From Thalassotalea sp. HSM 43 (GTDB lineage: Bacteria; Pseudomonadota; Gammaproteobacteria; Enterobacterales; Alteromonadaceae): a DNA stretch of 64,000 nt. Position numbers and translations under genes: made by a program. This document shows positions 1 to 64,000 of the stretch, piece after piece (the first letter of the stretch is position 1; every line of letters begins with the position of its first letter). The DNA lies in contig NZ_CP038493.1 of NCBI RefSeq assembly GCF_004752005.1, positions 3,062,302 through 3,126,301 on the forward strand, given 5' to 3'. The notes below the pieces were generated by a model. The model searched no databases and was not told the origin of the DNA. It saw only the letters and a program-made list of their open reading frames with translations.

Positions 1-219
1 GCGTCAGATAAAGTCGATTCAAGCAATATGCTGCAAGACACCATATTTCGAGTATATGATGTGCGTCGTGATGATAAAATTTTTCGTCAACAACTGATTT
101 TAACAACTTTTGACTATTTACGTAAAAATTACCCTGTTAGAAGGGAATTTAGTGCGCTAGAATTAACCGCCGAACTGCACGATAGTTCAGAAATATATCG
201 CAAATTGGGGTTTAAATAA
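1..219 (+). CDS. pdxB: Erythronate-4-phosphate dehydrogenase, C-terminal end (partial)
   Basis: Only the last 72 codons are in the window; the frame is open from base 1 to the TAA at 217-219. The residues match the C-terminal dimerisation domain of PdxB, with the hallmark YDVRRDD and the segment FDYLRKNYPVRREF that ends this family. PdxB is a cytoplasmic NAD-dependent dehydrogenase of the pyridoxal 5'-phosphate pathway, oxidising 4-phospho-D-erythronate. Its position just before asd and fimV is the usual order in Shewanella and relatives, which supports the call. The catalytic domains lie upstream of the window, so nothing can be said about their integrity. Confidence 0.85.
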   Translation, partial: ASDKVDSSNMLQDTIFRVYDVRRDDKIFRQQLILTTFDYLRKNYPVRREFSALELTAELHDSSEIYRKLGFK

Positions 220-262
220 CACCAAACCAATAACTAACGAGATGGATTAACAGAGAAGAACG

Positions 263-1279
263 ATGGCACAGAAATTTGATGTTGTAGTATTAGGGGCGAC
301 CGGCCTAGTTGGTAAGCACATGATGGAGATTCTTGAAGAACGAAAATTTCCTGTCAACAAGCTGTACCCTCTTGCTAGTGCTCGTAGTGCGGGCGAATTG
401 GTTGAATTTAACGGTGAGAGCGTTGAAGTACTTGATGCTGACACTTTCGATTTTAGCCAAGCACAAATCGCGTTCTTTTCAGCTGGTGGTGCCATTTCAG
501 CAAAATTTGCCCCGATAGCGGCTGATGCAGGCTGTGTGGTTATCGATAATACCTCTGAGTTTCGTTATGAACCAGACATTCCGTTGGTGGTGCCAGAAGT
601 AAACCCAGAAGCATTGGCTGAGTATCGTAATCGTAACATCATTGCCAACCCGAATTGTTCAACCATTCAAATGATGGTGGCGCTAAAACCAATTTATGAT
701 GCCGTCGGTATTGACCGTATCAATGTCAGTACCTATCAATCGGTATCTGGCGCAGGTAAAGAAGCGATAGAAGAGTTGGCTAAGCAATGTGCTGATTTAT
801 TGTCTGGTAAGCCGGTAAAAGTCGAAAGCTTCAGTCGTCAAATCGCCTTTAACTCGATTCCACAAATCGACAAGTTTATGGACAATGGCTATACCAAAGA
901 AGAAATGAAAATGGTTTGGGAGACGAAAAAAATTCTTGGTGACGAGAATGTGCTAGTTAACCCAACAGCGGTTCGTGTGCCGGCATTTTATGGTCATGGT
1001 GAAGCGATTCATATCGAAACTCGTCAACAAACGTCTGCCGAAGAAGTGAAAGAAATCCTCGCCAACGCACCTGGTGTGGTTGTTGCACACAATGACGAAG
1101 ATTTTCCGACACAAGTAAGTGATGCAAGTGGTAAAGACGATACATTCGTCGGTCGTATCCGTGAAGATATCTCTCATCCTAACGGCATTAATATGTGGGT
1201 TGTTGCCGATAACGTGCGTAAAGGCGCTGCGACCAACAGTGTACAGATCGCTGAAGTTTTAATCCGCGACTACCTTTAA
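263..1279 (+). CDS. asd: Aspartate-semialdehyde dehydrogenase
   Basis: Cytoplasmic enzyme that reduces L-aspartyl-4-phosphate to aspartate semialdehyde with NADPH, the branch point to lysine/diaminopimelate, threonine and methionine. At 338 residues it has the family's normal size. The N-terminal NADP-binding loop GATGLVG is at residues 11-17, and the catalytic cysteine is Cys132 in NPNCST. The sequence resembles the Pseudomonas/Vibrio 'Asd2' form more than the longer E. coli enzyme. The ATG follows an AGAGAAG ribosome-binding site. It lies 43 bases after pdxB and may be cotranscribed with it; a hairpin follows the stop codon. Confidence 0.95.
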   Translation: MAQKFDVVVLGATGLVGKHMMEILEERKFPVNKLYPLASARSAGELVEFNGESVEVLDADTFDFSQAQIAFFSAGGAISAKFAPIAADAGCVVIDNTSEFRYEPDIPLVVPEVNPEALAEYRNRNIIANPNCSTIQMMVALKPIYDAVGIDRINVSTYQSVSGAGKEAIEELAKQCADLLSGKPVKVESFSRQIAFNSIPQIDKFMDNGYTKEEMKMVWETKKILGDENVLVNPTAVRVPAFYGHGEAIHIETRQQTSAEEVKEILANAPGVVVAHNDEDFPTQVSDASGKDDTFVGRIREDISHPNGINMWVVADNVRKGAATNSVQIAEVLIRDYL

Positions 1280-1301
1280 CCACGACCCTCCTTGCAATCC
1301 A

Positions 1302-1337
1302 AACAGGGCGAAATTATCTGTAGTAACTCGCCCTGTT
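1302..1337 (+). terminator. Hairpin downstream of asd, probable terminator
   Basis: A perfect 10-bp inverted repeat AACAGGGCGA / TCGCCCTGTT surrounds a 16-base loop, 22 bases after the asd stop. The following T-run is weak (CTGGTTTATA), so termination may be inefficient. Confidence 0.5.
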
Positions 1338-1449
1338 CTGGTTTATAGTATCCAATCAGATAACGTCTTCATAACATCTATGAAACCGTATCTTTTTCTA
1401 TTGACAGACAAACAATAAAGACACTGCCGAATAAGGAAGGATCTCATTC

Positions 1450-3552
1450 ATGGTGGCCAATAATAAGAAGTCAGGTCGCATTCGTTTTTGCACTATACCT
1501 GCCGCGCTAGCTATTATGTTTGCCAATACTGTATTGGCTAATGACACCTCAGTTGAAACTACTGCTCTTGCTAATGGCAAGGGTCAAGTCGTGTCCAATG
1601 AACAGGGCTTAGTTGCTGATAAAAAAACCGTATACGGGCCAATTTTAAAAACTGATACGCTATGGAAAATAGCCGTTGAACACCGACCTGACACCTCAGT
1701 TTCAAACTATCAGGTGATGATGGCGTTGTTTAAAAACAACCCGAACGCATTTTTACGTGATGACATAAATACTATGGTAGCGGGTCAGTTTTTACGAATC
1801 CCGACATTAGCAGAGATTCGTGAGGTGCCACCATACCCATACGATGACATCGCCAAACAAAAACGCTCACAACAAGCCGCGCCAAGCGATGCTAGTCTTG
1901 TAGACAATGCCGACAGCGCAGTTAATGATGTCGAACTTGCTGAAAATGCCGCCACAGGTGTAAGCGGTGATGTAGATCTTAGAGATGAGATCGTGGCTAT
2001 TGAAGATGCCGTAGTGAGCGAAAATGTAAGCGCTACCGAAGACTTAAACAACGATGCGCAGGTGCCAGCAGAATCAACCGCGGTCGCCGTTGCTCAACAA
2101 CAAAGCGCTGAATCAAGTGAAGCTGACATTGCCATTGCACAACCATTAACAACAACGCAAGAAAGTGAACAACAGTTTGCGGCGAATGACGAGCAACAAG
2201 GTGAAGAAAGCGCCGAAATTAATGAAAGCTTAAGCGCCGTTGATGATCGAATTTCTTCGTTGCAGTATGAAATAGCACAAACTGTCGAAAAAAATGAACG
2301 CATTGAACGCCAGTTAGAGCAACAACAGCAAATTATTGAACAAACCCAACAACGTAATAAAGCGTTATTAGCGGAGCAGAAAAAGCTTGCTGCTGAACAA
2401 CAAGGTTTCTTTTCTAACCCTATTGTTATTTGGACCAGTAATCTAATATTGGCCACGTTAGTGGTTATTTTGTTTGTATTGGTCTCGCGCCGTAAAAAGC
2501 TAGAAAGTGAAAAGCAAAGTGTTAAACCACTTAGTAAATCATCTAGCGTACCAAGTATCAGCAAACCAGTAGCCAAACCAGCTAACGCTCAGGCCAAGGT
2601 TACTGCTAAGACTGGCAAGGACCATAAACCAGCGCCTAAAAAATCAGTTGCGCAACCAAAAGAAGTGTCTGAGCCGGTAGCAAAAGTACCTGCCCAAGGT
2701 ATTGCTGACAGCGTCAAACTATCTGTTGTTGAAGACGTTGTTGAAGATGTTGCTGACAATTCGGGAGAAGCAAATACTGAAAACAGCAATGTCGCTAATG
2801 CCTTTTCTAATATGGACTTTAGCAATAACAGCGATCAAGGTAAGCCTATTTTAAGCGATCAAGAATTGCTTAAGTCTTTGGTACCTAACTCGACCAAAGA
2901 AACAGTTAAAGAAGAGCCTAAACTGGAAATGTCTGCGAGCGAAGATGATTTGGATATTGAGCAAATTATCGATGACATGCTTGATGAAGAGTCCAAGCCT
3001 GCGAAGTTACGTTCGGCACGAGAACCTCTTAATCAATTACAAACGCCTGAATCAAAAGCCTCTGCAGAAGCGACGGTAAAAGAAATCAATGATTACGATG
3101 ACGTAGAGTTTGATAAATTATTGGAAGAGATATCCGCTGAGACGGTAGAAGCACCAAGTGCTGGTAATGTTACCCAACTTCGTCGCGTGGTCGACAAAAA
3201 AGAACCGGTAACTGTCAAGGACGAAAAACCTGAACCGGTTGAAAAACGCGACTTTGTGCCAGTAGAACAACTGATTCAAGAGTCGGAAGCTGCTGAAGAA
3301 CTTGATGAAGCAGTGCTTGCCAATCATAAAATTGATGTTGGCCTAGACGAGTTCCAAGAATTCACTAGCAATGTCAATAAAGTCAATGTTGATGATGATC
3401 GCCATGGCGTTAATGCCAAGCTCGATCTTGCTCAGGTATACATTGAAATTGGTGATTTAGACAATGCCGCAGTCATCCTTAAAAGTGTGATGAAGCTGGG
3501 CAATTCCGCGCAACAACAACAAGCTCAGCAGTTATTGTATTCAATGAAATAG
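1450..3552 (+). CDS. fimV: FimV/HubP-family polar landmark protein
   Basis: A 700-residue inner-membrane protein of the FimV/HubP family, which organises the cell pole (type IV pili, chemoreceptors, flagella) through a peptidoglycan-facing N-terminus and a cytoplasmic tail. Visible order: signal peptide (about 1-30, ending near ANTVLAND); the FimV N-terminal LysM-like domain with YGPILKTDTLW and RIPT; an acidic low-complexity stretch; a coiled coil rich in Q/E (about 271-318); one transmembrane segment (about 324-346) followed by SRRKK; a long acidic cytoplasmic region; and the C-terminal FimV TPR-like motif (about 650-700, AKLDLAQVYIEIGD). The start follows AAGGAAGG. HubP proteins vary in length because of the acidic repeats; this one is short to average. 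Specific partners cannot be read from sequence. Confidence 0.9.
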   Translation: MVANNKKSGRIRFCTIPAALAIMFANTVLANDTSVETTALANGKGQVVSNEQGLVADKKTVYGPILKTDTLWKIAVEHRPDTSVSNYQVMMALFKNNPNAFLRDDINTMVAGQFLRIPTLAEIREVPPYPYDDIAKQKRSQQAAPSDASLVDNADSAVNDVELAENAATGVSGDVDLRDEIVAIEDAVVSENVSATEDLNNDAQVPAESTAVAVAQQQSAESSEADIAIAQPLTTTQESEQQFAANDEQQGEESAEINESLSAVDDRISSLQYEIAQTVEKNERIERQLEQQQQIIEQTQQRNKALLAEQKKLAAEQQGFFSNPIVIWTSNLILATLVVILFVLVSRRKKLESEKQSVKPLSKSSSVPSISKPVAKPANAQAKVTAKTGKDHKPAPKKSVAQPKEVSEPVAKVPAQGIADSVKLSVVEDVVEDVADNSGEANTENSNVANAFSNMDFSNNSDQGKPILSDQELLKSLVPNSTKETVKEEPKLEMSASEDDLDIEQIIDDMLDEESKPAKLRSAREPLNQLQTPESKASAEATVKEINDYDDVEFDKLLEEISAETVEAPSAGNVTQLRRVVDKKEPVTVKDEKPEPVEKRDFVPVEQLIQESEAAEELDEAVLANHKIDVGLDEFQEFTSNVNKVNVDDDRHGVNAKLDLAQVYIEIGDLDNAAVILKSVMKLGNSAQQQQAQQLLYSMK

Positions 3553-3572
3553 TCTGCCTTGTTATGTTGATT

Positions 3573-3600
3573 AAATGCCGACAATCGTCGGCATTTTTGT
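3573..3600 (+). terminator. Rho-independent terminator of fimV
   Basis: AAATGCCGAC and GTCGGCATTT form a 10-bp stem with a 4-base loop followed by further T residues, 20 bases after the fimV stop. Confidence 0.85.
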
Positions 3601-3802
3601 TTTCTGGCCCGATTGATATCGTGTTTATAAAGCAAGCCATACACTGAAAAAAATGACAAACCAGCCTGTTTTGTGGCGACCATACCTTGTCCATTAACAC
3701 TCTTAGAACGCACACTTGCTATAATTGCTGGATTCATTTGCTACGTGGTATTTATTGCCGTTACTTGCTATAGTACGCGCGATTTTTTTAAGAGGTATTT
3801 GT

Positions 3803-4588
3803 ATGCGTTTCGCACTTGGTATTGAATACGACGGCAGTAATTATTGTGGTTGGCAAAGACAGAATCACGTCAATAGTGTTCAACAAGAGCTTGAAAAAGC
3901 TTTATCAAAGGTTGTTAATCAACCGACCGAAGTCATATGTGCAGGCCGTACCGATACCGGTGTCCATGGTACAGGGCAGGTCATCCATTTTGAATCACCA
4001 GTCGACCGTCAAGAGCGTGCATGGACCTTAGGGGTCAATACCAACTTACCTAAAGACATCGTGGTTAAGTGGGGCAAACGCGTCGATGACGACTTTCACG
4101 CGCGCTTTAGTGCGACCGCGAGACAATATAAGTACATTATCTACAATAGCCCGTGTCGTCCTGCAATTTTCCACAAAGGTTTGAGCTTTTGTTATTACCC
4201 GCTCGATGAAAAGTTAATGCATCAAGCAGCACAGCAATTGGTGGGTACCCACGACTTTACCTCTTATCGCACCGTTCATTGCCAAGCAAACTCACCTTTG
4301 CGTACCGTATTGCACTGTAATGTCAGTCGAGTGGGTTCCTATGTCATCGTTGACATAAAGGCCAATGCGTTCTTACATCATATGGTGAGAAACATTGTTG
4401 GCAGCTTAATGCGAGTCGGGCGAAGAGTCGAGTCTATCGAATGGATCTCAGAAGTGCTTGCACAACGGAATCGCTGTATGGCCGGTATTACTGCCCCTTC
4501 CGGCGGATTGTATTTTGTCGACGTTGATTATCCAGAGCATTTTAATATTCCAAAACCAGAGCCAGGACCGCTGTTTTTATCTGTTTAG
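3803..4588 (+). CDS. truA: tRNA pseudouridine(38-40) synthase
   Basis: Converts uridines 38-40 in the anticodon arm of several tRNAs to pseudouridine; cytoplasmic. The start was set at the ATG at 3803 because AGAGG lies just upstream and the product then begins [20 protein letters not shown], as TruA proteins do. An earlier in-frame start at 3725 would add 26 atypical residues. The product is 261 residues. The catalytic aspartate is Asp51 in AGRTDTGVH. The conserved ARQYKY and HHMVRNIVG segments are present. It is not obviously coupled to accD, which is 243 bases downstream. Confidence 0.95.
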
Positions 4589-4831
4589 GTCGAATATTAA
4601 TCTGGTAAAAATTGGTTAAAATGCGTACATTTGAATTAAACTTCGAGAAAACAGACCAGTTTTTGCTGTAAATTGGCTAGTGATTTGTGGTTAAATTGGC
4701 GCTAATTTTTACAATTGTGGCATTGTTGTTTTACAATAGCGGCAATAGGTTACCAAATATACAAAAATTGATGGCTTGCATTTTAGCTTTAGCGGTCAAT
4801 TGAATTACCAATAACTAGGTATAGCGAAATT

Positions 4832-5695
4832 ATGAGTTGGATTGAAAAAATTCTACCAAAACCGAAACAATCATCGTCAGCCAAACGCAATATTCCAGAA
4901 GGTGTTTGGACGAAATGTACTTCATGTGGCGCAGTTTTATATAAAGCTGAGCTAGAAAGAGTATTAGGCGTTTGTCCTAAATGTGATCATCACATGCGTT
5001 TGTCAGCACGAAAGCGTCTTGACTCTTTCCTTGATCACGGTGAAAAAGTTGAGCTTGGTGCTGAGTTTGAACCTCAGGACAAATTGAAGTTTAAAGATTC
5101 AAAACGCTACAAAGATCGTATCGCTGCTGCTCAAAAAGCGACAGGCGAAAAAGACGCGCTAGTAGCAATGCGCGGTGAACTAGCAGGTATGCCTGTTGTT
5201 GCCGTCGCCTTTGAATTCTCATTCTTAGGTGGTTCAATGGCATCTGTTGTTGGTGCGCGTTTTGTAAAAGCCGCTGAAGAGTGTCTTAAGCATGACCTAC
5301 CATTGATTTGTTTTTCCGCCAGTGGTGGTGCTCGTATGCAAGAAGCCTTGATGTCATTGATGCAAATGGCGAAAACAAGTGCAGCCCTTGCTAAAATGAG
5401 TGAAAAAGGCTTACCGTTTATTTCAGTATTAACCGATCCTACCATGGGTGGTGTATCCGCCAGTTTAGCCATGCTAGGTGATATCAATGTCGGTGAACCG
5501 AAAGCATTGATTGGTTTTGCTGGTCCTCGCGTTATTGAGCAAACCGTACGTGAGAAGCTTCCAGAAGGTTTCCAACGTTCTGAGTTTTTGCTTGATCACG
5601 GTGCTATCGACATGATTGTCGATCGTCGTCAAATGCGTTCAACGTTGGCACGTCAAATTGCCAAGTTTATGGGACACCCGGAACCAAGCATTTAA
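4832..5695 (+). CDS. accD: Acetyl-CoA carboxylase carboxyltransferase subunit beta
   Basis: Beta subunit of the carboxyltransferase that transfers CO2 from carboxybiotin to acetyl-CoA, giving malonyl-CoA for fatty-acid synthesis; it works with AccA. The 287-residue length is typical. The N-terminal four-cysteine zinc ribbon uses Cys29, Cys32, Cys48 and Cys51. The crotonase-like carboxyltransferase core carries the conserved glycine-rich [13 protein letters not shown] and [12 protein letters not shown] segments. It heads a tight cluster with folC (10-base gap) and dedD, the arrangement also found in E. coli. Confidence 0.96.
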
Positions 5696-5705
5696 GACAC
5701 CGGTT

Positions 5706-6980
5706 ATGAATAAAAAAACTAGTCATTCATCCTTGGCCAACCTGGGTGAATGGCTTTTTTATTTGGAGTCTATCCATGCCACAGAAATTGATATGGGGCT
5801 GGAGAGAATTTCCAAGGTGGCCAAGCGTCTCGATATAGACCTATCTTCTTCAACCGTCATTACCGTTTCGGGCACCAATGGCAAAGGCACTACCTGCGCC
5901 TTTCTTGAGCATGCCTTGCTCGATATGGGGCATAGTGTTGCGGTATACAGTTCGCCGCATATTCAGCGTTTTAACGAACGATTACGACTAAATAAAAAGT
6001 TAGTTGCCGATCAGCCGTTGATAAAAGCGTTTGCAGCAATAGAACAAGCGCGCGCTGAAATATCATTGACCTACTATGAGTTCACCACGTTGGCGGCATT
6101 AATCATATGCCAGCAAACAACGCCAGAGTATGTGTTACTCGAGGTCGGCTTAGGTGGTCGTTTAGATGCCACCAATATCATCGATTGTGATATTGCCGTA
6201 ATCACCAGTATTGACCTTGATCACCAAGCCTTTCTTGGTGATACCCGTGACGCCATAGGCTATGAAAAAGCCGGAATCGCCCGCGCCAATAAACCGTTAG
6301 TTATTGGTGATTTGCAGGTACCTGCTAGCGTTATCGAACACGCTGATCGCATTAATGCCAATTGCTTTATTCGTCAGCAGCATTTCTCTGTTGCAGGTGA
6401 GCAGTTGCTGCAGGCGTGGCAATGGCGAGATCAGCAATGCCAGTTGAACGAACTGCAACCTGCAAAAATCCCTCGTGATAATGTCGCCACCGCATTGCAA
6501 GTATTGCGTTTGCTTGGTTTGCCATTAGACGCGACTATGGTCAATCAATGGATCAATGATTGTCAGCTCGAAGGCCGCTTGCAAACATTAAAGCAATCGC
6601 CGCATGTGCTTATTGATGTTGCCCACAACCCACATGCAGCAAGATATTTAAGTCGATATGTTAAAGCCAATAAGAAAGGCCGAGTGTTAGCGGTTACGGC
6701 GATGCTGAAGGACAAAGATATCGCCTCGACCTTGCAGGAACTGTTCTCTGTTGTCGATCACTGGTATGTGGCGCCGCTGCATTTACCTAGAGGTGCAGAT
6801 GGCCAAATGTTGTCTGATGTTTTAACGAATGGCAATCAAGCTGTGAATAGTTTTGACAATGTCACAGATGCCTTTAGAATAGCCTTAGGACACGCAAATA
6901 ATAATGATATGGTTTTGGTGTTTGGATCATTTTTTACACTCACCGAAATCAATAAAAACCTGCCTGAATTAGGCCTATAG
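5706..6980 (+). CDS. folC: Bifunctional folylpolyglutamate synthase/dihydrofolate synthase
   Basis: Adds glutamate to dihydropteroate (making dihydrofolate) and then to folates, retaining them in the cell. The ATG at 5706 gives 424 residues, the usual length; an upstream in-frame start would overlap accD. The Mur-ligase ATP-binding loop SGTNGKGTT lies at about residues 54-62. Further family segments are YSSPHIQRFNERLR, LLEVGLGGRLDATN and DVAHNPHAA. It sits 10 bases after accD and 8 bases before dedD, so it is very probably cotranscribed with both. Confidence 0.95.
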   Translation: MNKKTSHSSLANLGEWLFYLESIHATEIDMGLERISKVAKRLDIDLSSSTVITVSGTNGKGTTCAFLEHALLDMGHSVAVYSSPHIQRFNERLRLNKKLVADQPLIKAFAAIEQARAEISLTYYEFTTLAALIICQQTTPEYVLLEVGLGGRLDATNIIDCDIAVITSIDLDHQAFLGDTRDAIGYEKAGIARANKPLVIGDLQVPASVIEHADRINANCFIRQQHFSVAGEQLLQAWQWRDQQCQLNELQPAKIPRDNVATALQVLRLLGLPLDATMVNQWINDCQLEGRLQTLKQSPHVLIDVAHNPHAARYLSRYVKANKKGRVLAVTAMLKDKDIASTLQELFSVVDHWYVAPLHLPRGADGQMLSDVLTNGNQAVNSFDNVTDAFRIALGHANNNDMVLVFGSFFTLTEINKNLPELGL

Positions 6981-6988
6981 GAGTCGTC

Positions 6989-7660
6989 TTGTCAACGCCT
7001 TTACAAAATCGATTAGTCGGCACCGTAATTGTTGCCGCTGCAGCAGTGATTTTTCTCCCTAGTTTTTTTGACGGCGAAAAGAAAGCGTATCAAGCCCAGT
7101 TTGAACAAATCTCGCAACATCAAGAACCGGTTAAACCTATCGCTATCAAAGACTTTGATCAGCAATCTTTTGATCAGTTAGAGCAGCCCGCAGAGCCGGT
7201 TGATGAACAGGCGGTTGATGCGCAGCTAGCACTGGCTAACCAAGCAACCAATAGCGATAATAGCCAAACCGAGCCTAGCCCGTCAGACGAGCAAGCAACG
7301 CCGGCTAAACCCGCGATTAAACAGAAAAATATAGATAACGCCGATAACGTGGTGCAAGCAACGCCTGCCAAACCAGCTGTGTTGACGGTCACCAAGCCTG
7401 AGGTGAAAAAATCTCAGGGCTTTGTTATTCAATTAGGCAGTTTTGCCAACAAGAAAAATGTTGAGCAATTATTGAAAAAATTGAAGAGCTCGGGCTATAC
7501 GGTATTTACTAAACCAATAAAGACCAAGGCCGGCGATCTGACCAAAGTATTTATCGGACCAGAAATCAATAAAGCGTCACTTGAAGCGAAAATTCCCAAA
7601 TTAAAAAAACTTACCGGCGTAAGAGGGAAGATAGCCAAGTTTGAACCGATCGATAGCTAA
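6989..7660 (+). CDS. dedD: Cell-division protein DedD (SPOR domain)
   Basis: Single-pass inner-membrane division protein whose periplasmic SPOR domain binds denuded septal peptidoglycan. The start is TTG, set by the TAGGAG ribosome-binding site at 6978-6983 and by the typical N-terminus MSTPLQNRLVG. Layout: transmembrane helix at about 8-26, a long Pro/Gln/Ala-rich linker, and a C-terminal SPOR domain (about 145-220, GFVIQLGSFANKKNV). The linker contains two near-identical pieces (ATPAKPAIK and ATPAKPAVL), an internal duplication. The position between folC and cvpA matches E. coli. Confidence 0.9.
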   Translation: MSTPLQNRLVGTVIVAAAAVIFLPSFFDGEKKAYQAQFEQISQHQEPVKPIAIKDFDQQSFDQLEQPAEPVDEQAVDAQLALANQATNSDNSQTEPSPSDEQATPAKPAIKQKNIDNADNVVQATPAKPAVLTVTKPEVKKSQGFVIQLGSFANKKNVEQLLKKLKSSGYTVFTKPIKTKAGDLTKVFIGPEINKASLEAKIPKLKKLTGVRGKIAKFEPIDS

Positions 7661-7772
7661 CTCGGCAAGCGTATATAGCAATTGCTGCGTCGTAATATAA
7701 AAACAATAAATCAGTAGTAACAAGGGTGTCGATTCTGTTAGAATGCGCGCCATAAAATAGGGAAGGCTAATA

Positions 7773-8255
7773 ATGATTTGGATTGACTACGCCATTTTAG
7801 CGATAATAGGCATCTCAACCTTAATCAGTTTAATTCGAGGTTTCGTTAAAGAAGCCGTTTCTCTTGTTATCTGGGTTTGTGCCTTCTTTGTAGCAAGTTC
7901 TTTTTACCAAGACTTGGCTGCATATTTAACCAATATTGGCGACCCGATGCTGCGAAATGCAGCGGCGATTGCCATATTATTTGTAGTAACTTTGATATTA
8001 GGGGCTCTGGTTAATTATTTAATCGGGCAACTGGTAACGAAAACTGGGCTGTCAGGAACCGATCGAGTACTGGGTTTAGCTTTTGGGGCATTACGTGGTG
8101 TACTGGTTGTTAGTGCATTACTGTTCTTCATGGATGCATTTACCCCAGCGCCAAGTGCAACGTGGTGGCAACAGGCAGTTTTAATTCCGGAGTTCAGAAT
8201 AGTAATTGAATGGTTCTTTGATTACATCAAAGCATCATCAAGCTTTCTAACCTAA
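7773..8255 (+). CDS. cvpA: CvpA family membrane protein
   Basis: A 160-residue inner-membrane protein with about four hydrophobic helices, starting [20 protein letters not shown], and the family segment [10 protein letters not shown]. In E. coli CvpA is needed for colicin V production and contributes to envelope homeostasis; its biochemical role is unsettled. The ATG follows GGGAAGG. It is 27 bases from purF and almost certainly cotranscribed with it, as in other gammaproteobacteria. A possible promoter -10 (TAGAAT) lies near 7740. I saw no convincing PurR operator. Confidence 0.9.
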
Positions 8256-8282
8256 CCGGGCATTCTTGCGGAGAGAAGATTC

Positions 8283-9800
8283 ATGTGTGGTATTGTTGGC
8301 ATAGTAGGTACTTCACCGGTAAGCCAAGCTTTATATGATGGTTTAACAGTTATTCAGCATCGTGGCCAAGACGCCGCAGGTATTGTTACCATAAGCGATA
8401 ACAAATTTCGCTTAAGAAAAGCTAATGGCTTGGTAAAGGATGTATTCCATACCCGCCATATGCTTAGGTTGCAAGGCAACATAGGTATTGGCCACGTTCG
8501 TTACCCTACGGCCGGTACGTCTAGCTCGTCAGAAGCTCAACCATTTTTCTCAAACTCACCGTTTGGTATATCTCTTGCCCATAATGGCAACTTGACCAAT
8601 GCCGATGAATTATCACAATGGTTGTTCAGCAATGCTCGTCGCCACGTAAATACGACGTCGGATTCAGAGTTGTTGCTTAACGTGCTTGCGCATGAATTAA
8701 ACAAGAGTGACAACTTACAACTTACCCCAGAAGATATTTTTGCTGCGGTTGCTAACATGCATAAAGTTGTTCGCGGTGCATACGCGAGTGTTGCTTTGAT
8801 AGTTGGCCATGGCATGGTTGCATTTCGTGACCCTAACGGCATTCGTCCTTTGGTATTTGGTAAGCGTGAAACCGCAAAAGGTACTGAGTACATGGTGGCA
8901 TCAGAATCAGTAGCATTAGATGCATGTGATTTTGATTTTATCCGCGATGTTGCCCCAGGTGAAGCTATCTACATCACCGAAGACGGTCAATTACACTCAT
9001 TCCAGTGTGCGGATAACCCAAGTTACAACCCATGTATTTTTGAATTTGTATATTTTGCCCGTCCAGACTCAACCATCGATAAAATGTCGGTATACGGCAG
9101 TCGCGTTGAAATGGGTGTCGCTTTAGGTAAAAAACTTGCTCGTGAATGGGAAGACGTTGAAATTGATGTCGTCATTCCTATTCCTGAAACCTCATGTGAT
9201 ATTGCCTTGCAAATCGCTCACGAATTGGATTTACCATATCGTCAAGGTTTCGTGAAAAACCGTTATGTAGGTCGTACCTTTATCATGCCGGGTCAAGCAG
9301 AACGTAAAAAATCAGTGCGTCGCAAGTTGAATGCGATTCATCGAGAATTTAAAGGTAAAAACGTTTTACTGGTTGATGATTCAATCGTGCGTGGTACGAC
9401 ATCAGGTCAGATCATTGAGATGGCTCGTCAAGCGGGCGCAAAGAAAGTCTATTTCGCTTCCGCTGCACCAGAAGTTCGTTTCCCGAACGTTTATGGTATT
9501 GACATGCCAAGTGCCACCGAGCTTATCGCTCACGGTCGTGAGTTAGAAGATATTTGTGAATTAATTGGTGCAGATAAACTTATTTATCAAGACCTACCTG
9601 ATTTAATCAGTTCTGTTGGCAAAGCAAACCCAGATATCAAAACATTCGATACGTCTGTGTTTGACGGTCAATACATTACCAATGACATCGATAACGATTA
9701 CTTGGTGCAATTGGATGCTTTACGCAATAACGAAAGTAAAGAGCAATCCGATAAAGAAGCTGATTCAATTCTAGATCTTCACAACGAAGGCGCAGAGTAA
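8283..9800 (+). CDS. purF: Amidophosphoribosyltransferase
   Basis: First committed enzyme of purine synthesis: transfers glutamine amide nitrogen to PRPP, giving 5-phosphoribosylamine. The protein begins MCGIVGIVG, so Cys2 becomes the N-terminal nucleophile of the class II glutaminase after Met removal. The PRPP-binding loop [12 protein letters not shown] is near residue 362. Length (505 residues) matches E. coli PurF. The last roughly 25 residues are acidic and poorly conserved. A strong terminator follows, separating it from the convergent sap operon. Confidence 0.97.
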
Positions 9801-9828
9801 CGCCTATCAGCAACAAACATTAAAACAA

Positions 9829-9856
9829 AACGCCAGGCTTAGCCTGGCGTTTTTAT
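9829..9856. terminator. Terminator between convergent purF and sapF
   Basis: AACGCCAGGCT / AGCCTGGCGTT forms an almost loop-free 11-bp inverted repeat followed by T residues on the plus strand and preceded by an A-run, so it can serve both strands. It lies between the purF stop and the sapF stop. Confidence 0.85.
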
Positions 9857-9884
9857 TTGTGCTTAAAGCGTTCTATATGCGATT

Positions 9885-10667
9885 TTAAGCCATTATTTTG
9901 CTTTTACGTTGTGACAGCATCAGATTGCGAGTAAAGATGTCCTTGGGGTTTGCAAGCACGTCGCTGGTATTACCATACTCAACCACACGTCCTTCCCTAA
10001 GTACCATTAACTTATCACTAAAGTGTTGAATCACATCAATATCATGCGACACTAAAATATACGCTAGCCCCATGGTTTGTTGTAATTCCAATAACAAATT
10101 GATCAATTGAGCTCGTAACGATAAATCTAACGCTGCCAGCGCTTCGTCTAATATCACCAATTGCGGTTGCAATATAATGGCTCTAGCCAATGAAATACGT
10201 TGTTTTTGACCACCAGAAAACATGTGCGGGTAAAAGTGCATATGATCCGCAAGCAAACCCACTTTATGTAACGTTGCACGAATCATCTCGATTCGTTGCT
10301 CTTCGTCCAATTGGGTGTTCAATTTCAATGGCTCTTCTAATTGCTGGCGTATGGTCAAACTTGGGTTTAACGTACTACCGGCATTTTGAAAAATCATTCT
10401 GACGTGTTGGCAGCGTTGTTTAAAGTTACCGGCTTGCAGTTGTTGGCCATTGAGACAAATGCTGCCGGTGCTTGGTCGTGCAGCACCAACCAGTAATTTC
10501 GCCAGTGTCGACTTGCCTGAGCCGATTTCGCCAACAACCGCCAGCGTTTCTTGCGCTTCCAGTTTAAACGACAATGGTTCAAGCACGGTTTTCTTTTCGG
10601 TACGAAACCAACCTTTCTTAACCTTGTACTTTTTACTGAGATCTTTGACTTCAATCAGGCTGGTCAT
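9885..10667 (-). CDS. sapF: Peptide/polyamine ABC transporter ATP-binding protein SapF
   Basis: One of two ATPase subunits of the SapABCDF transporter (antimicrobial-peptide resistance in Salmonella and Haemophilus; SapBCDF exports putrescine in E. coli). Of 260 residues, it has Walker A GEIGSGKST, signature FSGGQKQR and Walker B LVILDEALAALD. The family's usual acidic residue after the Walker B aspartate is present. Its start codon overlaps the end of sapD, so translation is likely coupled. It is last in the operon and shares a terminator with purF. Confidence 0.9.
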   Translation of the reverse strand: MTSLIEVKDLSKKYKVKKGWFRTEKKTVLEPLSFKLEAQETLAVVGEIGSGKSTLAKLLVGAARPSTGSICLNGQQLQAGNFKQRCQHVRMIFQNAGSTLNPSLTIRQQLEEPLKLNTQLDEEQRIEMIRATLHKVGLLADHMHFYPHMFSGGQKQRISLARAIILQPQLVILDEALAALDLSLRAQLINLLLELQQTMGLAYILVSHDIDVIQHFSDKLMVLREGRVVEYGNTSDVLANPKDIFTRNLMLSQRKSKIMA

Positions 10668-11656
10668 TATTTATTTCCTCGATGGGGAAAATGACAACTG
10701 ACTTGATGGCCTTGATAGGATTCCAATGTCGGCGCTTTTACACACTTCTTTTGCGCATTAGGGCATCTTGGACCAAGTCGACAGCCTGTCGGTAAATGAC
10801 TCAAACTGGGAATACTCCCTGGCAGAGTTTCTAATAGTTGTTTTTTTTCAAAGTGCTTGCGTGCGGTTGGTGTGCTCGCCACCAATGCTCGAGTGTAGGG
10901 ATGAAACGGGCTTTTCAATATTTGCGTTGTTGTACCGGCTTCTACAAACTGTCCTGAGTACATTACCGTTAAATATTTGGTCCAATAACTTATCTTTTCT
11001 AATTCGTGACTGATCAGCAGTACCGACATGTTTTTAAGCTGATTTAGACTCGCCAACAAGCGGAATATTTGATTTTGATTAACCGCTTCCATTGACGCGG
11101 TAGGCTCATCAGCGATTAACAGTTTCGGTTTTTTCGCTAGTGCTATGGCAATCATAACCCGTTGACACAAGGCGTTATTGAGTTGATGCGGATAACTTTT
11201 CGCACAGTTTTGATGATTCTTAATACCGACTTTGTGTAATAGCCTAGCTATTTCTTCTTTCCGTTGTGCTGCACGTTGCCAAAAAAAGCCACTGAACTGA
11301 CTGTTATCAAGTGCTTCTTCAATTTCTTCGGCAATCGTATTGGTTGGATCGAGACAGCTGATTGGCTCTTGAAAAATCATTGCCACATCGCGATTGATGA
11401 TCTGCTGTCTTTCTTCGATAGGCAGGCGCAATATATCAACGCCTTGCCAATGGAAACGATCGGCGCTGACATGCCATTTATCATCGAGAACACCAATGAT
11501 AGCTTGCGCTAAAATTGACTTTCCTGAGCCAGATTCACCGACTAGACCGCGAAAATCGCCATCTTTTAACACCAAAGAGACTCGGTCAACCGCGACAATG
11601 TTTTCATTGTGGCCGGTTAATTCGATGCTCAGGTTTTTTATATCCAGTAAATTCAT
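10667..11656 (-). CDS. sapD: Peptide/polyamine ABC transporter ATP-binding protein SapD
   Basis: Second ATPase of the Sap transporter, 329 residues. Walker A is GESGSGKS and Walker B LLIADEPTA. The ABC signature is degenerate (PHQLNNALCQR instead of LSGGQ), which is characteristic of SapD and not evidence of decay. The C-terminal oligopeptide-transporter extension has the cysteine-containing GCRLGPRCPNAQKKC segment typical of DppD/OppD-like subunits. The start overlaps the sapC stop as TAATG. Confidence 0.9.
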   Translation of the reverse strand: MNLLDIKNLSIELTGHNENIVAVDRVSLVLKDGDFRGLVGESGSGKSILAQAIIGVLDDKWHVSADRFHWQGVDILRLPIEERQQIINRDVAMIFQEPISCLDPTNTIAEEIEEALDNSQFSGFFWQRAAQRKEEIARLLHKVGIKNHQNCAKSYPHQLNNALCQRVMIAIALAKKPKLLIADEPTASMEAVNQNQIFRLLASLNQLKNMSVLLISHELEKISYWTKYLTVMYSGQFVEAGTTTQILKSPFHPYTRALVASTPTARKHFEKKQLLETLPGSIPSLSHLPTGCRLGPRCPNAQKKCVKAPTLESYQGHQVSCHFPHRGNK

Positions 11657-12549
11657 TAGCTTTCTTTTTGTATTTTTAATGAATGACGCAAACCTTCACC
11701 AACCAAGTTGGTGGCCATCACCGTGGTTAATATTGCTAAACCCGGCAAATAGGTAGTCCAAGGTGCAATGTAAAACAGATCCAAAGAGTTCGCCAACATA
11801 GAGCCCCATTCAGGCATCGGAATAGGCGCGCCTAAACCAAGAAAACCTAATGCGGCAATCTCAAGAATGGCAGCGGACTGAGCCAAGGTAGCCTGAATGA
11901 TAATTTTATCGATGATATTCGGGTATATAGAGGTGATCAAAACGCGTATTTCACTGGCACCATCAAGGATGGGGATCAAGACGTAATCTTTGGTTTGCTC
12001 TTCTTTAATTGCATTGCGCGTCACATGCACAAACTGTGGTATCGACACTAATGCGATTGCCCATAATACGTTTTCGAGGCCAGGACCTAAGATGGCGACA
12101 ATGATGATGGCCAATAATAACGATGGTATCGATAAAATAACATCGAGAAAATGGGTGAGAAAACTCGATTTAACACCGCGCGTGATTGCCGAAAATGAGC
12201 CAATAATGACACCAACGCTCATCGCAAATAAGACCACCAAAAAGCTTAAGCCAAAGGTTAGAGACGCGCCATTTATCAATCTTGATAACATATCTCGACC
12301 GAGATCGTCGGTGCCGAGTAAATGGGCTAAATCGCCATTTTCGCTCCAAGCGGGCGGCAGTAACAGTTTATCTAGGTTATTTTCCAGCGCATCGTGCGGT
12401 GCAATAAAGTTGCCCACCAGCGCCAACGCCGCTAAAAAAGCATAAACACCGAAACCAATAATGGCCACAGGCGTGCTTTTAAACGTCAGCCAGAGTTGCT
12501 TTATTGGCGATGGAAACTCTTCTTCCAAATAAATGTGATTACGCGCCAT
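11656..12549 (-). CDS. sapC: Sap transporter permease SapC
   Basis: Inner-membrane permease of the dipeptide-transport (DppC) family, 297 residues, about six helices. The first helix is near residues 27-50, followed by a periplasmic loop with the family segment LGTDDLGRDMLSRLI. The EAA-like cytoplasmic loop EIAALGFLGLGAP contacts the ATPases. It overlaps sapB by 11 bases and sapD by one, so the operon is translated as a block. Confidence 0.9.
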   Translation of the reverse strand: MARNHIYLEEEFPSPIKQLWLTFKSTPVAIIGFGVYAFLAALALVGNFIAPHDALENNLDKLLLPPAWSENGDLAHLLGTDDLGRDMLSRLINGASLTFGLSFLVVLFAMSVGVIIGSFSAITRGVKSSFLTHFLDVILSIPSLLLAIIIVAILGPGLENVLWAIALVSIPQFVHVTRNAIKEEQTKDYVLIPILDGASEIRVLITSIYPNIIDKIIIQATLAQSAAILEIAALGFLGLGAPIPMPEWGSMLANSLDLFYIAPWTTYLPGLAILTTVMATNLVGEGLRHSLKIQKES

Positions 12550-13567
12550 GTTTTTTATACCGTTCCAGAGGGTTAATCGCTACGTACAAAAAGTCCGCTA
12601 AAATATTAATAAAGAAGGTAAATGTTGCCAAGGCAATCAAACCACCTTGGATCGCCGTATAATCCCGCGCTTCAATGCTTTCAATAAGCCAGCCGCCAGC
12701 ACCTTGCCAAGCAAAGATAACTTCGGCAATCATCGCTAGGGTGACGATATTGGCAAACTGTAATCCGATTTGCCGGACAATACCAACCAACGCATTACGA
12801 ATGCCGTGACGATAGATAATCATCGCTTTCGACAAGCCTTTGGCTCGCGCTGCCTTAATGTAATTTGAATCGAGCACTTCCAGCATCGAAGTTCGTGCCA
12901 AACGAATAAAGATCGTCATCGGCGCGAGTGCGACAGTAATGGCTGGCAAAATAAGGTGCAATAGTGCGTCTTTCATTGCCGCTGCTTTATAGGGACTATC
13001 ACTGAGCATGATATCAATAAGCTTTAAGCCGGTGACCATCTCGATATCAAACAGCAAATTTAGCTGCCCAGATGAAGGTAATAACGACAAGGTAATGGAA
13101 AAGATCATAATAAGGATCAGCGCCAGCCAAAATACGGGAATCGAATAACCCAACATGGCAAACGCGAGAATAATTTTATCGACCGGTTTGTTATGAAATA
13201 TCGCGGCGAGAAAACCTAAAGGCATGCCAATCAGTAGGGCGATAAACAAGGCCGCTAAACACAGTTCAATGGTAGCTGGTAAATGTATTAGCAGTTCATT
13301 GCTGATACTGGCAGAGCTGGCCATTGATACACCAAAGTTACCGGAAAAAATTTGCCCCATATAGGCAATATACTGCTGTAAGATGTTGCCATCGGTATGA
13401 TAAATCAGGCTCAACTCTTGCTCTCTGGCATCACTCATTGCCGTTTCCCCTGACATGTTGACTAACACATCACCAGGGAATAGATAGTTAAGACTGAAAC
13501 TGACGATAGACAGCATCAGTAAGGTAAATAGCAATAGGTTAAGGCGGCGAAGGGTAAAGTTTAACAT
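12539..13567 (-). CDS. sapB: Sap transporter permease SapB
   Basis: DppB-type inner-membrane permease, 342 residues, with an N-terminal helix at about 9-31 and a permease core. The EAA-like loop reads YIKAARAKGLSKAMIIYRHG. It follows sapA with a 2-base gap and pairs with SapC to form the channel. The N-terminus MLNFTLRRLNLLLFTL is family-typical, so the start is well supported. Confidence 0.9.
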   Translation of the reverse strand: MLNFTLRRLNLLLFTLLMLSIVSFSLNYLFPGDVLVNMSGETAMSDAREQELSLIYHTDGNILQQYIAYMGQIFSGNFGVSMASSASISNELLIHLPATIELCLAALFIALLIGMPLGFLAAIFHNKPVDKIILAFAMLGYSIPVFWLALILIMIFSITLSLLPSSGQLNLLFDIEMVTGLKLIDIMLSDSPYKAAAMKDALLHLILPAITVALAPMTIFIRLARTSMLEVLDSNYIKAARAKGLSKAMIIYRHGIRNALVGIVRQIGLQFANIVTLAMIAEVIFAWQGAGGWLIESIEARDYTAIQGGLIALATFTFFINILADFLYVAINPLERYKKHGA

Positions 13568-13569
13568 AC

Positions 13570-15228
13570 TCAGTCCTGCGCCTTTTTATCGATGTTTTCA
13601 AAGCTGATACCACCTATCGGCGTTAATATATCACCATCGATATGAGCCAAACGCGCTTGCGAACGTCTTGCATGAGCGATAGGCAGCAATGGGATATCTT
13701 GCATCAGCATCCTTTGTGCTTTGGTGTACAATGCCTTACGTTTATTCAAATCATTGGTTAGCAACGACTCTTTGAGTAGCTCATCAAATTGCGGGTTACA
13801 CCAAAAGGCACGGTTGCTGCCGGTTTCAACCGCCGCACAGCTTAGCAATGGTGAAAAGAAGTTATCGGGATCTGGATGATCCGCTTGCCAACCGATTAAT
13901 ACCGATTGATGTTCACCTTTGTCGAGCTTTTTCAAAAACGTAGACCATTCAAAACTAATGATATTGACGTCGATACCGACTTGCGCCAAATCCGCTTGGA
14001 TCAACTTTGCCATTTTCAATGCATCGGGATTATAAGCGCGTTGTACCGGCATGGCCCAAAGGTCGAGACTAAAGCCATCGCCTAGGCCCGCATCGGTTAA
14101 TAATGTTTTCGCCATGGAAACCGAATACTCGATCCCGGCGATATCGCCGTCGTAGGCCCATGAGGCTTTTGGTAGCAGGGAGTCAGCGACATCCGCTTGT
14201 TCAAAGTAAACCGCGTTAATAATCGCTCTTTTATTGATCGCATGAGCAACCGCTTGACGCACTAATGGGTTATCAAATGGCGGCTTTTGGGTGTTAAAAG
14301 CCATAAACGCGACATTAAAAGAAGTGACTTGCTCCAACTCTAAATCCGCACGAGAGCTAATTTCCTGTAACGCAATAGGGTAAGAAATAACGTCACATTC
14401 ATGAGTCAGCAGTTTGGTAAGTCGGCCGGTATTTCTTGGTGTGATGTTAAACAGTAATTGCTCGATATTCACTTTTTGTCGCCAGTAATCTTCGTGGCGC
14501 AAATAACGTATTAGAGAACCAATTTGATAGCTTTTAAATTTAAAAGGCCCGGTACCAATTGGCTGTGAATCAAGACGACTCAGAGGTAAATTATTGGCGA
14601 TTAAGCTGTCAGCGTATTCTTTCGATAATATTACTGAGAACGGCGCTGCGAGGTTGGCTAAAAATGAGCTTTGTGGGTAATTAAGATGAAAGCGAACCGT
14701 ATAATCATTAATCTTTTCTATTTTATTAACCATCTTTGAAAAGTCGACGCTTTGAAAAAATGGAAACTGACCCTTTGCAGATTGATAAAAGGGGTTGTTT
14801 TTATCGAGAATGCGTTGATAACTAAAGATCACATCATCCGCCGTTAAAGTGCGGGTCGGTGTAAAATAGTCGGTACTATGAAAAGCGACATCGGTACGCA
14901 AATAAAAGGTAATGAATTTACCGTCTTTCGTTACATGCCATGATTTGGCCAGTGCCGGCACCTTATCAAAGTTCTCTGTATTAAAGTCAAGTAAACGGTT
15001 GTATAACTGCTTTGATGTGGCGTCAATAGTTGTACCAGAGGTAACTAGCTGCGGGTTAAATGAGTCAGGCGACCCCTCGCTACAATAGATAACCCCTTCA
15101 GTGAGTACTGGGTCTTCCTCTATTTTTCCACACGCAGATACGCTACAGAACAGCACAACACTGAACAGTACATAGAGCAACTGCCGAGCCACAGGCTCAG
15201 CGATGATGCGCTTAGGAGAGAATTGCAT
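13570..15228 (-). CDS. sapA: Sap transporter substrate-binding protein SapA (predicted lipoprotein)
   Basis: A 552-residue extracytoplasmic solute-binding protein of the SBP_bac_5 (oligopeptide/nickel) family. The N-terminus has a positively charged start, a hydrophobic stretch and a lipobox ending SVSAC, so it is probably anchored by a lipidated cysteine near residue 33. E. coli SapA instead has an ordinary cleaved signal peptide. Family segments include RLLDFNTENF, FHSTDYFTPTRTLTADDV and QPIGTGPFKF. The start codon overlaps the pspF stop (TAATG), directly joining the transporter to a stress regulator. Confidence 0.88.
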   Translation of the reverse strand: MQFSPKRIIAEPVARQLLYVLFSVVLFCSVSACGKIEEDPVLTEGVIYCSEGSPDSFNPQLVTSGTTIDATSKQLYNRLLDFNTENFDKVPALAKSWHVTKDGKFITFYLRTDVAFHSTDYFTPTRTLTADDVIFSYQRILDKNNPFYQSAKGQFPFFQSVDFSKMVNKIEKINDYTVRFHLNYPQSSFLANLAAPFSVILSKEYADSLIANNLPLSRLDSQPIGTGPFKFKSYQIGSLIRYLRHEDYWRQKVNIEQLLFNITPRNTGRLTKLLTHECDVISYPIALQEISSRADLELEQVTSFNVAFMAFNTQKPPFDNPLVRQAVAHAINKRAIINAVYFEQADVADSLLPKASWAYDGDIAGIEYSVSMAKTLLTDAGLGDGFSLDLWAMPVQRAYNPDALKMAKLIQADLAQVGIDVNIISFEWSTFLKKLDKGEHQSVLIGWQADHPDPDNFFSPLLSCAAVETGSNRAFWCNPQFDELLKESLLTNDLNKRKALYTKAQRMLMQDIPLLPIAHARRSQARLAHIDGDILTPIGGISFENIDKKAQD

Positions 15229-16322
15229 TAACTCGCCTCGTTTGAATCAAGCAAATTATATTTTTTCAGGTAACCACGTAACTGATGATAGGTTAACTGC
15301 AGCGCATCTGCTGTTTTCTTCTGATTAAATTGACAGGAAGCAAGGGCATCTTTTAATAATTTAATCTCATAATCCTGTGACATATCTTTTAATGAAACAG
15401 GGTACTCCAATATTTCTTGCACAGTTTCTTTAACATCTTCAACAGCGGCGTCACTGTTGGTTATCGTGTTATTGCTGCTTGCGTTGGTGTTGTCATGTTG
15501 GCTTTGGCGATCGGCGGTTTTAATTCGACGCTTTGGTCTAAATGGTGATTCAAAAGGATCGATAATCAATTCATTGACGGGTAAATGTGGGTTGTTATGG
15601 CGATAAACACTGCGCTCAACAACGTTTTTGAGTTCTCGAATATTACCTGGCCATTGGTATTCAAGCATATGGTTTTTCACTTTTTCAGTGAAACCACTGA
15701 ATAATTCAAATTCCAATTCACGTGCCATGGTGATGGCAAAATGCTCAGCTAATAATAAAATATCTTCTTTACGTTCTCTAAGTGGTGGCAGGGTGATAAC
15801 GTCAAATGCTAAGCGGTCGAGTAAATCTGCGCGAAATTCACCGCGTTCAGCCAATTCCGGTAAATCTTCATTGGTTGCCGCAATCAAACGAACATCGGAC
15901 TTTACTGTGCGCGAACCACCAACCCGTTCAAACTCGCCATATTCAACAACACGCAATAACTTTTCCTGAATCAATCCAGAGGTATTCGCCAATTCATCGA
16001 GAAATAAGGTACCACCATTGGCTCGCTCAAAGCGACCCTCGTGACGCTTGCTGGCGCCGGTAAATGCGCCACCTTCGTGACCGAATAATTCACTTTCTAA
16101 TAAGTTTTCATTAAGTGCCGCACAATTGAGTTTTACATAGCTTTGGTCCCAGCGCTGTGATAAATAATGTAAACGCGCAGCGACTAACTCTTTACCCGTA
16201 CCTCGTTCACCAATTAACAGCACAGGTTTAGACAAAGGTGCAACTTGTGAGATGTGTTCGAGCACCTCGAGAAAGCTATTTGATTGACCTATTAGGTTAT
16301 CTTGTTGTTGAAATCGACTCAT
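15228..16322 (-). CDS. pspF: Phage shock protein operon transcriptional activator PspF
   Basis: Sigma-54-dependent AAA+ activator of pspA, normally held inactive by binding PspA. At 364 residues it has no N-terminal receiver domain, as expected. Walker A GERGTGKE is at residues 38-45, the sigma-54 contact motif GAFTGA at 85-90, and a Fis-type helix-turn-helix at the C-terminus (KKTADALQLTYHQLRGYLKK). A Ser/Asn/Thr-rich linker (about 275-305) is longer than in E. coli. It is divergent from pspABC, and its stop overlaps the sapA start. Confidence 0.93.
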   Translation of the reverse strand: MSRFQQQDNLIGQSNSFLEVLEHISQVAPLSKPVLLIGERGTGKELVAARLHYLSQRWDQSYVKLNCAALNENLLESELFGHEGGAFTGASKRHEGRFERANGGTLFLDELANTSGLIQEKLLRVVEYGEFERVGGSRTVKSDVRLIAATNEDLPELAERGEFRADLLDRLAFDVITLPPLRERKEDILLLAEHFAITMARELEFELFSGFTEKVKNHMLEYQWPGNIRELKNVVERSVYRHNNPHLPVNELIIDPFESPFRPKRRIKTADRQSQHDNTNASSNNTITNSDAAVEDVKETVQEILEYPVSLKDMSQDYEIKLLKDALASCQFNQKKTADALQLTYHQLRGYLKKYNLLDSNEAS

Positions 16323-16445
16323 TTTTTAAGTTATTGGTTTATTTCACTAATAAATAGTGTATTTCATTACTCGTGAACTGAGAAGTGTTTTTTGATAAAT
16401 TAATAAAAACTATATAAAACAGTGGCTTGTTAATGTTTTGTAAAG

Positions 16446-16484
16446 TTGGCATCAATAGTGAATAGTATTTGGCATGTAAGTAGA
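16446..16484 (+). promoter_or_regulatory. Candidate sigma-54 promoter region of pspA
   Basis: Two copies of TTGGCAT occur 23 bases apart (16446-16452 and 16469-16475), each resembling a sigma-54 -24 element. The -12 match is weak: GA occupies the position of the usual GC in both. The second copy would put the transcript start near 16495, about 30 bases before pspA. Known biology (PspF drives pspA through sigma-54) motivates the call; the sequence match alone is modest. Confidence 0.35.
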
Positions 16485-16525
16485 ATTAGTTTTAATAACG
16501 ATAAGATTAACGTGAGGATGTAACC

Positions 16526-17221
16526 ATGGGTATTTTTTCTAGATTTACAGATATTATCAACTCAAACATTAACAGCTTGCTGGATAAAGCAGAAGACCCT
16601 GAAAAAATGGTTCGTCTGATCATCCAGGAGATGGAAGACACCCTTGTTGAAGTACGTTCTTCATCAGCTCGTAGCCTTGCTGATAAAAAAGAATTAACTC
16701 GCCAAGTGGCACGTATGCAAGCTGAAGCCGACAATTGGCAGCAAAAAGCCGAGCTAGCACTAAGCAAAGGTCGTGATGATTTGGCCCGTTCAGCACTTGT
16801 TGAAAAGAACAAATGCAGTGAAGCGGCAGAATCAATGCAACAAGAATTGTCTAGCTTTGATGACCATATTGCTAAACTTCAAGATGAGATTGTGCAATTG
16901 CAAGAAAAGCTTGCGGATGCGAAAGCGCGTCAAAAAGCCATCGTTATGCGTGGTAAAACCGCCAGTTCTCGTTTGAAAGTAAAAAGCAAACTGGACAGTG
17001 GCAAAGTTGATGACGCCTTATCACGTTTCGATAGCTATGAGCGTAAGATTGATGATTTGGAAGCGCAAGTGGATTCATACGACTTAGGCAAAAAATCATT
17101 AGCGGATGAGATTGCTGATTTAGAAAGCGATGATAATATAGATCAGGAGCTTGAAGCATTAAAATCGAAAATGCAAAAGCCCAAAAAGACTGCTGCAAAA
17201 GCAACGACTAAAAAGAAATAA
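16526..17221 (+). CDS. pspA: Phage shock protein A
   Basis: Peripheral membrane-repair protein of the PspA/IM30/ESCRT-III-like family and negative regulator of PspF. Its 231 residues are almost wholly coiled coil. The conserved N-terminal amphipathic helix starts MGIFSRFTDIINSNINSLLD, followed by AEDPEKMVRLIIQEME. The C-terminus has an added Lys/Ala tail (KKTAAKATTKKK) beyond the usual end. The ATG follows GAGGATG. It is first in pspABC. Confidence 0.95.
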   Translation: MGIFSRFTDIINSNINSLLDKAEDPEKMVRLIIQEMEDTLVEVRSSSARSLADKKELTRQVARMQAEADNWQQKAELALSKGRDDLARSALVEKNKCSEAAESMQQELSSFDDHIAKLQDEIVQLQEKLADAKARQKAIVMRGKTASSRLKVKSKLDSGKVDDALSRFDSYERKIDDLEAQVDSYDLGKKSLADEIADLESDDNIDQELEALKSKMQKPKKTAAKATTKKK

Positions 17222-17254
17222 TCTAAATTATCATAGGCCCTAAGGAGAGAAATT

Positions 17255-17479
17255 ATGGAAATTATTATGGCACCTATAATTGTGTTTTTAGTAATTGTTG
17301 CGCCAATTTGGTTGATTTTGCATTACCGTTCTAAGCGCCAAATCAGTCAAGGGCTAACGGAAGAAGAGTACCGTCAATTATCTGATTTATCAGAAACGGC
17401 AGATAAGATGGCTGAACGCATCAAAACTCTAGAAGCGATCCTTGATGCTGAAGCTCCGGATTGGAGAAACAGAGCATGA
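17255..17479 (+). CDS. pspB: Phage shock protein B
   Basis: A 74-residue inner-membrane protein with one N-terminal helix (about 5-24) and a cytoplasmic amphipathic/coiled tail (LSDLSETADKMAERIKTLEAIL), the standard PspB architecture. With PspC it senses membrane stress and relieves PspA inhibition of PspF. The ATG follows AAGGAGAG. The stop overlaps the pspC start in ATGA. Confidence 0.92.
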   Translation: MEIIMAPIIVFLVIVAPIWLILHYRSKRQISQGLTEEEYRQLSDLSETADKMAERIKTLEAILDAEAPDWRNRA

Positions 17480-17907
17480 GCAAGACCAAAGGCGATTTAT
17501 TTCGTGACCCACAAAAAGGCAAAATTGCCGGGGTTTGCGCCGGTATTGCCGAGTACTTTGGCTGGGAAGCCTGGTTAGTTCGAATCCTGGTTGTTTCCGG
17601 GGTATTGTTGGGAATGGGTTGGTTTGTACTATTGTATATAGCAGGCTGGTTTATTCTTGATAAAAAGCCTAACCGCTTTTCACCGAAAGAAGTTGCTAAA
17701 AACGTTCGTGAGAAACTGCACGAAGAAGAAATTTTTAGTGAACCGATTAAGGTAAAGTCAAAAATTTGGCAAGCGGGTGAGCCACCCAAACAAGCGGTTT
17801 ATGATATTAACATTAAGTTTAAAACCCTTGAGCAAGAATTGCGTGCTATGGAACGCTATGTGACCTCACCGGAATTTACGGTATCAAGAGAAATCAATAG
17901 ACTATAG
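17476..17907 (+). CDS. pspC: Phage shock protein C
   Basis: Inner-membrane PspC-domain protein, 143 residues. The PspC core DPQKGKIAGVCAGIAEYFG is followed by a helix (about 35-57) and a cytoplasmic tail. The start is the ATG at 17476 overlapping the pspB stop; a TTG 15 bases upstream in frame is less likely. Partner of PspB in signal sensing. A strong terminator follows, so ycjX expression depends on read-through or its own promoter. Confidence 0.93.
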   Translation: MSKTKGDLFRDPQKGKIAGVCAGIAEYFGWEAWLVRILVVSGVLLGMGWFVLLYIAGWFILDKKPNRFSPKEVAKNVREKLHEEEIFSEPIKVKSKIWQAGEPPKQAVYDINIKFKTLEQELRAMERYVTSPEFTVSREINRL

Positions 17908-17923
17908 CGCCTGACAAGGCATG

Positions 17924-17952
17924 AAAAAAAGGCTGCTTTGCAGCCTTTTTTG
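17924..17952 (+). terminator. Rho-independent terminator after pspC
   Basis: An A-run, GGCTGC-TTT-GCAGCC hairpin and a six-T run, 16 bases after the pspC stop and 43 bases before ycjX. Confidence 0.88.
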
Positions 17953-17994
17953 TTTTACATTAGAAACTTAGCGGAGTTAACACAACCTGTTCTT

Positions 17995-19437
17995 ATGGCT
18001 TTATTTAGTGGTAAAAGTGTCAAAAAAATAACTCGTAAGCTTGGTGACAGCGCCAACGAACTGTTTAATCGCAGTCTCGATAAGCATGTCTCATTAGCGG
18101 TCACTGGGTTATCGCAAAGTGGTAAAACAGCCTTTATAACCTCGGTTGTTAATCAATTGATTAATGAAGGTTCTGGCCAACCTCTCGCCTTTTTTGATGT
18201 TGTTCATCAAGGTCGTTTTATTGGTGCTAAACGCGTCAGACAAAAACACTTGCACATACCTCGATTTGATTACGAAGCGGCGATGGCCAATTTATCAAGC
18301 GAGGAGCCGATGTGGCCGGATGCGACGAGAAGCATCAGTGAATTGCGCTTAGCCATGCGTTACTACCCAAACGAAGGCATGCTCAAATATGCCACTGATA
18401 TGGCCACGGTATATTTAGATATCACCGATTACCCTGGAGAATGGCTACTCGACTTACCTATGCTTGAACTGGATTTTCAGCAATGGTCGGAACAAATGAA
18501 AGAGCTGTTATTCGCCGAGCCTCGTTATCAATTAAGCCAAGAGTTTCTGCAAAAATTAGAGCAACTCGACCCATTTGCGCCTGTCGATGAGAAAGTGTTG
18601 GCGGCGTTATCTGCAGAATATACGCAGCTGCTACATAAATTTCGTTATCAATTGGGGATGTCGGTGATTCAACCTGGGCGTTTTATTTTACCCGGTGAAC
18701 ATGAAGGCGCGCCAATTTTGCAATTTGTGCCGTTTGTACACTTTGAGCAGCTTGATATGGCTAAATATCGCAGTGCAGACCAAGATTCAATGATAGGCAT
18801 GCTACGAGCTCGTTATCTTGAATACCGAGAGCGCATCGTACGCCGCTTTTATAAGAAACATTTCGCTCGATTTGATCGGCAAATTATTTTGATAGACACC
18901 CTGACACCACTGAACAATGGTAGTGATGCCTTTAATGATTTGCAGCACGCCATTAGTTTAATTATGGAAAGCTTTAGCTACGGTCAATCAAGTCTCCTGT
19001 CGCGCTTGTTTTCGCCGAAAATAGATAAACTTATGTTTGCGGCAACCAAAGCCGATCACATTACGGCCGATCAACATAGTCGATTATTGTCCTTGCTTGA
19101 ACAAGTCGTTCACAAAGCCAAGAAAACATTGAGTTTTGATGCCATTAAAATGAAATCATTGGCAATAGCCTCAGTGAAAACAACCGAGCAAGGCAAAAGT
19201 GAATATCAAGGCCAGCAATTGAGTGTCGTAAAAGGTAAGCGAGCAGATACTGGGCAGGTCATTACATTATACCCAGGTGCGGTTCCTACTAAGTTACCAG
19301 ACGCCAACAACTGGCCCGACAAAGGCTTTAATTTTATTGCGTTCAAGCCGATAACTGCGGCGGATGAGCATATCGCTTTAGCGCATATTCGCCTTGATCA
19401 GGTATTGCAATTTTTATTGGGAGACAAATTAAAATGA
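17995..19437 (+). CDS. ycjX: YcjX-family P-loop GTPase-like stress protein (DUF463)
   Basis: A 480-residue predicted nucleotide-binding protein of the YcjX (DUF463) family, whose gene accompanies the psp operon in many gammaproteobacteria and is induced with it. The P-loop GLSQSGKT is at about residues 38-45. A second conserved segment is DITDYPGEW. The ATG at 17995 is chosen because an upstream TTG lies inside the terminator hairpin. The stop overlaps the ycjF start (ATGA), so the two are coupled. The exact substrate is unknown. Confidence 0.88.
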   Translation: MALFSGKSVKKITRKLGDSANELFNRSLDKHVSLAVTGLSQSGKTAFITSVVNQLINEGSGQPLAFFDVVHQGRFIGAKRVRQKHLHIPRFDYEAAMANLSSEEPMWPDATRSISELRLAMRYYPNEGMLKYATDMATVYLDITDYPGEWLLDLPMLELDFQQWSEQMKELLFAEPRYQLSQEFLQKLEQLDPFAPVDEKVLAALSAEYTQLLHKFRYQLGMSVIQPGRFILPGEHEGAPILQFVPFVHFEQLDMAKYRSADQDSMIGMLRARYLEYRERIVRRFYKKHFARFDRQIILIDTLTPLNNGSDAFNDLQHAISLIMESFSYGQSSLLSRLFSPKIDKLMFAATKADHITADQHSRLLSLLEQVVHKAKKTLSFDAIKMKSLAIASVKTTEQGKSEYQGQQLSVVKGKRADTGQVITLYPGAVPTKLPDANNWPDKGFNFIAFKPITAADEHIALAHIRLDQVLQFLLGDKLK

Positions 19438-20462
19438 GCCAAGATGACAAATATCAGCAGCATATTTTGTTTTCCGAACCAGAGATAAAACAAGCCAGTG
19501 ACGATAGCGATTTACCGGAAAGTCAGTTGGTGTTGCCTGAACAGGCTTGGCAGGCGGTTGAAGAAGATATAGTGCAAGTGAGTGAGCAACAGCAGCGCTC
19601 TAAACCAAATTGGTTATGGCGCACCGTCGGGGTGTTGTGTGTGACCATTATGGGCTATGAGCTGGTGGATTTTTTTGCCACAGGTTTTGTTGAGTCACCG
19701 ATAATAACCAGTATTTATGCGGCGTTATTAGGGTGTATCGGCGTTGTCGCCGGCAAGTACGTGGTAAAAGAATTAACTGGGCTTCGTCAGTTTAATAAAC
19801 AGCAACACCAATACCAGCAAGCAGATGCATTGTTGCATGATGAAACTGTATTTGACGCGAAGTCGTTTTGTCAGAAGTTAACAGGCAACTTGCCATTGGA
19901 TACGCTCAATGACGGTCATCAGCAGTTTTTTGATACCTTAGATGACAGCCTGAGTGACAAGGAAGTACTAGAGCTGTACAGCAAACAAGTCTTGCATCAG
20001 GTTGATGATCAAGCCGTTAAGCAAATCGCTAAATTCTCAAGTGAAGCGGTGTTGATGGTCGCATTAAGCCCGTTAGCCGTTATGGATATGTTGTTACTGC
20101 TGTGGCGTAATTTAAAAATGGTCGACAAAATCGCTGGATTATATGGCGTTAGACTGGGCTATTGGAGTCGTGTCCGCTTATTGCGTCAGGTCATAACCAA
20201 TATGGCCTACGCTGGCGCGAGTGAGATAGTCGCCGATGTTGGCCTAGATATGCTCGGTGTTGATGCGCTTGGGCGTTTTTCAACGCGCGCTGCACAAGGA
20301 CTCGGAGCGGGTATGCTAACCACGCGATTAGGCTTAAAGGCTTTGTACTTATGTCGTCCCATTCCTTTCGCAGAAACACAAAAAAGACCGGGTATAGCCT
20401 TAGTCCGTGGCAAGGTCATTACTCAGGTTAAGAGTCTACTGTCTAACAAGTCCAAAGATTAA
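19434..20462 (+). CDS. ycjF: YcjF family inner-membrane protein (DUF697)
   Basis: A 342-residue membrane protein of the YcjF family. An acidic N-terminal cytoplasmic region precedes two helices (about 62-83 and 91-112). The C-terminal DUF697 region has further hydrophobic segments (SSEAVLMVALSPLAVMDMLL and a glycine-rich stretch). It is coupled to ycjX by a 4-base overlap. It is presumed to act with YcjX in the membrane-stress response; no mechanism can be read from sequence. Confidence 0.87.
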   Translation: MSQDDKYQQHILFSEPEIKQASDDSDLPESQLVLPEQAWQAVEEDIVQVSEQQQRSKPNWLWRTVGVLCVTIMGYELVDFFATGFVESPIITSIYAALLGCIGVVAGKYVVKELTGLRQFNKQQHQYQQADALLHDETVFDAKSFCQKLTGNLPLDTLNDGHQQFFDTLDDSLSDKEVLELYSKQVLHQVDDQAVKQIAKFSSEAVLMVALSPLAVMDMLLLLWRNLKMVDKIAGLYGVRLGYWSRVRLLRQVITNMAYAGASEIVADVGLDMLGVDALGRFSTRAAQGLGAGMLTTRLGLKALYLCRPIPFAETQKRPGIALVRGKVITQVKSLLSNKSKD

Positions 20463-20493
20463 CGCAAGCACAGCCTGTTGCTTGCAAATTTCT

Positions 20494-20511
20494 TGTAAAC
20501 ATAAAAGTACA
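20494..20511. promoter_or_regulatory. Candidate TyrR box upstream of phhA
   Basis: TGTAAA-N6-AGTACA: one perfect half-site and one 4/6 half-site of the TyrR consensus TGTAAA-N6-TTTACA. It lies about 30 bases upstream of a candidate phhA -35 element, a position typical of TyrR activation. Supported by the tyrR gene two kilobases downstream. Confidence 0.5.
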
Positions 20512-20515
20512 GCAA

Positions 20516-20536
20516 GGCGCAGATAAAATCTGCGCC
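20516..20536 (+). terminator. Hairpin between ycjF and phhA, possible terminator
   Basis: Perfect 9-bp stem GGCGCAGAT / ATCTGCGCC with an AAA loop, followed by AGATTTGTCTTTT. It could end the ycjXF transcript; the T-run is interrupted. Confidence 0.5.
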
Positions 20537-20540
20537 AGAT

Positions 20541-20568
20541 TTGTCTTTTCGGAACCACTTCTTATAGT
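20541..20568 (+). promoter_or_regulatory. Candidate promoter of phhAB
   Basis: TTGTCT, 16-base spacer, TATAGT. About 98 bases separate it from the phhA start. Prediction by eye only. Confidence 0.4.
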
Positions 20569-20665
20569 CTTAGGTCAAAATATACGGGCGTTGCCATACT
20601 CATGAGCAATAAATTAAATCAATAAAACACGCCCGCATTTCCAGAAGTTGGAGAGGAAAGTTATT

Positions 20666-21469
20666 ATGAGCAAGTCAACCTCCTATGTATCAAAGCAGGG
20701 TGATGAGAACGGCTTTATTGACTGGACAGAACAAGAGAATGCCAGTTGGGAAAAGCTATACAAGCGTCAGCTTGAATGTATTAAGGGTAAAGCGTGTGAT
20801 GAATTCATCCTTGGCCTTGAAAAATTAAACCTACCACAAGACCGTATCCCGCAGTTGGAAGAAGTCAGCTGTGTGTTAAGAGAAGCGACCGGTTGGCAAT
20901 GCCAGCAAGTACCAGCGTTAATTGGTTTTGGTGAGTTCTTCCGTTTGTTATCAGAGAAGAAGTTTCCAGTCGCGACCTTCATTCGTCGTGAGGAAGATTT
21001 CGATTACCTGCAAGAGCCAGACATATTCCACGAAATTTTCGGCCATTGCCCATTATTAACCAACCCTGCATTTGCTAATTTTACCCAAATGTATGGCAAA
21101 TTAGGCCTTAACGCCAGTAAACAAGATCGCGTTTTTCTGGCTCGTCTATACTGGTTTACCATTGAGTTTGGTTTACTTAACACCGAAGACGGTTTGCGCA
21201 TTTATGGTGGTGGTATATTGTCATCTCCTGGTGAAACCCAATATGCCATGCACGATGAAAATGTGATTCGCAAACCATTGGATGTTGTTGACGTTTTCCG
21301 TACACCATATCGTATCGATATCATGCAGCCTGTTTATTTTATGCTAGAGCAAATAAAACAGTTAGATGATATCGCAGAGCTTGACCTATTAGCCTTGCTT
21401 GAAGAAGCCAAAGCTATGGGCATGCATGAACCGTTATTTCCACCTAAAGATGTAAAAATCGCTAGTTAA
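20666..21469 (+). CDS. phhA: Phenylalanine 4-monooxygenase
   Basis: Non-haem iron, tetrahydropterin-dependent enzyme that hydroxylates phenylalanine to tyrosine; cytoplasmic. The start at the ATG 20666 follows GGAGAGGAAAG; an in-frame TTG 18 bases upstream overlaps that ribosome-binding site and is rejected. The product is 267 residues. The iron ligands are His122 and His127 in FHEIFGHC and Glu167 in FTIEFGL. It is followed by phhB (cofactor recycling) and tyrR. The gene feeds the homogentisate route, of which maiA is also here. Confidence 0.95.
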   Translation: MSKSTSYVSKQGDENGFIDWTEQENASWEKLYKRQLECIKGKACDEFILGLEKLNLPQDRIPQLEEVSCVLREATGWQCQQVPALIGFGEFFRLLSEKKFPVATFIRREEDFDYLQEPDIFHEIFGHCPLLTNPAFANFTQMYGKLGLNASKQDRVFLARLYWFTIEFGLLNTEDGLRIYGGGILSSPGETQYAMHDENVIRKPLDVVDVFRTPYRIDIMQPVYFMLEQIKQLDDIAELDLLALLEEAKAMGMHEPLFPPKDVKIAS

Positions 21470-21493
21470 ACAAGAGTATTGAAAGAGATAAAT

Positions 21494-21835
21494 ATGAGCG
21501 ACTTAGTAAAACAAGAATGTGAAGCATGCCGTGCAGACGCACCAAAAGTATCTGAACAAGAATTAGCTGAGCTTATTCGTGAAATCCCAGATTGGGTACC
21601 AGAAGTTCGTGATGGCGTGATGATGCTAGAGCGTGAATTTAAATTTAAAAACTTTAAGCTAGCGTTAGCCTTTACCAATAAGGTTGCAGAACTAGCGGAA
21701 GCTGAATTTCACCACCCGTCAATTTTGACCGAGTGGGGCAAAGTTACCATCACATGGTGGACCCATGCGATTAACGGTTTACACCGTAATGACTTTATCT
21801 GCGCGGCGAAAACCGACGCATTGCTGGAGCAATAA
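21494..21835 (+). CDS. phhB: Pterin-4a-carbinolamine dehydratase
   Basis: Dehydrates the 4a-hydroxypterin formed by PhhA so the cofactor can be recycled. The ATG at 21494 gives 113 residues, the normal size; a TTG five codons earlier is less likely. Active-site histidines are visible in AEFHHPSI and WWTHAI. It lies 24 bases after phhA, clearly an operon, and ends at a strong terminator before tyrR. Confidence 0.95.
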
Positions 21836-21884
21836 TAGGCGTCTAAACCTATTCTCTGCTTCTTGCACTGGTAATACCTCATTA

Positions 21885-21922
21885 GAAGACGAAAAATACT
21901 TTAGTATTTTTCGTCTTTTTTG
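21885..21922 (+). terminator. Rho-independent terminator after phhB
   Basis: A long perfect stem AAGACGAAAAATAC / GTATTTTTCGTCTT with loop TTTA, followed by T residues. It ends just before the TyrR box of tyrR. Confidence 0.9.
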
Positions 21923-21923
21923 T

Positions 21924-21941
21924 TGTAAAATATTGTTTACA
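21924..21941. promoter_or_regulatory. TyrR box upstream of tyrR (perfect consensus)
   Basis: TGTAAAATATTGTTTACA matches TGTAAA-N6-TTTACA exactly. It begins 2 bases after the phhB terminator and ends 24 bases before the tyrR GTG, so it probably overlaps the tyrR promoter, implying negative autoregulation as known for E. coli tyrR. Confidence 0.8.
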
Positions 21942-21965
21942 TAAATTTAGGGGTAGGAACGCTAG

Positions 21966-23516
21966 GTGCGATTAGAAATAACGTGTGAAGATCGTGTCGG
22001 TATTGCGCAAGAAGTGTTGGCGATTTTCGTCGACCGCGAGATCAATATCAAAGGTATCGATGCAATCACAGAATCCGGACAGATTTTCATGCACATGCCG
22101 GATTTGGACTTTAGCCAGTTGCAGGATTTTATGCCGCAATTACGCTTGATTGATGGCGTAAAAGATGTAAAAACCACCAATTACATGCCATCAGAACGTG
22201 AGCGTATTGTTCTCGATACGTTGGTGCGAACCTTACCTGACCCGATTATTTCCATTGATTCACGAGCGGCTATTTACGCCATTAATGACGTTGCTCAACA
22301 GAAAATTAATTGCCCCCTGACCGAAGTCGTTGGTCAGCAATTGAGTAACTGGATCAAAGGCTTTAACTTTAACCGTTACTTGGAAGGCGAAGAAGTGTTG
22401 CCACACACTCGCCGTTTGAAGTTTATGGATGAAGACTTTGTTGCTGATATTTTACCTGTAAGTCTGCCGTCAGAAAATAACATTAAGGTCGTCGCTGGTG
22501 CGGTGGTTATGCTGAAATCTGAAGCCCGTCTTGGCCAGCAGATTAATGCCTTTAACCAGCCTAAAGATAATGACTTTTCCGATGTATTAGTATTTTCCGC
22601 ATTGATGCGAAAGGTTGTGCGTGAAGCCCGTCGTATGTCGTTATTGGACTCGTCTATTTTACTGATGGGTGAAACCGGTACCGGTAAAGAATTGCTTGCT
22701 CGTTCCTGCCATTTGGCCAGTGAACGCGGTGAGAAACCATTTGTTGTGGTCAATTGTGCCTCAATGCCGGATGATGCCTGTGAGACGGAATTATTTGGTC
22801 GCCTACTTAGCAATGGTGAGGTGAAAAAGGGCATCTTTGAATTAGCCGAAGGCGGTACCATTTTCCTTGATGAAGTTGCCCAGATGTCGGGTAAGCTGCA
22901 ATCAAAATTACTGCGTGTATTAGATGACCGACGTTTTCGTCGTATCGACGATGAAAACGAAGTTGAAGTGGATGTGCGAGTGATCAGCTCGACCAACGCT
23001 GATCTGTTATCTATGGTTGAAACAGGTCAATTTAGAGAAGACTTGTATTATCGTCTTAATGTATTGGGTTTAAATGTGCCAGCCCTGCGCGAGCGACGTC
23101 AGGATATCCTGCCATTAGCCGATTATTTTTGTAAAAAGGCGTGCCAAACCAACCATAGAACGACGGTTAAAATAGACGATAAATGTGCTGAGTTTATGGA
23201 GAATTACCCATGGCCAGGTAATGTGCGCCAATTGGAAAATGTGATTTTGCGTGCGGTTTCCTTGCTGGAAGGTGAGGTGATAAATATTGCTCATTTGCAA
23301 CTGCCAACCTACAGCCAGGACAGTGGCTATCTTGAGCAAGAGTTTGATGGCACGCTAGAAGATGCAGTCAAAGGCTTTGAAGCGCAGCTGTTGCGAAAGT
23401 TATATCCCGCATACCCAAGTACTCGCCAGTTAGCGAAAAAGCTGGGGTTAAGTCACACCGCAATTGCTAATAAATTGCGTGAATATAATATCAACAAAAA
23501 AACAGTGAAAATTTAA
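21966..23516 (+). CDS. tyrR: Transcriptional regulator TyrR
   Basis: Regulator of aromatic amino-acid genes that responds to Tyr, Phe and Trp. The start is GTG, preceded by AGGGGTAGGAA; the product begins MRLEITCEDRVG like other TyrR proteins. Its 516 residues comprise an ACT domain (about 1-70), a PAS domain (about 78-180), an AAA+ domain with Walker A GETGTGKE near residue 235, and a C-terminal helix-turn-helix (RQLAKKLGLSHTAIANKLRE). The GAFTGA loop is replaced by GRLLSNGEVKKG, so it should not activate sigma-54 but work with sigma-70, as E. coli TyrR does. A perfect operator lies in front. Confidence 0.95.
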   Translation: MRLEITCEDRVGIAQEVLAIFVDREINIKGIDAITESGQIFMHMPDLDFSQLQDFMPQLRLIDGVKDVKTTNYMPSERERIVLDTLVRTLPDPIISIDSRAAIYAINDVAQQKINCPLTEVVGQQLSNWIKGFNFNRYLEGEEVLPHTRRLKFMDEDFVADILPVSLPSENNIKVVAGAVVMLKSEARLGQQINAFNQPKDNDFSDVLVFSALMRKVVREARRMSLLDSSILLMGETGTGKELLARSCHLASERGEKPFVVVNCASMPDDACETELFGRLLSNGEVKKGIFELAEGGTIFLDEVAQMSGKLQSKLLRVLDDRRFRRIDDENEVEVDVRVISSTNADLLSMVETGQFREDLYYRLNVLGLNVPALRERRQDILPLADYFCKKACQTNHRTTVKIDDKCAEFMENYPWPGNVRQLENVILRAVSLLEGEVINIAHLQLPTYSQDSGYLEQEFDGTLEDAVKGFEAQLLRKLYPAYPSTRQLAKKLGLSHTAIANKLREYNINKKTVKI

Positions 23517-23526
23517 GGAATAGTTG

Positions 23527-24168
23527 ATGATTACCTTGTACGGTTATTGGCGCTCATCTGCCGCTTATCGAGTGCGCATTGCCCTAAATTTGAAAAACAT
23601 TGCGCATCAACATAAGAGTGTGCATTTGGTCAAAGATGGTGGCCAACAGCACAGTGACAGTTATGTAACGTTAAACCCAAATGAATTGGTACCAACCTTG
23701 GTTGATGGCGATTTTGTCGTTAATCAATCGTTGGCGATTATCGATTACTTAGACGAAAAGTACCCACAATCGCCATTGTATCCACAGGATTTAAAAGACA
23801 AAACTCAGGTTAAAGCGCTGGCTTATGATATCGCCTGTGATGTGCATCCATTAAATAACTTGCGCGTATTGCAATATCTAAGTGGTCCTTTAGCGGTCAG
23901 CGATGCACAAAAGTCTGAGTGGTATAAGCACTGGATCAGCCAAGGCTTCGCTGCATTAGAAACTCGTTTACAGCAATGTGCCGGTAAATTTTGTTATAAA
24001 GATCAACCAAGTGTCGCTGATTTATGTTTGATCCCGCAGATATATAACGCGAAACGCTTCAATATTGATATGTCACCGTACCCAACCATAAATCGCATTG
24101 AACAAGAATGCGCGAAACTAAATGCTTTTATCGACGCCTTACCGGAAAACCAAGACGACGCAAGTTAG
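23527..24168 (+). CDS. maiA: Maleylacetoacetate isomerase
   Basis: Zeta-class glutathione-transferase-like enzyme that isomerises maleylacetoacetate to fumarylacetoacetate in tyrosine/homogentisate breakdown. The ATG at 23527 gives 213 residues. The N-terminal active-site motif SSAAYRVRIAL (about 10-20) and DQPSVADLCLIPQ in the C-terminal all-helical domain are diagnostic. It is 10 bases after tyrR. The partner genes hmgA and fahA are not in this window, so the pathway is split over the chromosome. Confidence 0.92.
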   Translation: MITLYGYWRSSAAYRVRIALNLKNIAHQHKSVHLVKDGGQQHSDSYVTLNPNELVPTLVDGDFVVNQSLAIIDYLDEKYPQSPLYPQDLKDKTQVKALAYDIACDVHPLNNLRVLQYLSGPLAVSDAQKSEWYKHWISQGFAALETRLQQCAGKFCYKDQPSVADLCLIPQIYNAKRFNIDMSPYPTINRIEQECAKLNAFIDALPENQDDAS

Positions 24169-24178
24169 TTTGCTAATG

Positions 24179-24208
24179 ATCAACACCTTGAAACAACAAG
24201 GTGTTGAT
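24179..24208 (+). terminator. Hairpin after maiA, possible terminator
   Basis: A 12-bp perfect stem ATCAACACCTTG / CAAGGTGTTGAT with loop AAACAA, 10 bases after the maiA stop. No good T-run follows (TAAAAACAATTT). Confidence 0.5.
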
Positions 24209-24287
24209 TAAAAACAATTTGTTACTTTACCGATAGAGCGCATTTGTCTATCTTTAAAGGACGGTTCGACGTTAGGTGGAGAACATT

Positions 24288-25148
24288 TTGTCAAATCAAT
24301 CAGAACAACATAATCAACCGGATAATTCCGCGGGCAAAAAGGTTTTTCTCATAATCATAGTGATTGTCTTGGCAATTATTTTGTATATGTTTAGTGGTGA
24401 ACCGGAACAAGCGCCTGTCACCGTCGCACCTGAGGCAAAGGTCGAGCCAATAGAGCCTGAACCTGTAGCGCCGATTGTTGAACCCGAACCTACCCCAGAA
24501 CCTGAGCCTGAACCCGTTGCCCCAGAACCGGTCGAAGAGAAAGTCGCCTTACCAGAGCTAAGTCAAAGTGATGTTTTTGCCAAGTCTACGCTTGAGCAAT
24601 TGAGCTTCGATAAATCTATGCTGGATTTGGTGATCAGTGATGATCTAATACGTCGCACCGTGGTGTTTGCCGAAAATTTTTCTCGAGGTGAATTGGCGTA
24701 CAGCCATCTACCATTGAAACCACTGCAACAGAAATATCAAGTAACAGAGTCTGGTCTGGTTGAAGACGGTTTTCAAGTTGATGAAGATAACTGGCAACGA
24801 TATCAACAGTATGTCGATTTATTGCAATCGTTTGAGCCACAACAATTGGTCGCTGCCTATCAACAAATGCAGCCTCTATTTGAACAAGCTTATGAAGAAT
24901 TAGGCTTTCCTGAACAAACATTCGATGACGTTATTGAATCGTGTTTACAACGCATTCTCGATGCTAAAGTGGCGACTGGTGATGAAGTCTTGGTACAACC
25001 AAAAGTGGTTTATGAATACCAAGATCAACAAATTGAAAACATGAATGAAGCGGATAAATTGCTGATGCGCCTTGGCCGTGAAAACTTACTTAAACTAAAA
25101 GCAGTTGCATTGGAGCTCGATAGAGCAATGAAGAGTAAGGAGCCATAA
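24288..25148 (+). CDS. DUF3014 domain membrane protein
   Basis: Uncharacterised DUF3014-type protein of about 286 residues. Layout: short Asn/Gln/Ser-rich cytoplasmic N-terminus, one transmembrane helix (KVFLIIIVIVLAIILYMF), a Pro/Glu repeat linker (EPEPEP-type, about 35-80) and a globular, probably periplasmic, C-terminal domain beginning LPELSQSDVF. The start is uncertain: TTG at 24288 is favoured by GGTGGAG six bases upstream; GTG at 24276 in the same frame is the alternative. It is 2 bases before a glycerolipid-type acyltransferase gene. Function unknown. Confidence 0.75.
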   Translation: MSNQSEQHNQPDNSAGKKVFLIIIVIVLAIILYMFSGEPEQAPVTVAPEAKVEPIEPEPVAPIVEPEPTPEPEPEPVAPEPVEEKVALPELSQSDVFAKSTLEQLSFDKSMLDLVISDDLIRRTVVFAENFSRGELAYSHLPLKPLQQKYQVTESGLVEDGFQVDEDNWQRYQQYVDLLQSFEPQQLVAAYQQMQPLFEQAYEELGFPEQTFDDVIESCLQRILDAKVATGDEVLVQPKVVYEYQDQQIENMNEADKLLMRLGRENLLKLKAVALELDRAMKSKEP

Positions 25149-25150
25149 CG

Positions 25151-25738
25151 GTGCAGGCTCTGCCTAAAGTCCCGCAATCTATTCCACGAACGAATGCGCC
25201 GACCACACAAAAGTTAGGACGTTGGCTACTGAAAATGACTGGTTGGACGGTAGTTGGTGAGTTTCCAGAAGAAAAGAAGATGATCATGGCGGTTGCACCG
25301 CACACCTCTAATTGGGACTTTTTAGTCGGTTTGATGACCAAAATGGCGCTCGATCTAAGGTTAAACTTCCTTGGTAAGCACACCATCTTTGTTGGACCTT
25401 TAGGGGTTTGGTTAAGATCTATCGGTGGTATTGCCATAGATAGGCGCAGTCCGCATGGTGTAGTCGGTGATATGGTTGAGCAGTTTAATCGCAGTGAGCA
25501 ATTGATTTTGGCAATAGCGCCAGAAGGGACGCGTTCAAAAGTGCCAAACTGGAAGTCCGGTTTTTTGCAAATGGCACGACAAGCTGGGGTACCGGTATTT
25601 CCGATTCAGTTTAATTATGTAAAAAAACAAATTGAATTTATGCCGATTCGTTACATAGGCGATGACATTGATGCGGAACTAACGGATTTTAAAGCCTTGT
25701 TTAACGCCGACTGTGCAAAAAATCCGCAACTATTTTAA
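25151..25738 (+). CDS. Lysophospholipid acyltransferase family protein (PlsC-like)
   Basis: A 195-residue protein of the glycerolipid acyltransferase family. The catalytic HX4D motif is His51-Asp56 (HTSNWD) and the acceptor-binding motif PEGTR is at 124-128. It starts at GTG two bases after the DUF3014 stop, so translation is likely coupled. It is shorter than E. coli PlsC and lacks an obvious N-terminal helix; it more resembles the small 'glycerol acyltransferase' proteins of marine bacteria. Whether it acylates lysophosphatidate or another lysolipid cannot be decided from sequence. Confidence 0.85.
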   Translation: MQALPKVPQSIPRTNAPTTQKLGRWLLKMTGWTVVGEFPEEKKMIMAVAPHTSNWDFLVGLMTKMALDLRLNFLGKHTIFVGPLGVWLRSIGGIAIDRRSPHGVVGDMVEQFNRSEQLILAIAPEGTRSKVPNWKSGFLQMARQAGVPVFPIQFNYVKKQIEFMPIRYIGDDIDAELTDFKALFNADCAKNPQLF

Positions 25739-25786
25739 ATACCTTGCCGGCGACACAATCAATCACACTTTTTTTAAAATAATCGC

Positions 25787-25816
25787 TTGCATGGTTTGCA
25801 ACATTTATTCATAATT
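25787..25816 (+). promoter_or_regulatory. Candidate promoter of ffs
   Basis: TTGCAT, 18-base spacer, ATAATT. The predicted transcript start near 25823 would give the SRP RNA a leader of about 26 bases, similar to the leader removed by RNase P in E. coli. Confidence 0.45.
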
Positions 25817-25824
25817 GCGCAGCA

Positions 25825-25840
25825 CTCAGGGCAACCTGAG
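25825..25840 (+). other. GNRA-capped hairpin in the ffs 5' leader
   Basis: CTCAGG-GCAA-CCTGAG: a perfect 6-bp stem closed by a GCAA tetraloop, 9 bases before the predicted mature SRP RNA. It may be a processing signal. Confidence 0.5.
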
Positions 25841-25848
25841 ATCATTAT

Positions 25849-25957
25849 GGTACCTCTCGGTCCTCCCGCAATGATACTCTGTGAACTCGGCCAGGTCCGG
25901 AAGGAAGCAACCGCAGCAGACGACTCATGTGCCGGGATGTGGCTGAGAGGCGCCACC
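25849..25957 (+). ncRNA. ffs: Signal recognition particle RNA (4.5S RNA)
   Basis: RNA component of the signal recognition particle; it binds Ffh and directs nascent membrane proteins to FtsY. The universally conserved apical domain is present: CCAGGTCCGGAAGGAAGCA with the GGAA tetraloop, and on the return strand GTGCCGGGATGTGGCTG. The TCCTCCCGCAA segment matches E. coli 4.5S RNA. The ends were set by pairing GGTACCTCTC with GAGAGGCGCC, which closes the rod with one mismatch and one G-U pair. About 105-109 bases, normal for the short bacterial type. No clear terminator was seen downstream. Confidence 0.95.
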
Positions 25958-26204
25958 CAATCTATTAAACACCACGTATTCCTCAATTTTTATCGCCATC
26001 AGCTTATCTGATATTGCTTGTTTTTAAGCGTTTTTTGCTAGCTATTTTTAGCGGTAATCGATATGAACCTGCAAGCGAATTTGTATAACTCTGTTCAGCA
26101 TTGCAACCGTCAAGGTAAAAAGATGAGTGAATCCATTGCAGTAGATGGTTAATTCTTTTAATCTGAGGCGATTTCTTTATAACGATAACGATGAATTACC
26201 CGCT

Positions 26205-28199
26205 ATGATTAACTGGATCAAAAAGCTATTCGCTGGTGATACAAAACCAGCAAAAGACACCACAGCAAAAGCAACCGACAAGCCGCAATCTGCGCATGGG
26301 CAATCGAATGAGACCGAACGTGACTCACCGAAGCTACAAGCAGAGCCATCATCGGACATTGAAAAAGCGACTGATGCCATAAGCCAAACTCAAACGCACA
26401 CTGCGGCTAACGCACAAGACACTGACATAAGCGGCGCAGAGAAAAGTAGCGCAGAGAAAGGCGGCATAGAGAACAATAGCGACGAGGCAACAACGCCGTC
26501 ACTTGAAACGGCGCTTGCTGAAATCGAAAAAGCCAAAGATGTGCACCGCCAAGGTCGCATTGATATTGCATTACCAGTGTATCAACGGTTACAGCAGCAA
26601 TTCCCACAATTTGCCGATGCATGGCATATGCTTGGTATCGTCGCCTTACAAGAAGGTGATTTAAGCAAAGCCAAGCATTGGTTTGAAGGCGCAATTGAAC
26701 GCGATGCAAAGGTTGCAAATTATCACGTTAATTTAGGTATCTGTTTAGCGGGCATGTCGCAACTTGAACCTGCTTTAGTCTGCTTTGATGCTGCGCTGAA
26801 CCTTGAACCAGACAATGAATCGGCATTGGCCAATAGCGCATCGGCGTATTTAGATGCGTTTCAATTCGATAACGCCAAGCAAGTGATCGCCAAGTTAAAA
26901 CAGGTAGTACCTAACTCTATCGATGGCTATCGTTTGATGTCCAGTGTCTTGCTGGCGGAAAAGAACACCTTGGCCGCCATCGACGAATTAGAATCTGCCT
27001 ATGCGATAGAACCAAGCAGTATCGATTTATTATTGCAATTGATCAGCTGTTACGAATTACAAAATAATGTGGCTAAGGCAAATCAATACTTGCAAAAAGC
27101 AGTGTCGCTGCAACCAGGTAACCCTAAGGTAATTATGTTTCAAGGGATACTCTTGCGTCGTCAAGGAGAGCCTGAAAAAGCAAGTAAAACCTTAGCCAAA
27201 GCACTGAAGTATGGCTTGGATGAACAAACCGCCATCGAGGCCAATCATCAACTCGGCTTAGCTTGTGATGAATCAGCTCAATACCCACAAGCCTTTACGG
27301 CATTTACACAAAGTAATCAGTTAATGTCGCGCATGACTCGAGCAGCAGAGCAGGGTGACAATTACTTTGCTATGCTGGCGGATTATAAACAAGTGACCAA
27401 TCTCGTTAGCCAAGATAACGCCCATACTGATGATACCTCAGCACCGATATTTTTTGTTGCCTTTCCGCGCTCCGGAACCACGCTTATGGAGCAGGTATTA
27501 AAAGCCCACCCAAGTATCGCCACCACAGACGAACGCTCACCAATCACCTTAATCATCAACCAAATCTCCAATGAGTTTGGCGATTACCCGGCATCATTAA
27601 CGCGCTTAACTGATGATGATAAACAGCGTTTTCGCAGCATGTTTTGGCAACATGTAAAATCATTGTATGCCGACATCGAGCAACGTCAATTGATTGACAA
27701 ATTGCCGTTAAATATTGTTCATCTGCCACTTATTCGCAGTTTGTTTAGTCAGGCTAAGTTTATTGTCGCGGTGCGCGATCCACGAGATGTGGTATTGAGC
27801 TGCTTTATGCAAAAGTTTGACTTGAATGCGGCAATGGTTAACTTTCTGGACTTGAACAAAGCTGCGGACATGTATCAACAAGTCATGACGTTGTGGCAAG
27901 ACTATAAACAACAGTTGTCGACAGATGATTATATTGAATATCGCTACGAAGACTTGGTCACAGATTTTAATGGCACCGTCGAACAGGTGCTGGCGTTTAC
28001 CGGGTTAGATTGGCATGACGACATGCAGCAATATCGTCAAAAAGCTTTGGCGCGAAACATCGCAACACCAAGCTATCGTGATGTTACCAATAAGATCAGC
28101 GACAAAGCCGTGGCTCGTCATAAAAACTATGAACAGCAATTGGCACCAGTAGCCGACACATTAAAACCTTTTATCGAACTATACGGTTATCAGCCATAG
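26205..28199 (+). CDS. TPR-repeat sulfotransferase family protein
   Basis: A 664-residue cytoplasmic-looking protein. An acidic, Thr/Lys/Ala-rich low-complexity region (about 20-105) precedes TPR repeats (about 110-370; for example WHMLGIVALQEGDLSKAKHWFEGAI). The C-terminal sulfotransferase domain has the PAPS 5'-phosphosulfate loop FPRSGTTLMEQVL (near 420) and the 3'-phosphate motif VAVRDPRDVVLSCF. The acceptor is unknown; such fusions occur in Alteromonadales and in alphaproteobacteria. The start MINWIKKLF at 26205 is favoured by its natural N-terminus; an in-frame ATG at 26145 would add 20 residues. Neither has a strong ribosome-binding site. Confidence 0.82.
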   Translation: MINWIKKLFAGDTKPAKDTTAKATDKPQSAHGQSNETERDSPKLQAEPSSDIEKATDAISQTQTHTAANAQDTDISGAEKSSAEKGGIENNSDEATTPSLETALAEIEKAKDVHRQGRIDIALPVYQRLQQQFPQFADAWHMLGIVALQEGDLSKAKHWFEGAIERDAKVANYHVNLGICLAGMSQLEPALVCFDAALNLEPDNESALANSASAYLDAFQFDNAKQVIAKLKQVVPNSIDGYRLMSSVLLAEKNTLAAIDELESAYAIEPSSIDLLLQLISCYELQNNVAKANQYLQKAVSLQPGNPKVIMFQGILLRRQGEPEKASKTLAKALKYGLDEQTAIEANHQLGLACDESAQYPQAFTAFTQSNQLMSRMTRAAEQGDNYFAMLADYKQVTNLVSQDNAHTDDTSAPIFFVAFPRSGTTLMEQVLKAHPSIATTDERSPITLIINQISNEFGDYPASLTRLTDDDKQRFRSMFWQHVKSLYADIEQRQLIDKLPLNIVHLPLIRSLFSQAKFIVAVRDPRDVVLSCFMQKFDLNAAMVNFLDLNKAADMYQQVMTLWQDYKQQLSTDDYIEYRYEDLVTDFNGTVEQVLAFTGLDWHDDMQQYRQKALARNIATPSYRDVTNKISDKAVARHKNYEQQLAPVADTLKPFIELYGYQP

Positions 28200-28222
28200 T
28201 TCGACAAAATAATACCGTTAAT

Positions 28223-28249
28223 AAAAAAGCGCCTGAAGGCGCTTTTTTT
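28223..28249 (+). terminator. Rho-independent terminator of the TPR-sulfotransferase gene
   Basis: AAAAAAGCGCC-TGAA-GGCGCTTTTTTT, 23 bases after the stop; A- and T-runs on both sides suit both strands. Confidence 0.9.
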
Positions 28250-28287
28250 GTATCATTAAAATCGATAAACCAGAATACTATTAATCA

Positions 28288-28322
28288 TCCCTAGTCCCAA
28301 GTCCCTAGTCCCTAGTCCCTAG
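28288..28322. repeat. Heptanucleotide tandem repeat (TCCCTAG)5
   Basis: Five 7-base units TCCCTAG, the second being TCCCAAG, lie between the convergent TPR-sulfotransferase and priC genes and end 3 bases before the priC stop. Confidence 0.95.
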
Positions 28323-28325
28323 CTT

Positions 28326-28967
28326 CTAACCACGCTTCTCACTGTCTTCTATTTTACGTTCAAGATCGGCAATGGCACGACGGCAACGTCCCAACCGCTG
28401 ATGTAGGGCAAAAATCGACTGCTGCAATGCGTTTTGATTTGCGCCGTTAGAGCGTTTGAGTTTTTGTTCTTCTTCGCGGATCATCAATTCTAAACGACTT
28501 TCAAAGCCGCGGTATTCAACCAACTTGCTATGCATCTGGTGTGCATTCATCATTACCGACTTAGCTTGACTGTGCTGACGATTATCCGATTGGCGCTGGT
28601 TATAACGTCGTTTGTTAATTTGCAGGCGATAATCACTGTCTTTATGGCGATTAGGATCTGATTTTAAGGCAACGATAATGGCACTGATTTGTTGCTCAAG
28701 TTGCTCTAACAAAGAATCAGCCAATTGTTTATGGCCTGCATTTTGTAATGCAATTAGATGATTCAGTTGCTTGTCGACGTAACTAACATAGTGACTAAAT
28801 TCGGTACTGCTGACGGGAAAAAGCGTTTCAGAAAACAGCGCTTGCTCTTTTATATAATAATGACTTTTACGGTCCTTATTAAGTTTGTCGGTCGCTTTTG
28901 CATCACTATGCAATTGTTTAACCATTGATTGCAGGCGCATATACAACTGTTTATTATTTGCAGCCAT
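28326..28967 (-). CDS. priC: Primosomal replication protein PriC
   Basis: Replication-restart protein that loads DnaB at stalled forks with SSB-coated DNA. The product is 213 residues, highly basic and helical. The diagnostic C-terminal segment RGFESRLELMIREEEQKL followed by LHQRLGRCRRAIADLERKIE matches PriC. The ATG at 28967 overlaps the stop of the upstream permease gene (TAATG), indicating coupling; an in-frame ATG 12 bases upstream is less likely. The N-terminal half is weakly conserved, as usual for this family. Confidence 0.82.
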   Translation of the reverse strand: MAANNKQLYMRLQSMVKQLHSDAKATDKLNKDRKSHYYIKEQALFSETLFPVSSTEFSHYVSYVDKQLNHLIALQNAGHKQLADSLLEQLEQQISAIIVALKSDPNRHKDSDYRLQINKRRYNQRQSDNRQHSQAKSVMMNAHQMHSKLVEYRGFESRLELMIREEEQKLKRSNGANQNALQQSIFALHQRLGRCRRAIADLERKIEDSEKRG

Positions 28968-29746
28968 TACGCTATCCATGCCGAATAGGCTAGTTTTAAA
29001 GCCATGATCACCACCACCGTTATAAAGATTGGTCTGATAAATTTACTGCCGTAACGAATCGCTGAATGGGCACCAAGCCACGAGCCAACAATCATAAACA
29101 AGCCCATTGCTAAGCCATAAATAATATTTACTTGGCCTAGATACAAGAACACTATCAAGGATACAAAGTTACTAATAAAGTTCATGCTTTTTGCCATGGC
29201 AGAACTTAGTAATATGTTCATCTTATATAAAGCAAGGTTAGAAACAACCCAAAAGGTGCCTGTCCCAGGTCCTGCGATGCCGTCATAAAACCCTAACACA
29301 AAGCCCTGAATTTTTTGCTTTATGTTCAGCGATGAATTCTTTGCGGGCAGGTCGCAACATTCGGTTACCGCGGTTTTGGTAAACAAGGTATAAACAGCAC
29401 AAAGTAGTATGATTATCGGCAGCACTTTATTTAACATCGCGCTGCTCATCAAGTTGACGGCGATGGTACCGATGGCTGCACCAACGGCTGTGGCGATAGC
29501 CGAATAAAGCCAAAATAAAGGATCGAATAGTTTCTTGCGGTAAAAGGTGATGCTTGAGGTAAATGAGCCAAAACAAGCCGCCAATTTATTGGTTCCCAAG
29601 GTTAAGTGTGGCGGTAATCCCGTTGTTAACAATGCAGGTACGGTAAGCAAACCACCACCACCGGCAACAGCATCAATAAAGCCAGCAATAAAACCAATTA
29701 AGGACAGCAATAATAAAAGATAAGGGTCGTTAAATATTTCGATCAT
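28967..29746 (-). CDS. yfcA: TauE/SafE (TSUP) family membrane permease
   Basis: A 259-residue inner-membrane protein with about seven or eight hydrophobic helices of the TauE/SafE/YfcA family, thought to export sulfite or organosulfur anions. Family signatures are GFIAGFIDAVAGGGGLLTVP near the N-terminus and the repeat-related DGIAGPGTGTF in the second half. The ATG at 29746 follows a TTG in frame that is ignored. It is coupled to priC by a one-base overlap, an arrangement seen in other marine gammaproteobacteria. The substrate is not predictable. Confidence 0.87.
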   Translation of the reverse strand: MIEIFNDPYLLLLLSLIGFIAGFIDAVAGGGGLLTVPALLTTGLPPHLTLGTNKLAACFGSFTSSITFYRKKLFDPLFWLYSAIATAVGAAIGTIAVNLMSSAMLNKVLPIIILLCAVYTLFTKTAVTECCDLPAKNSSLNIKQKIQGFVLGFYDGIAGPGTGTFWVVSNLALYKMNILLSSAMAKSMNFISNFVSLIVFLYLGQVNIIYGLAMGLFMIVGSWLGAHSAIRYGSKFIRPIFITVVVIMALKLAYSAWIA

Positions 29747-30120
29747 CAATAAACATTAGCGTTTTTTGCCCGCATTTGCGTGTGAATCGACATTATTCAA
29801 TAGCCAGAGTGATATGTGAAACTATTTCTTATTTTTTTAATGGATGAAAAATGTTCACGCATAAGTTTTGTTGTTGTATTTGTAAACAATAAATGCCAAA
29901 CACAATGAAGATATGTGAATGCTTTTGGTTAAGTTGCTGTAATTGTTGGGTTTATTGGTTGTTGTGTGGTGTATTTTATAACCGGTTAGGGTGTTGTTTA
30001 ATCTACTTTGGTTGAATAAATAGTCAGATAAGTGTCGATTTTATGCGCAAATTAGTGCGACCAAAGGTAACCAAATGTAATCAACTGTTAAAAAAGTTTA
30101 ATTTTGTGACCTATATGTTG
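29747..30120. other. Intergenic region, no gene seen
   Basis: AT-rich spacer between the divergent permease and TonB-receptor genes. No convincing ORF, Fur box or other operator was recognised. Confidence 0.6.
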
Positions 30121-30150
30121 TTGACCTGTTAAAGAAAATCGTTTTATTAT
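30121..30150 (+). promoter_or_regulatory. Candidate sigma-70 promoter of the TonB-dependent receptor gene
   Basis: TTGACC, 18-base spacer, TATTAT. It predicts a leader of about 100 bases containing a small hairpin (AGGTC-TAACC-GACCT, 30166-30180). Confidence 0.5.
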
Positions 30151-30259
30151 CACTGTCGACAGATCAGGTCTAACCGACCTAATAAAAAGAAAACTAACAA
30201 AGCAACATAGCTTTGAAATCAAAACAAACGAATCACTTAAAGTGGTCCAGGGAGTAAAC

Positions 30260-32893
30260 ATGTATAGCAATAACAAACTTGCTAAGGCAGTTCGTCTTGC
30301 CCTTATGTTCGGTGCAAGCGCTACAGCTGGCATCTCTGCAAACGCATTTGCTGCAGACGAAGCTTCAGCTGAAGAAGACGTAGAACGTATCGAAGTAACC
30401 GGTTCACGCATCAAGCGTACCGACCTTGAAGGTGCTTCTCCAGTTACAGTAATGACTGCAGAAGACATCAAAGTAGAAGGTAACTTCACCGTAGCTGATG
30501 CGCTACGTGGTTCATCTTTCAACTCATTCGGTTCTTTCTCTGAGCGTTCAGGTTCATCAGCTCAGTCACAAGCAACCATCAACCTACGTGGTGCAGGTTC
30601 TAACCGTACTCTAGTTCTACTAGACGGTAAGCGTTTACCTGGTTCACCAACTCTAGGTGGTCAATCTGCTAACCTTAACGCCATCCCAATGGCTGCTGTT
30701 GAGCGTATTGAAATCCTAACTAACGGTGCTTCTTCTACCTACGGTTCTGACGCAATGGCTGGTGTTGTTAACATCATCCTTAAGAAGAACTACGAAGGTT
30801 TAGAGTTCAACATCGGTGCTGGTCAACGTGACCAAGACGAAGGTACGACTTCGAACGAATTCTCTGTAATCGGTGGTTACTCTACTGATAAAGGTAACAT
30901 CACGTTCTCATTCGATCACCAACGTCGTGAAGGTATCGCTGACGGCGACCGTCCTTACACAGCTGCTAAAACTAACGATCTAAACGGTGACGGTGCGATT
31001 GACATCTACACTGGTGAAGCAGATGGTTGGTCTTGGTACGGTGCTTCTGTATTTGCTCCTGATTTCTCAGAAGTACAAGCATCTCCACTTTGTGATGACT
31101 TAGCTGCAGAGTACGGTTCTGACGTATTCATGAAAATGAATGCTCAAGCTGGTACAGGTTACCCAGGTGAAGTTTGTGCATTCGCATACGCAAACGTTTC
31201 ATACAACACCGCTTCTGTTGACCGTAACACGTTATTCCTAGATGCAAACTATGAAGTAGCTGAAGACGTAGAATGGTTCGGTCGTGCGATGTTCGTACAA
31301 AATGAATCTTTCGGTCGTTACGCTCCACCAGCTGCTCCATGGGCTAACATTTCTGCTGACAACCCTAACAACCCTTACGGTGTTGATGGTGCATACGGTC
31401 TATTCCGTTGGGTTGGTATCGGTACTCGTGACGGTATCGTTGACGATTACAACCAAGATTACCTAACGGGTCTTCGTGGTGAACTAGACTGGAACAATGC
31501 TTCTTGGGAAGTTTACTACCACAGAAACATCGCTGATAACAAATCAGTTGGTCGTTACTACCTTTCATACGGTGGTTTAGCATACAACGAAGCTAACGGT
31601 ATCGACTTAGGTTCTGAAGAAGGTGTTGCAAACATGAAAGCAACTACTCTTCAAGATTCTTCTTCAACGTTTGACCAATACTTCGCTGGTCTAGGTTTTG
31701 ACTTCCTAGAGCTACCAGGTGGCGACATTGCTCACTACTTCGGTGCTGAGTACATGGAACAAACTTACTCAGATCTATACGACGGTCAGTCTGAAGCTGG
31801 TCTAATCGGTGGTTCTGCAGGTAACTCTGCTGCCGGTGAGCGTGACATTACTGCTTTCTTCTACGAAGCACAAATGCCAGTAACTGACAACTTAGAGTTG
31901 AACTTTGCTGCTCGTTACGATGATTACTCAGATTTCGGTGACAACACTGCGCCAATGGCTGCTCTTCGTTGGGAACCACTTGACGGTCTAGTAGTTCGTG
32001 CATCTTACTCAGAGTCTTTCCGTGCTCCAGGTCTAGATGAGCTTAACGCTGCAACAACTTTCTCTGCTGAAGCAGCGACTGATTACCGTCAGTGTGAGTC
32101 ACAAGGTGTTGCTCCTGAAGATTGTCCAGAGCGTCAATTCGACACGTACTACAAGTCTAACCCAGACCTAGGTGCTGAAGAATCTGAATACACTAACTTA
32201 GGTATCGCTTGGGATATCACTGATGACATGGGTGTTAAAGCTGACTACTTCATGCTATCAATTGATAACGCAATCTCTACTAAGACTGTTCAATCACTAT
32301 TGACTGATGAAGACCAAGGTGAAATCACTGCAGTTCTTCCAGGTACTGACGTTTCTGACGAGACTTTCTACCTAATCCGTTCTCCAGGTGGTGGTCTTCT
32401 TGAAGCTGGTACTGGTTACTTCAACACTGAAGATACTCTAGATATCGAAGGTCTTGATTTAACTTTCAATGCTAACTTCGAAACTGGTTTCGGTGACTTC
32501 CGTTTCAACATGGTTAACTCTTTCGTATTCGAATGGGGTTCAGACATCGATTACGCTGGTACTGCAGGCGCTCCTGATCACAAAGCGGTTGCTACTATCG
32601 CTTGGTCAATGAACGACTTCAGCCTAGCTTGGACTACTAACTACACTGCTTCTACTTCAGAATCTTCACGTGTTGTTGATGGCAAGCTAGAAGAAGACGG
32701 TAAGTTGGATGACTGGACTGTTCACCACGTAACTGCAACTTATGATGCAGGTAACTGGGGTGCACTTACTTTCCAAGTTAACAACTTAACTGACGAAGAC
32801 CCAGTATTGAACTCTCTAGGTCAATGGACCGATCAAAACTTGTACAACAACTTTGGTCGTGACTACCGTGTAAGCTACAACATCAAGTTCTAA
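30260..32893 (+). CDS. TonB-dependent outer-membrane receptor
   Basis: An 877-residue outer-membrane beta-barrel of the TonB-dependent receptor family. It has a signal peptide (about 1-31, ending ANAFA), a probable TonB box ERIEVTG (about 42-48), a plug domain (SPVTVMTAEDIK, then STYGSDAMAGVVNIILKK), a barrel, and a C-terminal aromatic residue in YNIKF. The start follows CAGGGAG. Codon choice is strikingly uniform (GGT, CTA/CTT, AAC, GAC, TTC) compared with most neighbours, suggesting very high expression. The ligand is unknown; no siderophore genes or Fur box are nearby, so a nutrient such as a carbohydrate or peptide is possible. A full TonB energising operon lies 2.3 kb downstream. Confidence 0.93.
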   Translation: MYSNNKLAKAVRLALMFGASATAGISANAFAADEASAEEDVERIEVTGSRIKRTDLEGASPVTVMTAEDIKVEGNFTVADALRGSSFNSFGSFSERSGSSAQSQATINLRGAGSNRTLVLLDGKRLPGSPTLGGQSANLNAIPMAAVERIEILTNGASSTYGSDAMAGVVNIILKKNYEGLEFNIGAGQRDQDEGTTSNEFSVIGGYSTDKGNITFSFDHQRREGIADGDRPYTAAKTNDLNGDGAIDIYTGEADGWSWYGASVFAPDFSEVQASPLCDDLAAEYGSDVFMKMNAQAGTGYPGEVCAFAYANVSYNTASVDRNTLFLDANYEVAEDVEWFGRAMFVQNESFGRYAPPAAPWANISADNPNNPYGVDGAYGLFRWVGIGTRDGIVDDYNQDYLTGLRGELDWNNASWEVYYHRNIADNKSVGRYYLSYGGLAYNEANGIDLGSEEGVANMKATTLQDSSSTFDQYFAGLGFDFLELPGGDIAHYFGAEYMEQTYSDLYDGQSEAGLIGGSAGNSAAGERDITAFFYEAQMPVTDNLELNFAARYDDYSDFGDNTAPMAALRWEPLDGLVVRASYSESFRAPGLDELNAATTFSAEAATDYRQCESQGVAPEDCPERQFDTYYKSNPDLGAEESEYTNLGIAWDITDDMGVKADYFMLSIDNAISTKTVQSLLTDEDQGEITAVLPGTDVSDETFYLIRSPGGGLLEAGTGYFNTEDTLDIEGLDLTFNANFETGFGDFRFNMVNSFVFEWGSDIDYAGTAGAPDHKAVATIAWSMNDFSLAWTTNYTASTSESSRVVDGKLEEDGKLDDWTVHHVTATYDAGNWGALTFQVNNLTDEDPVLNSLGQWTDQNLYNNFGRDYRVSYNIKF

Positions 32894-32917
32894 GAACTGA
32901 TAGTAGTTACAAATTGA

Positions 32918-32945
32918 AAAAGGTCGCTTCGGCGACCTTTTTTTG
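32918..32945 (+). terminator. Rho-independent terminator of the TonB-dependent receptor gene
   Basis: AAAAAGGTCGC-TTCG-GCGACCTTTTTTTT: a perfect stem with a UUCG tetraloop and a long T-run. Confidence 0.93.
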
Positions 32946-33391
32946 TACATGGATGTATTTATCCTGCCGAGCCATGGATGGAGGATAGGGAGGGTTTGTA
33001 CATGGATGTATTTAACAGCTCATTGGCTTCCTGCCACCGCTGCATACCTCACATCCTTGTGCATATTCTGCCGAGCTATGGATGTATTTATCCTGCCGAG
33101 CCATGGATGGAGGATAGGGAGGGTTTGTACATGGATGTATTTAACAGCTCATTGGCTTCCTGCCACCGCTGCATACCTCACATCCTTGTGCATATTCTGC
33201 CGAGCTATGGATGTATTTATCCTGCCGAGCCATGGATGGAGGATAGGGAGGGTTTGTACATGGATGTATTTAACAGCTCATTGGCTTCCTGCCACCGCTG
33301 CATACCTCACATCCTTGTGCATATTCTGCCGAGCCATGGATGGAGGATAGGGAGGACTTGTGCATGGATGGATTTAACAGCTCATTGGCTT
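32945..33391. repeat. 129-bp tandem repeat array (about 3.4 copies)
   Basis: Three full copies of a 129-base unit start at 32949, 33078 and 33207 and are almost identical. A fourth, diverged copy (33335 onward) lacks 25 bases lying between two CTGCCGAGC direct repeats and fades out near 33391. Each unit itself contains TGGATGTATTTA twice and a CCATGG palindrome. The unit is 43 codons long, so two plus-strand frames stay open through the array; this is not taken as evidence of coding. The array begins exactly at the receptor gene's terminator T-run. Confidence 0.93.
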
Positions 33392-33703
33392 GCTGTAACG
33401 CCGGCTTTTGTCACTACGGGTCTATTTACACTAATCCAATTTAATCAAACCAATTCAGCGCTATCTAAAGCAAATCAGCGCGACTCTAAACTATCTCTTG
33501 CCATATCAATGCGATACAAGCGTTATTTTGAACTTTACCGCCATTGCCAATAGGCATTAGCTTTATTGCCATCTATCGGCTCTGGCCTGTTAAAAAGACA
33601 ATAAAGCAATAGCCTTTAGCTGACGCCTATCTGTTTACTAATGAATCTGGCTTTATTGGTAAAGATTTGACCCGAGATATCACCATTTCGCCTTTAAATT
33701 TCC
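33392..33703. other. Intergenic region, no gene seen
   Basis: Non-coding on both strands as far as can be read; it holds several short GCAATAGCC/GGCATTAGC-like pieces but no clear hairpin or operator. Confidence 0.5.
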
Positions 33704-33731
33704 TTGCCAATACGTCACAACAGGGCATAAT
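33704..33731 (+). promoter_or_regulatory. Candidate promoter of the methyltransferase gene
   Basis: TTGCCA, 16-base spacer, CATAAT, 29 bases before the start codon. Confidence 0.45.
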
Positions 33732-33760
33732 CTAGGCATCGAAAAAAAACGGAATAAAAA

Positions 33761-34687
33761 ATGAGTAATTATTGGAGCCAATATTGGCAACAAGGTCACT
33801 TAACGTCATTTGGCGAAGACATCAAGGGCAATTATTCGGGGCCTTTAAAGCAAGTCTGGCAGGCATTGTTTGCACCACTTAATGAATCGCATAGAGTGTT
33901 GGATATTGCGACCGGTAACGGCGCGCTTGTCTCCTTATTGTATGATGACAATATACAAAATTCGTTGCCGGCTGTTGATGCCATTGACTTAGCCAAACTA
34001 CAAATCGAATCATCCTTGTTAACACGGTCTGAGACAACCAAGTTTCATGATCATGTTAATGCCGAAGAATTACCATTTACCGATGATTGTTTTGACTTAA
34101 TCGTCTCTCAATTTGGTATTGAGTATGCTAATTGGAACAAAACCTTAGTGCACGTGGCTCGTTGTTTAAAGCCTGGTGGCAAAGCTCAGTTTGTCGTCCA
34201 CAATAGCGAATCGACTATCGTTAAGCCTAACTCTGCAATTTTGAAAATGAATATCGAACTTGCAAAGAAAGGTGGGCCAATAGATACCTTGAAATCTTTA
34301 TGCCAGACGCTGCAAAAACAAGGTAAAGGCGCACCGCTTGCGGAAAAACATCGTAATAAATTGAACAAGATCATGAATAAACTTGTCCAACAGGACGAAT
34401 ATGCCTTCAAAGCAACCAATTTTCACTTGTTGGCAAGGTCTTGTATGCAGTCAATTAGCCAAATTGAGCAAGTTAGTTCGTTGTTTTCTGCCTTTGAAAG
34501 TGAGCGAAAGGGCAGTGTAGAGCGACTATCTGATCTTATTAACGCCGCTGTTGATGACAAACAAAAGCGTAAAATAACACAGCTAATTGCCGTTAATGGT
34601 CTTAAATTAGAGCTGTTTGATGTGGTTTCTAATGAGCAAAACCTGCCGTTAGCATGGCAAATTCAGCTGGTAAAACCGCTAAAATAA
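33761..34687 (+). CDS. Class I SAM-dependent methyltransferase
   Basis: A 308-residue soluble protein with a Rossmann-fold methyltransferase core. Motif I, LDIATGNGAL, is at about residues 47-56. The Methyltransf_11-like motif ELPFTDDCFDLIVSQFGIEYA and the post-motif segment HVARCLKPGGKAQFVVH follow. The C-terminal 120 residues are helical and not recognised. It stands alone with its own candidate promoter; no neighbour suggests a substrate. Confidence 0.85.
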   Translation: MSNYWSQYWQQGHLTSFGEDIKGNYSGPLKQVWQALFAPLNESHRVLDIATGNGALVSLLYDDNIQNSLPAVDAIDLAKLQIESSLLTRSETTKFHDHVNAEELPFTDDCFDLIVSQFGIEYANWNKTLVHVARCLKPGGKAQFVVHNSESTIVKPNSAILKMNIELAKKGGPIDTLKSLCQTLQKQGKGAPLAEKHRNKLNKIMNKLVQQDEYAFKATNFHLLARSCMQSISQIEQVSSLFSAFESERKGSVERLSDLINAAVDDKQKRKITQLIAVNGLKLELFDVVSNEQNLPLAWQIQLVKPLK

Positions 34688-35116
34688 GAGAGGTGGGTGG
34701 CGAAACATTAATCAGATTAAGCAATGGTTATCGTTTACTTTTTAACCTAAGGTGTTGTTAAAATAGCCAAACTTTACTATTGTAAGCCAAGGCAGCCGAT
34801 ATGTTACAAATTGATCAAAATTTTATATTTGACTATCGCTCTGACCTTAGTAAGAATGTTACCCGAATGCAATTTCGTTGTTGCTTTCCATAAAAAGGTT
34901 AAAAAAAGTACGTATCTTGTGCTTTTTACACACATTCTTGTCGATTAATGCAAAATGTTTGACATTAGCGGCTAGCTATTGTCTTATATAGAGCTGTCTT
35001 TTTATGAGAAACAGAGCAGGAACCATAATTTTGCTAACGTAACGTGTTGTTTACGACACATTAGGTTAACACTGTTGTGTTTCTGTTTTATTACAACTTG
35101 AGAGCACTGATTGGGT
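34688..35116. other. Long intergenic region with little recognisable content
   Basis: About 430 bases between the methyltransferase gene and the TonB operon promoter. It holds one short possible ORF (34801-34893, listed separately) and otherwise AT-rich sequence without clear hairpins. Confidence 0.5.
34801..34893 (+). CDS. Possible small ORF, 30 residues
   Basis: ATG to TAA, 30 codons. It is preceded by AAGG nine bases upstream and by a promoter-like TTGTTA-N17-TATTGT. The product has charged and aromatic residues (FIFDYRSDLSKNV) and ends CCFP. It could be a small protein, a remnant of a longer gene or chance. I do not recognise it. Confidence 0.2.
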   Translation: MLQIDQNFIFDYRSDLSKNVTRMQFRCCFP

Positions 35117-35122
35117 TATAAT
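35117..35122 (+). promoter_or_regulatory. Consensus -10 element upstream of the TonB operon
   Basis: TATAAT preceded by GGGT; no good -35 at standard spacing. It lies about 80 bases before the DUF3450 start. Confidence 0.4.
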
Positions 35123-35199
35123 CTGTAGCCTCTTTCAGATCCGGAAATCCATATATAGGATTTAATGGAACAAAGTTAAATAGCAATTGGTTGGGAACT

Positions 35200-35976
35200 A
35201 TGTCCAAAATGAGCAAGAAAAGCCTAATCGCGTCTACGATTATCGGCGCTTTGGCTTTAGCAGGCAGCAACGTTGCTTCTGCTAGCAGCCTAAACGAACT
35301 TCAGAAGGCTGAAGCGGTTAAAGTAAACGCATCAGCTAAGTCACAAGATAAAATCAACAACATCTACGAGCAAACTCAAGAGCTTCTAGCTGAGTACCGT
35401 AATGTTGTCGATGAAACCGAAAACTTGAAAGTGTATAACAATCACATTCAGCGTTTGGTTGATGATCAGCAAGCAGGTATTGATTCGCTAGAGCGTCAAA
35501 TCGGTACTATTCAAGACACCAAAAAAGGTGTTGTTCCTCTAATGTACAAGATGATTGAATCATTAGAGAAATTTGTAGCTGCTGATATCCCTGTAAACCT
35601 TCAAGATCGTGAAGAGCGTCTAGCACGCCTTAACGACGTGATGACCCGTCAAGGTATCTCTGTAGCTGAGCAATTCCGCTTAGTTCTAGAAGCATACGAA
35701 ATTGAAACCGATTACGGTTCAATGTTCTCTGCGTACCAAGGCGATCTACAATTTGAAGGTCAAACTATCACCGTCGACTTCGTACACATGGGTCGTACTG
35801 TATTAGTTGCTCAATCACTAGATTTGAAAAACGCTTGGATCTGGGATCACAGCGAGCGCAACTGGAAGTCTTTGGAAGACGAATACCTAAGCCCAATCAC
35901 TAAAGCAATTCGTATGGCTCGTAAGCAGTCTGCGCCTGACTTAGTTAAACTACCAGTATATGCAGCGGGTGAATAA
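35200..35976 (+). CDS. DUF3450 family periplasmic protein of the TonB operon
   Basis: A 258-residue protein with a signal peptide (about 1-29, cleaved near ASA), a long coiled coil (about 40-110) and a compact C-terminal domain (DYGSMFSAYQGDLQFEGQ), matching DUF3450. The ATG at 35200 follows GGGA; an ATG three codons further is also possible. It is first in a six-gene operon with one-base or near-zero gaps. Proteins of this family accompany TtpC-type TonB systems in Vibrio, Shewanella and relatives. Function is unproven, probably a periplasmic accessory to TonB energy transfer. Confidence 0.85.
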   Translation: MSKMSKKSLIASTIIGALALAGSNVASASSLNELQKAEAVKVNASAKSQDKINNIYEQTQELLAEYRNVVDETENLKVYNNHIQRLVDDQQAGIDSLERQIGTIQDTKKGVVPLMYKMIESLEKFVAADIPVNLQDREERLARLNDVMTRQGISVAEQFRLVLEAYEIETDYGSMFSAYQGDLQFEGQTITVDFVHMGRTVLVAQSLDLKNAWIWDHSERNWKSLEDEYLSPITKAIRMARKQSAPDLVKLPVYAAGE

Positions 35977-37334
35977 TGAATAAGTTTATTAAAAACGCAG
36001 CAATTGCTGCGACTATGGCTCTTACAGCTGGCATGGCGACTACTGCAAACGCTAACCAGTTAGACGACCTACTAAAACAGATCAAAGCTGATCGTGTATC
36101 AGAAGCAAAACTTGACAAAAAACGTGAGCAAGAATTCTTGTCTGAGCGTTCTGACAAGCAAGCGCTTTTAAATAAAGCGAAAGCTGAGCGTAATGCTGAA
36201 AACGAACGTAACCAACGTTTGACTAAGCAATTTGCTGACAACGAAACCACTCTTACTAATAAAGAAGCCGAGCTTGAAGCAGCTAAAGGTGACTTAGGTG
36301 AGATGTTTGGTGTTGTACGTCGTGCATCAGGTAACGCCTACGGTCGTATCGCTACTTCAGTAGTTAGCGCTCAATACCCAGGTCGTGAGCAAGTACTTGA
36401 GAAACTAGCTAACGCAAAAGAAATTCCAGTTCTTTCTGAATTAGAAGAACTTTGGTTTGCTCTTCAAACTGAGATGACTGAGTCTGGTAAAGTTGCTACT
36501 TTTGAAGCAGAAATTACTAACTTAGACGGTTCTAAGAGCCCTTCATCAATTACTCGTATTGGTTCTTTCAACCTTATCTCTGCAGATGTTGGTTACTTGA
36601 ACTACAACGATGAGCAATCACTAATTCAACCTCTAGGTAAGCAACCAGGCGGTTCTATCGTTGGTACTGTAGCACCATTCACTGAAAACACTTCAGGCTA
36701 TGCTGCTCTATACCTTGATCCGTCAAAAGGTACAATCCTTAACCTAGAAACGCAAAAAGCGACTTACGAAGAGCGTTACCACCAAGGTGGTACGGTTGGT
36801 TACGTAATCACTGTTGTTCTTGTATTAGGTCTATTAATCGCTCTTGAGCGTCTAATCTACCTAGGTGCTATGGGCGCGAAAATCCGTGCACAGCTTAAGA
36901 ACACAGCGCAACCTAACCCTAACAACCCATTAGGTCGCATGCTACAAGTTTACAACGAGAACAAAGGTGTTGATGCCGAGTCTCTAGAACTTAAACTTGA
37001 TGAAGCAATTTTACGTGAAACTCCGAAGGTAGAACGTGGTATTAATATCATCAAAATCTTCGCAGCTATCGCTCCGCTACTAGGTCTACTTGGTACAGTT
37101 GTTGGTATGATTGGTACTTTCCAATCAATCACACTATACGGTACTGGTGACCCGAAAATCATGGCTGGTGATATCTCTATGGCACTTGTAACAACTGCTA
37201 TGGGTCTAATCGCTGCACTACCACTAATCCTAATCCACTCTATTGTGGCAGGTCGTGGTAAGCAAATCTTCCACATCCTTGACGAGCAAAGCGCTGGTAT
37301 CATCGCTGAGATCGCCGAGAAGGAGAAACAGTAA
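35976..37334 (+). CDS. ttpC: TonB-system MotA/TolQ/ExbB-type protein TtpC
   Basis: A 452-residue ExbB-like protein with an unusual exported N-terminal half, as in Vibrio TtpC. It has a signal peptide (1-26, ANA), a periplasmic coiled coil (about 30-105) and a beta-rich region (about 150-255). Three membrane helices follow (about 267-290, 350-376, 395-420), the second being AAIAPLLGLLGTVVGMIGTF, the channel-forming ExbB/MotA signature. TtpC is required in Vibrio for TonB2-dependent uptake. The start overlaps the DUF3450 stop (TAATG). Confidence 0.9.
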   Translation: MNKFIKNAAIAATMALTAGMATTANANQLDDLLKQIKADRVSEAKLDKKREQEFLSERSDKQALLNKAKAERNAENERNQRLTKQFADNETTLTNKEAELEAAKGDLGEMFGVVRRASGNAYGRIATSVVSAQYPGREQVLEKLANAKEIPVLSELEELWFALQTEMTESGKVATFEAEITNLDGSKSPSSITRIGSFNLISADVGYLNYNDEQSLIQPLGKQPGGSIVGTVAPFTENTSGYAALYLDPSKGTILNLETQKATYEERYHQGGTVGYVITVVLVLGLLIALERLIYLGAMGAKIRAQLKNTAQPNPNNPLGRMLQVYNENKGVDAESLELKLDEAILRETPKVERGINIIKIFAAIAPLLGLLGTVVGMIGTFQSITLYGTGDPKIMAGDISMALVTTAMGLIAALPLILIHSIVAGRGKQIFHILDEQSAGIIAEIAEKEKQ

Positions 37335-37858
37335 TGTTATACCTGATAGAGCTTTGGGAATCTGTCAGGGAATTTATAGCCACCGGTGGTGGGGTTCTAT
37401 ACTTCGTTGCCGTGGCACTCTTCTTAATGTGGATATTAATGATTGAGAAGTATTGGTTCTTAACAGCAGTTTACCCGAAAATGAAAGGCGACATTGTTGC
37501 CAAGTGGGATGCTCGAACTGATACGACTTCATGGTATGCTCATAGAATTAGAGATACATGGATTTCTGAAGCGACAGAGATATTAGATGCGCGTATGCTG
37601 ACTATCAAAACTCTTGTAGCCATGTGTCCACTTATTGGTCTGTTAGGAACTGTAACCGGTATGATTGCAGTTTTCGAAACAATGGCTACACAAGGGACAG
37701 GTAACCCTCGCCTTATGGCGGATGGTATCTCAATGGCAACAATCCCGACAATGGCGGGAATGGTAGCGGCTCTATCTGGTGTATTCTTCAGTACCAGATT
37801 AGACGCAAAAGTAAAAATGGCGAAGGCTAAGCTAGTTGATAGCTTGCCTCATCACTAG
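37334..37858 (+). CDS. exbB: Biopolymer transport protein ExbB (TonB2 type)
   Basis: A 174-residue proton-channel subunit with three membrane helices (about 15-37, 92-116, 138-160). The MotA/TolQ/ExbB signature is VAMCPLIGLLGTVTGMIAVF. With ExbD it uses the proton gradient to energise TonB. It is shorter than E. coli ExbB, as expected for the TonB2 class. The start overlaps the ttpC stop as TAATG. Confidence 0.92.
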   Translation: MLYLIELWESVREFIATGGGVLYFVAVALFLMWILMIEKYWFLTAVYPKMKGDIVAKWDARTDTTSWYAHRIRDTWISEATEILDARMLTIKTLVAMCPLIGLLGTVTGMIAVFETMATQGTGNPRLMADGISMATIPTMAGMVAALSGVFFSTRLDAKVKMAKAKLVDSLPHH

Positions 37859-37870
37859 AGAGATTTTCAC

Positions 37871-38275
37871 ATGGCACGTAAACGCATTCGTGAAGACGAC
37901 GAAGCTGCAGTAGATATGACGCCGATGCTAGACATCGTATTCATTATGCTTATATTCTTCATCGTAACCACTTCATTTGTTAAAGAAGCTGGTATTGATG
38001 TGCAAAAGCCGAAAGCGGCCAATGCAAGTAAAAAACCATCTGCGAACATCTTTATTGCTGTTCGTGAGAATGGTGAAATCTGGATGGACAAGCGTGTAGT
38101 TGATGTAGAGCGAGTTTCCGCTAACATCGAAAAACTACTTGCTGAACAACCAACCGATATCGTAATTATCCAAGCTGACAAAGGCGCTAAACACGGCGTA
38201 GTTGTTAAGGTTATGGATGCAATCAAGGATGCAGGAATCGATAAGATCTCCATTGCTGCAGCATCGGGTGGTTAA
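37871..38275 (+). CDS. exbD: Biopolymer transport protein ExbD
   Basis: A 134-residue single-pass membrane protein of the ExbD/TolR family. The sole helix DMTPMLDIVFIMLIFFIVT carries the proton-translocating aspartate (Asp21). The periplasmic domain has the family VVIIQADKGAKHG-like end region. It lies 12 bases after exbB and 2 before tonB. Confidence 0.93.
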   Translation: MARKRIREDDEAAVDMTPMLDIVFIMLIFFIVTTSFVKEAGIDVQKPKAANASKKPSANIFIAVRENGEIWMDKRVVDVERVSANIEKLLAEQPTDIVIIQADKGAKHGVVVKVMDAIKDAGIDKISIAAASGG

Positions 38276-38277
38276 TT

Positions 38278-38904
38278 ATGGTTCGCTTTTTAGTATCAAT
38301 ACTACTAGGCGTTGCTGTAACCTTTGGTTTATTTGTCTTCATGGCATATTTGATTTCAGGTGGCGCCAAACGTAATGCCGATAATCAGGATTCTGTAATT
38401 ATCGATATCGTTTCAGCTCCTCCTGAGTCGAAAGTCCAGGAACGCAGACGAGTACCACCACCGCCGCCGCCGCCACCTAAGACTCCGCCGAAGCCACAAG
38501 CTCCGGAGCCAGAGACAAGTAACGATAACTCAGGTGTATCGTTTAATGTTCCTGGTGTTGAGTTGTCAGGTACGAGTGCGGGTATGGATGCACCAGGTGC
38601 AGGTTTTGGTCGCGATGGTGAAGCTACACCAATCGTTCGTATCGAACCTAAATATCCTATCCAGGCAGCGCGTGACGGTAAAGAAGGTTGGGTACAGCTA
38701 CGTTTCACTATCAATGAAGTTGGTGGTGTAGAAGATGTAGAAATTATTGCCGCACAACCAAAGCGTATATTCAACAAAGAAGCCAAACGAGCGCTTCGTA
38801 AGTGGAAATATAAGCCTAAAGTTGTTGATGGTAAGCCGATTAAACAAACCGGTATGACAGTTCAGCTTGACTTCAAGATGAACCAAGAAGGAGGGGCACA
38901 GTAA
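38278..38904 (+). CDS. tonB: Energy transducer TonB (TonB2 type)
   Basis: A 208-residue TonB: N-terminal signal anchor (about 4-26), a run of eight prolines and further Pro/Lys repeats (about 58-82), a Gly/Ser linker and the C-terminal domain (about 118-208) with EPKYPIQAARDGKEGWVQL and ALRKWKYKP. It transmits ExbBD energy to outer-membrane receptors, presumably including the large receptor at 30.3 kb. Its stop overlaps the next start (TAATG). Confidence 0.94.
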   Translation: MVRFLVSILLGVAVTFGLFVFMAYLISGGAKRNADNQDSVIIDIVSAPPESKVQERRRVPPPPPPPPKTPPKPQAPEPETSNDNSGVSFNVPGVELSGTSAGMDAPGAGFGRDGEATPIVRIEPKYPIQAARDGKEGWVQLRFTINEVGGVEDVEIIAAQPKRIFNKEAKRALRKWKYKPKVVDGKPIKQTGMTVQLDFKMNQEGGAQ

Positions 38905-40166
38905 TGTTGAAAAAACTACTTAGCACTTCTGCTGTAATCGCATTGGTAGCAACGTCTACTTTATCCGGTACAGCGCATGCATACGCGAATTGTCCAAAGG
39001 ACCCAAACGCTAAAAAACCTCGTACCAAGATTGTTGGTCCGAGCATAGGTAAAAAAGTACAGAAAGCTTTCGAAGCATACTCTGAAGATCGTATTGACGA
39101 CGCTTTAGATATCTTGTTAGCCGTTGAAGCAAGCAAACCGTACGATCGTGCGTATATTGATCGCTTCATCGCTAACATGTATGCAACCAAAGGTGGCGAT
39201 AGCTCTAAAAAAGCGTTGCCTTTCCTTGAAAGCTCTGTAAAAGACCAGGTGCTTAATGAAAAAGAGCATGCTGATACCATCAAACTACTTGCTGACTTGC
39301 AAATGCAAGAAAAGAAGTATCAAGACGCATTAACTAACTATGCAGCTTGGATGGACTTTACCTGTGAAGAAGACGCTAACACGTACGTTAAAATTGCCCA
39401 AGCTCACTATGAACTTAAGCAATTGGATAAAATGATTGAGCCAGCGGATAAAGCAATTGCTTTATTCAAAGAGCCTAATCAAAACCCGTACATTTTGAAG
39501 TTAACGTCTTACTACGAGCGTAAACAATACAAGCCTGCAGTAGGTGTATTGGAAGAAGTATTGCAATTGTTCCCAGAGAACAAGCAATGGTGGACTCAAC
39601 TAGGTATGTTCTACACCTTGGTTGAAGACTATAAGAAAGCATTGTATACGCTAGATATTGCGTATCAACAAGGCTTCCTTACTAAAGAGTCTGAAATCAA
39701 GATGCTTGCGAACCTTTACCAACAAGGTGATGTTCCATACAAAGCAGCAATGCTGATGGAAAAGTACATTGATAGTGGGTTAATCCAGCGCACAGATGCG
39801 AACTTGTTTACTATGGCAAACGCATTCCATGCAGCGCAGCAAATTGATACAGCAGCAAAATACTTCGGTGAAACTGCGAAATTATCAAATAACCCTAAAC
39901 ACTATCGTCGTCAAGGCATGCTACTACAGCAGTCTGAGCGATTTGACGAAGCGACTGTAGCTCTTAAAAAAGCTATTGAGTTAGGTATCGAAAACACAGG
40001 CTCTGTCTATATGACTCTAGCTGAAGCATACTTCTATCAAGAGAAGTACTCTGAAGCGACCAAGATGATTAAAGAAGCGCAAAAAGATCCTAAAACTCGT
40101 AAAGCCGCTCGTGCTTGGGCATCTTACATCCGCGATACAGCAGATCGTAAGAAGAAACTTGGCTAA
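38904..40166 (+). CDS. TPR-repeat periplasmic protein of the TonB operon
   Basis: A 420-residue protein with a signal peptide (about 1-26, AHA) and TPR-like repeats throughout (for example LADLQMQEKKYQDALTNYAA and KALYTLDIAYQQGF). It is the last gene of the operon, translationally coupled to tonB. In Shewanella and Vibrio a TPR protein occupies the same position and is implicated in TonB-dependent uptake, probably by protein-protein contacts in the periplasm. The exact role is unknown. Confidence 0.87.
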   Translation: MLKKLLSTSAVIALVATSTLSGTAHAYANCPKDPNAKKPRTKIVGPSIGKKVQKAFEAYSEDRIDDALDILLAVEASKPYDRAYIDRFIANMYATKGGDSSKKALPFLESSVKDQVLNEKEHADTIKLLADLQMQEKKYQDALTNYAAWMDFTCEEDANTYVKIAQAHYELKQLDKMIEPADKAIALFKEPNQNPYILKLTSYYERKQYKPAVGVLEEVLQLFPENKQWWTQLGMFYTLVEDYKKALYTLDIAYQQGFLTKESEIKMLANLYQQGDVPYKAAMLMEKYIDSGLIQRTDANLFTMANAFHAAQQIDTAAKYFGETAKLSNNPKHYRRQGMLLQQSERFDEATVALKKAIELGIENTGSVYMTLAEAYFYQEKYSEATKMIKEAQKDPKTRKAARAWASYIRDTADRKKKLG

Positions 40167-40182
40167 TCCCAGTTTCTGCGAT

Positions 40183-40210
40183 GAAAAAACCAGCTTCGGC
40201 TGGTTTTTTT
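40183..40210 (+). terminator. Rho-independent terminator of the TonB operon
   Basis: AAAAAACCAGC-TTCG-GCTGGTTTTTTTA, 16 bases after the TPR gene stop; UUCG tetraloop. Confidence 0.93.
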
Positions 40211-40280
40211 ATGTCTGTTATTTGATGACCAAGTGTCAAATTACGGTTGCTAACAGAGCGTCTCGCCATAGTCATCAGCG

Positions 40281-40315
40281 TAAGCATTAAGCATTAAGCA
40301 TTAGGCATGGGGCAT
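40281..40315. repeat. Heptanucleotide tandem repeat (TAAGCAT)3 plus two variants
   Basis: TAAGCAT three times, then TAGGCAT and GGGGCAT: five 7-base units between two terminators in the spacer of convergent genes. Confidence 0.93.
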
Positions 40316-40350
40316 CTTGTATGACGCTATCGTTGTTAATAAAGCATAAA

Positions 40351-40377
40351 AAAAGCCAGAGGGAACTCTGGCTTTTG
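40351..40377. terminator. Terminator of the carbonic anhydrase gene
   Basis: AGCCAGAG / CTCTGGCT, an 8-bp stem with a GGAA loop on the plus strand; on the minus strand it is followed by a T-run of at least seven bases, so it chiefly serves the gene at 40404-41003. Confidence 0.85.
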
Positions 40378-40403
40378 TATTTGTTAGCTGAGGTGTGCAG
40401 CGG

Positions 40404-41003
40404 TTAAAGCGGCGCGTTTACGCTGACATCAAGGTCTTGCAATACACCATCTTTAAGGTTGTAGATAAAACCATGAATAGTGACTTTTTGACCACTTTCC
40501 CACGCATTGATTAAGGTTGTTGTGTTGGCTACGTTAGCGACTTGTTCAACAACGTTTAATTCACACAAGCGATTGACACGCTCTTCACCTTCTAAGTGTT
40601 CCATTTGTTCTTTATTGAAACGGTAAACATCACTGATGTGACGTAACCAGTTATCAATTAAACCGTATTGGTTTTGATCTAATGACGCGGCAACGCCACC
40701 ACAGCCATAATGGCCACATACGATAACGTGCTTAACTTTTAGCACTTCAACGGCATATTGGATTACTGATAGGCAATTAAGGTCTGTATGGATTACCTGG
40801 TTGGCGATATTGCGATGTACAAACACTTCTCCTGGCATTAACCCCATTAATTGGTCAGCAGACACTCGAGAGTCAGCACAGCCAATCCATAAGTATTCAG
40901 GTGATTGTTGTTTTGATAACTTTTCAAAAAAATCTGGTTGCTCTTGTTTTATTTTTTCCGACCAGGCTTTGTTATTTTCAAATAGATTATCTAGGTTTGC
41001 CAT
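40404..41003 (-). CDS. can: Beta-class carbonic anhydrase
   Basis: Zinc enzyme interconverting CO2 and bicarbonate, which supplies bicarbonate for carboxylations such as acetyl-CoA carboxylase. The ATG at 41003, nine bases after GGAG, gives 199 residues. Zinc ligands are Cys42, His98 and Cys101, with the Asp44-Arg46 dyad in GCADSR; numbering matches E. coli Can. A longer form starting at 41018 is unlikely. Single-gene unit. Confidence 0.94.
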   Translation of the reverse strand: MANLDNLFENNKAWSEKIKQEQPDFFEKLSKQQSPEYLWIGCADSRVSADQLMGLMPGEVFVHRNIANQVIHTDLNCLSVIQYAVEVLKVKHVIVCGHYGCGGVAASLDQNQYGLIDNWLRHISDVYRFNKEQMEHLEGEERVNRLCELNVVEQVANVANTTTLINAWESGQKVTIHGFIYNLKDGVLQDLDVSVNAPL

Positions 41004-41136
41004 AGTTAATATCTCCACAGTGATTTGCGCTATTGTCCAGAATTATAATGCAGCTGTAAAGATGCAACTGGTCTGAGTTATAATAACCGACAGGTTTTTT
41101 GTATATTCTAATTTTCACAATTTTAGTGAGGTTTCT

Positions 41137-41415
41137 ATGGCCACAGCATGTGCCCGACATATTTTGGTAAAAGATAAAGCAATGGCTGAAAAGCTAAAAA
41201 AACAAATCGAAAAGGGCGAAGATTTCGGTAAGTTAGCGAAAAAGCATTCAACCTGCCCATCTGGTAAGAAGGGTGGTGATTTAGGGGAGTTTCGCAAAGG
41301 CCAGATGGTAAAACCATTTGACGATGTGGTGTTTAAAAAAGAAGTGCTTAAAGTGCATGGCCCAGTGAAAACCCAGTTTGGTTTTCATCTGATTCAAACC
41401 ATTTATCGCAGTTAA
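41137..41415 (+). CDS. ppiC: Peptidylprolyl isomerase, parvulin type
   Basis: A 92-residue single-domain parvulin that catalyses cis-trans isomerisation of Xaa-Pro bonds in the cytoplasm. It spans the whole PpiC domain: [36 protein letters not shown] and TQFGFHLIQ. Length matches E. coli PpiC (93). A consensus TATAAT lies near 41079. Convergent with a tiny membrane-protein gene. Confidence 0.93.
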
Positions 41416-41421
41416 CAGCAA

Positions 41422-41583
41422 TTATTTGTTGCTGTTATCTTGCGCATCGAGTTGCTTGTTGCGTTCTTTAATGCGTTTAAGTTGCTCATCACTGAGATTA
41501 AATTTTTTCGCGCTTTTATAGACGACATAGATACCACTGATGATAAAGGCAATGATCAGGGTGATGATCCAAAAAGTAGACAT
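41422..41583 (-). CDS. Small DUF2897-like membrane protein
   Basis: A 53-residue protein with a clear AAGGAG ribosome-binding site eight bases before the ATG. It has one N-terminal membrane helix (about 4-22, FWIITLIIAFIISGIYVVYK) and a charged cytoplasmic tail (SDEQLKRIKERNKQLD). Size and layout fit the DUF2897 family of gammaproteobacteria; the assignment is from memory of that family. Its stop is 7 bases from the convergent ppiC stop. Function unknown. Confidence 0.75.
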   Translation of the reverse strand: MSTFWIITLIIAFIISGIYVVYKSAKKFNLSDEQLKRIKERNKQLDAQDNSNK

Positions 41584-41613
41584 ACGTTCTCCTTGCTGTG
41601 CTTACACTATACA

Positions 41614-41642
41614 AAAAAAGGGAATGCAGTGCATTCCCTTTT
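41614..41642. terminator. Terminator of the trp operon
   Basis: AAGGGAATGCA-G-TGCATTCCCTT, an 11-bp palindrome. On the minus strand a T-run of seven follows, 30 bases beyond the trpA stop. Confidence 0.88.
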
Positions 41643-41671
41643 CTATGTCGATATTAAAATGAAAACCTAAG

Positions 41672-42493
41672 CTAGCTCGCCGCTTTCATGTCTTTAACAA
41701 AGCGACTTAATGCGTCTAGCATCATAGGGTTGTCATCAAGGTTTTCGGCGATAATATTGACCACCGCACTGCCACTTATGGCGCCATCGGCACCATTGTT
41801 CATTGCTTCAGATACTTGCTGAGGTTTAGAAATACCAAACCCTAATACCGGTGCCGGAGCATGATATTGACGTAAGGTATCGATCAACTCTTTACCGGGC
41901 ATATTGGCTTTAACTTCCGTACCGGTAACACCAGCTCGGCTTAATACATAGGTATAGCCCTTACAATGCGCGGCAACTTGCTGCAACGTCTCGTCACTGG
42001 CGTTTGGCGGGGCGATAAAGATTGGTGCAATACCATGCTTAGCAGCAGCCGTCTCAAACGGTTTACTTTCTCGCATTGGCACATCGGCGATTAATACTGA
42101 GTCGACCCCAGCGTGTTTCATATCGGCGTAAAAGCTATCAATACCGCGGGCAAAGACTAAATTAGTGTATAGAAGCAAACCTATTGGTATATGCGGTGCA
42201 TAAGCGCGAACTTGTTGTAAAATATCAATACAGATATCGGTATTAATACCCGCATCAAGCGCACGCTTTGCCGCCAGCTGAATGGTTAATCCATCGGCAC
42301 TTGGGTCCGAATAGGGGATACCCAGCTCCAACGCATCGGCACCGTTATCAATAAGGGTTTTAATGATGGCAATAGATTGCTCTTTATTAGGATCGCCAAT
42401 AGTAACGAATGGGATAAAGGCCCCTTGTTGTTGCTGTTCAAGCTTGTCGAACATATCTTGATAGCGTTGACCTAACTGACTTACTTCAGTCAT
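41672..42493 (-). CDS. trpA: Tryptophan synthase alpha subunit
   Basis: Cleaves indole-3-glycerol phosphate to indole and glyceraldehyde 3-phosphate and channels indole to TrpB. The product is 273 residues. Catalytic acids are visible in [15 protein letters not shown], and FIAPPNAS and [10 protein letters not shown] are family segments. The start overlaps the trpB stop. Last gene of trpEGDCFBA. Confidence 0.96.
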
Positions 42494-43713
42494 TAGCTTT
42501 TCTCCCGATAATTTTCACCAGACAAAATCCCCATAACGTGACTCAAATCTTTGTCACCTCGACCGGATAAATTAACCAATATCACCGTTTCCTGTTCGGC
42601 GCTTTCGGCTATTTTTAACGCATGCGCTAGCGCATGAGATGATTCTAAGGCTGGAATAATACCTTCATTGCGTGATAGAGCTTGAAACGCTTCTAGTGCT
42701 TCATCATCGTTAATCGGTACGTACTGGGCACGTCCTGTTTCTTTTAACATTGCATGTTGTGGTCCAACACCTGGGTAATCCAAGCCCGCAGATACCGAGT
42801 AAGACTCTTCTATCTGACCATACTTGTCTTGCATTATGTAGGTATAGGCACCGTGTAACATACCTTTGCTACCAGCAACCAGTGTGGCGCCATGATGGTG
42901 AGTCTGAACGCCTTTACCACCGGCCTCAACACCAACAAGTTTAACCTTGTCTTCATTGATAAAGTCGTGGAACATGCCAATCGCATTTGAGCCGCCACCG
43001 ACACAAGCGACAACGTAATCGGGCAAACGACCTTGCTCTTGCAATATCTGTTGTTTGGCTTCGATACCGATCATCTTTTGAAATTCACGGACGATGGTTG
43101 GAAACGGATGCGGGCCTGCTGCCGTGCCAAGTAAATAGTGCGCGGTATCGTAATTTGCCGACCAATCTCGAAGCGCTTCATTAACCGCATCTTTTAAGGT
43201 GCCAGAGCCGGCTGTTACCGGGATTACTTTTGCGCCCATTAATTCCATTCGAAACACATTCGGTTGTTGACGGTCACAGTCAACTTTACCCATGTAAACG
43301 CGGCATTTTAGACCTAATAATGAGCAAGCAATTGCTGTTGCAACACCGTGTTGACCGGCGCCGGTTTCGGCGATTATTTCGGTTTTGCCCATGCGTTTTG
43401 CCAGTAGCGCCTGACCTAAAACCTGATTGGTTTTGTGCGCACCACCGTGTAATAAATCTTCTCGCTTCAAATAAATCTTCGAATTCGGGTTTTTCACCAA
43501 ATTACGACACAAGGATAATGGCGTGGGTCTACCGGCAAATTTTTCCAGTAATTCATTAAATTGCTGTTGAAAATCTTCATCGGTTTGGCTGTCGACAAAA
43601 GCTCGTTCAAGTTGCTCTAGTGCGGGTACCAGTAATTCACTGACAAACATGCCGCCGAACTCGCCAAAGTAGGCATCCATGGTTTTGTCTTTCTTGTTAC
43701 TTAGGTTGGTCAT
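42493..43713 (-). CDS. trpB: Tryptophan synthase beta subunit
   Basis: PLP enzyme joining indole and serine to form tryptophan. The product is 406 residues, with PLP lysine Lys94 in HGGAHKTNQ and the phosphate-binding GGGSNAIG. The ATG at 43713 is preceded by AGGTAACC; an internal Met at codon 12 is less likely. The gap to trpCF is 20 bases. Confidence 0.96.
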
Positions 43714-43733
43714 CGTTGGTTACCTAATAAATA

Positions 43734-45125
43734 TTAATACTGTCTCAGCAGAGCAAAGGCCTGCTGTATTTTGTCGGCATCTTTAACACCTGGTGCCAGT
43801 TCCAAGCCGGAATTTAAATCAACACCTTGCATATCTTGATCGTTTAGCAGTCTTATCGCGCAGTTTAAATTGTCGCAATTGAGTCCACCGGCTAACAGGC
43901 ATTGACTAAAGTCGTTATTGCTTGTTTGCACTATTGACCAGTCAAAAGCTTGTCCTGAACCGCCTTGTTTGTTGTCCAATAAGTACAGATCGGCACCTTG
44001 CGTAAATGGCGCTATCTCCGCGTCCACAGGCAATGCTTTAATGATGCGTATTTTATCATCAAGTCGTTGTTTTAAAGTGTTAATGTATTCGCTATCTTCG
44101 TTGCCATGCAGTTGCACTGCGTTGATGTGCAATTGTTTGCAAATGGCGGTGACATCGTCGATGTGTTGATCTTTAAACACTGCAACGTAATCGATGCCGT
44201 GTTCAAAGCGTTCGGCGACTTGTTGTTGCACGTCAATGGCTTGCTCAACAGATATATAACGAGGTGACTGTTCAACAAAGATCATTCCAGCCATCACGGC
44301 GCCGTTTTTAGCGGCAGCGATAACATCGTCAGCTCTGCTTAGGCCGCACACTTTGTTGTTGCCATAGATTAAGCGACGACAGGCAAGATCGATATCCTCT
44401 TCTGCCATTATTGAGCTACCGACTAAAAAGCCATTCGCTAACGGCGCCAGCTCTCGTACTTGTTTATTGTTGTAAATACCTGATTCAGAGATTATTAATC
44501 GGTCATCAGGGATCATCGTCGCAAGCTCAAAGGTGGTGCTTAAATCGGTACTTAAATCACGTAAATTACGATTGTTAATACCGATGAGCTTGGCATTTAA
44601 ATCGATTGCGCGCTGGGTTTCTTCTACATTTGATACTTCCGTTAATATCGCCATATTGTAGTGTTCAGCGACCTTGGCCAGTGCTTTGTATTGTTGATCG
44701 TCCAATACGCTTAACATCAATAGTATGGCGTCGGCACCATAGTAACGGCCCAAATGAATCTGGTATTCATCGATAAAAAAGTCTTTATTAAGAACCGGGC
44801 ATTGCACTGTTTGGCGAACTTGCTGTAAATAATCGTGTTTACCCTGAAAATATTTATAGTCGGTCAACACCGATATCGCCGCCGCATATTGTTGGTATAC
44901 CGAGGCGATTTCAACGGGGTCAAAGATATCGCGAATCAACCCTTTTGATGGTGAGGCCTTTTTGCACTCAAGAATAAAACCGGCATTGTCTTGTGACAAC
45001 GCCGCGTACATATCGCGATCTGTTGGCATTAAATCGTCTATAAACTCAGCCAATGGCATTTGCTGCTTTAAGGCGTCAACTTCGGTACGTTTATCGGCGA
45101 CAATTTTTTCTAGTATGTTAGCCAT
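43734..45125 (-). CDS. trpCF: Bifunctional indole-3-glycerol-phosphate synthase/phosphoribosylanthranilate isomerase
   Basis: Fusion enzyme of 463 residues as in enterobacteria. The N-terminal TrpC barrel (about 1-255) carries FILECKKASPSKG and LIGINNRNLRDL. The C-terminal TrpF barrel (about 258-463) has VCGLSRADDV and LLAGGLNCDN. It catalyses isomerisation of phosphoribosylanthranilate, then ring closure to indole-3-glycerol phosphate. It overlaps trpD by 8 bases. Confidence 0.96.
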   Translation of the reverse strand: MANILEKIVADKRTEVDALKQQMPLAEFIDDLMPTDRDMYAALSQDNAGFILECKKASPSKGLIRDIFDPVEIASVYQQYAAAISVLTDYKYFQGKHDYLQQVRQTVQCPVLNKDFFIDEYQIHLGRYYGADAILLMLSVLDDQQYKALAKVAEHYNMAILTEVSNVEETQRAIDLNAKLIGINNRNLRDLSTDLSTTFELATMIPDDRLIISESGIYNNKQVRELAPLANGFLVGSSIMAEEDIDLACRRLIYGNNKVCGLSRADDVIAAAKNGAVMAGMIFVEQSPRYISVEQAIDVQQQVAERFEHGIDYVAVFKDQHIDDVTAICKQLHINAVQLHGNEDSEYINTLKQRLDDKIRIIKALPVDAEIAPFTQGADLYLLDNKQGGSGQAFDWSIVQTSNNDFSQCLLAGGLNCDNLNCAIRLLNDQDMQGVDLNSGLELAPGVKDADKIQQAFALLRQY

Positions 45126-46128
45126 TACTTACCTCAACCAACGCTTTAAGAGTTTTTGCGGGCAAGCCTTGGCCAATGATCTCGGTCACTTTTTCTGCCG
45201 CTTGTTGTAAATCATCGGCTTTGCCCGCTAAGTAAAGTAGGGCCGCCGCATTGATGATCACCGCTGCGGTATGAGCAGGGGCGCCATGACCTTCAAGAAT
45301 GGCCATGCTATAAGTTGCGTTTTCTTCAGGTGTGCCGCCTTTGATTTGTTCTAGCGGGTGAGTGGCCAAGCCAAAATCGCTCGGTGATACGATATGTTGA
45401 GTAATTTGCGCGCCGTTGATTTCGACCACCTCCGTCTCGCCATGTATCGCCACTTCATCTAAACCACTACCATGCACGACCCATGCCCGTTCGACACCGG
45501 TTAATTGCAACGCTTTAGCCATTGGCATCAATAACGCATTATCGTATACGCCAAGCAACATCACTTTGGGAGCGGCAGGGTTGACTAATGGGCCAAGGAT
45601 ATTAAATAAGGTTCTAACGCCCATTGCCGCTCGTACAGGTGCGGCATGTTTAAAGCCCATGTGATAGCGCGGCGCAAACAAGAAGCAAGTACCTGCGTGC
45701 TCAATGCAATCCAGCGCTGTTGATGGTGCCATGTCCAGTTTCACACCAAACGCTTCAAGTAGGTCGGCTGAACCGGATTTGCTTGAGACACTGCGGTTAC
45801 CATGTTTGGCGACATCAAGACCACAGGCGCCAGCGACCAGTGCCGCTGTGGTGGATATGTTTATGGTGTTGTGCCCATCACCGCCGGTGCCGACACAATC
45901 GACTAATTTGCGGTTGTTCTGTGGAAATGGCGTTGCTGCGGCGCGAATCGCTAACGCAGCGCCGGCAATCTCTTCTGGCGTTTCCCCTTTGATGCGCAAA
46001 GCGGTTAATACGCTGGCAAGCAAGTTAGCGTCAACGTCACCGTGAATGACCTCAGCAAAAAATTGTTGGCTTTGCTGCTGAGTTAAATCATTACCGTCGA
46101 TCAATGTTTGTAAAATACTCATCATCAT
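45118..46128 (-). CDS. trpD: Anthranilate phosphoribosyltransferase
   Basis: Transfers phosphoribose from PRPP to anthranilate. The product is 336 residues with GTGGDGHNTINIST (PRPP loop) and KHGNRSVSSKSGSADLLEA. Three consecutive ATG codons begin the gene; the first overlaps the trpG stop (ATGA). Unlike E. coli, TrpD is not fused to TrpG here. Confidence 0.96.
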   Translation of the reverse strand: MMMSILQTLIDGNDLTQQQSQQFFAEVIHGDVDANLLASVLTALRIKGETPEEIAGAALAIRAAATPFPQNNRKLVDCVGTGGDGHNTINISTTAALVAGACGLDVAKHGNRSVSSKSGSADLLEAFGVKLDMAPSTALDCIEHAGTCFLFAPRYHMGFKHAAPVRAAMGVRTLFNILGPLVNPAAPKVMLLGVYDNALLMPMAKALQLTGVERAWVVHGSGLDEVAIHGETEVVEINGAQITQHIVSPSDFGLATHPLEQIKGGTPEENATYSMAILEGHGAPAHTAAVIINAAALLYLAGKADDLQQAAEKVTEIIGQGLPAKTLKALVEVSNG

Positions 46129-46751
46129 TCCTTGTCAGTTTGGCTTGTTAGCCGTTCTGTTGATGTTAATTCACCGGTTAAGTAGGCAAAACTTTGCGCC
46201 AATAACACACTGCCTTTTGAGGTCAGTAACGATTCCGGGTGAAATTGAAAACCAAGAACTTTGTCGTCTTGGTGCGCGAGTGCCATCACCAGCTCATTAT
46301 ATTCAGCGATGACCTCTAAGCTATCGGGCATTTTTGTCGCAACTAATGAATGATATCGGGCCACAGGTAACGGCGACGGTAGTCCTTTAAAAGGGCCAAA
46401 ACCATCATGGACAATACTCGACGCTTTGCCGTGGACAATCTCGCCAGCACGGTCAACTTTGCCACCGTAATGCTCAACCAAGGCTTGATGACCTAGGCAA
46501 ATACCTAATATGGGGTATTGTCCTCGACACAAATCGATCAATGCCATTAAGCAACCAGCGTTTTGCGGATTACCGGGGCCAGGTGACAATACCAATATGA
46601 CATCGTCTGATTCTTGTTGCATTTTGTCGTAAATAAACTGCGCATCTAGGTTGTTACGATATATCACCGGCTCATAACCTAAGCGCTTAAACTCATCGAC
46701 CAGGTTGTAAGTGAACGAGTCAAGATTATCGAGCATATATAATTTGGTCAT
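46125..46751 (-). CDS. trpG: Anthranilate synthase glutamine amidotransferase component
   Basis: Class I glutaminase that supplies ammonia to TrpE. The product is 208 residues, with nucleophile Cys85 in GICLGHQA, oxyanion segment SPGPGNP and the His-Glu pair in FQFHPES. It is one base from trpE and overlaps trpD by four bases, so the three are coupled. Confidence 0.95.
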   Translation of the reverse strand: MTKLYMLDNLDSFTYNLVDEFKRLGYEPVIYRNNLDAQFIYDKMQQESDDVILVLSPGPGNPQNAGCLMALIDLCRGQYPILGICLGHQALVEHYGGKVDRAGEIVHGKASSIVHDGFGPFKGLPSPLPVARYHSLVATKMPDSLEVIAEYNELVMALAHQDDKVLGFQFHPESLLTSKGSVLLAQSFAYLTGELTSTERLTSQTDKE

Positions 46752-46752
46752 T

Positions 46753-48384
46753 TTAAGCTCCTTGCTCGTGCACAGCGTCTACGTTGGCATTAGCGATGCG
46801 AATCGCATTTAGCACCGCTTGCGCTTTTTGTCTGGTTTCGTCGGCTTCCGCTTGGGGCTGTGAGTCATAAACGACACCTGCTCCGGCTTGCACTAAGGCG
46901 CGGCCGTTTTGGACAAAGGCAGAACGAATCACGATACACGTGTCCATTTCACCTTGGCCGGTAAGGTAACCAACGGCGCCACCATAACTGCCACGGCGTT
47001 TGCCTTCTATTTGGCGGATAAGTTTGGTTGCCATCACTTTAGGTGCGCCGGACAACGTACCCATATTCATACAGGCTTGATAGGCATGCAGGGCGTCAAG
47101 TTGCGGCTGTAAGGTGCCGACGACGCGAGACACTAAATGCATAACGTGTGAATAGCGGTCCACTTTCAATAATTCGGCGACAAAGCGCGTACCGCCTTCG
47201 CTAACTCGGGCAATATCATTGCGGGCTAAATCCACCAACATCAAATGCTCAGCTTTTTCTTTTTCATCGTTACGTAATTCCAATTCAATACGACCATCAA
47301 GATCGTCACAATAACGGCCATCGCTGCGAAAGCCGCGTGGACGAGTACCGGCAATCGGGTATAGCTCAACTTGGCGTGATTCACTGGAAAACTTTAATGC
47401 CGATTCTGGGCTGGCACCAAATAAACAATAGTCCTGATCTTTTAAGTAAAACATATAAGGGCTTGGGTTGGTTTTCTTCAACGCCTTATATGCAAGTAGT
47501 GAGTCTGGGCATGGTAAGCTAAAACCACGGGATGGCACGACCTGAAAAATATCACCGGCTCTGATGTTTTCTTTCAAGGTTTCTACTTGTTGGCAAAATT
47601 GCTCATCACCAATATCGACATCGGCGTGTTGCGTGGTTTTACGTTGCAAATCCAGATCAGCGCCGATGTAAGCTTTTTCACAACGAAACTGCAATTCTGC
47701 CAATCGTAATTTACTTTTTAAGATGTAGTCATCATGACGGCTGTCATCGGTTATCAAGCTATTGACGATGATTTCACTGCTTTGTTGTTGATGATCGATA
47801 ACAATCAAAGATTCGGCAAAATAAAATACATAATCAGGGCAGCTGTTTTCTCCGTCTTGAACCGTTGGCAGGGTTTCGCTCATGGTAATTAAATCAAATG
47901 AAAAGCAACCGCCTAAAAACACCGAAAATGGGTGGTCGTCACTTTTAACTTGTTGAATTTGGCGAATAACTTGCATTGGGTTGGTGGCCAATAATCGCGA
48001 CATTTCATCGAGTTGCTGGACATTGTCTGCAAATTCGACCACTAAAGTATCGTTGCTTAATTCAAGGCTTATTTGCGATTGTTGTGCCAATGTTGATTGC
48101 AAGTAGCTTAACAATAAGTGGCCTTGTTGTTGCAACGCAGTGATGGTTACTTGATTGCCATTGCATACGATTTTTAAATGCGCGTCGACAAGAATAAGAG
48201 ACTTTAATGCGCGCTTATCACTTATTTCGGCCGACTCGAGCAATAGCGAATGCTCACTTTGTTGGCTGAGTTTTTGATATAGCGCTAATGGGTCTGACTG
48301 ATACGGTGCAGCCAGCGTTTGCGTGCAAACTCGTAATGAGTCGCAAACCGCAGATAGATTGTTTTGTTCAGTGTTGGTATTCAT
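46753..48384 (-). CDS. trpE: Anthranilate synthase component I
   Basis: Converts chorismate to anthranilate with ammonia from TrpG. The product is 543 residues. The Trp feedback-inhibition motif LLES is at about 48-51, and the chorismate-binding domain contains GASPESALKF, PIAGTRPRG and the C-terminal GAGVVYDSQPQAE. The ATG follows AAGG with an 8-base spacer. That spacer and the start codon can pair with an upstream Trp-rich mini-ORF (see the regulatory entry). First structural gene of the operon. Confidence 0.96.
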   Translation of the reverse strand: MNTNTEQNNLSAVCDSLRVCTQTLAAPYQSDPLALYQKLSQQSEHSLLLESAEISDKRALKSLILVDAHLKIVCNGNQVTITALQQQGHLLLSYLQSTLAQQSQISLELSNDTLVVEFADNVQQLDEMSRLLATNPMQVIRQIQQVKSDDHPFSVFLGGCFSFDLITMSETLPTVQDGENSCPDYVFYFAESLIVIDHQQQSSEIIVNSLITDDSRHDDYILKSKLRLAELQFRCEKAYIGADLDLQRKTTQHADVDIGDEQFCQQVETLKENIRAGDIFQVVPSRGFSLPCPDSLLAYKALKKTNPSPYMFYLKDQDYCLFGASPESALKFSSESRQVELYPIAGTRPRGFRSDGRYCDDLDGRIELELRNDEKEKAEHLMLVDLARNDIARVSEGGTRFVAELLKVDRYSHVMHLVSRVVGTLQPQLDALHAYQACMNMGTLSGAPKVMATKLIRQIEGKRRGSYGGAVGYLTGQGEMDTCIVIRSAFVQNGRALVQAGAGVVYDSQPQAEADETRQKAQAVLNAIRIANANVDAVHEQGA

Positions 48385-48455
48385 GGTTTACCTTAATGTG
48401 TAATTCGAGATTATTTATCCGGCGTAAAGTGGCTGAAGCCACCAGATAAACCACG
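48382..48455 (-). promoter_or_regulatory. Possible translational switch over the trpE start codon
   Basis: CGUGGUUUA (48455-48447) and UAAACCAUG (48390-48382) can form nine consecutive pairs (one G-U), covering the trpE AUG and the base next to its AAGG. The upstream strand includes the first UGG codon of the mini-ORF at 48415-48477. An alternative fold, UUUAUC/GAUAAA around GUGGC-UUCA-GCCAC (48414-48450), uses the same UUUA and excludes the first. Inferred logic: a ribosome stalled at the Trp codons frees the trpE start, whereas completed translation lets it be sequestered. Confidence 0.45.
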
Positions 48456-48477
48456 TTTTTACTTTATTTGTTAACAT
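48415..48477 (-). CDS. Second Trp-rich leader mini-ORF upstream of trpE
   Basis: A 20-codon ORF (ATG 48477, TAA 48415) with Trp at codons 9, 12 and 13 (TWFIWW), ending 30 bases before trpE. It lies downstream of the trpL attenuator, so is made only in transcripts that escape termination. Its ribosome-binding site is weak (GGA 13 bases upstream). Three Trp in 20 codons is far above the usual frequency of this rare residue. I interpret it as a regulatory leader peptide; it might be fortuitous. Confidence 0.5.
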   Translation of the reverse strand: MLTNKVKTWFIWWLQPLYAG

Positions 48478-48570
48478 CTTATAGAATTCCGTTTAATTTC
48501 AGAAAGTGTCGTTTTTTATATCAAATCAGATTTACGAATATGCCCACTCGGGTGATCAGTAAGCAAATAC

Positions 48571-48598
48571 AAAAAAGCCCGCTATAAGAGCGGGCTTT
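48571..48598 (-). terminator. trp attenuator terminator
   Basis: On the minus strand AAAGCCCGCT-CTTAT-AGCGGGCTTT followed by T residues: a 10-bp intrinsic terminator 34 bases after the trpL stop and 187 bases before trpE. Confidence 0.92.
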
Positions 48599-48622
48599 AG
48601 AAAAACTGCATGCAGCAAGACT

Positions 48623-48646
48623 CATAACCCACTAGTCAAGGTTATG
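48623..48646 (-). promoter_or_regulatory. trp attenuator pause hairpin and antiterminator strand
   Basis: CATAACC (just after the Trp codons) pairs with GGTTATG to form the 1:2 hairpin. AGTGGGTT (48633-48626), overlapping its second strand, can instead pair with AGCCCGCT of the terminator (6 Watson-Crick and 2 G-U pairs), giving the 2:3 antiterminator. This is the standard attenuation arrangement. Confidence 0.8.
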
Positions 48647-48688
48647 CCACCACCAGATATTTGTCATTGTTGCTGCGTTTGTCATCAT
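48632..48688 (-). CDS. trpL: trp operon leader peptide
   Basis: An 18-residue peptide ending IWWWHNLD with three consecutive Trp codons (48647-48655), followed by alternative hairpins and a terminator. Ribosome stalling at the Trp codons when charged tRNA-Trp is scarce should favour the antiterminator. Two adjacent ATGs (48688, 48685) are possible starts; the ribosome-binding site is weak. Confidence 0.88.
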   Translation of the reverse strand: MMTNAATMTNIWWWHNLD

Positions 48689-48729
48689 TATTTCAATTCG
48701 TTTGTTGTTCAGAGCAGCGTATTCTCGGT

Positions 48730-48759
48730 TAAATAGCGTACGTTGCCTGTTAATTTCAA
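48730..48759 (-). promoter_or_regulatory. Candidate trp operon promoter
   Basis: On the minus strand TTGAAA, 18-base spacer, TATTTA; the predicted start near 48723 lies 35 bases before trpL. A CGTAC-containing stretch overlaps the -10 region but does not match the TrpR operator well. Confidence 0.5.
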
Positions 48760-48846
48760 CTGTAAACACGTAAAATGCTTAGATACTTATCTTAATTGAT
48801 AAACACCTAAAGTGCTTGATTATTTATAGGAAAACGTAAAACGACC

Positions 48847-49725
48847 ATGAAGTCAATACAAAGCGCAGAAAATATGTCAGATGATTACAAATTAATACGC
48901 GTTGATTTGCATTCGCATACAACCTGCTCTGATGGACGTTTAACACCCGCTGAACTTGTCGAGCGCGCGACGACCTTCCAAATCGAGCAATTGGCCATCA
49001 CCGATCATGATACCGTACAGGCATTTGCGCTAGCGCAAGATTATATCGAGCAAAAAGGATTAAAGTTGCGCCTGATCAGTGGTATTGAAATATCAACGAT
49101 GTGGCAAAATTTTGAAATTCACATTGTTGGCCTTAATGTTGATACCCAACATCCGGCATTAACCGCTTTGATTGAACAACAGCAACAAGCTCGCGAACAA
49201 AGGGCGACGTTAATGGCTGAAAAACTGGCTAAGGCTGGCTTTGCTGATTGCTACCAACAAGCGAAGCAATACGCAGGAGATGGCACCATAACGCGGGCTC
49301 ACTTTGCGCGGGTGCTGTTTGATCGCGGCGATGTCAGCACCATGCAAAAGGCATTTGATAAATATATCGGTAAAGGTCAACGCGCGTTTGTTAAGCCTCT
49401 GTGGTGTTCAATAGAACAAGCAATCGAAGTGATTAATCTCGCTGGTGGTCATAGCGTTATTGCGCATCCAATGAAATATAGCTTATCAACCAAGTGGTTA
49501 CGTCGACTAATTGTTGATTTTAAAGCCGCAAATGGCGATGCTATGGAAGTGGCTTCGCCACAAATGAATGAGCAGCAACGTCAGTTGTTGGTCACACTCT
49601 GTAATGAGTATGGACTAGAAGCGTCTGTAGGTTCCGATTTTCATTACCCTAACCGATGGAGTGAGTTAGGGCGTAATCTGCAGTTAAAAAGTGATGTGAG
49701 CGGTATCTGGCGTCACTGGAATTAA
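48847..49725 (+). CDS. rnm: PHP-domain 5'-3' exoribonuclease (RNase AM, formerly TrpH/YciV)
   Basis: A 292-residue PHP-family metal-dependent phosphoesterase. E. coli Rnm (YciV) matures the 5' ends of ribosomal RNAs and degrades short oligonucleotides. The metal-binding motifs are DLHSHTTCSDG near the N-terminus, AITDHD, GIEIST and VGSDFHYP near the C-terminus. The second Met (48874, MSDDYKLIRVDLHSHT) resembles the E. coli N-terminus, so the true start may be there. Divergent from trpE, as in enterobacteria; followed by yciO after 9 bases. Confidence 0.92.
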   Translation: MKSIQSAENMSDDYKLIRVDLHSHTTCSDGRLTPAELVERATTFQIEQLAITDHDTVQAFALAQDYIEQKGLKLRLISGIEISTMWQNFEIHIVGLNVDTQHPALTALIEQQQQAREQRATLMAEKLAKAGFADCYQQAKQYAGDGTITRAHFARVLFDRGDVSTMQKAFDKYIGKGQRAFVKPLWCSIEQAIEVINLAGGHSVIAHPMKYSLSTKWLRRLIVDFKAANGDAMEVASPQMNEQQRQLLVTLCNEYGLEASVGSDFHYPNRWSELGRNLQLKSDVSGIWRHWN

Positions 49726-49734
49726 GGAAATTTA

Positions 49735-50355
49735 ATGAGTCAGTTTTTTTACATGCACCCTGATAATCCGCAGGTACGACTAATACGTCAAGCGGTGGCA
49801 ATTATTCAGCAAGGTGGCGTAATCGTTTACCCTACAGATTCTGGCTATGCGTTGGGTTGCCACATTGGTGATAAAAAGGCCTTAGATCGCATTTGCCGCA
49901 TTCGCGACATCAGCCGTGAACATAATTTTACCCTAGTGTGTCGCGACTTATCCCAGTTGGCGGAATACGCACGAGTCGATAACGCTAACTTTCGCATATT
50001 GAAAAACAATACCCCTGGTCCATATACCTTTATTTTTAAGGGCACCAAAGAAGTACCAAGGCGTTTACTTAATGCCAAAAAGAAAACCATCGGTATTCGC
50101 ATACCGGAAAATAAAATCGCCCAAGACTTACTGGAAGAGCTTGGTGAGCCTTTGATGTCGACGACATTGATCTTGCCCGGTAATGAAATGGCTGAATTTG
50201 ACCCTGAGCTTATCCGCGATAACTTAGAGCGACATGTCGATTTGATCCTTAACGGTGGTTATCTCGGTGAGAAACCGACAACGGTAATCGACTTTACTGA
50301 AGACTACCCGATAATTTTACGTGTTGGTGAAGGGGATCCTGAGCCATTTGGCTGA
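49735..50355 (+). CDS. yciO: YciO family protein (Sua5/YrdC/YciO)
   Basis: A 206-residue protein of the Sua5/YciO family, related to L-threonylcarbamoyladenylate synthases that act in tRNA t6A synthesis. YciO itself forms a subgroup of uncertain role. The core GGVIVYPTDSGYALGC and the segment PGPYTFIFKGTKEVPRR are characteristic. The start follows AAGGAAA. The order rnm-yciO-scpA-scpB-rluB is conserved in many gammaproteobacteria. Confidence 0.92.
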   Translation: MSQFFYMHPDNPQVRLIRQAVAIIQQGGVIVYPTDSGYALGCHIGDKKALDRICRIRDISREHNFTLVCRDLSQLAEYARVDNANFRILKNNTPGPYTFIFKGTKEVPRRLLNAKKKTIGIRIPENKIAQDLLEELGEPLMSTTLILPGNEMAEFDPELIRDNLERHVDLILNGGYLGEKPTTVIDFTEDYPIILRVGEGDPEPFG

Positions 50356-50367
50356 TCGTCATTAACT

Positions 50368-51189
50368 ATGGATAAGACCTCGGTAGCACTAGATAATAAC
50401 AAAGGTGAAATGCTGCAACAGTTGTTGCCGTTGGCTGTGGTACATGGCGAAGCCGTTGTCGAGAAACCGCAAGACCTATTCATTCCGCCGGATGCCTTGG
50501 AAATTATTTTAGAAGCATTTGAAGGGCCATTGGATCTGCTGTTGTATCTGATCCGCAAACAAAAGTTCGATATTGTTGAGCTGCCAATAGCCGAAATTAC
50601 TCGCCAATACATGGACTACGTTGAGCTCATGAAAGACTTAAAGCTTGAATTGGCGGCTGAGTATTTGGTGATGGCGGCGATTTTGGCAGAAATTAAATCG
50701 CGATTATTGTTACCAAAAACAGATATCGAAGACGAAGATGATGATCCCCGTGCTGAACTGATACGACGCTTGCAGGAATACGAGGTGATTAAGCAGGCCG
50801 CTGAACAAATGGATTTACTGCCGCGAATGGAACGTGATCACTTTGAAGCCAGTGCCAAGTTACCTGAGGGCTTTAAACCAAGATTGGTGGAAGCTGACGT
50901 CGATTTACAAGAATTGGTATTGGCGATGCAAGGGGTGATAAAACGCGCCGCGGCATTCGAACATCACCATATCGAACGGGAAAGTCTATCGACTCGCGAA
51001 CGAATGAGTCTGATCCTAGCCAGTCTTGATAGACAGCGCTACAGCGAATTCAGTCAATTGTTTCAGCCAGAAGAAGGCAAGGCCGGCGTTGTAGTAACAT
51101 TTTTGGCGATTTTAGAATTGATAAAAGAATCTATGATTGAATGCATTCAAGCCAATGCCTTTGGTCAGATACAGGTGCGTTTAAGGTAA
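50368..51189 (+). CDS. scpA: Segregation and condensation protein A
   Basis: Kleisin subunit that bridges Smc heads with ScpB. The product is 273 residues, with the N-terminal segment FEGPLDLLLYLIRKQKFDI and a C-terminal winged-helix ending VTFLAILELIKESMIE. The first roughly 40 residues are an extra, poorly conserved extension, so an internal start cannot be excluded. It is eight bases from scpB. In bacteria with MukBEF the ScpAB complex is less studied. Confidence 0.92.
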   Translation: MDKTSVALDNNKGEMLQQLLPLAVVHGEAVVEKPQDLFIPPDALEIILEAFEGPLDLLLYLIRKQKFDIVELPIAEITRQYMDYVELMKDLKLELAAEYLVMAAILAEIKSRLLLPKTDIEDEDDDPRAELIRRLQEYEVIKQAAEQMDLLPRMERDHFEASAKLPEGFKPRLVEADVDLQELVLAMQGVIKRAAAFEHHHIERESLSTRERMSLILASLDRQRYSEFSQLFQPEEGKAGVVVTFLAILELIKESMIECIQANAFGQIQVRLR

Positions 51190-51197
51190 TAACAATA

Positions 51198-51776
51198 ATG
51201 GCAAAAATTGAAGATGAATTTTTAAAATCTGTGGTTGAGTCGATGTTATTCGTCTCGGCAGTACCGTTATCGATTAAAACCATGCAAGAAACCTTGCAAC
51301 AACAAGCCAGTATTTCAAAAAAACGGCTGCAAACTATTTTACAACAGCTGCAAAACGATTATGATGCACGCGCAATTGAATTGGTCGAAGTTGCCTCTGG
51401 CTATAGATTCCAAGCTAGGCAGCAATTTAGTGACTATATCGCTTTGCTTTATAAAGAAAAAGCACCGAAATATTCACGCGCCTTACTAGAAACTCTGGCG
51501 TTAATTGCGTATCGACAACCGATTACACGAGGCGAAATAGAAGATATTCGCGGAGTATCGGTAAGTAGTTATATAATTAGAACGTTACAAGAACGAGATT
51601 GGATACGCGTGGTTGGCCATAAAGAGGTCCCAGGGCGCCCAGCATTATTTGCTACGACCAAAGAGTTTCTGGATTATTTTTCCTTAAAATCACTGCAACA
51701 ATTACCGCCATTGTTGGATATTAGCGACATCGACGTCGATGATAAGCAATCGCAAGCAGTGACAGAGGACGCATAA
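51198..51776 (+). CDS. scpB: Segregation and condensation protein B
   Basis: Winged-helix partner of ScpA, 192 residues from the ATG at 51198; a longer form overlapping scpA is unlikely. Typical segments are VESMLFVSAVPLS, YSRALLETLALIAYRQPITRGEIEDIRGV and GRPALFATTKEFLDYF. The C-terminal 20 residues are acidic. It is 8 bases after scpA and 38 before rluB. Confidence 0.93.
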   Translation: MAKIEDEFLKSVVESMLFVSAVPLSIKTMQETLQQQASISKKRLQTILQQLQNDYDARAIELVEVASGYRFQARQQFSDYIALLYKEKAPKYSRALLETLALIAYRQPITRGEIEDIRGVSVSSYIIRTLQERDWIRVVGHKEVPGRPALFATTKEFLDYFSLKSLQQLPPLLDISDIDVDDKQSQAVTEDA

Positions 51777-51814
51777 CTTGCCGCGAAGGCAACGCACATG
51801 AATGAGAAGATTAA

Positions 51815-52687
51815 ATGTCTGAAAAATTACAAAAGGTGCTGGCACGCGCTGGTAAAGGTTCACGCCGTGAAATGGAAGGTGTTATCAGCCAAGGCCGAGT
51901 CAGTGTCGATGGTAAGGTCGCGTATTTAGGCGATCGAGTTGATGGTACTGAGCAAATACGTATTGATGGTCACGCCGTTAAAATTGCCGATGCCGAAAGC
52001 CAACCTTGTCGAGTATTAGTGTACAACAAACCCGAAGGGGAAATGTGTACTCGTAAGGATCCTGAAGGTCGTCCAACTGTCTTTGATCGTTTGCCGAAAA
52101 TTGATGGCAGTCGTTGGGTTGCCGTCGGTCGCTTGGATATCAACACCTCAGGTATGTTGATTTTCACTAATGATGGCGAATTGGCGAATCGATTGATGCA
52201 CCCATCCCATGAAGTCGAGCGTGAATACGCGGTTCGTGTCTTTGGTGAAATAGACGAAGCCATGTTGCAACGTCTGCGTCATGGCGTAAAGCTTGAAGAT
52301 GGCATGGCTAAGTTTAACAAAATCACCTACAAAGGTGGTGAAGGTCGTAATCATTGGTTCCATGTTGTGCTTACCGAAGGACGTAACCGTGAAGTACGTC
52401 GTCTTTGGGAAAGCCAAGATGTACAAGTCAGCCGTCTGATTCGAGTTCGCTACGGTGATTTGCAAATGGATCGTCGCTTACCTATGGGCGGTTGGGTTGA
52501 ATTAGGCCTCAAAGACGTCAACTACTATCGCAAATTGGTTTCATTAACAGTGGAAACTCAATCGAAAGTGGCGGTAGATGAAAAACGCATTGACCACAAT
52601 AAGAGCCGAAAAATTCGTAAGAACGTCAAAAAACATCAACAACGTCGTGCACAAAGTCAGACACAATCACGACGCAAACGCAGATAA
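51815..52687 (+). CDS. rluB: 23S rRNA pseudouridine(2605) synthase
   Basis: Modifies U2605 of 23S rRNA. The product is 290 residues: S4 RNA-binding domain (about 2-60), then the RsuA-type catalytic domain with Asp108 in GRLDINTSG. The C-terminal tail (about 245-290) is very basic ([11 protein letters not shown]), as usual for RluB. Ends at a good terminator; last gene of the rnm-rluB cluster. Confidence 0.94.
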
Positions 52688-52721
52688 TATCTGTAACAAA
52701 TTGATTTATATCACAGTTAAA

Positions 52722-52748
52722 AGCGTACCTAAGCAGTACGCTTTTTTT
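52722..52748 (+). terminator. Rho-independent terminator of rluB
   Basis: AGCGTAC-CTAAGCA-GTACGCT followed by T6, 34 bases after the rluB stop. Confidence 0.88.
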
Positions 52749-52880
52749 ATGTCTGGCTTATGGTGTTCGCTTTAATTTGATCTTGTCGCGGTAATATTTG
52801 ATTACACTGACTTTGCTTCTTGGCTGATAATTTGCCACAGTTGGCATCATATTATCCCTTTAACCTACGAGAGCGTCACC

Positions 52881-53714
52881 ATGAAAGTGTTTGCCCTTCA
52901 ACTCATTCAGGCGGTCATTCTGAGCATGGCAATGTTATCTAATGCACTGATGGCAGCCTCGCCGCAGCCAGCAGTAAATCAACATCAAAATCAACAGCAA
53001 CCTCAACACCAGCAACAAACTTTTGTTGTCGTGCACGGTGCGACCGGTGGTGGTTGGGATTGGAAACAGGTGGCCAAGCAATTACGGGCAAAAGGCCATG
53101 ACGTGTATCGCGTCACCTTAACCGGCTTAGGCGAGCGCTACCATTTAGCCAATGACTCAGTCAATTTGACCACCCACATAAATGATGTGGTAAATACAAT
53201 TACCTTTGAACAGCTCGACAAGGTTGTTCTCGTCGGCCACAGCTACGGTGGCATGGTGATCAGTGGCGTGATGAATGAAATACCTGACAAAGTCAGCCAC
53301 GCGATATTTCTTGATGCCTTGGTGCCGGCGCATGGAATGAATGCGTTGCAAATTTTGTCGATGAAATATGAAGACTTGCCGATTAAAGATGGTTTAACCT
53401 ATTTTCCTTGGTTATCTGCTGATGCGCCGTATCCAAAAGACGTACCGCACCCCGCTAAAACATTATCGCAGCCGGTAACATTCAATAATCCTAAACTGGC
53501 TGATATCAACACTAGCTATATTGGCTTTGTGCCTCAAGGCAATTCGGTAACCGAGCGCAAACGTAATGATAAATCATGGCAGCTCGCAGAAAAGCGTGGC
53601 TGGACCATTCGTGTGTTTGCTGGCGATCATGTGGTTTATCGCATCAAGCCTGAGCAAATGGCGCAGCTGTTGATTGACAGCCTTAGCGATCGCAATACCA
53701 GCCCGAACAAATAA
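52881..53714 (+). CDS. Secreted alpha/beta hydrolase
   Basis: A 277-residue protein with a signal peptide (about 1-26, ending near LMAAS), a Gln/His-rich spacer (about 30-48) and an alpha/beta-hydrolase fold. Oxyanion segment VVHGATGGGWDW, nucleophile elbow GHSYGG with Ser121, a C-terminal GDHVVYRI histidine. The sequence resembles the esterase/hydroxynitrile-lyase-like group of small hydrolases. Probably periplasmic; substrate unknown. It stands alone between the rluB terminator and a convergent gene. Confidence 0.85.
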   Translation: MKVFALQLIQAVILSMAMLSNALMAASPQPAVNQHQNQQQPQHQQQTFVVVHGATGGGWDWKQVAKQLRAKGHDVYRVTLTGLGERYHLANDSVNLTTHINDVVNTITFEQLDKVVLVGHSYGGMVISGVMNEIPDKVSHAIFLDALVPAHGMNALQILSMKYEDLPIKDGLTYFPWLSADAPYPKDVPHPAKTLSQPVTFNNPKLADINTSYIGFVPQGNSVTERKRNDKSWQLAEKRGWTIRVFAGDHVVYRIKPEQMAQLLIDSLSDRNTSPNK

Positions 53715-53750
53715 CCATAAATAAACACAAATAACGATCGATAACGTAGA

Positions 53751-54149
53751 CTAATCTTGTTGATGTTGCTCTTGTGGTGACTGATCTTTTGCCACTGGGG
53801 CAGGAGTGATTCGATAGGCGGCTTGGATAAATAACAGATGTTGTAGGTGACGCTTATTTTGGCGTTGCTGTATCCAGTCACTGGTAATAATATCGCGCTG
53901 TAACGCCGCTTCTAATACCCGTACTGGATATTGGCCATAGTAATGACAGCTCGCCTCGATGTGGCAGTCGTTATTAGGATATTGCTGGCAACGTTGCTCA
54001 ACCAATTCTTGTTGTACATGGCTAAGCAATTGTGGCTTGATATCGGTCATCAGCCAGTCGATAAATCGGTTATAGCGCTTTGCTTGAACCAGTCGCCAAC
54101 TCATCCAAACCAATAATGCCAACGCCAGTAACGGTAAAATCAAGTCCAT
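53751..54149 (-). CDS. Hypothetical membrane-anchored protein
   Basis: A 132-residue protein with one N-terminal helix (about 3-21, DLILPLLALALLVWMSWRL), then a soluble helical region with three cysteines (Cys54, Cys62, Cys68) and a Gln-rich tail (about 120-132). I do not recognise a family. It is downstream of ogt (41-base gap) on the same strand, so might share its transcript. Frame use and a plausible ATG support it as real. Confidence 0.6.
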   Translation of the reverse strand: MDLILPLLALALLVWMSWRLVQAKRYNRFIDWLMTDIKPQLLSHVQQELVEQRCQQYPNNDCHIEASCHYYGQYPVRVLEAALQRDIITSDWIQQRQNKRHLQHLLFIQAAYRITPAPVAKDQSPQEQHQQD

Positions 54150-54190
54150 TCATATCACTCATTAATATTGAGCTAAGCAGTATACGTTGC

Positions 54191-54685
54191 TTACGGCTTA
54201 AAATCAGCCCCTTCATGCATCAGCAATTTCGCTTTTATACCCATTCCGCCGGCATAACCGGTTAGCTTTTTATTGCTGCCGATAACTCGATGGCAGGGCA
54301 CAATAATGGCGATTTTATTATTACCGTTGGCGCTGCCTACCGCGCGCACCGCTTTTGGGTTGGCAATCGCATCGGCAAGCTGGCCATAACTGCAGGTGGC
54401 GCCAAATTGTATCTTGGTAAGCGCATGCCATACATTTTGTTGAAATGCCGTGCCCGCTTGCGCGAGTGGCAGATCAAATAAGCGACGTTTGCCTTGGAAA
54501 TATTCATCTAGTTGCTGCACAGCATTCGCTAAATGTTTTGGTGCGTCATCGTTTGCCAACTGATAATCAGCTGTCAACTTAACCGCAGCGGCGCCTTGTT
54601 GAAACGCAACTTCGACAATGCCGTGCTCATTAGCGACAACGATAACCTCACCGCATGGGCTTTGTATGATTTGATAGTAGAGCAT
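54191..54685 (-). CDS. ogt: Methylated-DNA-[protein]-cysteine S-methyltransferase
   Basis: Suicide repair protein that takes the methyl group from O6-methylguanine. The product is 164 residues, with acceptor Cys131 in IVPCHRVIG and DNA-binding segment AVRAVGSANGNNK. It lies 72 bases downstream of an Ada-AlkA fusion gene on the same strand. The two together supply the alkylation-repair activities usually split among Ada, AlkA and Ogt. Confidence 0.93.
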   Translation of the reverse strand: MLYYQIIQSPCGEVIVVANEHGIVEVAFQQGAAAVKLTADYQLANDDAPKHLANAVQQLDEYFQGKRRLFDLPLAQAGTAFQQNVWHALTKIQFGATCSYGQLADAIANPKAVRAVGSANGNNKIAIIVPCHRVIGSNKKLTGYAGGMGIKAKLLMHEGADFKP

Positions 54686-54757
54686 GTTATTCCTGTTTCG
54701 CTGACAACCTAAGTGGGTTGATTTCTATCGCTATTAACCTATTGGTTTGTGTGTCTA

Positions 54758-56194
54758 TTAATGTGCTAGCGAGTGCCATAAATAAATGGCTGCATAGGCA
54801 CGCCAAGGACGCCATGCCTCGGCTTTTTGCAATATCTGTTTTGGCTTTAACTCGCCGCCTAAGGCTTTTATGATGCCTAAATCGGCCGCAGGGAACGCAT
54901 CATTCATACTCAAGCCGCGCATCGCCAGATAATTTGCAGTCCAAGGGCCAATACCTTTTAATTCACATAACTGTCGTTCTAACTGCTCCGCAGACTGAGG
55001 TGCCACAAATAAGCGTTTATTATCCCGATAAAAGCTCACCCAACGCTGCAATGTTGCCATTCGCGTCGTGGTAATGCCCATATCATTAAATTCAGCATCG
55101 GCTAAGGCAGTCGGGCTTGGGAAGTAATGGCTAAGCCCTGTGGGTGAAGACTCAGAAGCGGTAAATGCTTGACCATATCGCTCGTTGATACGACTGGCAA
55201 GTGTGGTCGCAGCTTTCACTGTGATTTGCTGCCCCAGTATGGCGCGAATTGAAAACTCAAATACATCGAAACAACCTGGCAGACGCAAGCCAGGGCAATC
55301 GCTAATCACCTGAGCAAGTTGTCTGTCCTGGCCTAAATGCTCATTAACGGTATCAATATCGCAATCAAGATCGAACATCACTCTGATGCGTTTGAGTACT
55401 TGGCCTAAATACTGATAATCACTGAGTTGCAAATCTACTTGCAAATAATCCTGATCATGAAAACTGACTTTAAACCAACCGTGGCAAACACGTTGTTCAT
55501 GGTCATCAAATAATTGCAGGGTACGGTGATAGGCATCATCAATCAACTCGACGCCGGGAATGATACGGGCTTTAAAGAAATTAAGCATCAAAGGCCAATT
55601 GTACTGGCCTTGATAGGCAAGCTTTATCGAGTACACATCATTACCACTCGCTTTGCCTTGTTTGCGAACTTGCGTAGGGCTGAGTTGATAATGCTGTTTA
55701 ACGTTGTCATTAAAGCTGCGCAATGAACCAAAACCGGCGATAGTGGCTATATCACTTATCGCCAATCCCGTGTGCAATAACAAGGTGCGCGCGGTGATCA
55801 GTCGTTGGTGATTGATAAATTGCTTTGGTGAAACGGAAAGATTTTGTTCAAATAAACGTTGCAGTTGGCGTTCACTCAAACTCATTGTCTTGGCGAGCTG
55901 TGCGACGGTTAAATTCGGCTGTACTCGCAATAACTCAATGGCTTGTTCAATATGACTTGGCAATGGTTGATTCGGTGCAAGTTCTGGTCGACATCGTTTG
56001 CAGGCATTAAAGCCATTCACCTCAGCTTGTACGGCAGTATGGAAATAGCGCACATTTTGTTCGAGCGCTGGGCCTGCTGGACATGTCGGTCGGCAGTATA
56101 TGCCGGTGGTGATCACGGCGGTGTAAAACTTGCCATCAAAGCGACGATCTTTTGATAATCGTGCTTGTTGGCAGATGTTGCGATCAAGTTGCAT
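54758..56194 (-). CDS. Ada-type regulator fused to DNA-3-methyladenine glycosylase II (AlkA)
   Basis: A 478-residue three-part protein. It has an Ada N-terminal zinc domain with Cys34, Cys38, Cys65 and Cys68 (GIYCRPTCPAG, ACKRCRPE), where one cysteine would accept methylphosphotriester methyl groups. An AraC-type helix-turn-helix (about 77-175) follows, then an AlkA glycosylase (about 185-478) with the helix-hairpin-helix ELKGIGPWTANY and catalytic Asp in PAADLGI. The ATG at 56194 follows AAAGG; an upstream in-frame start at 56236 is less likely. It lacks the Ada O6-methyltransferase domain, which the adjacent ogt supplies. Probably both sensor/activator and repair enzyme. Confidence 0.92.
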   Translation of the reverse strand: MQLDRNICQQARLSKDRRFDGKFYTAVITTGIYCRPTCPAGPALEQNVRYFHTAVQAEVNGFNACKRCRPELAPNQPLPSHIEQAIELLRVQPNLTVAQLAKTMSLSERQLQRLFEQNLSVSPKQFINHQRLITARTLLLHTGLAISDIATIAGFGSLRSFNDNVKQHYQLSPTQVRKQGKASGNDVYSIKLAYQGQYNWPLMLNFFKARIIPGVELIDDAYHRTLQLFDDHEQRVCHGWFKVSFHDQDYLQVDLQLSDYQYLGQVLKRIRVMFDLDCDIDTVNEHLGQDRQLAQVISDCPGLRLPGCFDVFEFSIRAILGQQITVKAATTLASRINERYGQAFTASESSPTGLSHYFPSPTALADAEFNDMGITTTRMATLQRWVSFYRDNKRLFVAPQSAEQLERQLCELKGIGPWTANYLAMRGLSMNDAFPAADLGIIKALGGELKPKQILQKAEAWRPWRAYAAIYLWHSLAH

Positions 56195-56372
56195 GCTCGA
56201 GCCTTTATTAATGATATTGACTCGATCATAAATCAATTACGTTGGCCATGCTCGCGAAAATGCGACATTAGCTGTAATTAATTGCTATTCGTTGAGAAGA
56301 CTTTATGTGGTGCTGAATTGGGTTTTGATAAGCTTTTGATTCGTGCTTGATTCGTGTTTCGTCAACACTAAT

Positions 56373-56406
56373 CAAGCGCCCACTCAATGTATGAGCAGAG
56401 CGCTTG
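56373..56406. terminator. Hairpin downstream of the YcbK-like gene
   Basis: CAAGCGC / GCGCTTG outer stem with a CTCA/TGAG inner stem, 9 bases beyond the gene's stop. No T-run on the minus strand, so its role is uncertain. Confidence 0.35.
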
Positions 56407-56414
56407 TTTTGCGA

Positions 56415-56978
56415 TTACCAACTGCGCACCCATGCGGTATCGATATGCACGAACCCTGAGCCTGGATAGTAACCAACGCCACCTAGTTTTAATGCCTTAG
56501 CGGCATCTCGTACTCGGCTTAGTTCGATGCCAGGAATGGCAAAATCAATGGCTTTGCCTTTCATATGAAAGCTTTTCTTCGCAACACCACCGCTGCGCTT
56601 GGCAAGCATGGCATTGGTTTTTGGCGAACGGTAACCGGAAATAATATGGATTTCTTTATCCGTGGCTAAATACTCTTGTATCTTGTGCAAGAATTCAAAC
56701 AACTTAGGATCCATTCTGGCACTTTCATCTTGACGGTGATCACGCAAATTATGATTGAAGGCGGTCATCACATCACTCTGATAACTGCCATTAGCATAAA
56801 AAATGCCTTGCACACGTTCGCCGGTATGACGGTTGTATAAAGACAAACGTTTAACTTCATTGGTTACCGGTAACGATGCATAGGCTTTACCTGAAAACAA
56901 AGGTACCGTAGCACCAAGGGCAATCATGCCACTGGCTTTCTTAAAAAATTGACGACGTTGTGAACAAACTAAGCTCAT
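56415..56978 (-). CDS. ycbK: YcbK-family (DUF882, peptidase M15A-like) protein, Tat-exported
   Basis: A 187-residue protein with a twin-arginine signal (QRRQFFKKASG, then a hydrophobic stretch and AYA cleavage site near residue 34). The M15-type zinc peptidase core has ISGYRSPKTN, the SFHMKGKAIDF (HxxxxxxD) motif and the second His in FVHIDTAWVR. Predicted murein-acting metallopeptidase of the periplasm. Its partner in many genomes, the L,D-transpeptidase ycbB, is not next to it here. Start MSLVCSQRRQF is family-typical. Confidence 0.88.
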   Translation of the reverse strand: MSLVCSQRRQFFKKASGMIALGATVPLFSGKAYASLPVTNEVKRLSLYNRHTGERVQGIFYANGSYQSDVMTAFNHNLRDHRQDESARMDPKLFEFLHKIQEYLATDKEIHIISGYRSPKTNAMLAKRSGGVAKKSFHMKGKAIDFAIPGIELSRVRDAAKALKLGGVGYYPGSGFVHIDTAWVRSW

Positions 56979-57290
56979 ACTACCTCTCAGTTCTATAGCG
57001 CATTATTATGTGTTTAAATTTTCGGCTAGATTAAGCAAAGGCTGAGATAAAAGCAATAGTGTAATCTTTGTACAGTAAAGTGTTACCAAAGGTAATCAAG
57101 GCTAACTTATTACCCTACTTAACAATTTTAGCTATTGATAGATACCGAATAAATTGTACCAATATTGTATCAGCAGCCAAAAAGCGCTATTAAATGCGAC
57201 ACTATAAGCTGTTAAACGCCGCCTTAAAGGGCGATTACAGTCGGATATTCAGCCTGTAAAGGGGGCGCTCGACTGGAGCTTACGGGCGGT
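56979..57290. other. Intergenic region, no gene seen
   Basis: About 310 bases between mscS and the YcbK-like gene on the minus strand. No ORF; only weak GC-rich inverted repeats near 57215-57290. Confidence 0.5.
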
Positions 57291-59054
57291 TTAAGTAGGC
57301 TCTGAGTCTGGCTTGTCAGCACCCAGTTTGTGGATATAAACGTCTTGTTGTGGGTATGGAATGGTTATACCTTCTTCATCGAATCGTAGCTTCACCGCTT
57401 TGGTGATATCCCAATAGACATCCCAATAGTTATCGGTTTTGACCCAAGGTCTGACGATAAAATCAACCGAAGAGGTATTGAGAACGTGTAACTTAATTAA
57501 CGCTTCCGGCATTCTTAAGGTGTCAGGGTGATTGGTTACAATCTCGGTTAAAATTTTCTCGGCATGCAATACATCATCGTCATAACCAATGCCAAACACC
57601 ATGTCGACTCTGCGAATGCGCTCATGGGTTACATTCTTAATCACATCGCCCCAAATTTTACTGTTAGGGATCATTATCACCTGATTATCAAACGTACGAA
57701 TGGTGGTGTTTACTAAACTCATATGACTGACTTTACCATCAACACCACCGGCAAATACAAAGTCACCAACATCAAATGGCTTGTATATCAGTAGCATCAT
57801 GCCGGATGCCAAGTTCGATAAGGTATCTTGTAAGGCAAAACCAATAATAATACTGGCAATACCAAAACCGGCGAGCACCGGTGTCATGTCTAAACCTAAT
57901 TGCGATAAACCAAACAATATACCGATCAACATGACGATTTTACCTGACATGGATACGATGAAGTCTTTCATCAATGTCGATACTTTTAGCTGGGTGCTGT
58001 CGGTCGCGCGACGAACCACAATGGCGGCCAATTTTGATAATTTTCTGGCGACAAAAAGAATCAGTACAAACATCAGCAATTTAAATAAGTAAGCCATGCC
58101 ATTATTGACCAACCAGTCCACGGTTGAATTGAGGAGGCTTTTCAGTAACGAAAACAATACTTCTAGATTTAATAACTCGTAAGTAAATTCGCCAGTCGTT
58201 TCAAAAACCAATTGTTGATATTCGCTGGTCTCAATCTGTAAATCATCGGCAATGTCGATAATCGCTTGCATACCGCTAATGGCGATGCCTAGCCGTTGGG
58301 CAATGATAAGCTCGGCAACTTGTAATTTAGCTTTTTCTGAATCCGGGCTAACCGATATTTGTTCGTCGATAATAGCTTGCTGGCGGTTGTAGTAATTTAT
58401 CGACGCCGATAATAGTCTTAAGCGCTGTGTTACGTCGGCCTGTAACACTTTTTGCTCGCTTTCAATAGATTGGCCAAGTTTGTTCAGCCAGTTAAGGTTT
58501 TCTATTCGCCATTTGTATATCAAGTCAAGATAGGAGTTCAATTCACGAAAATAATTAAGGATAACCAGCTTTTGTTCTGGCGTTTGCGTCGACAGTTCCT
58601 CTGTTAATGCTTCGAGTCGGCTGTTAAGAAAGTCTGAGGCGTTTTTGGCATAGCCAATTTGACCATCGATAAGGCCTTTAGCAAGCTGAGTATCGACGTT
58701 TTTATTGTCGATGGCATTATCGATGTCTCGGCGCAGCTCAATGTTTTTGTAAAATAACTGCAATTGTATCGCACCGGAGTCTTCACCTTTGGCATCTTCT
58801 AGGGTCTTGACCAATGCTTTGATTTCGGCATTTATGGTGTCTATTTTTTGCGAGAGTTTTTGGCTTTCACTCAGTTCTTTGTCGGACTTTTTATTGGCCT
58901 CGCTTGTGTCTTGCTTTGATGTAGATTGAGGTGCGGACTTTGCCGTTTGTTGCGCTTGCTCATTTGGTTCGGAGCTTGCAGCAATAGCCGTCGATGAAAA
59001 CGAACAGATCAGTGCCAACAAGGTGAGGAAAATAATCGGCAGCGTTCTATTCAT
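57291..59054 (-). CDS. MscS-family mechanosensitive ion channel
   Basis: A 587-residue inner-membrane channel. It has a signal peptide (about 1-25), a Gln/Lys/Ser-rich and coiled-coil periplasmic region (about 30-290), then membrane helices. The pore helix region is VLAGFGIASIIIGFALQDTL followed by SNLASGMMLLIYKPFDVGD, the MscS signature, and a C-terminal beta/vestibule domain. Longer than E. coli MscS (286), of the class with a large periplasmic domain. It should act as an osmotic safety valve. Single gene; a terminator for the qor gene separates it from upstream. Confidence 0.9.
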   Translation of the reverse strand: MNRTLPIIFLTLLALICSFSSTAIAASSEPNEQAQQTAKSAPQSTSKQDTSEANKKSDKELSESQKLSQKIDTINAEIKALVKTLEDAKGEDSGAIQLQLFYKNIELRRDIDNAIDNKNVDTQLAKGLIDGQIGYAKNASDFLNSRLEALTEELSTQTPEQKLVILNYFRELNSYLDLIYKWRIENLNWLNKLGQSIESEQKVLQADVTQRLRLLSASINYYNRQQAIIDEQISVSPDSEKAKLQVAELIIAQRLGIAISGMQAIIDIADDLQIETSEYQQLVFETTGEFTYELLNLEVLFSLLKSLLNSTVDWLVNNGMAYLFKLLMFVLILFVARKLSKLAAIVVRRATDSTQLKVSTLMKDFIVSMSGKIVMLIGILFGLSQLGLDMTPVLAGFGIASIIIGFALQDTLSNLASGMMLLIYKPFDVGDFVFAGGVDGKVSHMSLVNTTIRTFDNQVIMIPNSKIWGDVIKNVTHERIRRVDMVFGIGYDDDVLHAEKILTEIVTNHPDTLRMPEALIKLHVLNTSSVDFIVRPWVKTDNYWDVYWDITKAVKLRFDEEGITIPYPQQDVYIHKLGADKPDSEPT

Positions 59055-59183
59055 GTGATCTCGTCTATTATTGTTGCGCTATGACGTTAACTGTCAGCAG
59101 GAAGGCGTTATCCCTAGTAAAGAGTCTAGAACAATATAGATATTTTGCTGATTCCTTCACTAATTCATTGATTTTTAGACATT

Positions 59184-59212
59184 AAAAAAGCAGTCACTGT
59201 GACTGCTTTTCG
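59184..59212 (-). terminator. Terminator of the quinone oxidoreductase gene
   Basis: AGCAGTCAC-T-GTGACTGCT palindrome; the minus strand continues with six T residues, 45 bases after the gene's stop. Confidence 0.85.
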
Positions 59213-59256
59213 TTTGAATTGCGCATGGCCGTTATAAAATAACTGAGCCGAGGTCG

Positions 59257-60243
59257 TTAGATCTCGATAACCACTTTGCCCATGCCTTTGCCACTGGTTA
59301 ATCTATCTTGTGCTGCACCGGCTTGTTCTAATGTGTAGCGCTGCTCATCGACAATCACCTGCATATGACCTGCATCAATAATCTCTGCCAGTTTCGTCAA
59401 AATAGCGCCATGCTCTGCACGTTTATGATTATGAATCATAGGGATCAACATAAACACCACGTGCAATGACAATCCTTTCATGTGTGCCAGACTCAAATCT
59501 AATTCTAATAAAGATACCGTAGTGGCTATCTGGGCATTAAGTGCAGCAGCGTCAAATGAGTTCAACAGGTTAGCGCCGCCGACAGAATCAAAAATTGCAT
59601 CAAAGCCATGGCCATTGGTATGTTTTTCGACATAGTCGGTAACGGTTTCATCACGGTAGTTGATGCCTGTTGCACCAAGTGTTTCGATCAGTTTGAGCTG
59701 GGTATCACCACCACCGGTTGAGTACACATCGGCACCTAGGTATTTTGCTATTTGCAACGCGATATGGCCTACACCACCCGCACCACCATGAACCAACACC
59801 TTTTGTCCAGCACTGACATTTGCGCGACTGAGGCCCTCATAGGCGGTAATGCCCACTAGTGGCATTGCAGCGGCTTCTCGCATAGAGAGACTTTTCGGTT
59901 TATGAGCAATTAAATCGGCATCTGCCAACATATATTCCGCCATGGCACCGGGCAAATCCGCAAGCCCGCCAGCACAACCATAGACCTCATCGCCAACCGC
60001 AAAATTATCAACACCATCGCCTACTGCGGTAACTGTGCCGGCAAAATCCATACCCAATACCGCGGGCAGGGCGGGAGAAAATGGCAAATCACTGCCCATT
60101 TGACGAATCATATTATCGACGGTGTTAACACTGGTCGCAGCAACATTGACCAGTACATGTCCTGATTTTACTTGTGGTGTTGCCAGTTCGGCCGATTCGA
60201 ATACATCACTTTCACCAAACTGGCGAATAACCATAGCTCTCAT
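59257..60243 (-). CDS. Zinc-independent quinone oxidoreductase (MDR superfamily)
   Basis: A 328-residue medium-chain dehydrogenase/reductase. The NADPH-binding loop GGAGGVGHIALQIAK is near residue 153. The catalytic zinc-ligand set is absent, so it is of the quinone oxidoreductase/enone reductase type. The N-terminus MRAMVIRQFGESDVFE is typical. Divergent from a LysR regulator that probably controls it. Confidence 0.88.
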   Translation of the reverse strand: MRAMVIRQFGESDVFESAELATPQVKSGHVLVNVAATSVNTVDNMIRQMGSDLPFSPALPAVLGMDFAGTVTAVGDGVDNFAVGDEVYGCAGGLADLPGAMAEYMLADADLIAHKPKSLSMREAAAMPLVGITAYEGLSRANVSAGQKVLVHGGAGGVGHIALQIAKYLGADVYSTGGGDTQLKLIETLGATGINYRDETVTDYVEKHTNGHGFDAIFDSVGGANLLNSFDAAALNAQIATTVSLLELDLSLAHMKGLSLHVVFMLIPMIHNHKRAEHGAILTKLAEIIDAGHMQVIVDEQRYTLEQAGAAQDRLTSGKGMGKVVIEI

Positions 60244-60344
60244 TTATTTATCCCCTTAATTGAAACTAGGATTGCAGTATAGTTTTTATCTGTTATTTTT
60301 ATAATTGGTGTATTTGAAGAATCAGTTTTTAGATTTTATTGATA

Positions 60345-61235
60345 ATGAATATTGAGCATTTAAAGTTATTCATCCGCGTTGCCAGTTTGAATAATATTAG
60401 TTTGGCAGGTAAAGAGCTTAGTTTATCGCCTGCGGTAGCCAGTACCTATTTGAATAAGCTTGAGCAAAGCTTGGGGATCAAGCTAATCCATCGCACCACA
60501 AGACAAGTTTCTTTAACAGAAGAAGGCAAGACTTTCTTGCCACATGCAGAAGAAGTGGTTGAGGCGGTGCGTGGTGCTCGTGCCTCGGTAGGATCTGCGA
60601 AGGACTCGCCGCAAGGCACTTTGCGAGTTACTGCGTCGGCATCGTTTGCGCGAATGCATTTGATCCCAGCGTTAAAGGGCTTTATGCAGCTGCACCCAGA
60701 TCTCATAATTGATATTCGTATGAGTGACAGCATCATTGATATGGTCGAAGGTGGTTTTGATGTGGCAATTCGTAATGCCAATCTTGATGACTCGTCATTT
60801 AATGCGAAAAAATTAGCAAGCGATACGCGAATATTGTGTGCCTCGCCGGACTATATCGCCGAGTTTGGCGAACCGCAAACTCCACAGCAATTAACGCAAC
60901 ACCAATGTATCAATTTGGCGGGGATCCATCATTGGGATTTCGTTACGCCGCAGGGGACAAAACGTTTTAAACACAGTGGCGCCTTGCGCATCGATAACGG
61001 TGAGGCGATACGAGATGCGTGTGAACAAGGCATCGGCATTACCATTTGTTCAAAATGGTGTGCTTATCAGCAATTACGCTCTGGCACCTTGGTACAGGTG
61101 TTAAAAGACTACCCGTTAGTCAATGACACGGCAATTTGGGCTTTGTATCCAAGCAGTCGTTTATTGGCCCCCAAAGTCAGAGTCTTTGTCGACTATTTGA
61201 GTGACCATTACACAAGCCAACCGTATTGGCAATAA
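60345..61235 (+). CDS. LysR family transcriptional regulator
   Basis: A 296-residue LysR regulator. The N-terminal winged helix has LKLFIRVASLNNISLAGKEL and TRQVSLTEEGKTFL. The effector domain spans about 90-296 and belongs to the CrgA/DsdC-like group seen with quinone oxidoreductases. The ATG at 60345 is chosen over a TTG two codons upstream. It diverges from the oxidoreductase with a 101-base shared control region, where an operator is expected but not identified. Confidence 0.9.
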   Translation: MNIEHLKLFIRVASLNNISLAGKELSLSPAVASTYLNKLEQSLGIKLIHRTTRQVSLTEEGKTFLPHAEEVVEAVRGARASVGSAKDSPQGTLRVTASASFARMHLIPALKGFMQLHPDLIIDIRMSDSIIDMVEGGFDVAIRNANLDDSSFNAKKLASDTRILCASPDYIAEFGEPQTPQQLTQHQCINLAGIHHWDFVTPQGTKRFKHSGALRIDNGEAIRDACEQGIGITICSKWCAYQQLRSGTLVQVLKDYPLVNDTAIWALYPSSRLLAPKVRVFVDYLSDHYTSQPYWQ

Positions 61236-61265
61236 ACGCCTGTGTTCAAGCTAGCTAAATAAGCT

Positions 61266-62852
61266 TTAGCTGACTTGCTTGCTGATCACGATATTGAGTC
61301 GCTTGGCAAGTCGCTGCAAATTCGCTCTATCAATCTGCAAACGTTTTGCTGCTTTACTCCAGTTACCTTGCTCTTGCTCTAACACCTGCTTAATAAGTTG
61401 TCGCTGGTAGCCATCAAGGTGTTGTTTTAGGTTTATCGACTCAGTGGCAGGGTTAGGTGCCGAGTCGATGACCGTATTTTGCGAAACAGTATTTTGCGCA
61501 ACGGTATTGCCCGCGACATTGAGCAACTGTTGGCAATCAGTGCTTATGATGGTGGTTATCTTGCCGGTTGCACGAGCACTGGCTGATAAGGCAGCACGAT
61601 TAATGAAATGCTCCAGTTCGCGAATATTACCTGGCCAGTCGTAATTGCCCATCATGGCAATAACCTCGCTATCAATGCGCAGTTGGTTGATGCCAAGTTT
61701 GCGCTTGAGTGACTCAATAAAGTAACCCGCCAGTAAATCAATATCCGATAACCTGTGCTGCAATGCCGGAACGTGGATCGGATAAACGTTCAATCGGTGA
61801 AACAAGTCGCTTCTAAAGCGGCCGTGTTCGACTTCGGTTTTCAAATCACGGTTAGTGGCGGCGATAACTCTTACATCAACATTGATGATGCTGTCCTGTC
61901 CAACCTTTTGAATTTCATTGCTTTGCAATGCACGCAGTAATTTGCTCTGTGCCGCCAGAGGTAATTCGCCTACTTCATCAAGAAATAAGGTACCGCCATC
62001 GGCGACCACAAATTTACCGGCACGATCTTTATCAGCACCAGTAAATGCGCCTTTGACGTGACCGAATAATTCACTTTCAATAAGATTTTCTGGTAGTGCG
62101 GCACAATTAACGTACACCATGGTGTGCTCGGCTCGTTTTGACTGCAAATGAATATTGTGTGCAACCAGCTCCTTACCCGTACCACTTGCCCCTTCAATTA
62201 ACACCGAAAAATCAGACGGCGCGACAAGTTGTATTTCCTGTTTCAATTTAACCATTGCTTCGCTGTTACCAATCAGCTCATATTGATGTTTGGCGTCATT
62301 GTGTACGTTGAGTTCAGCCATGACTTGTTGTGAGTGCTGGTATCTGCTTTCAAGCAATTCAATATTCAAGGCATTATTGAGACTGACCGCTGCCATAATC
62401 GCGATGATTTCCAACGTGCGTTCTGGAATGTCATCAAATACATTCGGCGTTAACGAGTCTAGGGTTAATACGCCAATCAGACGTTCATTAAAGCTCAGTG
62501 GAATACCCATACATGCATGCACGGGTAAGTCGCCATCGCGATCGAGTAACAAGCCATCATATGGGTCTGGTAGAGGGCAATCGCGGCTAAATCGAACCAC
62601 TTTATCTGACTGGCTGATTTGTTGCAGGCGAGGGTGCTCCGAGGTTAGAAAGCGCCTGCCCAACACATCTTTACTCAAACCTTGCTGTGCTAACGGCACT
62701 AACACCTCTCCCTTAACCGCCAGTAGTGCGACGGCTTCACAGGCGATGACTTTACGTATGGTGCTAAGCAGTTGATCAAAGCGATCTTTGGCATCTAGGC
62801 TGCGTGCCAAGTCCAATGACAGTTCAAGTAATGCGGTTTGCGATATATGCAT
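61266..62852 (-). CDS. norR: Nitric oxide-responsive sigma-54 activator NorR
   Basis: A 528-residue regulator. The N-terminal GAF domain (about 1-180), which binds NO through a mononuclear iron in E. coli, is well conserved: [26 protein letters not shown] and VHACMGIPL. The central AAA+ domain has Walker [10 protein letters not shown] and sigma-54 loop GAFTGA (here [12 protein letters not shown]). The C-terminus carries a Fis-type helix-turn-helix ([20 protein letters not shown]). A linker (about 440-475) with repeated NTV motifs precedes the HTH. Divergent from a NorR-site/sigma-54 promoter region driving a small membrane protein and hmp. Confidence 0.93.
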
Positions 62853-62885
62853 AGAACACTAATGTGAGTCGTTTTTATATATTGT

Positions 62886-62898
62886 AGTCAAAATGACT
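62886..62898. promoter_or_regulatory. NorR binding site 1
   Basis: AGTCAAAATGACT, a perfect palindrome around three A residues; it fits GT-N7-AC known for NorR. Confidence 0.7.
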
Positions 62899-62910
62899 CA
62901 AAAATACAGT

Positions 62911-62925
62911 GTGTCATTTTGACAC
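62911..62925. promoter_or_regulatory. NorR binding site 2
   Basis: GTGTCATTTTGACAC, a perfect 15-base palindrome containing GT-N7-AC. Centre-to-centre distance to site 1 is 26 bases. Confidence 0.75.
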
Positions 62926-62944
62926 TTTTTGAGCTGTAGTGACG

Positions 62945-62955
62945 ATTAAAATGAC
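62945..62955. promoter_or_regulatory. Degenerate NorR binding site 3
   Basis: ATTAAAATGAC keeps one perfect half (TGAC) and a degraded second half. Three sites upstream of a sigma-54 promoter is the arrangement known from E. coli norVW. Confidence 0.45.
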
Positions 62956-62997
62956 AGATTTTTTTGTAAGTTGTTGTAATGTAATGGTTTGTACATG

Positions 62998-63014
62998 TTG
63001 GCACAGTAGTTGTA
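62998..63014 (+). promoter_or_regulatory. Sigma-54 promoter
   Basis: TTGGCACAGTAGTTGTA matches the sigma-54 consensus TGGCAC-N5-TTGC with one mismatch at the -12 C. It lies 43-106 bases downstream of the NorR sites and about 75 bases upstream of the small membrane-protein gene. Confidence 0.8.
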
Positions 63015-63087
63015 ATACATTAATTAAAGCAGTCATTGCATTAGTCATAATCCAAGCACCACAAATATAAAACCTAAAGGCCATAAT

Positions 63088-63360
63088 ATGTACGCACAAT
63101 TTTTCAACAGCTCAGATTTTTCATTTACCGCAAACCAAGCGAATTATCAAAATTGTATAATTGGTGGTAACTGGTTAATGCTAGTGTCGCTGGTGATCAC
63201 CTTGGCCTGTTTATTTATCTCTTATGGTGTTGATCAATATTTTTCCATTGCCTCGCAAGTAGCAGCCCATATCAGCACGGTATTGTTCGCCGGGTTATTT
63301 AAGATTGGTTATGTCATCCGTTGTGTTGGCGTTCACGGATTAGGCTACAAAGTATTTTAA
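63088..63360 (+). CDS. Small two-helix membrane protein under NorR/sigma-54 control
   Basis: A 90-residue protein: polar N-terminus (about 1-28), two membrane helices (about 29-48 and 59-80) and a short tail GVHGLGYKVF. The start is ATG; AAAGG lies nine bases upstream. It is the first gene downstream of the NorR-site/sigma-54 promoter and is followed by hmp, so it is likely induced by nitric oxide. I do not recognise a characterised family. The conserved-looking cysteines (Cys23, Cys41, Cys79) and His (57, 83) could matter. Possible role in NO tolerance is inference from context only. Confidence 0.7.
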   Translation: MYAQFFNSSDFSFTANQANYQNCIIGGNWLMLVSLVITLACLFISYGVDQYFSIASQVAAHISTVLFAGLFKIGYVIRCVGVHGLGYKVF

Positions 63361-63381
63361 GTCAGACACGAGGCCTTTTTG

Positions 63382-63417
63382 CAAGTAGGTTTTCAAGCAA
63401 GTTTTCAAGCAAGTTTT
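63382..63417. repeat. 12-base tandem repeat, three units
   Basis: CAAGTAGGTTTT followed by two copies of CAAGCAAGTTTT in the spacer between the small membrane-protein gene and hmp. Confidence 0.85.
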
Positions 63418-63562
63418 TAGCTCAATCATTGAGCCTAAAACATCATTTTATTGTATTAAATGTTACGTCAGCGCCAACATATCGCCAGTTAGCAATATAC
63501 TGTGTAATGTATCGACCAAGACCTAACACACCTTATCGAATAAAAATCAGGAGAGTGTTTCG

Positions 63563-64000
63563 ATGTTAACAACCCAAGATATCCGTATTGTAAAGAGCAC
63601 GGTGCCATTATTAGAAGCGGGCGGAACCGCGATTACCGACCATTTTTACCAACGTATGTTCAACCATAATCCTGAACTGCAAGATATCTTTAACATGAGT
63701 AACCAGCATACCGGTCGGCAAAAGCTCGCCTTGTTTGAAGCGATCGCTGCTTACGCTAAAAACATTGATAATATCGCGGTGCTAAAACATGCGGTTGAGC
63801 GCATTGCAAACAAGCACACCAGTTTTCACATTCAACCGAAAGATTATGACATTGTTGGTCATCATTTAATTGAAACCCTGCGTGAACTGTTGCCAGAGCA
63901 ATTTACCGAGGAAGTGGAATCCGCTTGGACCAAGGCATACGGTGTGCTAGCCAATGTGTTTATTGATCGAGAAGAGCAGCTATACCAAGACAGGGAAAAC
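63563..64000 (+). CDS. hmp: Flavohemoglobin (nitric oxide dioxygenase), N-terminal part
   Basis: The first 146 codons, cut by the window end; essentially the globin domain. The ATG follows CAGGAGAG. The N-terminus [27 protein letters not shown], and the proximal haem histidine (His85) in NKHTSFHI match Hmp. The full enzyme adds FAD- and NAD-binding domains and converts NO to nitrate. Located 202 bases downstream of the small membrane protein, probably within the NorR-controlled unit; a separate promoter cannot be excluded. Confidence 0.93.

Follow-up and report, generated by a model that had tools for sequence, protein, structure and literature searches.

A conserved tryptophan-rich reading frame between the trp attenuator and trpE as a probable second, translational trp leader in Thalassotalea and its relatives

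Attenuation is classically illustrated by the trp operon, and the locus described here raises the question of what a second Trp-rich reading frame does between the attenuator and the first structural gene. The window is a 64,000-nucleotide stretch of the genome of Thalassotalea sp. HSM 43, in which the elements are arranged on the minus strand in the order trpL, attenuator terminator, ORF2, 30 bases, and trpE. The first leader peptide ORF, trpL (MMTNAATMTNIWWWHNLD; 48632..48688), contains three adjacent Trp codons, and the motif IWWWHN or a similar one is found in the trpL of many relatives. The terminator hairpin and its T tract (48574..48598) lie within a sub-threshold Rfam Trp_leader match in the trpL region (48658-48569; 30.2 bits against a gathering score of 41; E = 0.00076), and the normal trp attenuator that the original prediction placed upstream of ORF2 is present. 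ORF2 (48415..48477) consists of 20 codons followed by TAA and encodes MLTNKVKTWFIWWLQPLYAG, with a profile that is conserved in family genomes; its Trp codons are codons 9 (48451..48453), 12, and 13 (48439..48444 for the latter two). The trpE gene, encoding anthranilate synthase component I (46753..48384; Pfam Anth_synt_I_N and Chorismate_bind), begins with the ATG at 48384, preceded by the presumed Shine-Dalgarno sequence UAAGG (48391..48395), so that coordinates and translation confirm a 20-codon ORF with three Trp codons situated 30 bases before trpE. No match to Rfam RF00513 covers ORF2, the minus-strand Trp_leader match being confined to the trpL region, and no minus-strand match to any Rfam family overlaps ORF2 up to E = 5. 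The NCBIfam leader peptide families gave no match up to E = 1 with three ORF2 peptides, a search of low sensitivity because the peptides are only 20 residues long. A consensus scan of the minus strand showed no internal promoter between the terminator and ORF2, which says little because the same scan shows none for the operon itself either.

The ORF2 profile matches 98 of the 395 sampled genomes of the window's family at E ≤ 4.8e-8, with a single match per genome and a gap in the E-values from 4.8e-8 to 0.0024; the family matches bear out the expected conservation of ORF2 and its three Trp codons in relatives. Among 394 genomes of the order, 12 match at E ≤ 0.01, 10 of these being in the window's family, and family f18 contributes two weak matches (E = 0.005-0.009). 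Relatives with a disrupted frame, which the original prediction counted against itself, do occur: within the window's own genus, a strong match is found in 7 of 15 genomes, no intact ORF2 is present at the trpE locus in 7 of 15, and one locus (L003) retains WFIWW (VKTWFIWW) with a lost C-terminus and a frame that continues into trpE. We read the absence of ORF2 from part of the genus as lineage-specific loss. When the 30 best TrpE loci were chosen irrespective of ORF2 (29 from the window's family and L030 from another), an intact ORF2 was found ahead of the first gene in 20, truncated in L003, diverged in L026, and absent in 8. A scan of 84,980 species for WWL(Q/L)P(L/I)YA yielded 78 confirmed loci, the titles of which name Thalassotalea, Colwellia, Litorilituus, Cognaticolwellia, Thalassomonas, Pseudocolwellia, unresolved relatives, and one Endozoicomonas; apart from the last, we take these genera to be Colwelliaceae.

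The gene that follows ORF2 could be read in 77 of these 78 loci and is trpE in 62 and DAHP synthase in 15, as judged from N-terminal sequences, with a Pfam check of the DAHP synthase on L077 alone. ORF2 therefore tracks the first gene of the operon and not trpE itself. The next gene mostly lies 28-50 nt 3' of ORF2 and is farther away in L076, L079, L092, and L151. For closer comparison, the window, L001-L030, and L076-L153 gave 86 unique sequences, with L031-L075 left out and identical segments collapsed; L003 was removed by hand because of its lost C-terminus, and L026 failed the collecting expression. The distance from the ORF2 stop to the first plausible ATG has a median of 35 nt (quartiles 33-38, range 28-50, n = 81 of 86), a range that is partly imposed because only starts within 26-55 nt were accepted; L019, L024, L092, L110, and L131 have no start within these limits and were left out when spacing and pairing were assessed. 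For L005, L007, and several loci of family f25, the start that was tested belongs to a third mini-ORF and not to trpE.

ORF2 is probably a second, translational trp leader, i.e., a Trp-codon attenuator stacked on the transcriptional one. RNA that extends past the ordinary attenuator would carry ORF2 just 5' of the first structural gene, and in the window clade (the window, L002, L005, L007, L008, L010, and L012) the ORF2 segment at the first Trp codon would pair with the Shine-Dalgarno sequence and start codon of trpE and close the gene. From the sequence we infer that ORF2 is translated and that its Trp codons can stall the ribosome: when charged tRNA-Trp is scarce, a ribosome would wait at codon 9, 12, or 13 and cover this segment, leaving the trpE start open, and when Trp is plentiful, the ribosome would reach the stop codon and depart, the pairing would re-form, and translation of trpE would drop even on existing mRNA.

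Duplex calculation, folding, and pair counting were applied to the two segments concerned, segment 1 (CGUGGUUUAUC; 48445..48455) and segment 4 (GGUAAACCAUG; 48382..48392). The nine-position complementarity noticed originally (48455-48447 with 48390-48382) is part of a longer run of 11 uninterrupted pairs (48455-48445 with 48392-48382), of which two are G-U, and the resulting helix spans the Shine-Dalgarno GG and the entire trpE start codon. Its duplex energy of -13.6 kcal/mol is reached by 0 of 200 dinucleotide-shuffled spacers, and p ≤ 0.05 is obtained in 20 of 81 sequences, which are not independent of one another. The hairpin GUGGC-UUCA-GCCAC (48429..48442), described earlier as a competitor of this helix, is nested inside the start-codon pairing in the lowest-energy fold of the window, as folding and pair counting indicate. 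The outer arm UUUAUC/GAUAAA alone could compete; it is not conserved, TGA replacing TAA in 82 of 86 sequences.

The predicted effect of a ribosome was calculated for RNA from 15 nt 5' of ORF2 to 25 nt inside the gene, with the ribosome represented by 31 masked bases and, as the readout, the fraction of bases left unpaired between -13 and +3, the start region. In the window, this fraction is 0.25 in free RNA, 0.67 when the A site holds the first Trp codon, and 0.10 when it holds the stop codon. Across the clade, the values are 0.20-0.47 for free RNA and 0.60-0.68 with a ribosome at the first Trp codon, the opening being weaker in L002. With the ribosome at the stop codon, the start is shut in six of the seven clade members (0.10-0.29), is at 0.54 in L002, and is open in many other sequences, so that the direction of the stop-codon effect is unreadable from sequence. 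When the start region was swapped for those of other clades with the ORF held fixed, an equal change was produced by 0 of 25 swaps for the window and L010, 1 of 25 for L008 and L005, 2 of 25 for L012 and L007, and 7 of 25 for L002. Two members of a Colwellia group with TWFLWW, L100 and L108, also open (matched by 1 and 0 of 25 swaps), and weaker opening is seen in L142 and L113 (3 of 25 each) and in L103 (5 of 25). The change is near zero or negative in the DAHP-synthase group and in a group resembling C. psychrerythraea, and it has the opposite direction in L015, L018, L021, L022, L096, and L122. In folding, the claim that a stall opens trpE and completed translation closes it has support in the window clade; in much of the Colwelliaceae the pairing is absent.

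Swapping ORF2 in place of the start region gave a different picture, as 25% of such swaps reach the change seen in the window. For this calculation, clustering reduced 119 items to 65; L220 and L221 were removed, L214 was not included, L215-L219 lacked an assigned start, and L205 and L242 lacked the motif. The unexceptional result may reflect the presence of TGGTTT in nearly every Colwelliaceae ORF2, the special part being, we think, the AAACCATG start region. Over 38 Colwelliaceae representatives, the mean change is 0.11, compared with 0.06 with swapped ORF2. In the alignment of the clade, 96% of the cells of helix 1 pair; eight of its 11 pairs are invariant, two show one-sided changes, and one is broken in three sequences. 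Compensatory double changes, the lack of which the original prediction counted against itself, occur in 0 of 11 pairs among the seven sequences, in a comparison of little power because eight pairs never vary. The counts for helix 1 are compatible with a switch and are not covariation support for it. The inner hairpin shows a double change in L002 (C-G to U-A); one of its pairs is lost in a single sequence and another in two. A universal RNA switch was rejected, since segments 1 and 4 pair strongly in the window clade and in some Colwellia and do not pair elsewhere.

Second Trp ORFs of an unlike type, with TGG CGA TGG (WRW), precede trpE in other families and were found from trpE upstream regions, not by homology to ORF2. 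They occur in 4 of 4 genomes of family f12, in 18 of 20 loci of f25, and in 21 of 24 loci of f11, where two more have W-R-stop; f25 is presumably Aeromonadaceae, and f11 resembles Psychromonas. No second Trp ORF was seen in the trpE upstream regions of single genomes of f6, f9, f10, and f18, nor in those of members of the window's family outside the Colwelliaceae. The f11, f12, and f25 ORFs used for folding were gathered with TGGCGATGG or TGGCGATAA, and their codon constancy is biased because they were collected by an expression; the listings that used two Trp codons only are unbiased. In f11, AUCCUUAA or a variant of it lies just 5' of the Trp codons, opposite the trpE Shine-Dalgarno sequence AAGGA. 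The predicted unpaired fraction rises from 0.44 to 0.70 in the 16 f11 representatives (positive in 15; own change 0.26, compared with 0.03 with swapped ORF2), from 0.34 to 0.55 in three f12 representatives (all positive), and from 0.43 to 0.55 in eight of f25 (six positive, four of them at ≥0.15; L208 and L212 negative). With longer flanks, the partner of the f11 start region is the stretch 5' of the Trp codons in 15 of 16 (0.12-0.81), the exception being L239; the free start becomes less closed in some (L229 from 0.26 to 0.41, L230 from 0.22 to 0.59), and that of L223 is 0.61 unpaired.

An alignment of 17 of the 23 f11 sequences (A3; L225, L231, L234, L236, L237, and L241 omitted, and L244 taken from its second ATG) shows 84.6% pairing in the helix between the anti-Shine-Dalgarno stretch and the Shine-Dalgarno sequence, compared with 31-56% when the alignment is slid by one to three columns. 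The covariation score of this helix is reached by 10 of 500 shuffles, and the RNAalifold consensus of the same alignment is weak (-1.1 kcal/mol). As the WFIWW and WRW leaders are unlike each other, there are at least two second leaders at one place with one predicted logic. The diverged ORF of L026 (WRIRWQ) looks intermediate between the two types.

The most uniform features of ORF2 in the Colwelliaceae lie in its peptide and its stop codon, neither of which was noticed in the original prediction. All three Trp codons are TGG in 86 of 86 unique sequences, as the collecting expression requires. In L076-L153, the residues WWL(Q/L)P(L/I)YA are biased by the search pattern; the 20 sequences retrieved by TrpE are less biased, although their collecting expression still demanded WF/Y/L-x-WW-L/H-Q/L and left the rest free. 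For these 20 sequences, of which 19 are distinct, pS is 0.65 and pN 0.056 (ratio 0.087) over the codons that run from the first Trp to the last Gly. Gly20 is present in 86 of 86 unique sequences with three codons in use, and Ala19, which lies within the search pattern, is invariant in the same sequences with four codons. Most ORF2 peptides have 18 or 20 residues; the distance from the first Trp codon to the stop is fixed in all 86 sequences, and the N-terminus varies in length and sequence. The frame ends in TGA in 82 of the 86 sequences; a C comes next after 84 of the 86 stops, and UGA-C is counted in 82 of 86. By comparison, among 341 stops of long open frames in L076-L153 (at least 180 codons, both strands; some of these frames may not be genes), 7 are TGA-C. 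Past the stop, the entropy is 0.16 at position +1 and 1.3 or more at positions +2 to +14. To judge from these alignments, what is constant in the Colwelliaceae is the peptide up to its last Gly, with synonymous third-base drift, together with the UGA-C stop. An origin of ORF2 as chance or spacer sequence is ruled out by the profile matches, the constant Gly20 and stop context, and the low pN/pS ratio. Readthrough of UGA by tRNA-Trp into the spacer was rejected also, because the post-stop frame closes at varying distances in the few sequences examined by eye.

Codon counting needs neither a conserved C-terminus nor UGA-C, whereas a nascent chain held at termination would need both. The Gly-UGA-C stop therefore suggests that slow or arrested termination serves as a second sensor, and our leading idea is that the peptide and a slow stop contribute beyond RNA folding, through delayed or Trp-dependent arrested termination. 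In the Colwelliaceae, WF(I/L)WWL(Q/L)P(I/L)YAG and the mostly slow Gly-UGA-C stop would delay or arrest the terminating ribosome. UGAC is a weak termination signal and is the context of the prfB frameshift. PMC7246954 cites inefficient, slow release after a C-terminal Gly or Pro and an influence of the final residues on termination at UGA. TnaC, which ends in Pro-UGA, depends on W12, D16, I19, and P24 and on a UGA stop at which RF2 binds and cannot act, as described in PMC8429421 and PMC10941005.

It is conceivable, albeit doubtful, that ORF2 is mainly a nascent-chain arrest peptide of the TnaC kind, in which the finished peptide in the tunnel, perhaps with free Trp bound, blocks RF2 at UGA-C, so that the ribosome halted there governs initiation at the gene a few tens of nucleotides on and the Trp positions are conserved more as residues than for decoding. 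The retention of the residues from Trp to Gly during third-base drift, the near-constant Gly-UGA-C compared with the control stops, the variable bases beyond it, and the constant distance from W9 to the stop behind a variable N-terminus would all fit such a peptide, as would the slow release after Pro or Gly and the blocked RF2 in the sources above. Against it, the stop is UAA-A in the window itself, UAA in L002, L017, and L022, and UAG in L163; D16 and the terminal P24 of TnaC have no counterpart in ORF2; and the WRW leaders of other families lack the Colwelliaceae C-terminus. In E. coli, moreover, TGA is the leakiest stop and the worst next base is G, not C, according to PMC11126739. A broader and likewise speculative proposal is that a single mini-gene reads both charged tRNA, through a Trp-codon stall that sets the fold, and free Trp, through arrest at Gly-UGA-C, and thereby sets translation of the first enzyme; this would be a new class of nascent-chain sensor, evolved where TrpR is not recognisable, and the WRW leaders of other families in the order would be its simpler forms.

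It is improbable that ORF2 works in trans after its peptide is released, be it as a small regulator or at the membrane. Conservation at the peptide level would suit this role, and a precedent is reported in peTrpL, the trp leader peptide of Sinorhizobium (PMC7298713). Nevertheless, ORF2 stands in cis before the operon's first gene in the 77 readable named loci, and a conserved stop context would be superfluous for a free peptide. The leader peptides of trp operons usually act on transcription, and ORF2 could by that token serve a second termination decision, intrinsic or Rho-dependent, and not translation initiation; this is very improbable, given that the single terminator-like site in 48380-48860 is the trpL attenuator, with none after ORF2, and that the 30-nt gap would leave little room for a Rho site.

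A Trp-codon attenuator acting on translation, the reading we prefer, would operate in a family in which TrpR is not recognisable. None of the 395 family genomes has a TrpR match that passes the cut-off, and none was found in the window's genome, in a search that gave signal with the E. coli and B. subtilis controls. Partial matches under the cut-off are found in 27 of the 395, and are probably other helix-turn-helix proteins. Control therefore probably lies elsewhere, and the family-wide absence means that TrpR does not track with ORF2. If the proposal is true, it would account for the way in which bacteria lacking a recognisable TrpR stop enzyme synthesis on existing mRNA, and many Gammaproteobacteria would control TrpE, or the enzyme that opens the aromatic pathway, at two points, completion of the mRNA and its translation. 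About 100 sampled genomes of one family retain a second leader ORF, three more families have unlike ones, and the conserved peptide with its UGA-C stop is a candidate new ribosome-arrest peptide.

Open-licence PMC papers yielded no account of a gammaproteobacterial trp operon with a second leader, subscription literature being outside the scope of the search. The E. coli trpL resembles ORF2 in that leader Trp codons gate the same pathway, and the window also has a trpL upstream; ORF2 differs from it in that no terminator was found downstream and the predicted partner is the trpE start region. Translational attenuators of the erm type likewise rely on a leader ribosome whose stalling releases a start site from sequestration. 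There the stall is caused by a drug, whereas in ORF2 it would be caused by a shortage of aminoacyl-tRNA, and the RNA arrangement differs. Similar to ORF2, TnaC is a short Trp-bearing leader that is conserved towards its end, and its UGA stop is shared by most Colwelliaceae copies; however, ORF2 has no equivalent of D16 or the terminal Pro and spaces its residues differently, in an ORF2 alignment compared by eye with the TnaC residues named in PMC10941005. The genes downstream of ORF2 make Trp, whereas those of TnaC degrade it. The leader rtpLP belongs to rtpA, the anti-TRAP gene of Bacillus subtilis. Uncharged tRNA-Trp is sensed there in tandem, transcriptionally and translationally (Chen and Yanofsky 2003, 2004, as cited in PMC11255114), and rtpLP is like the ORF2 proposal in that a tRNA-Trp-dependent stall sets downstream translation in tandem with a transcriptional sensor. 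The first stage of the Bacillus system is a T box and its target is the anti-TRAP gene, whereas ORF2 would follow a ribosome-mediated attenuator, act on trpE or DAHP synthase in Gammaproteobacteria, and carry a conserved peptide.

In the window's genus, Thalassotalea, the place of the second Trp leader ORF (ORF2; 48477-48415, minus strand, between the trpL attenuator and trpE) is taken at three loci (L004, L006, and L013) by a Trp-free ORF of 33 amino acids, which begins with MFL and ends near trpE. It still has an ORF2-like Shine-Dalgarno sequence and start, and this predicted ORF would be a natural substitute for the Trp leader. At other Thalassotalea loci (L005, L007, and L011) and at some loci of f25, another family of the order and presumably Aeromonadaceae (e.g., L202 and L203), a third mini-ORF was observed. 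It starts at the expected trpE position and, as read by eye, overlaps the trpE start codon, which suggests that the two may be translationally coupled. The L203 mini-ORF begins with CGCCATG, a stretch that could base-pair with CATGGCG at the Trp-Arg codons of ORF2, its complement.

The PHP-domain protein gene (48847-49725, plus strand; Pfam PF02811) is the divergent neighbor in the window. In L077, L078, L080-L089, L091, L092, and L151, the trp operon is headed by a DAHP synthase gene, and it is this gene rather than trpE that ORF2 precedes. The Trp repressor (PF01371) was found above the curated cutoff in none of the 395 genomes sampled from the window's family, 27 of which contain weaker partial matches below it; despite this, trpL-like attenuators are common among the trpE regions read.

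In genus g68 of f25 (L215-L221), the second ORF is lengthened to 44 to 46 amino acids, has a conserved acidic C-terminus, D.DIASQVIRQ(I/V)PDD, and stops a short way 5' of trpE; the one copy searched had no NCBIfam match.

Second ORFs of a Trp-Arg-Trp type (TGG CGA TGG), unlike the WFIWW ORF2 of Colwelliaceae, occupy the attenuator-trpE interval in three other families of the order, i.e., f11 (presumably Psychromonas; L222-L245), f12 (L198-L201), and f25 (L202-L213). TGGCGAT is identical in all 17 aligned f11 sequences, a constancy biased by the gathering pattern, which demanded TGGCGAT; the Arg codon is also CGA in upstream-region listings made without that pattern. In L243 and L244 of f11, the second Trp codon is gone, while TGGCGAT is still there.
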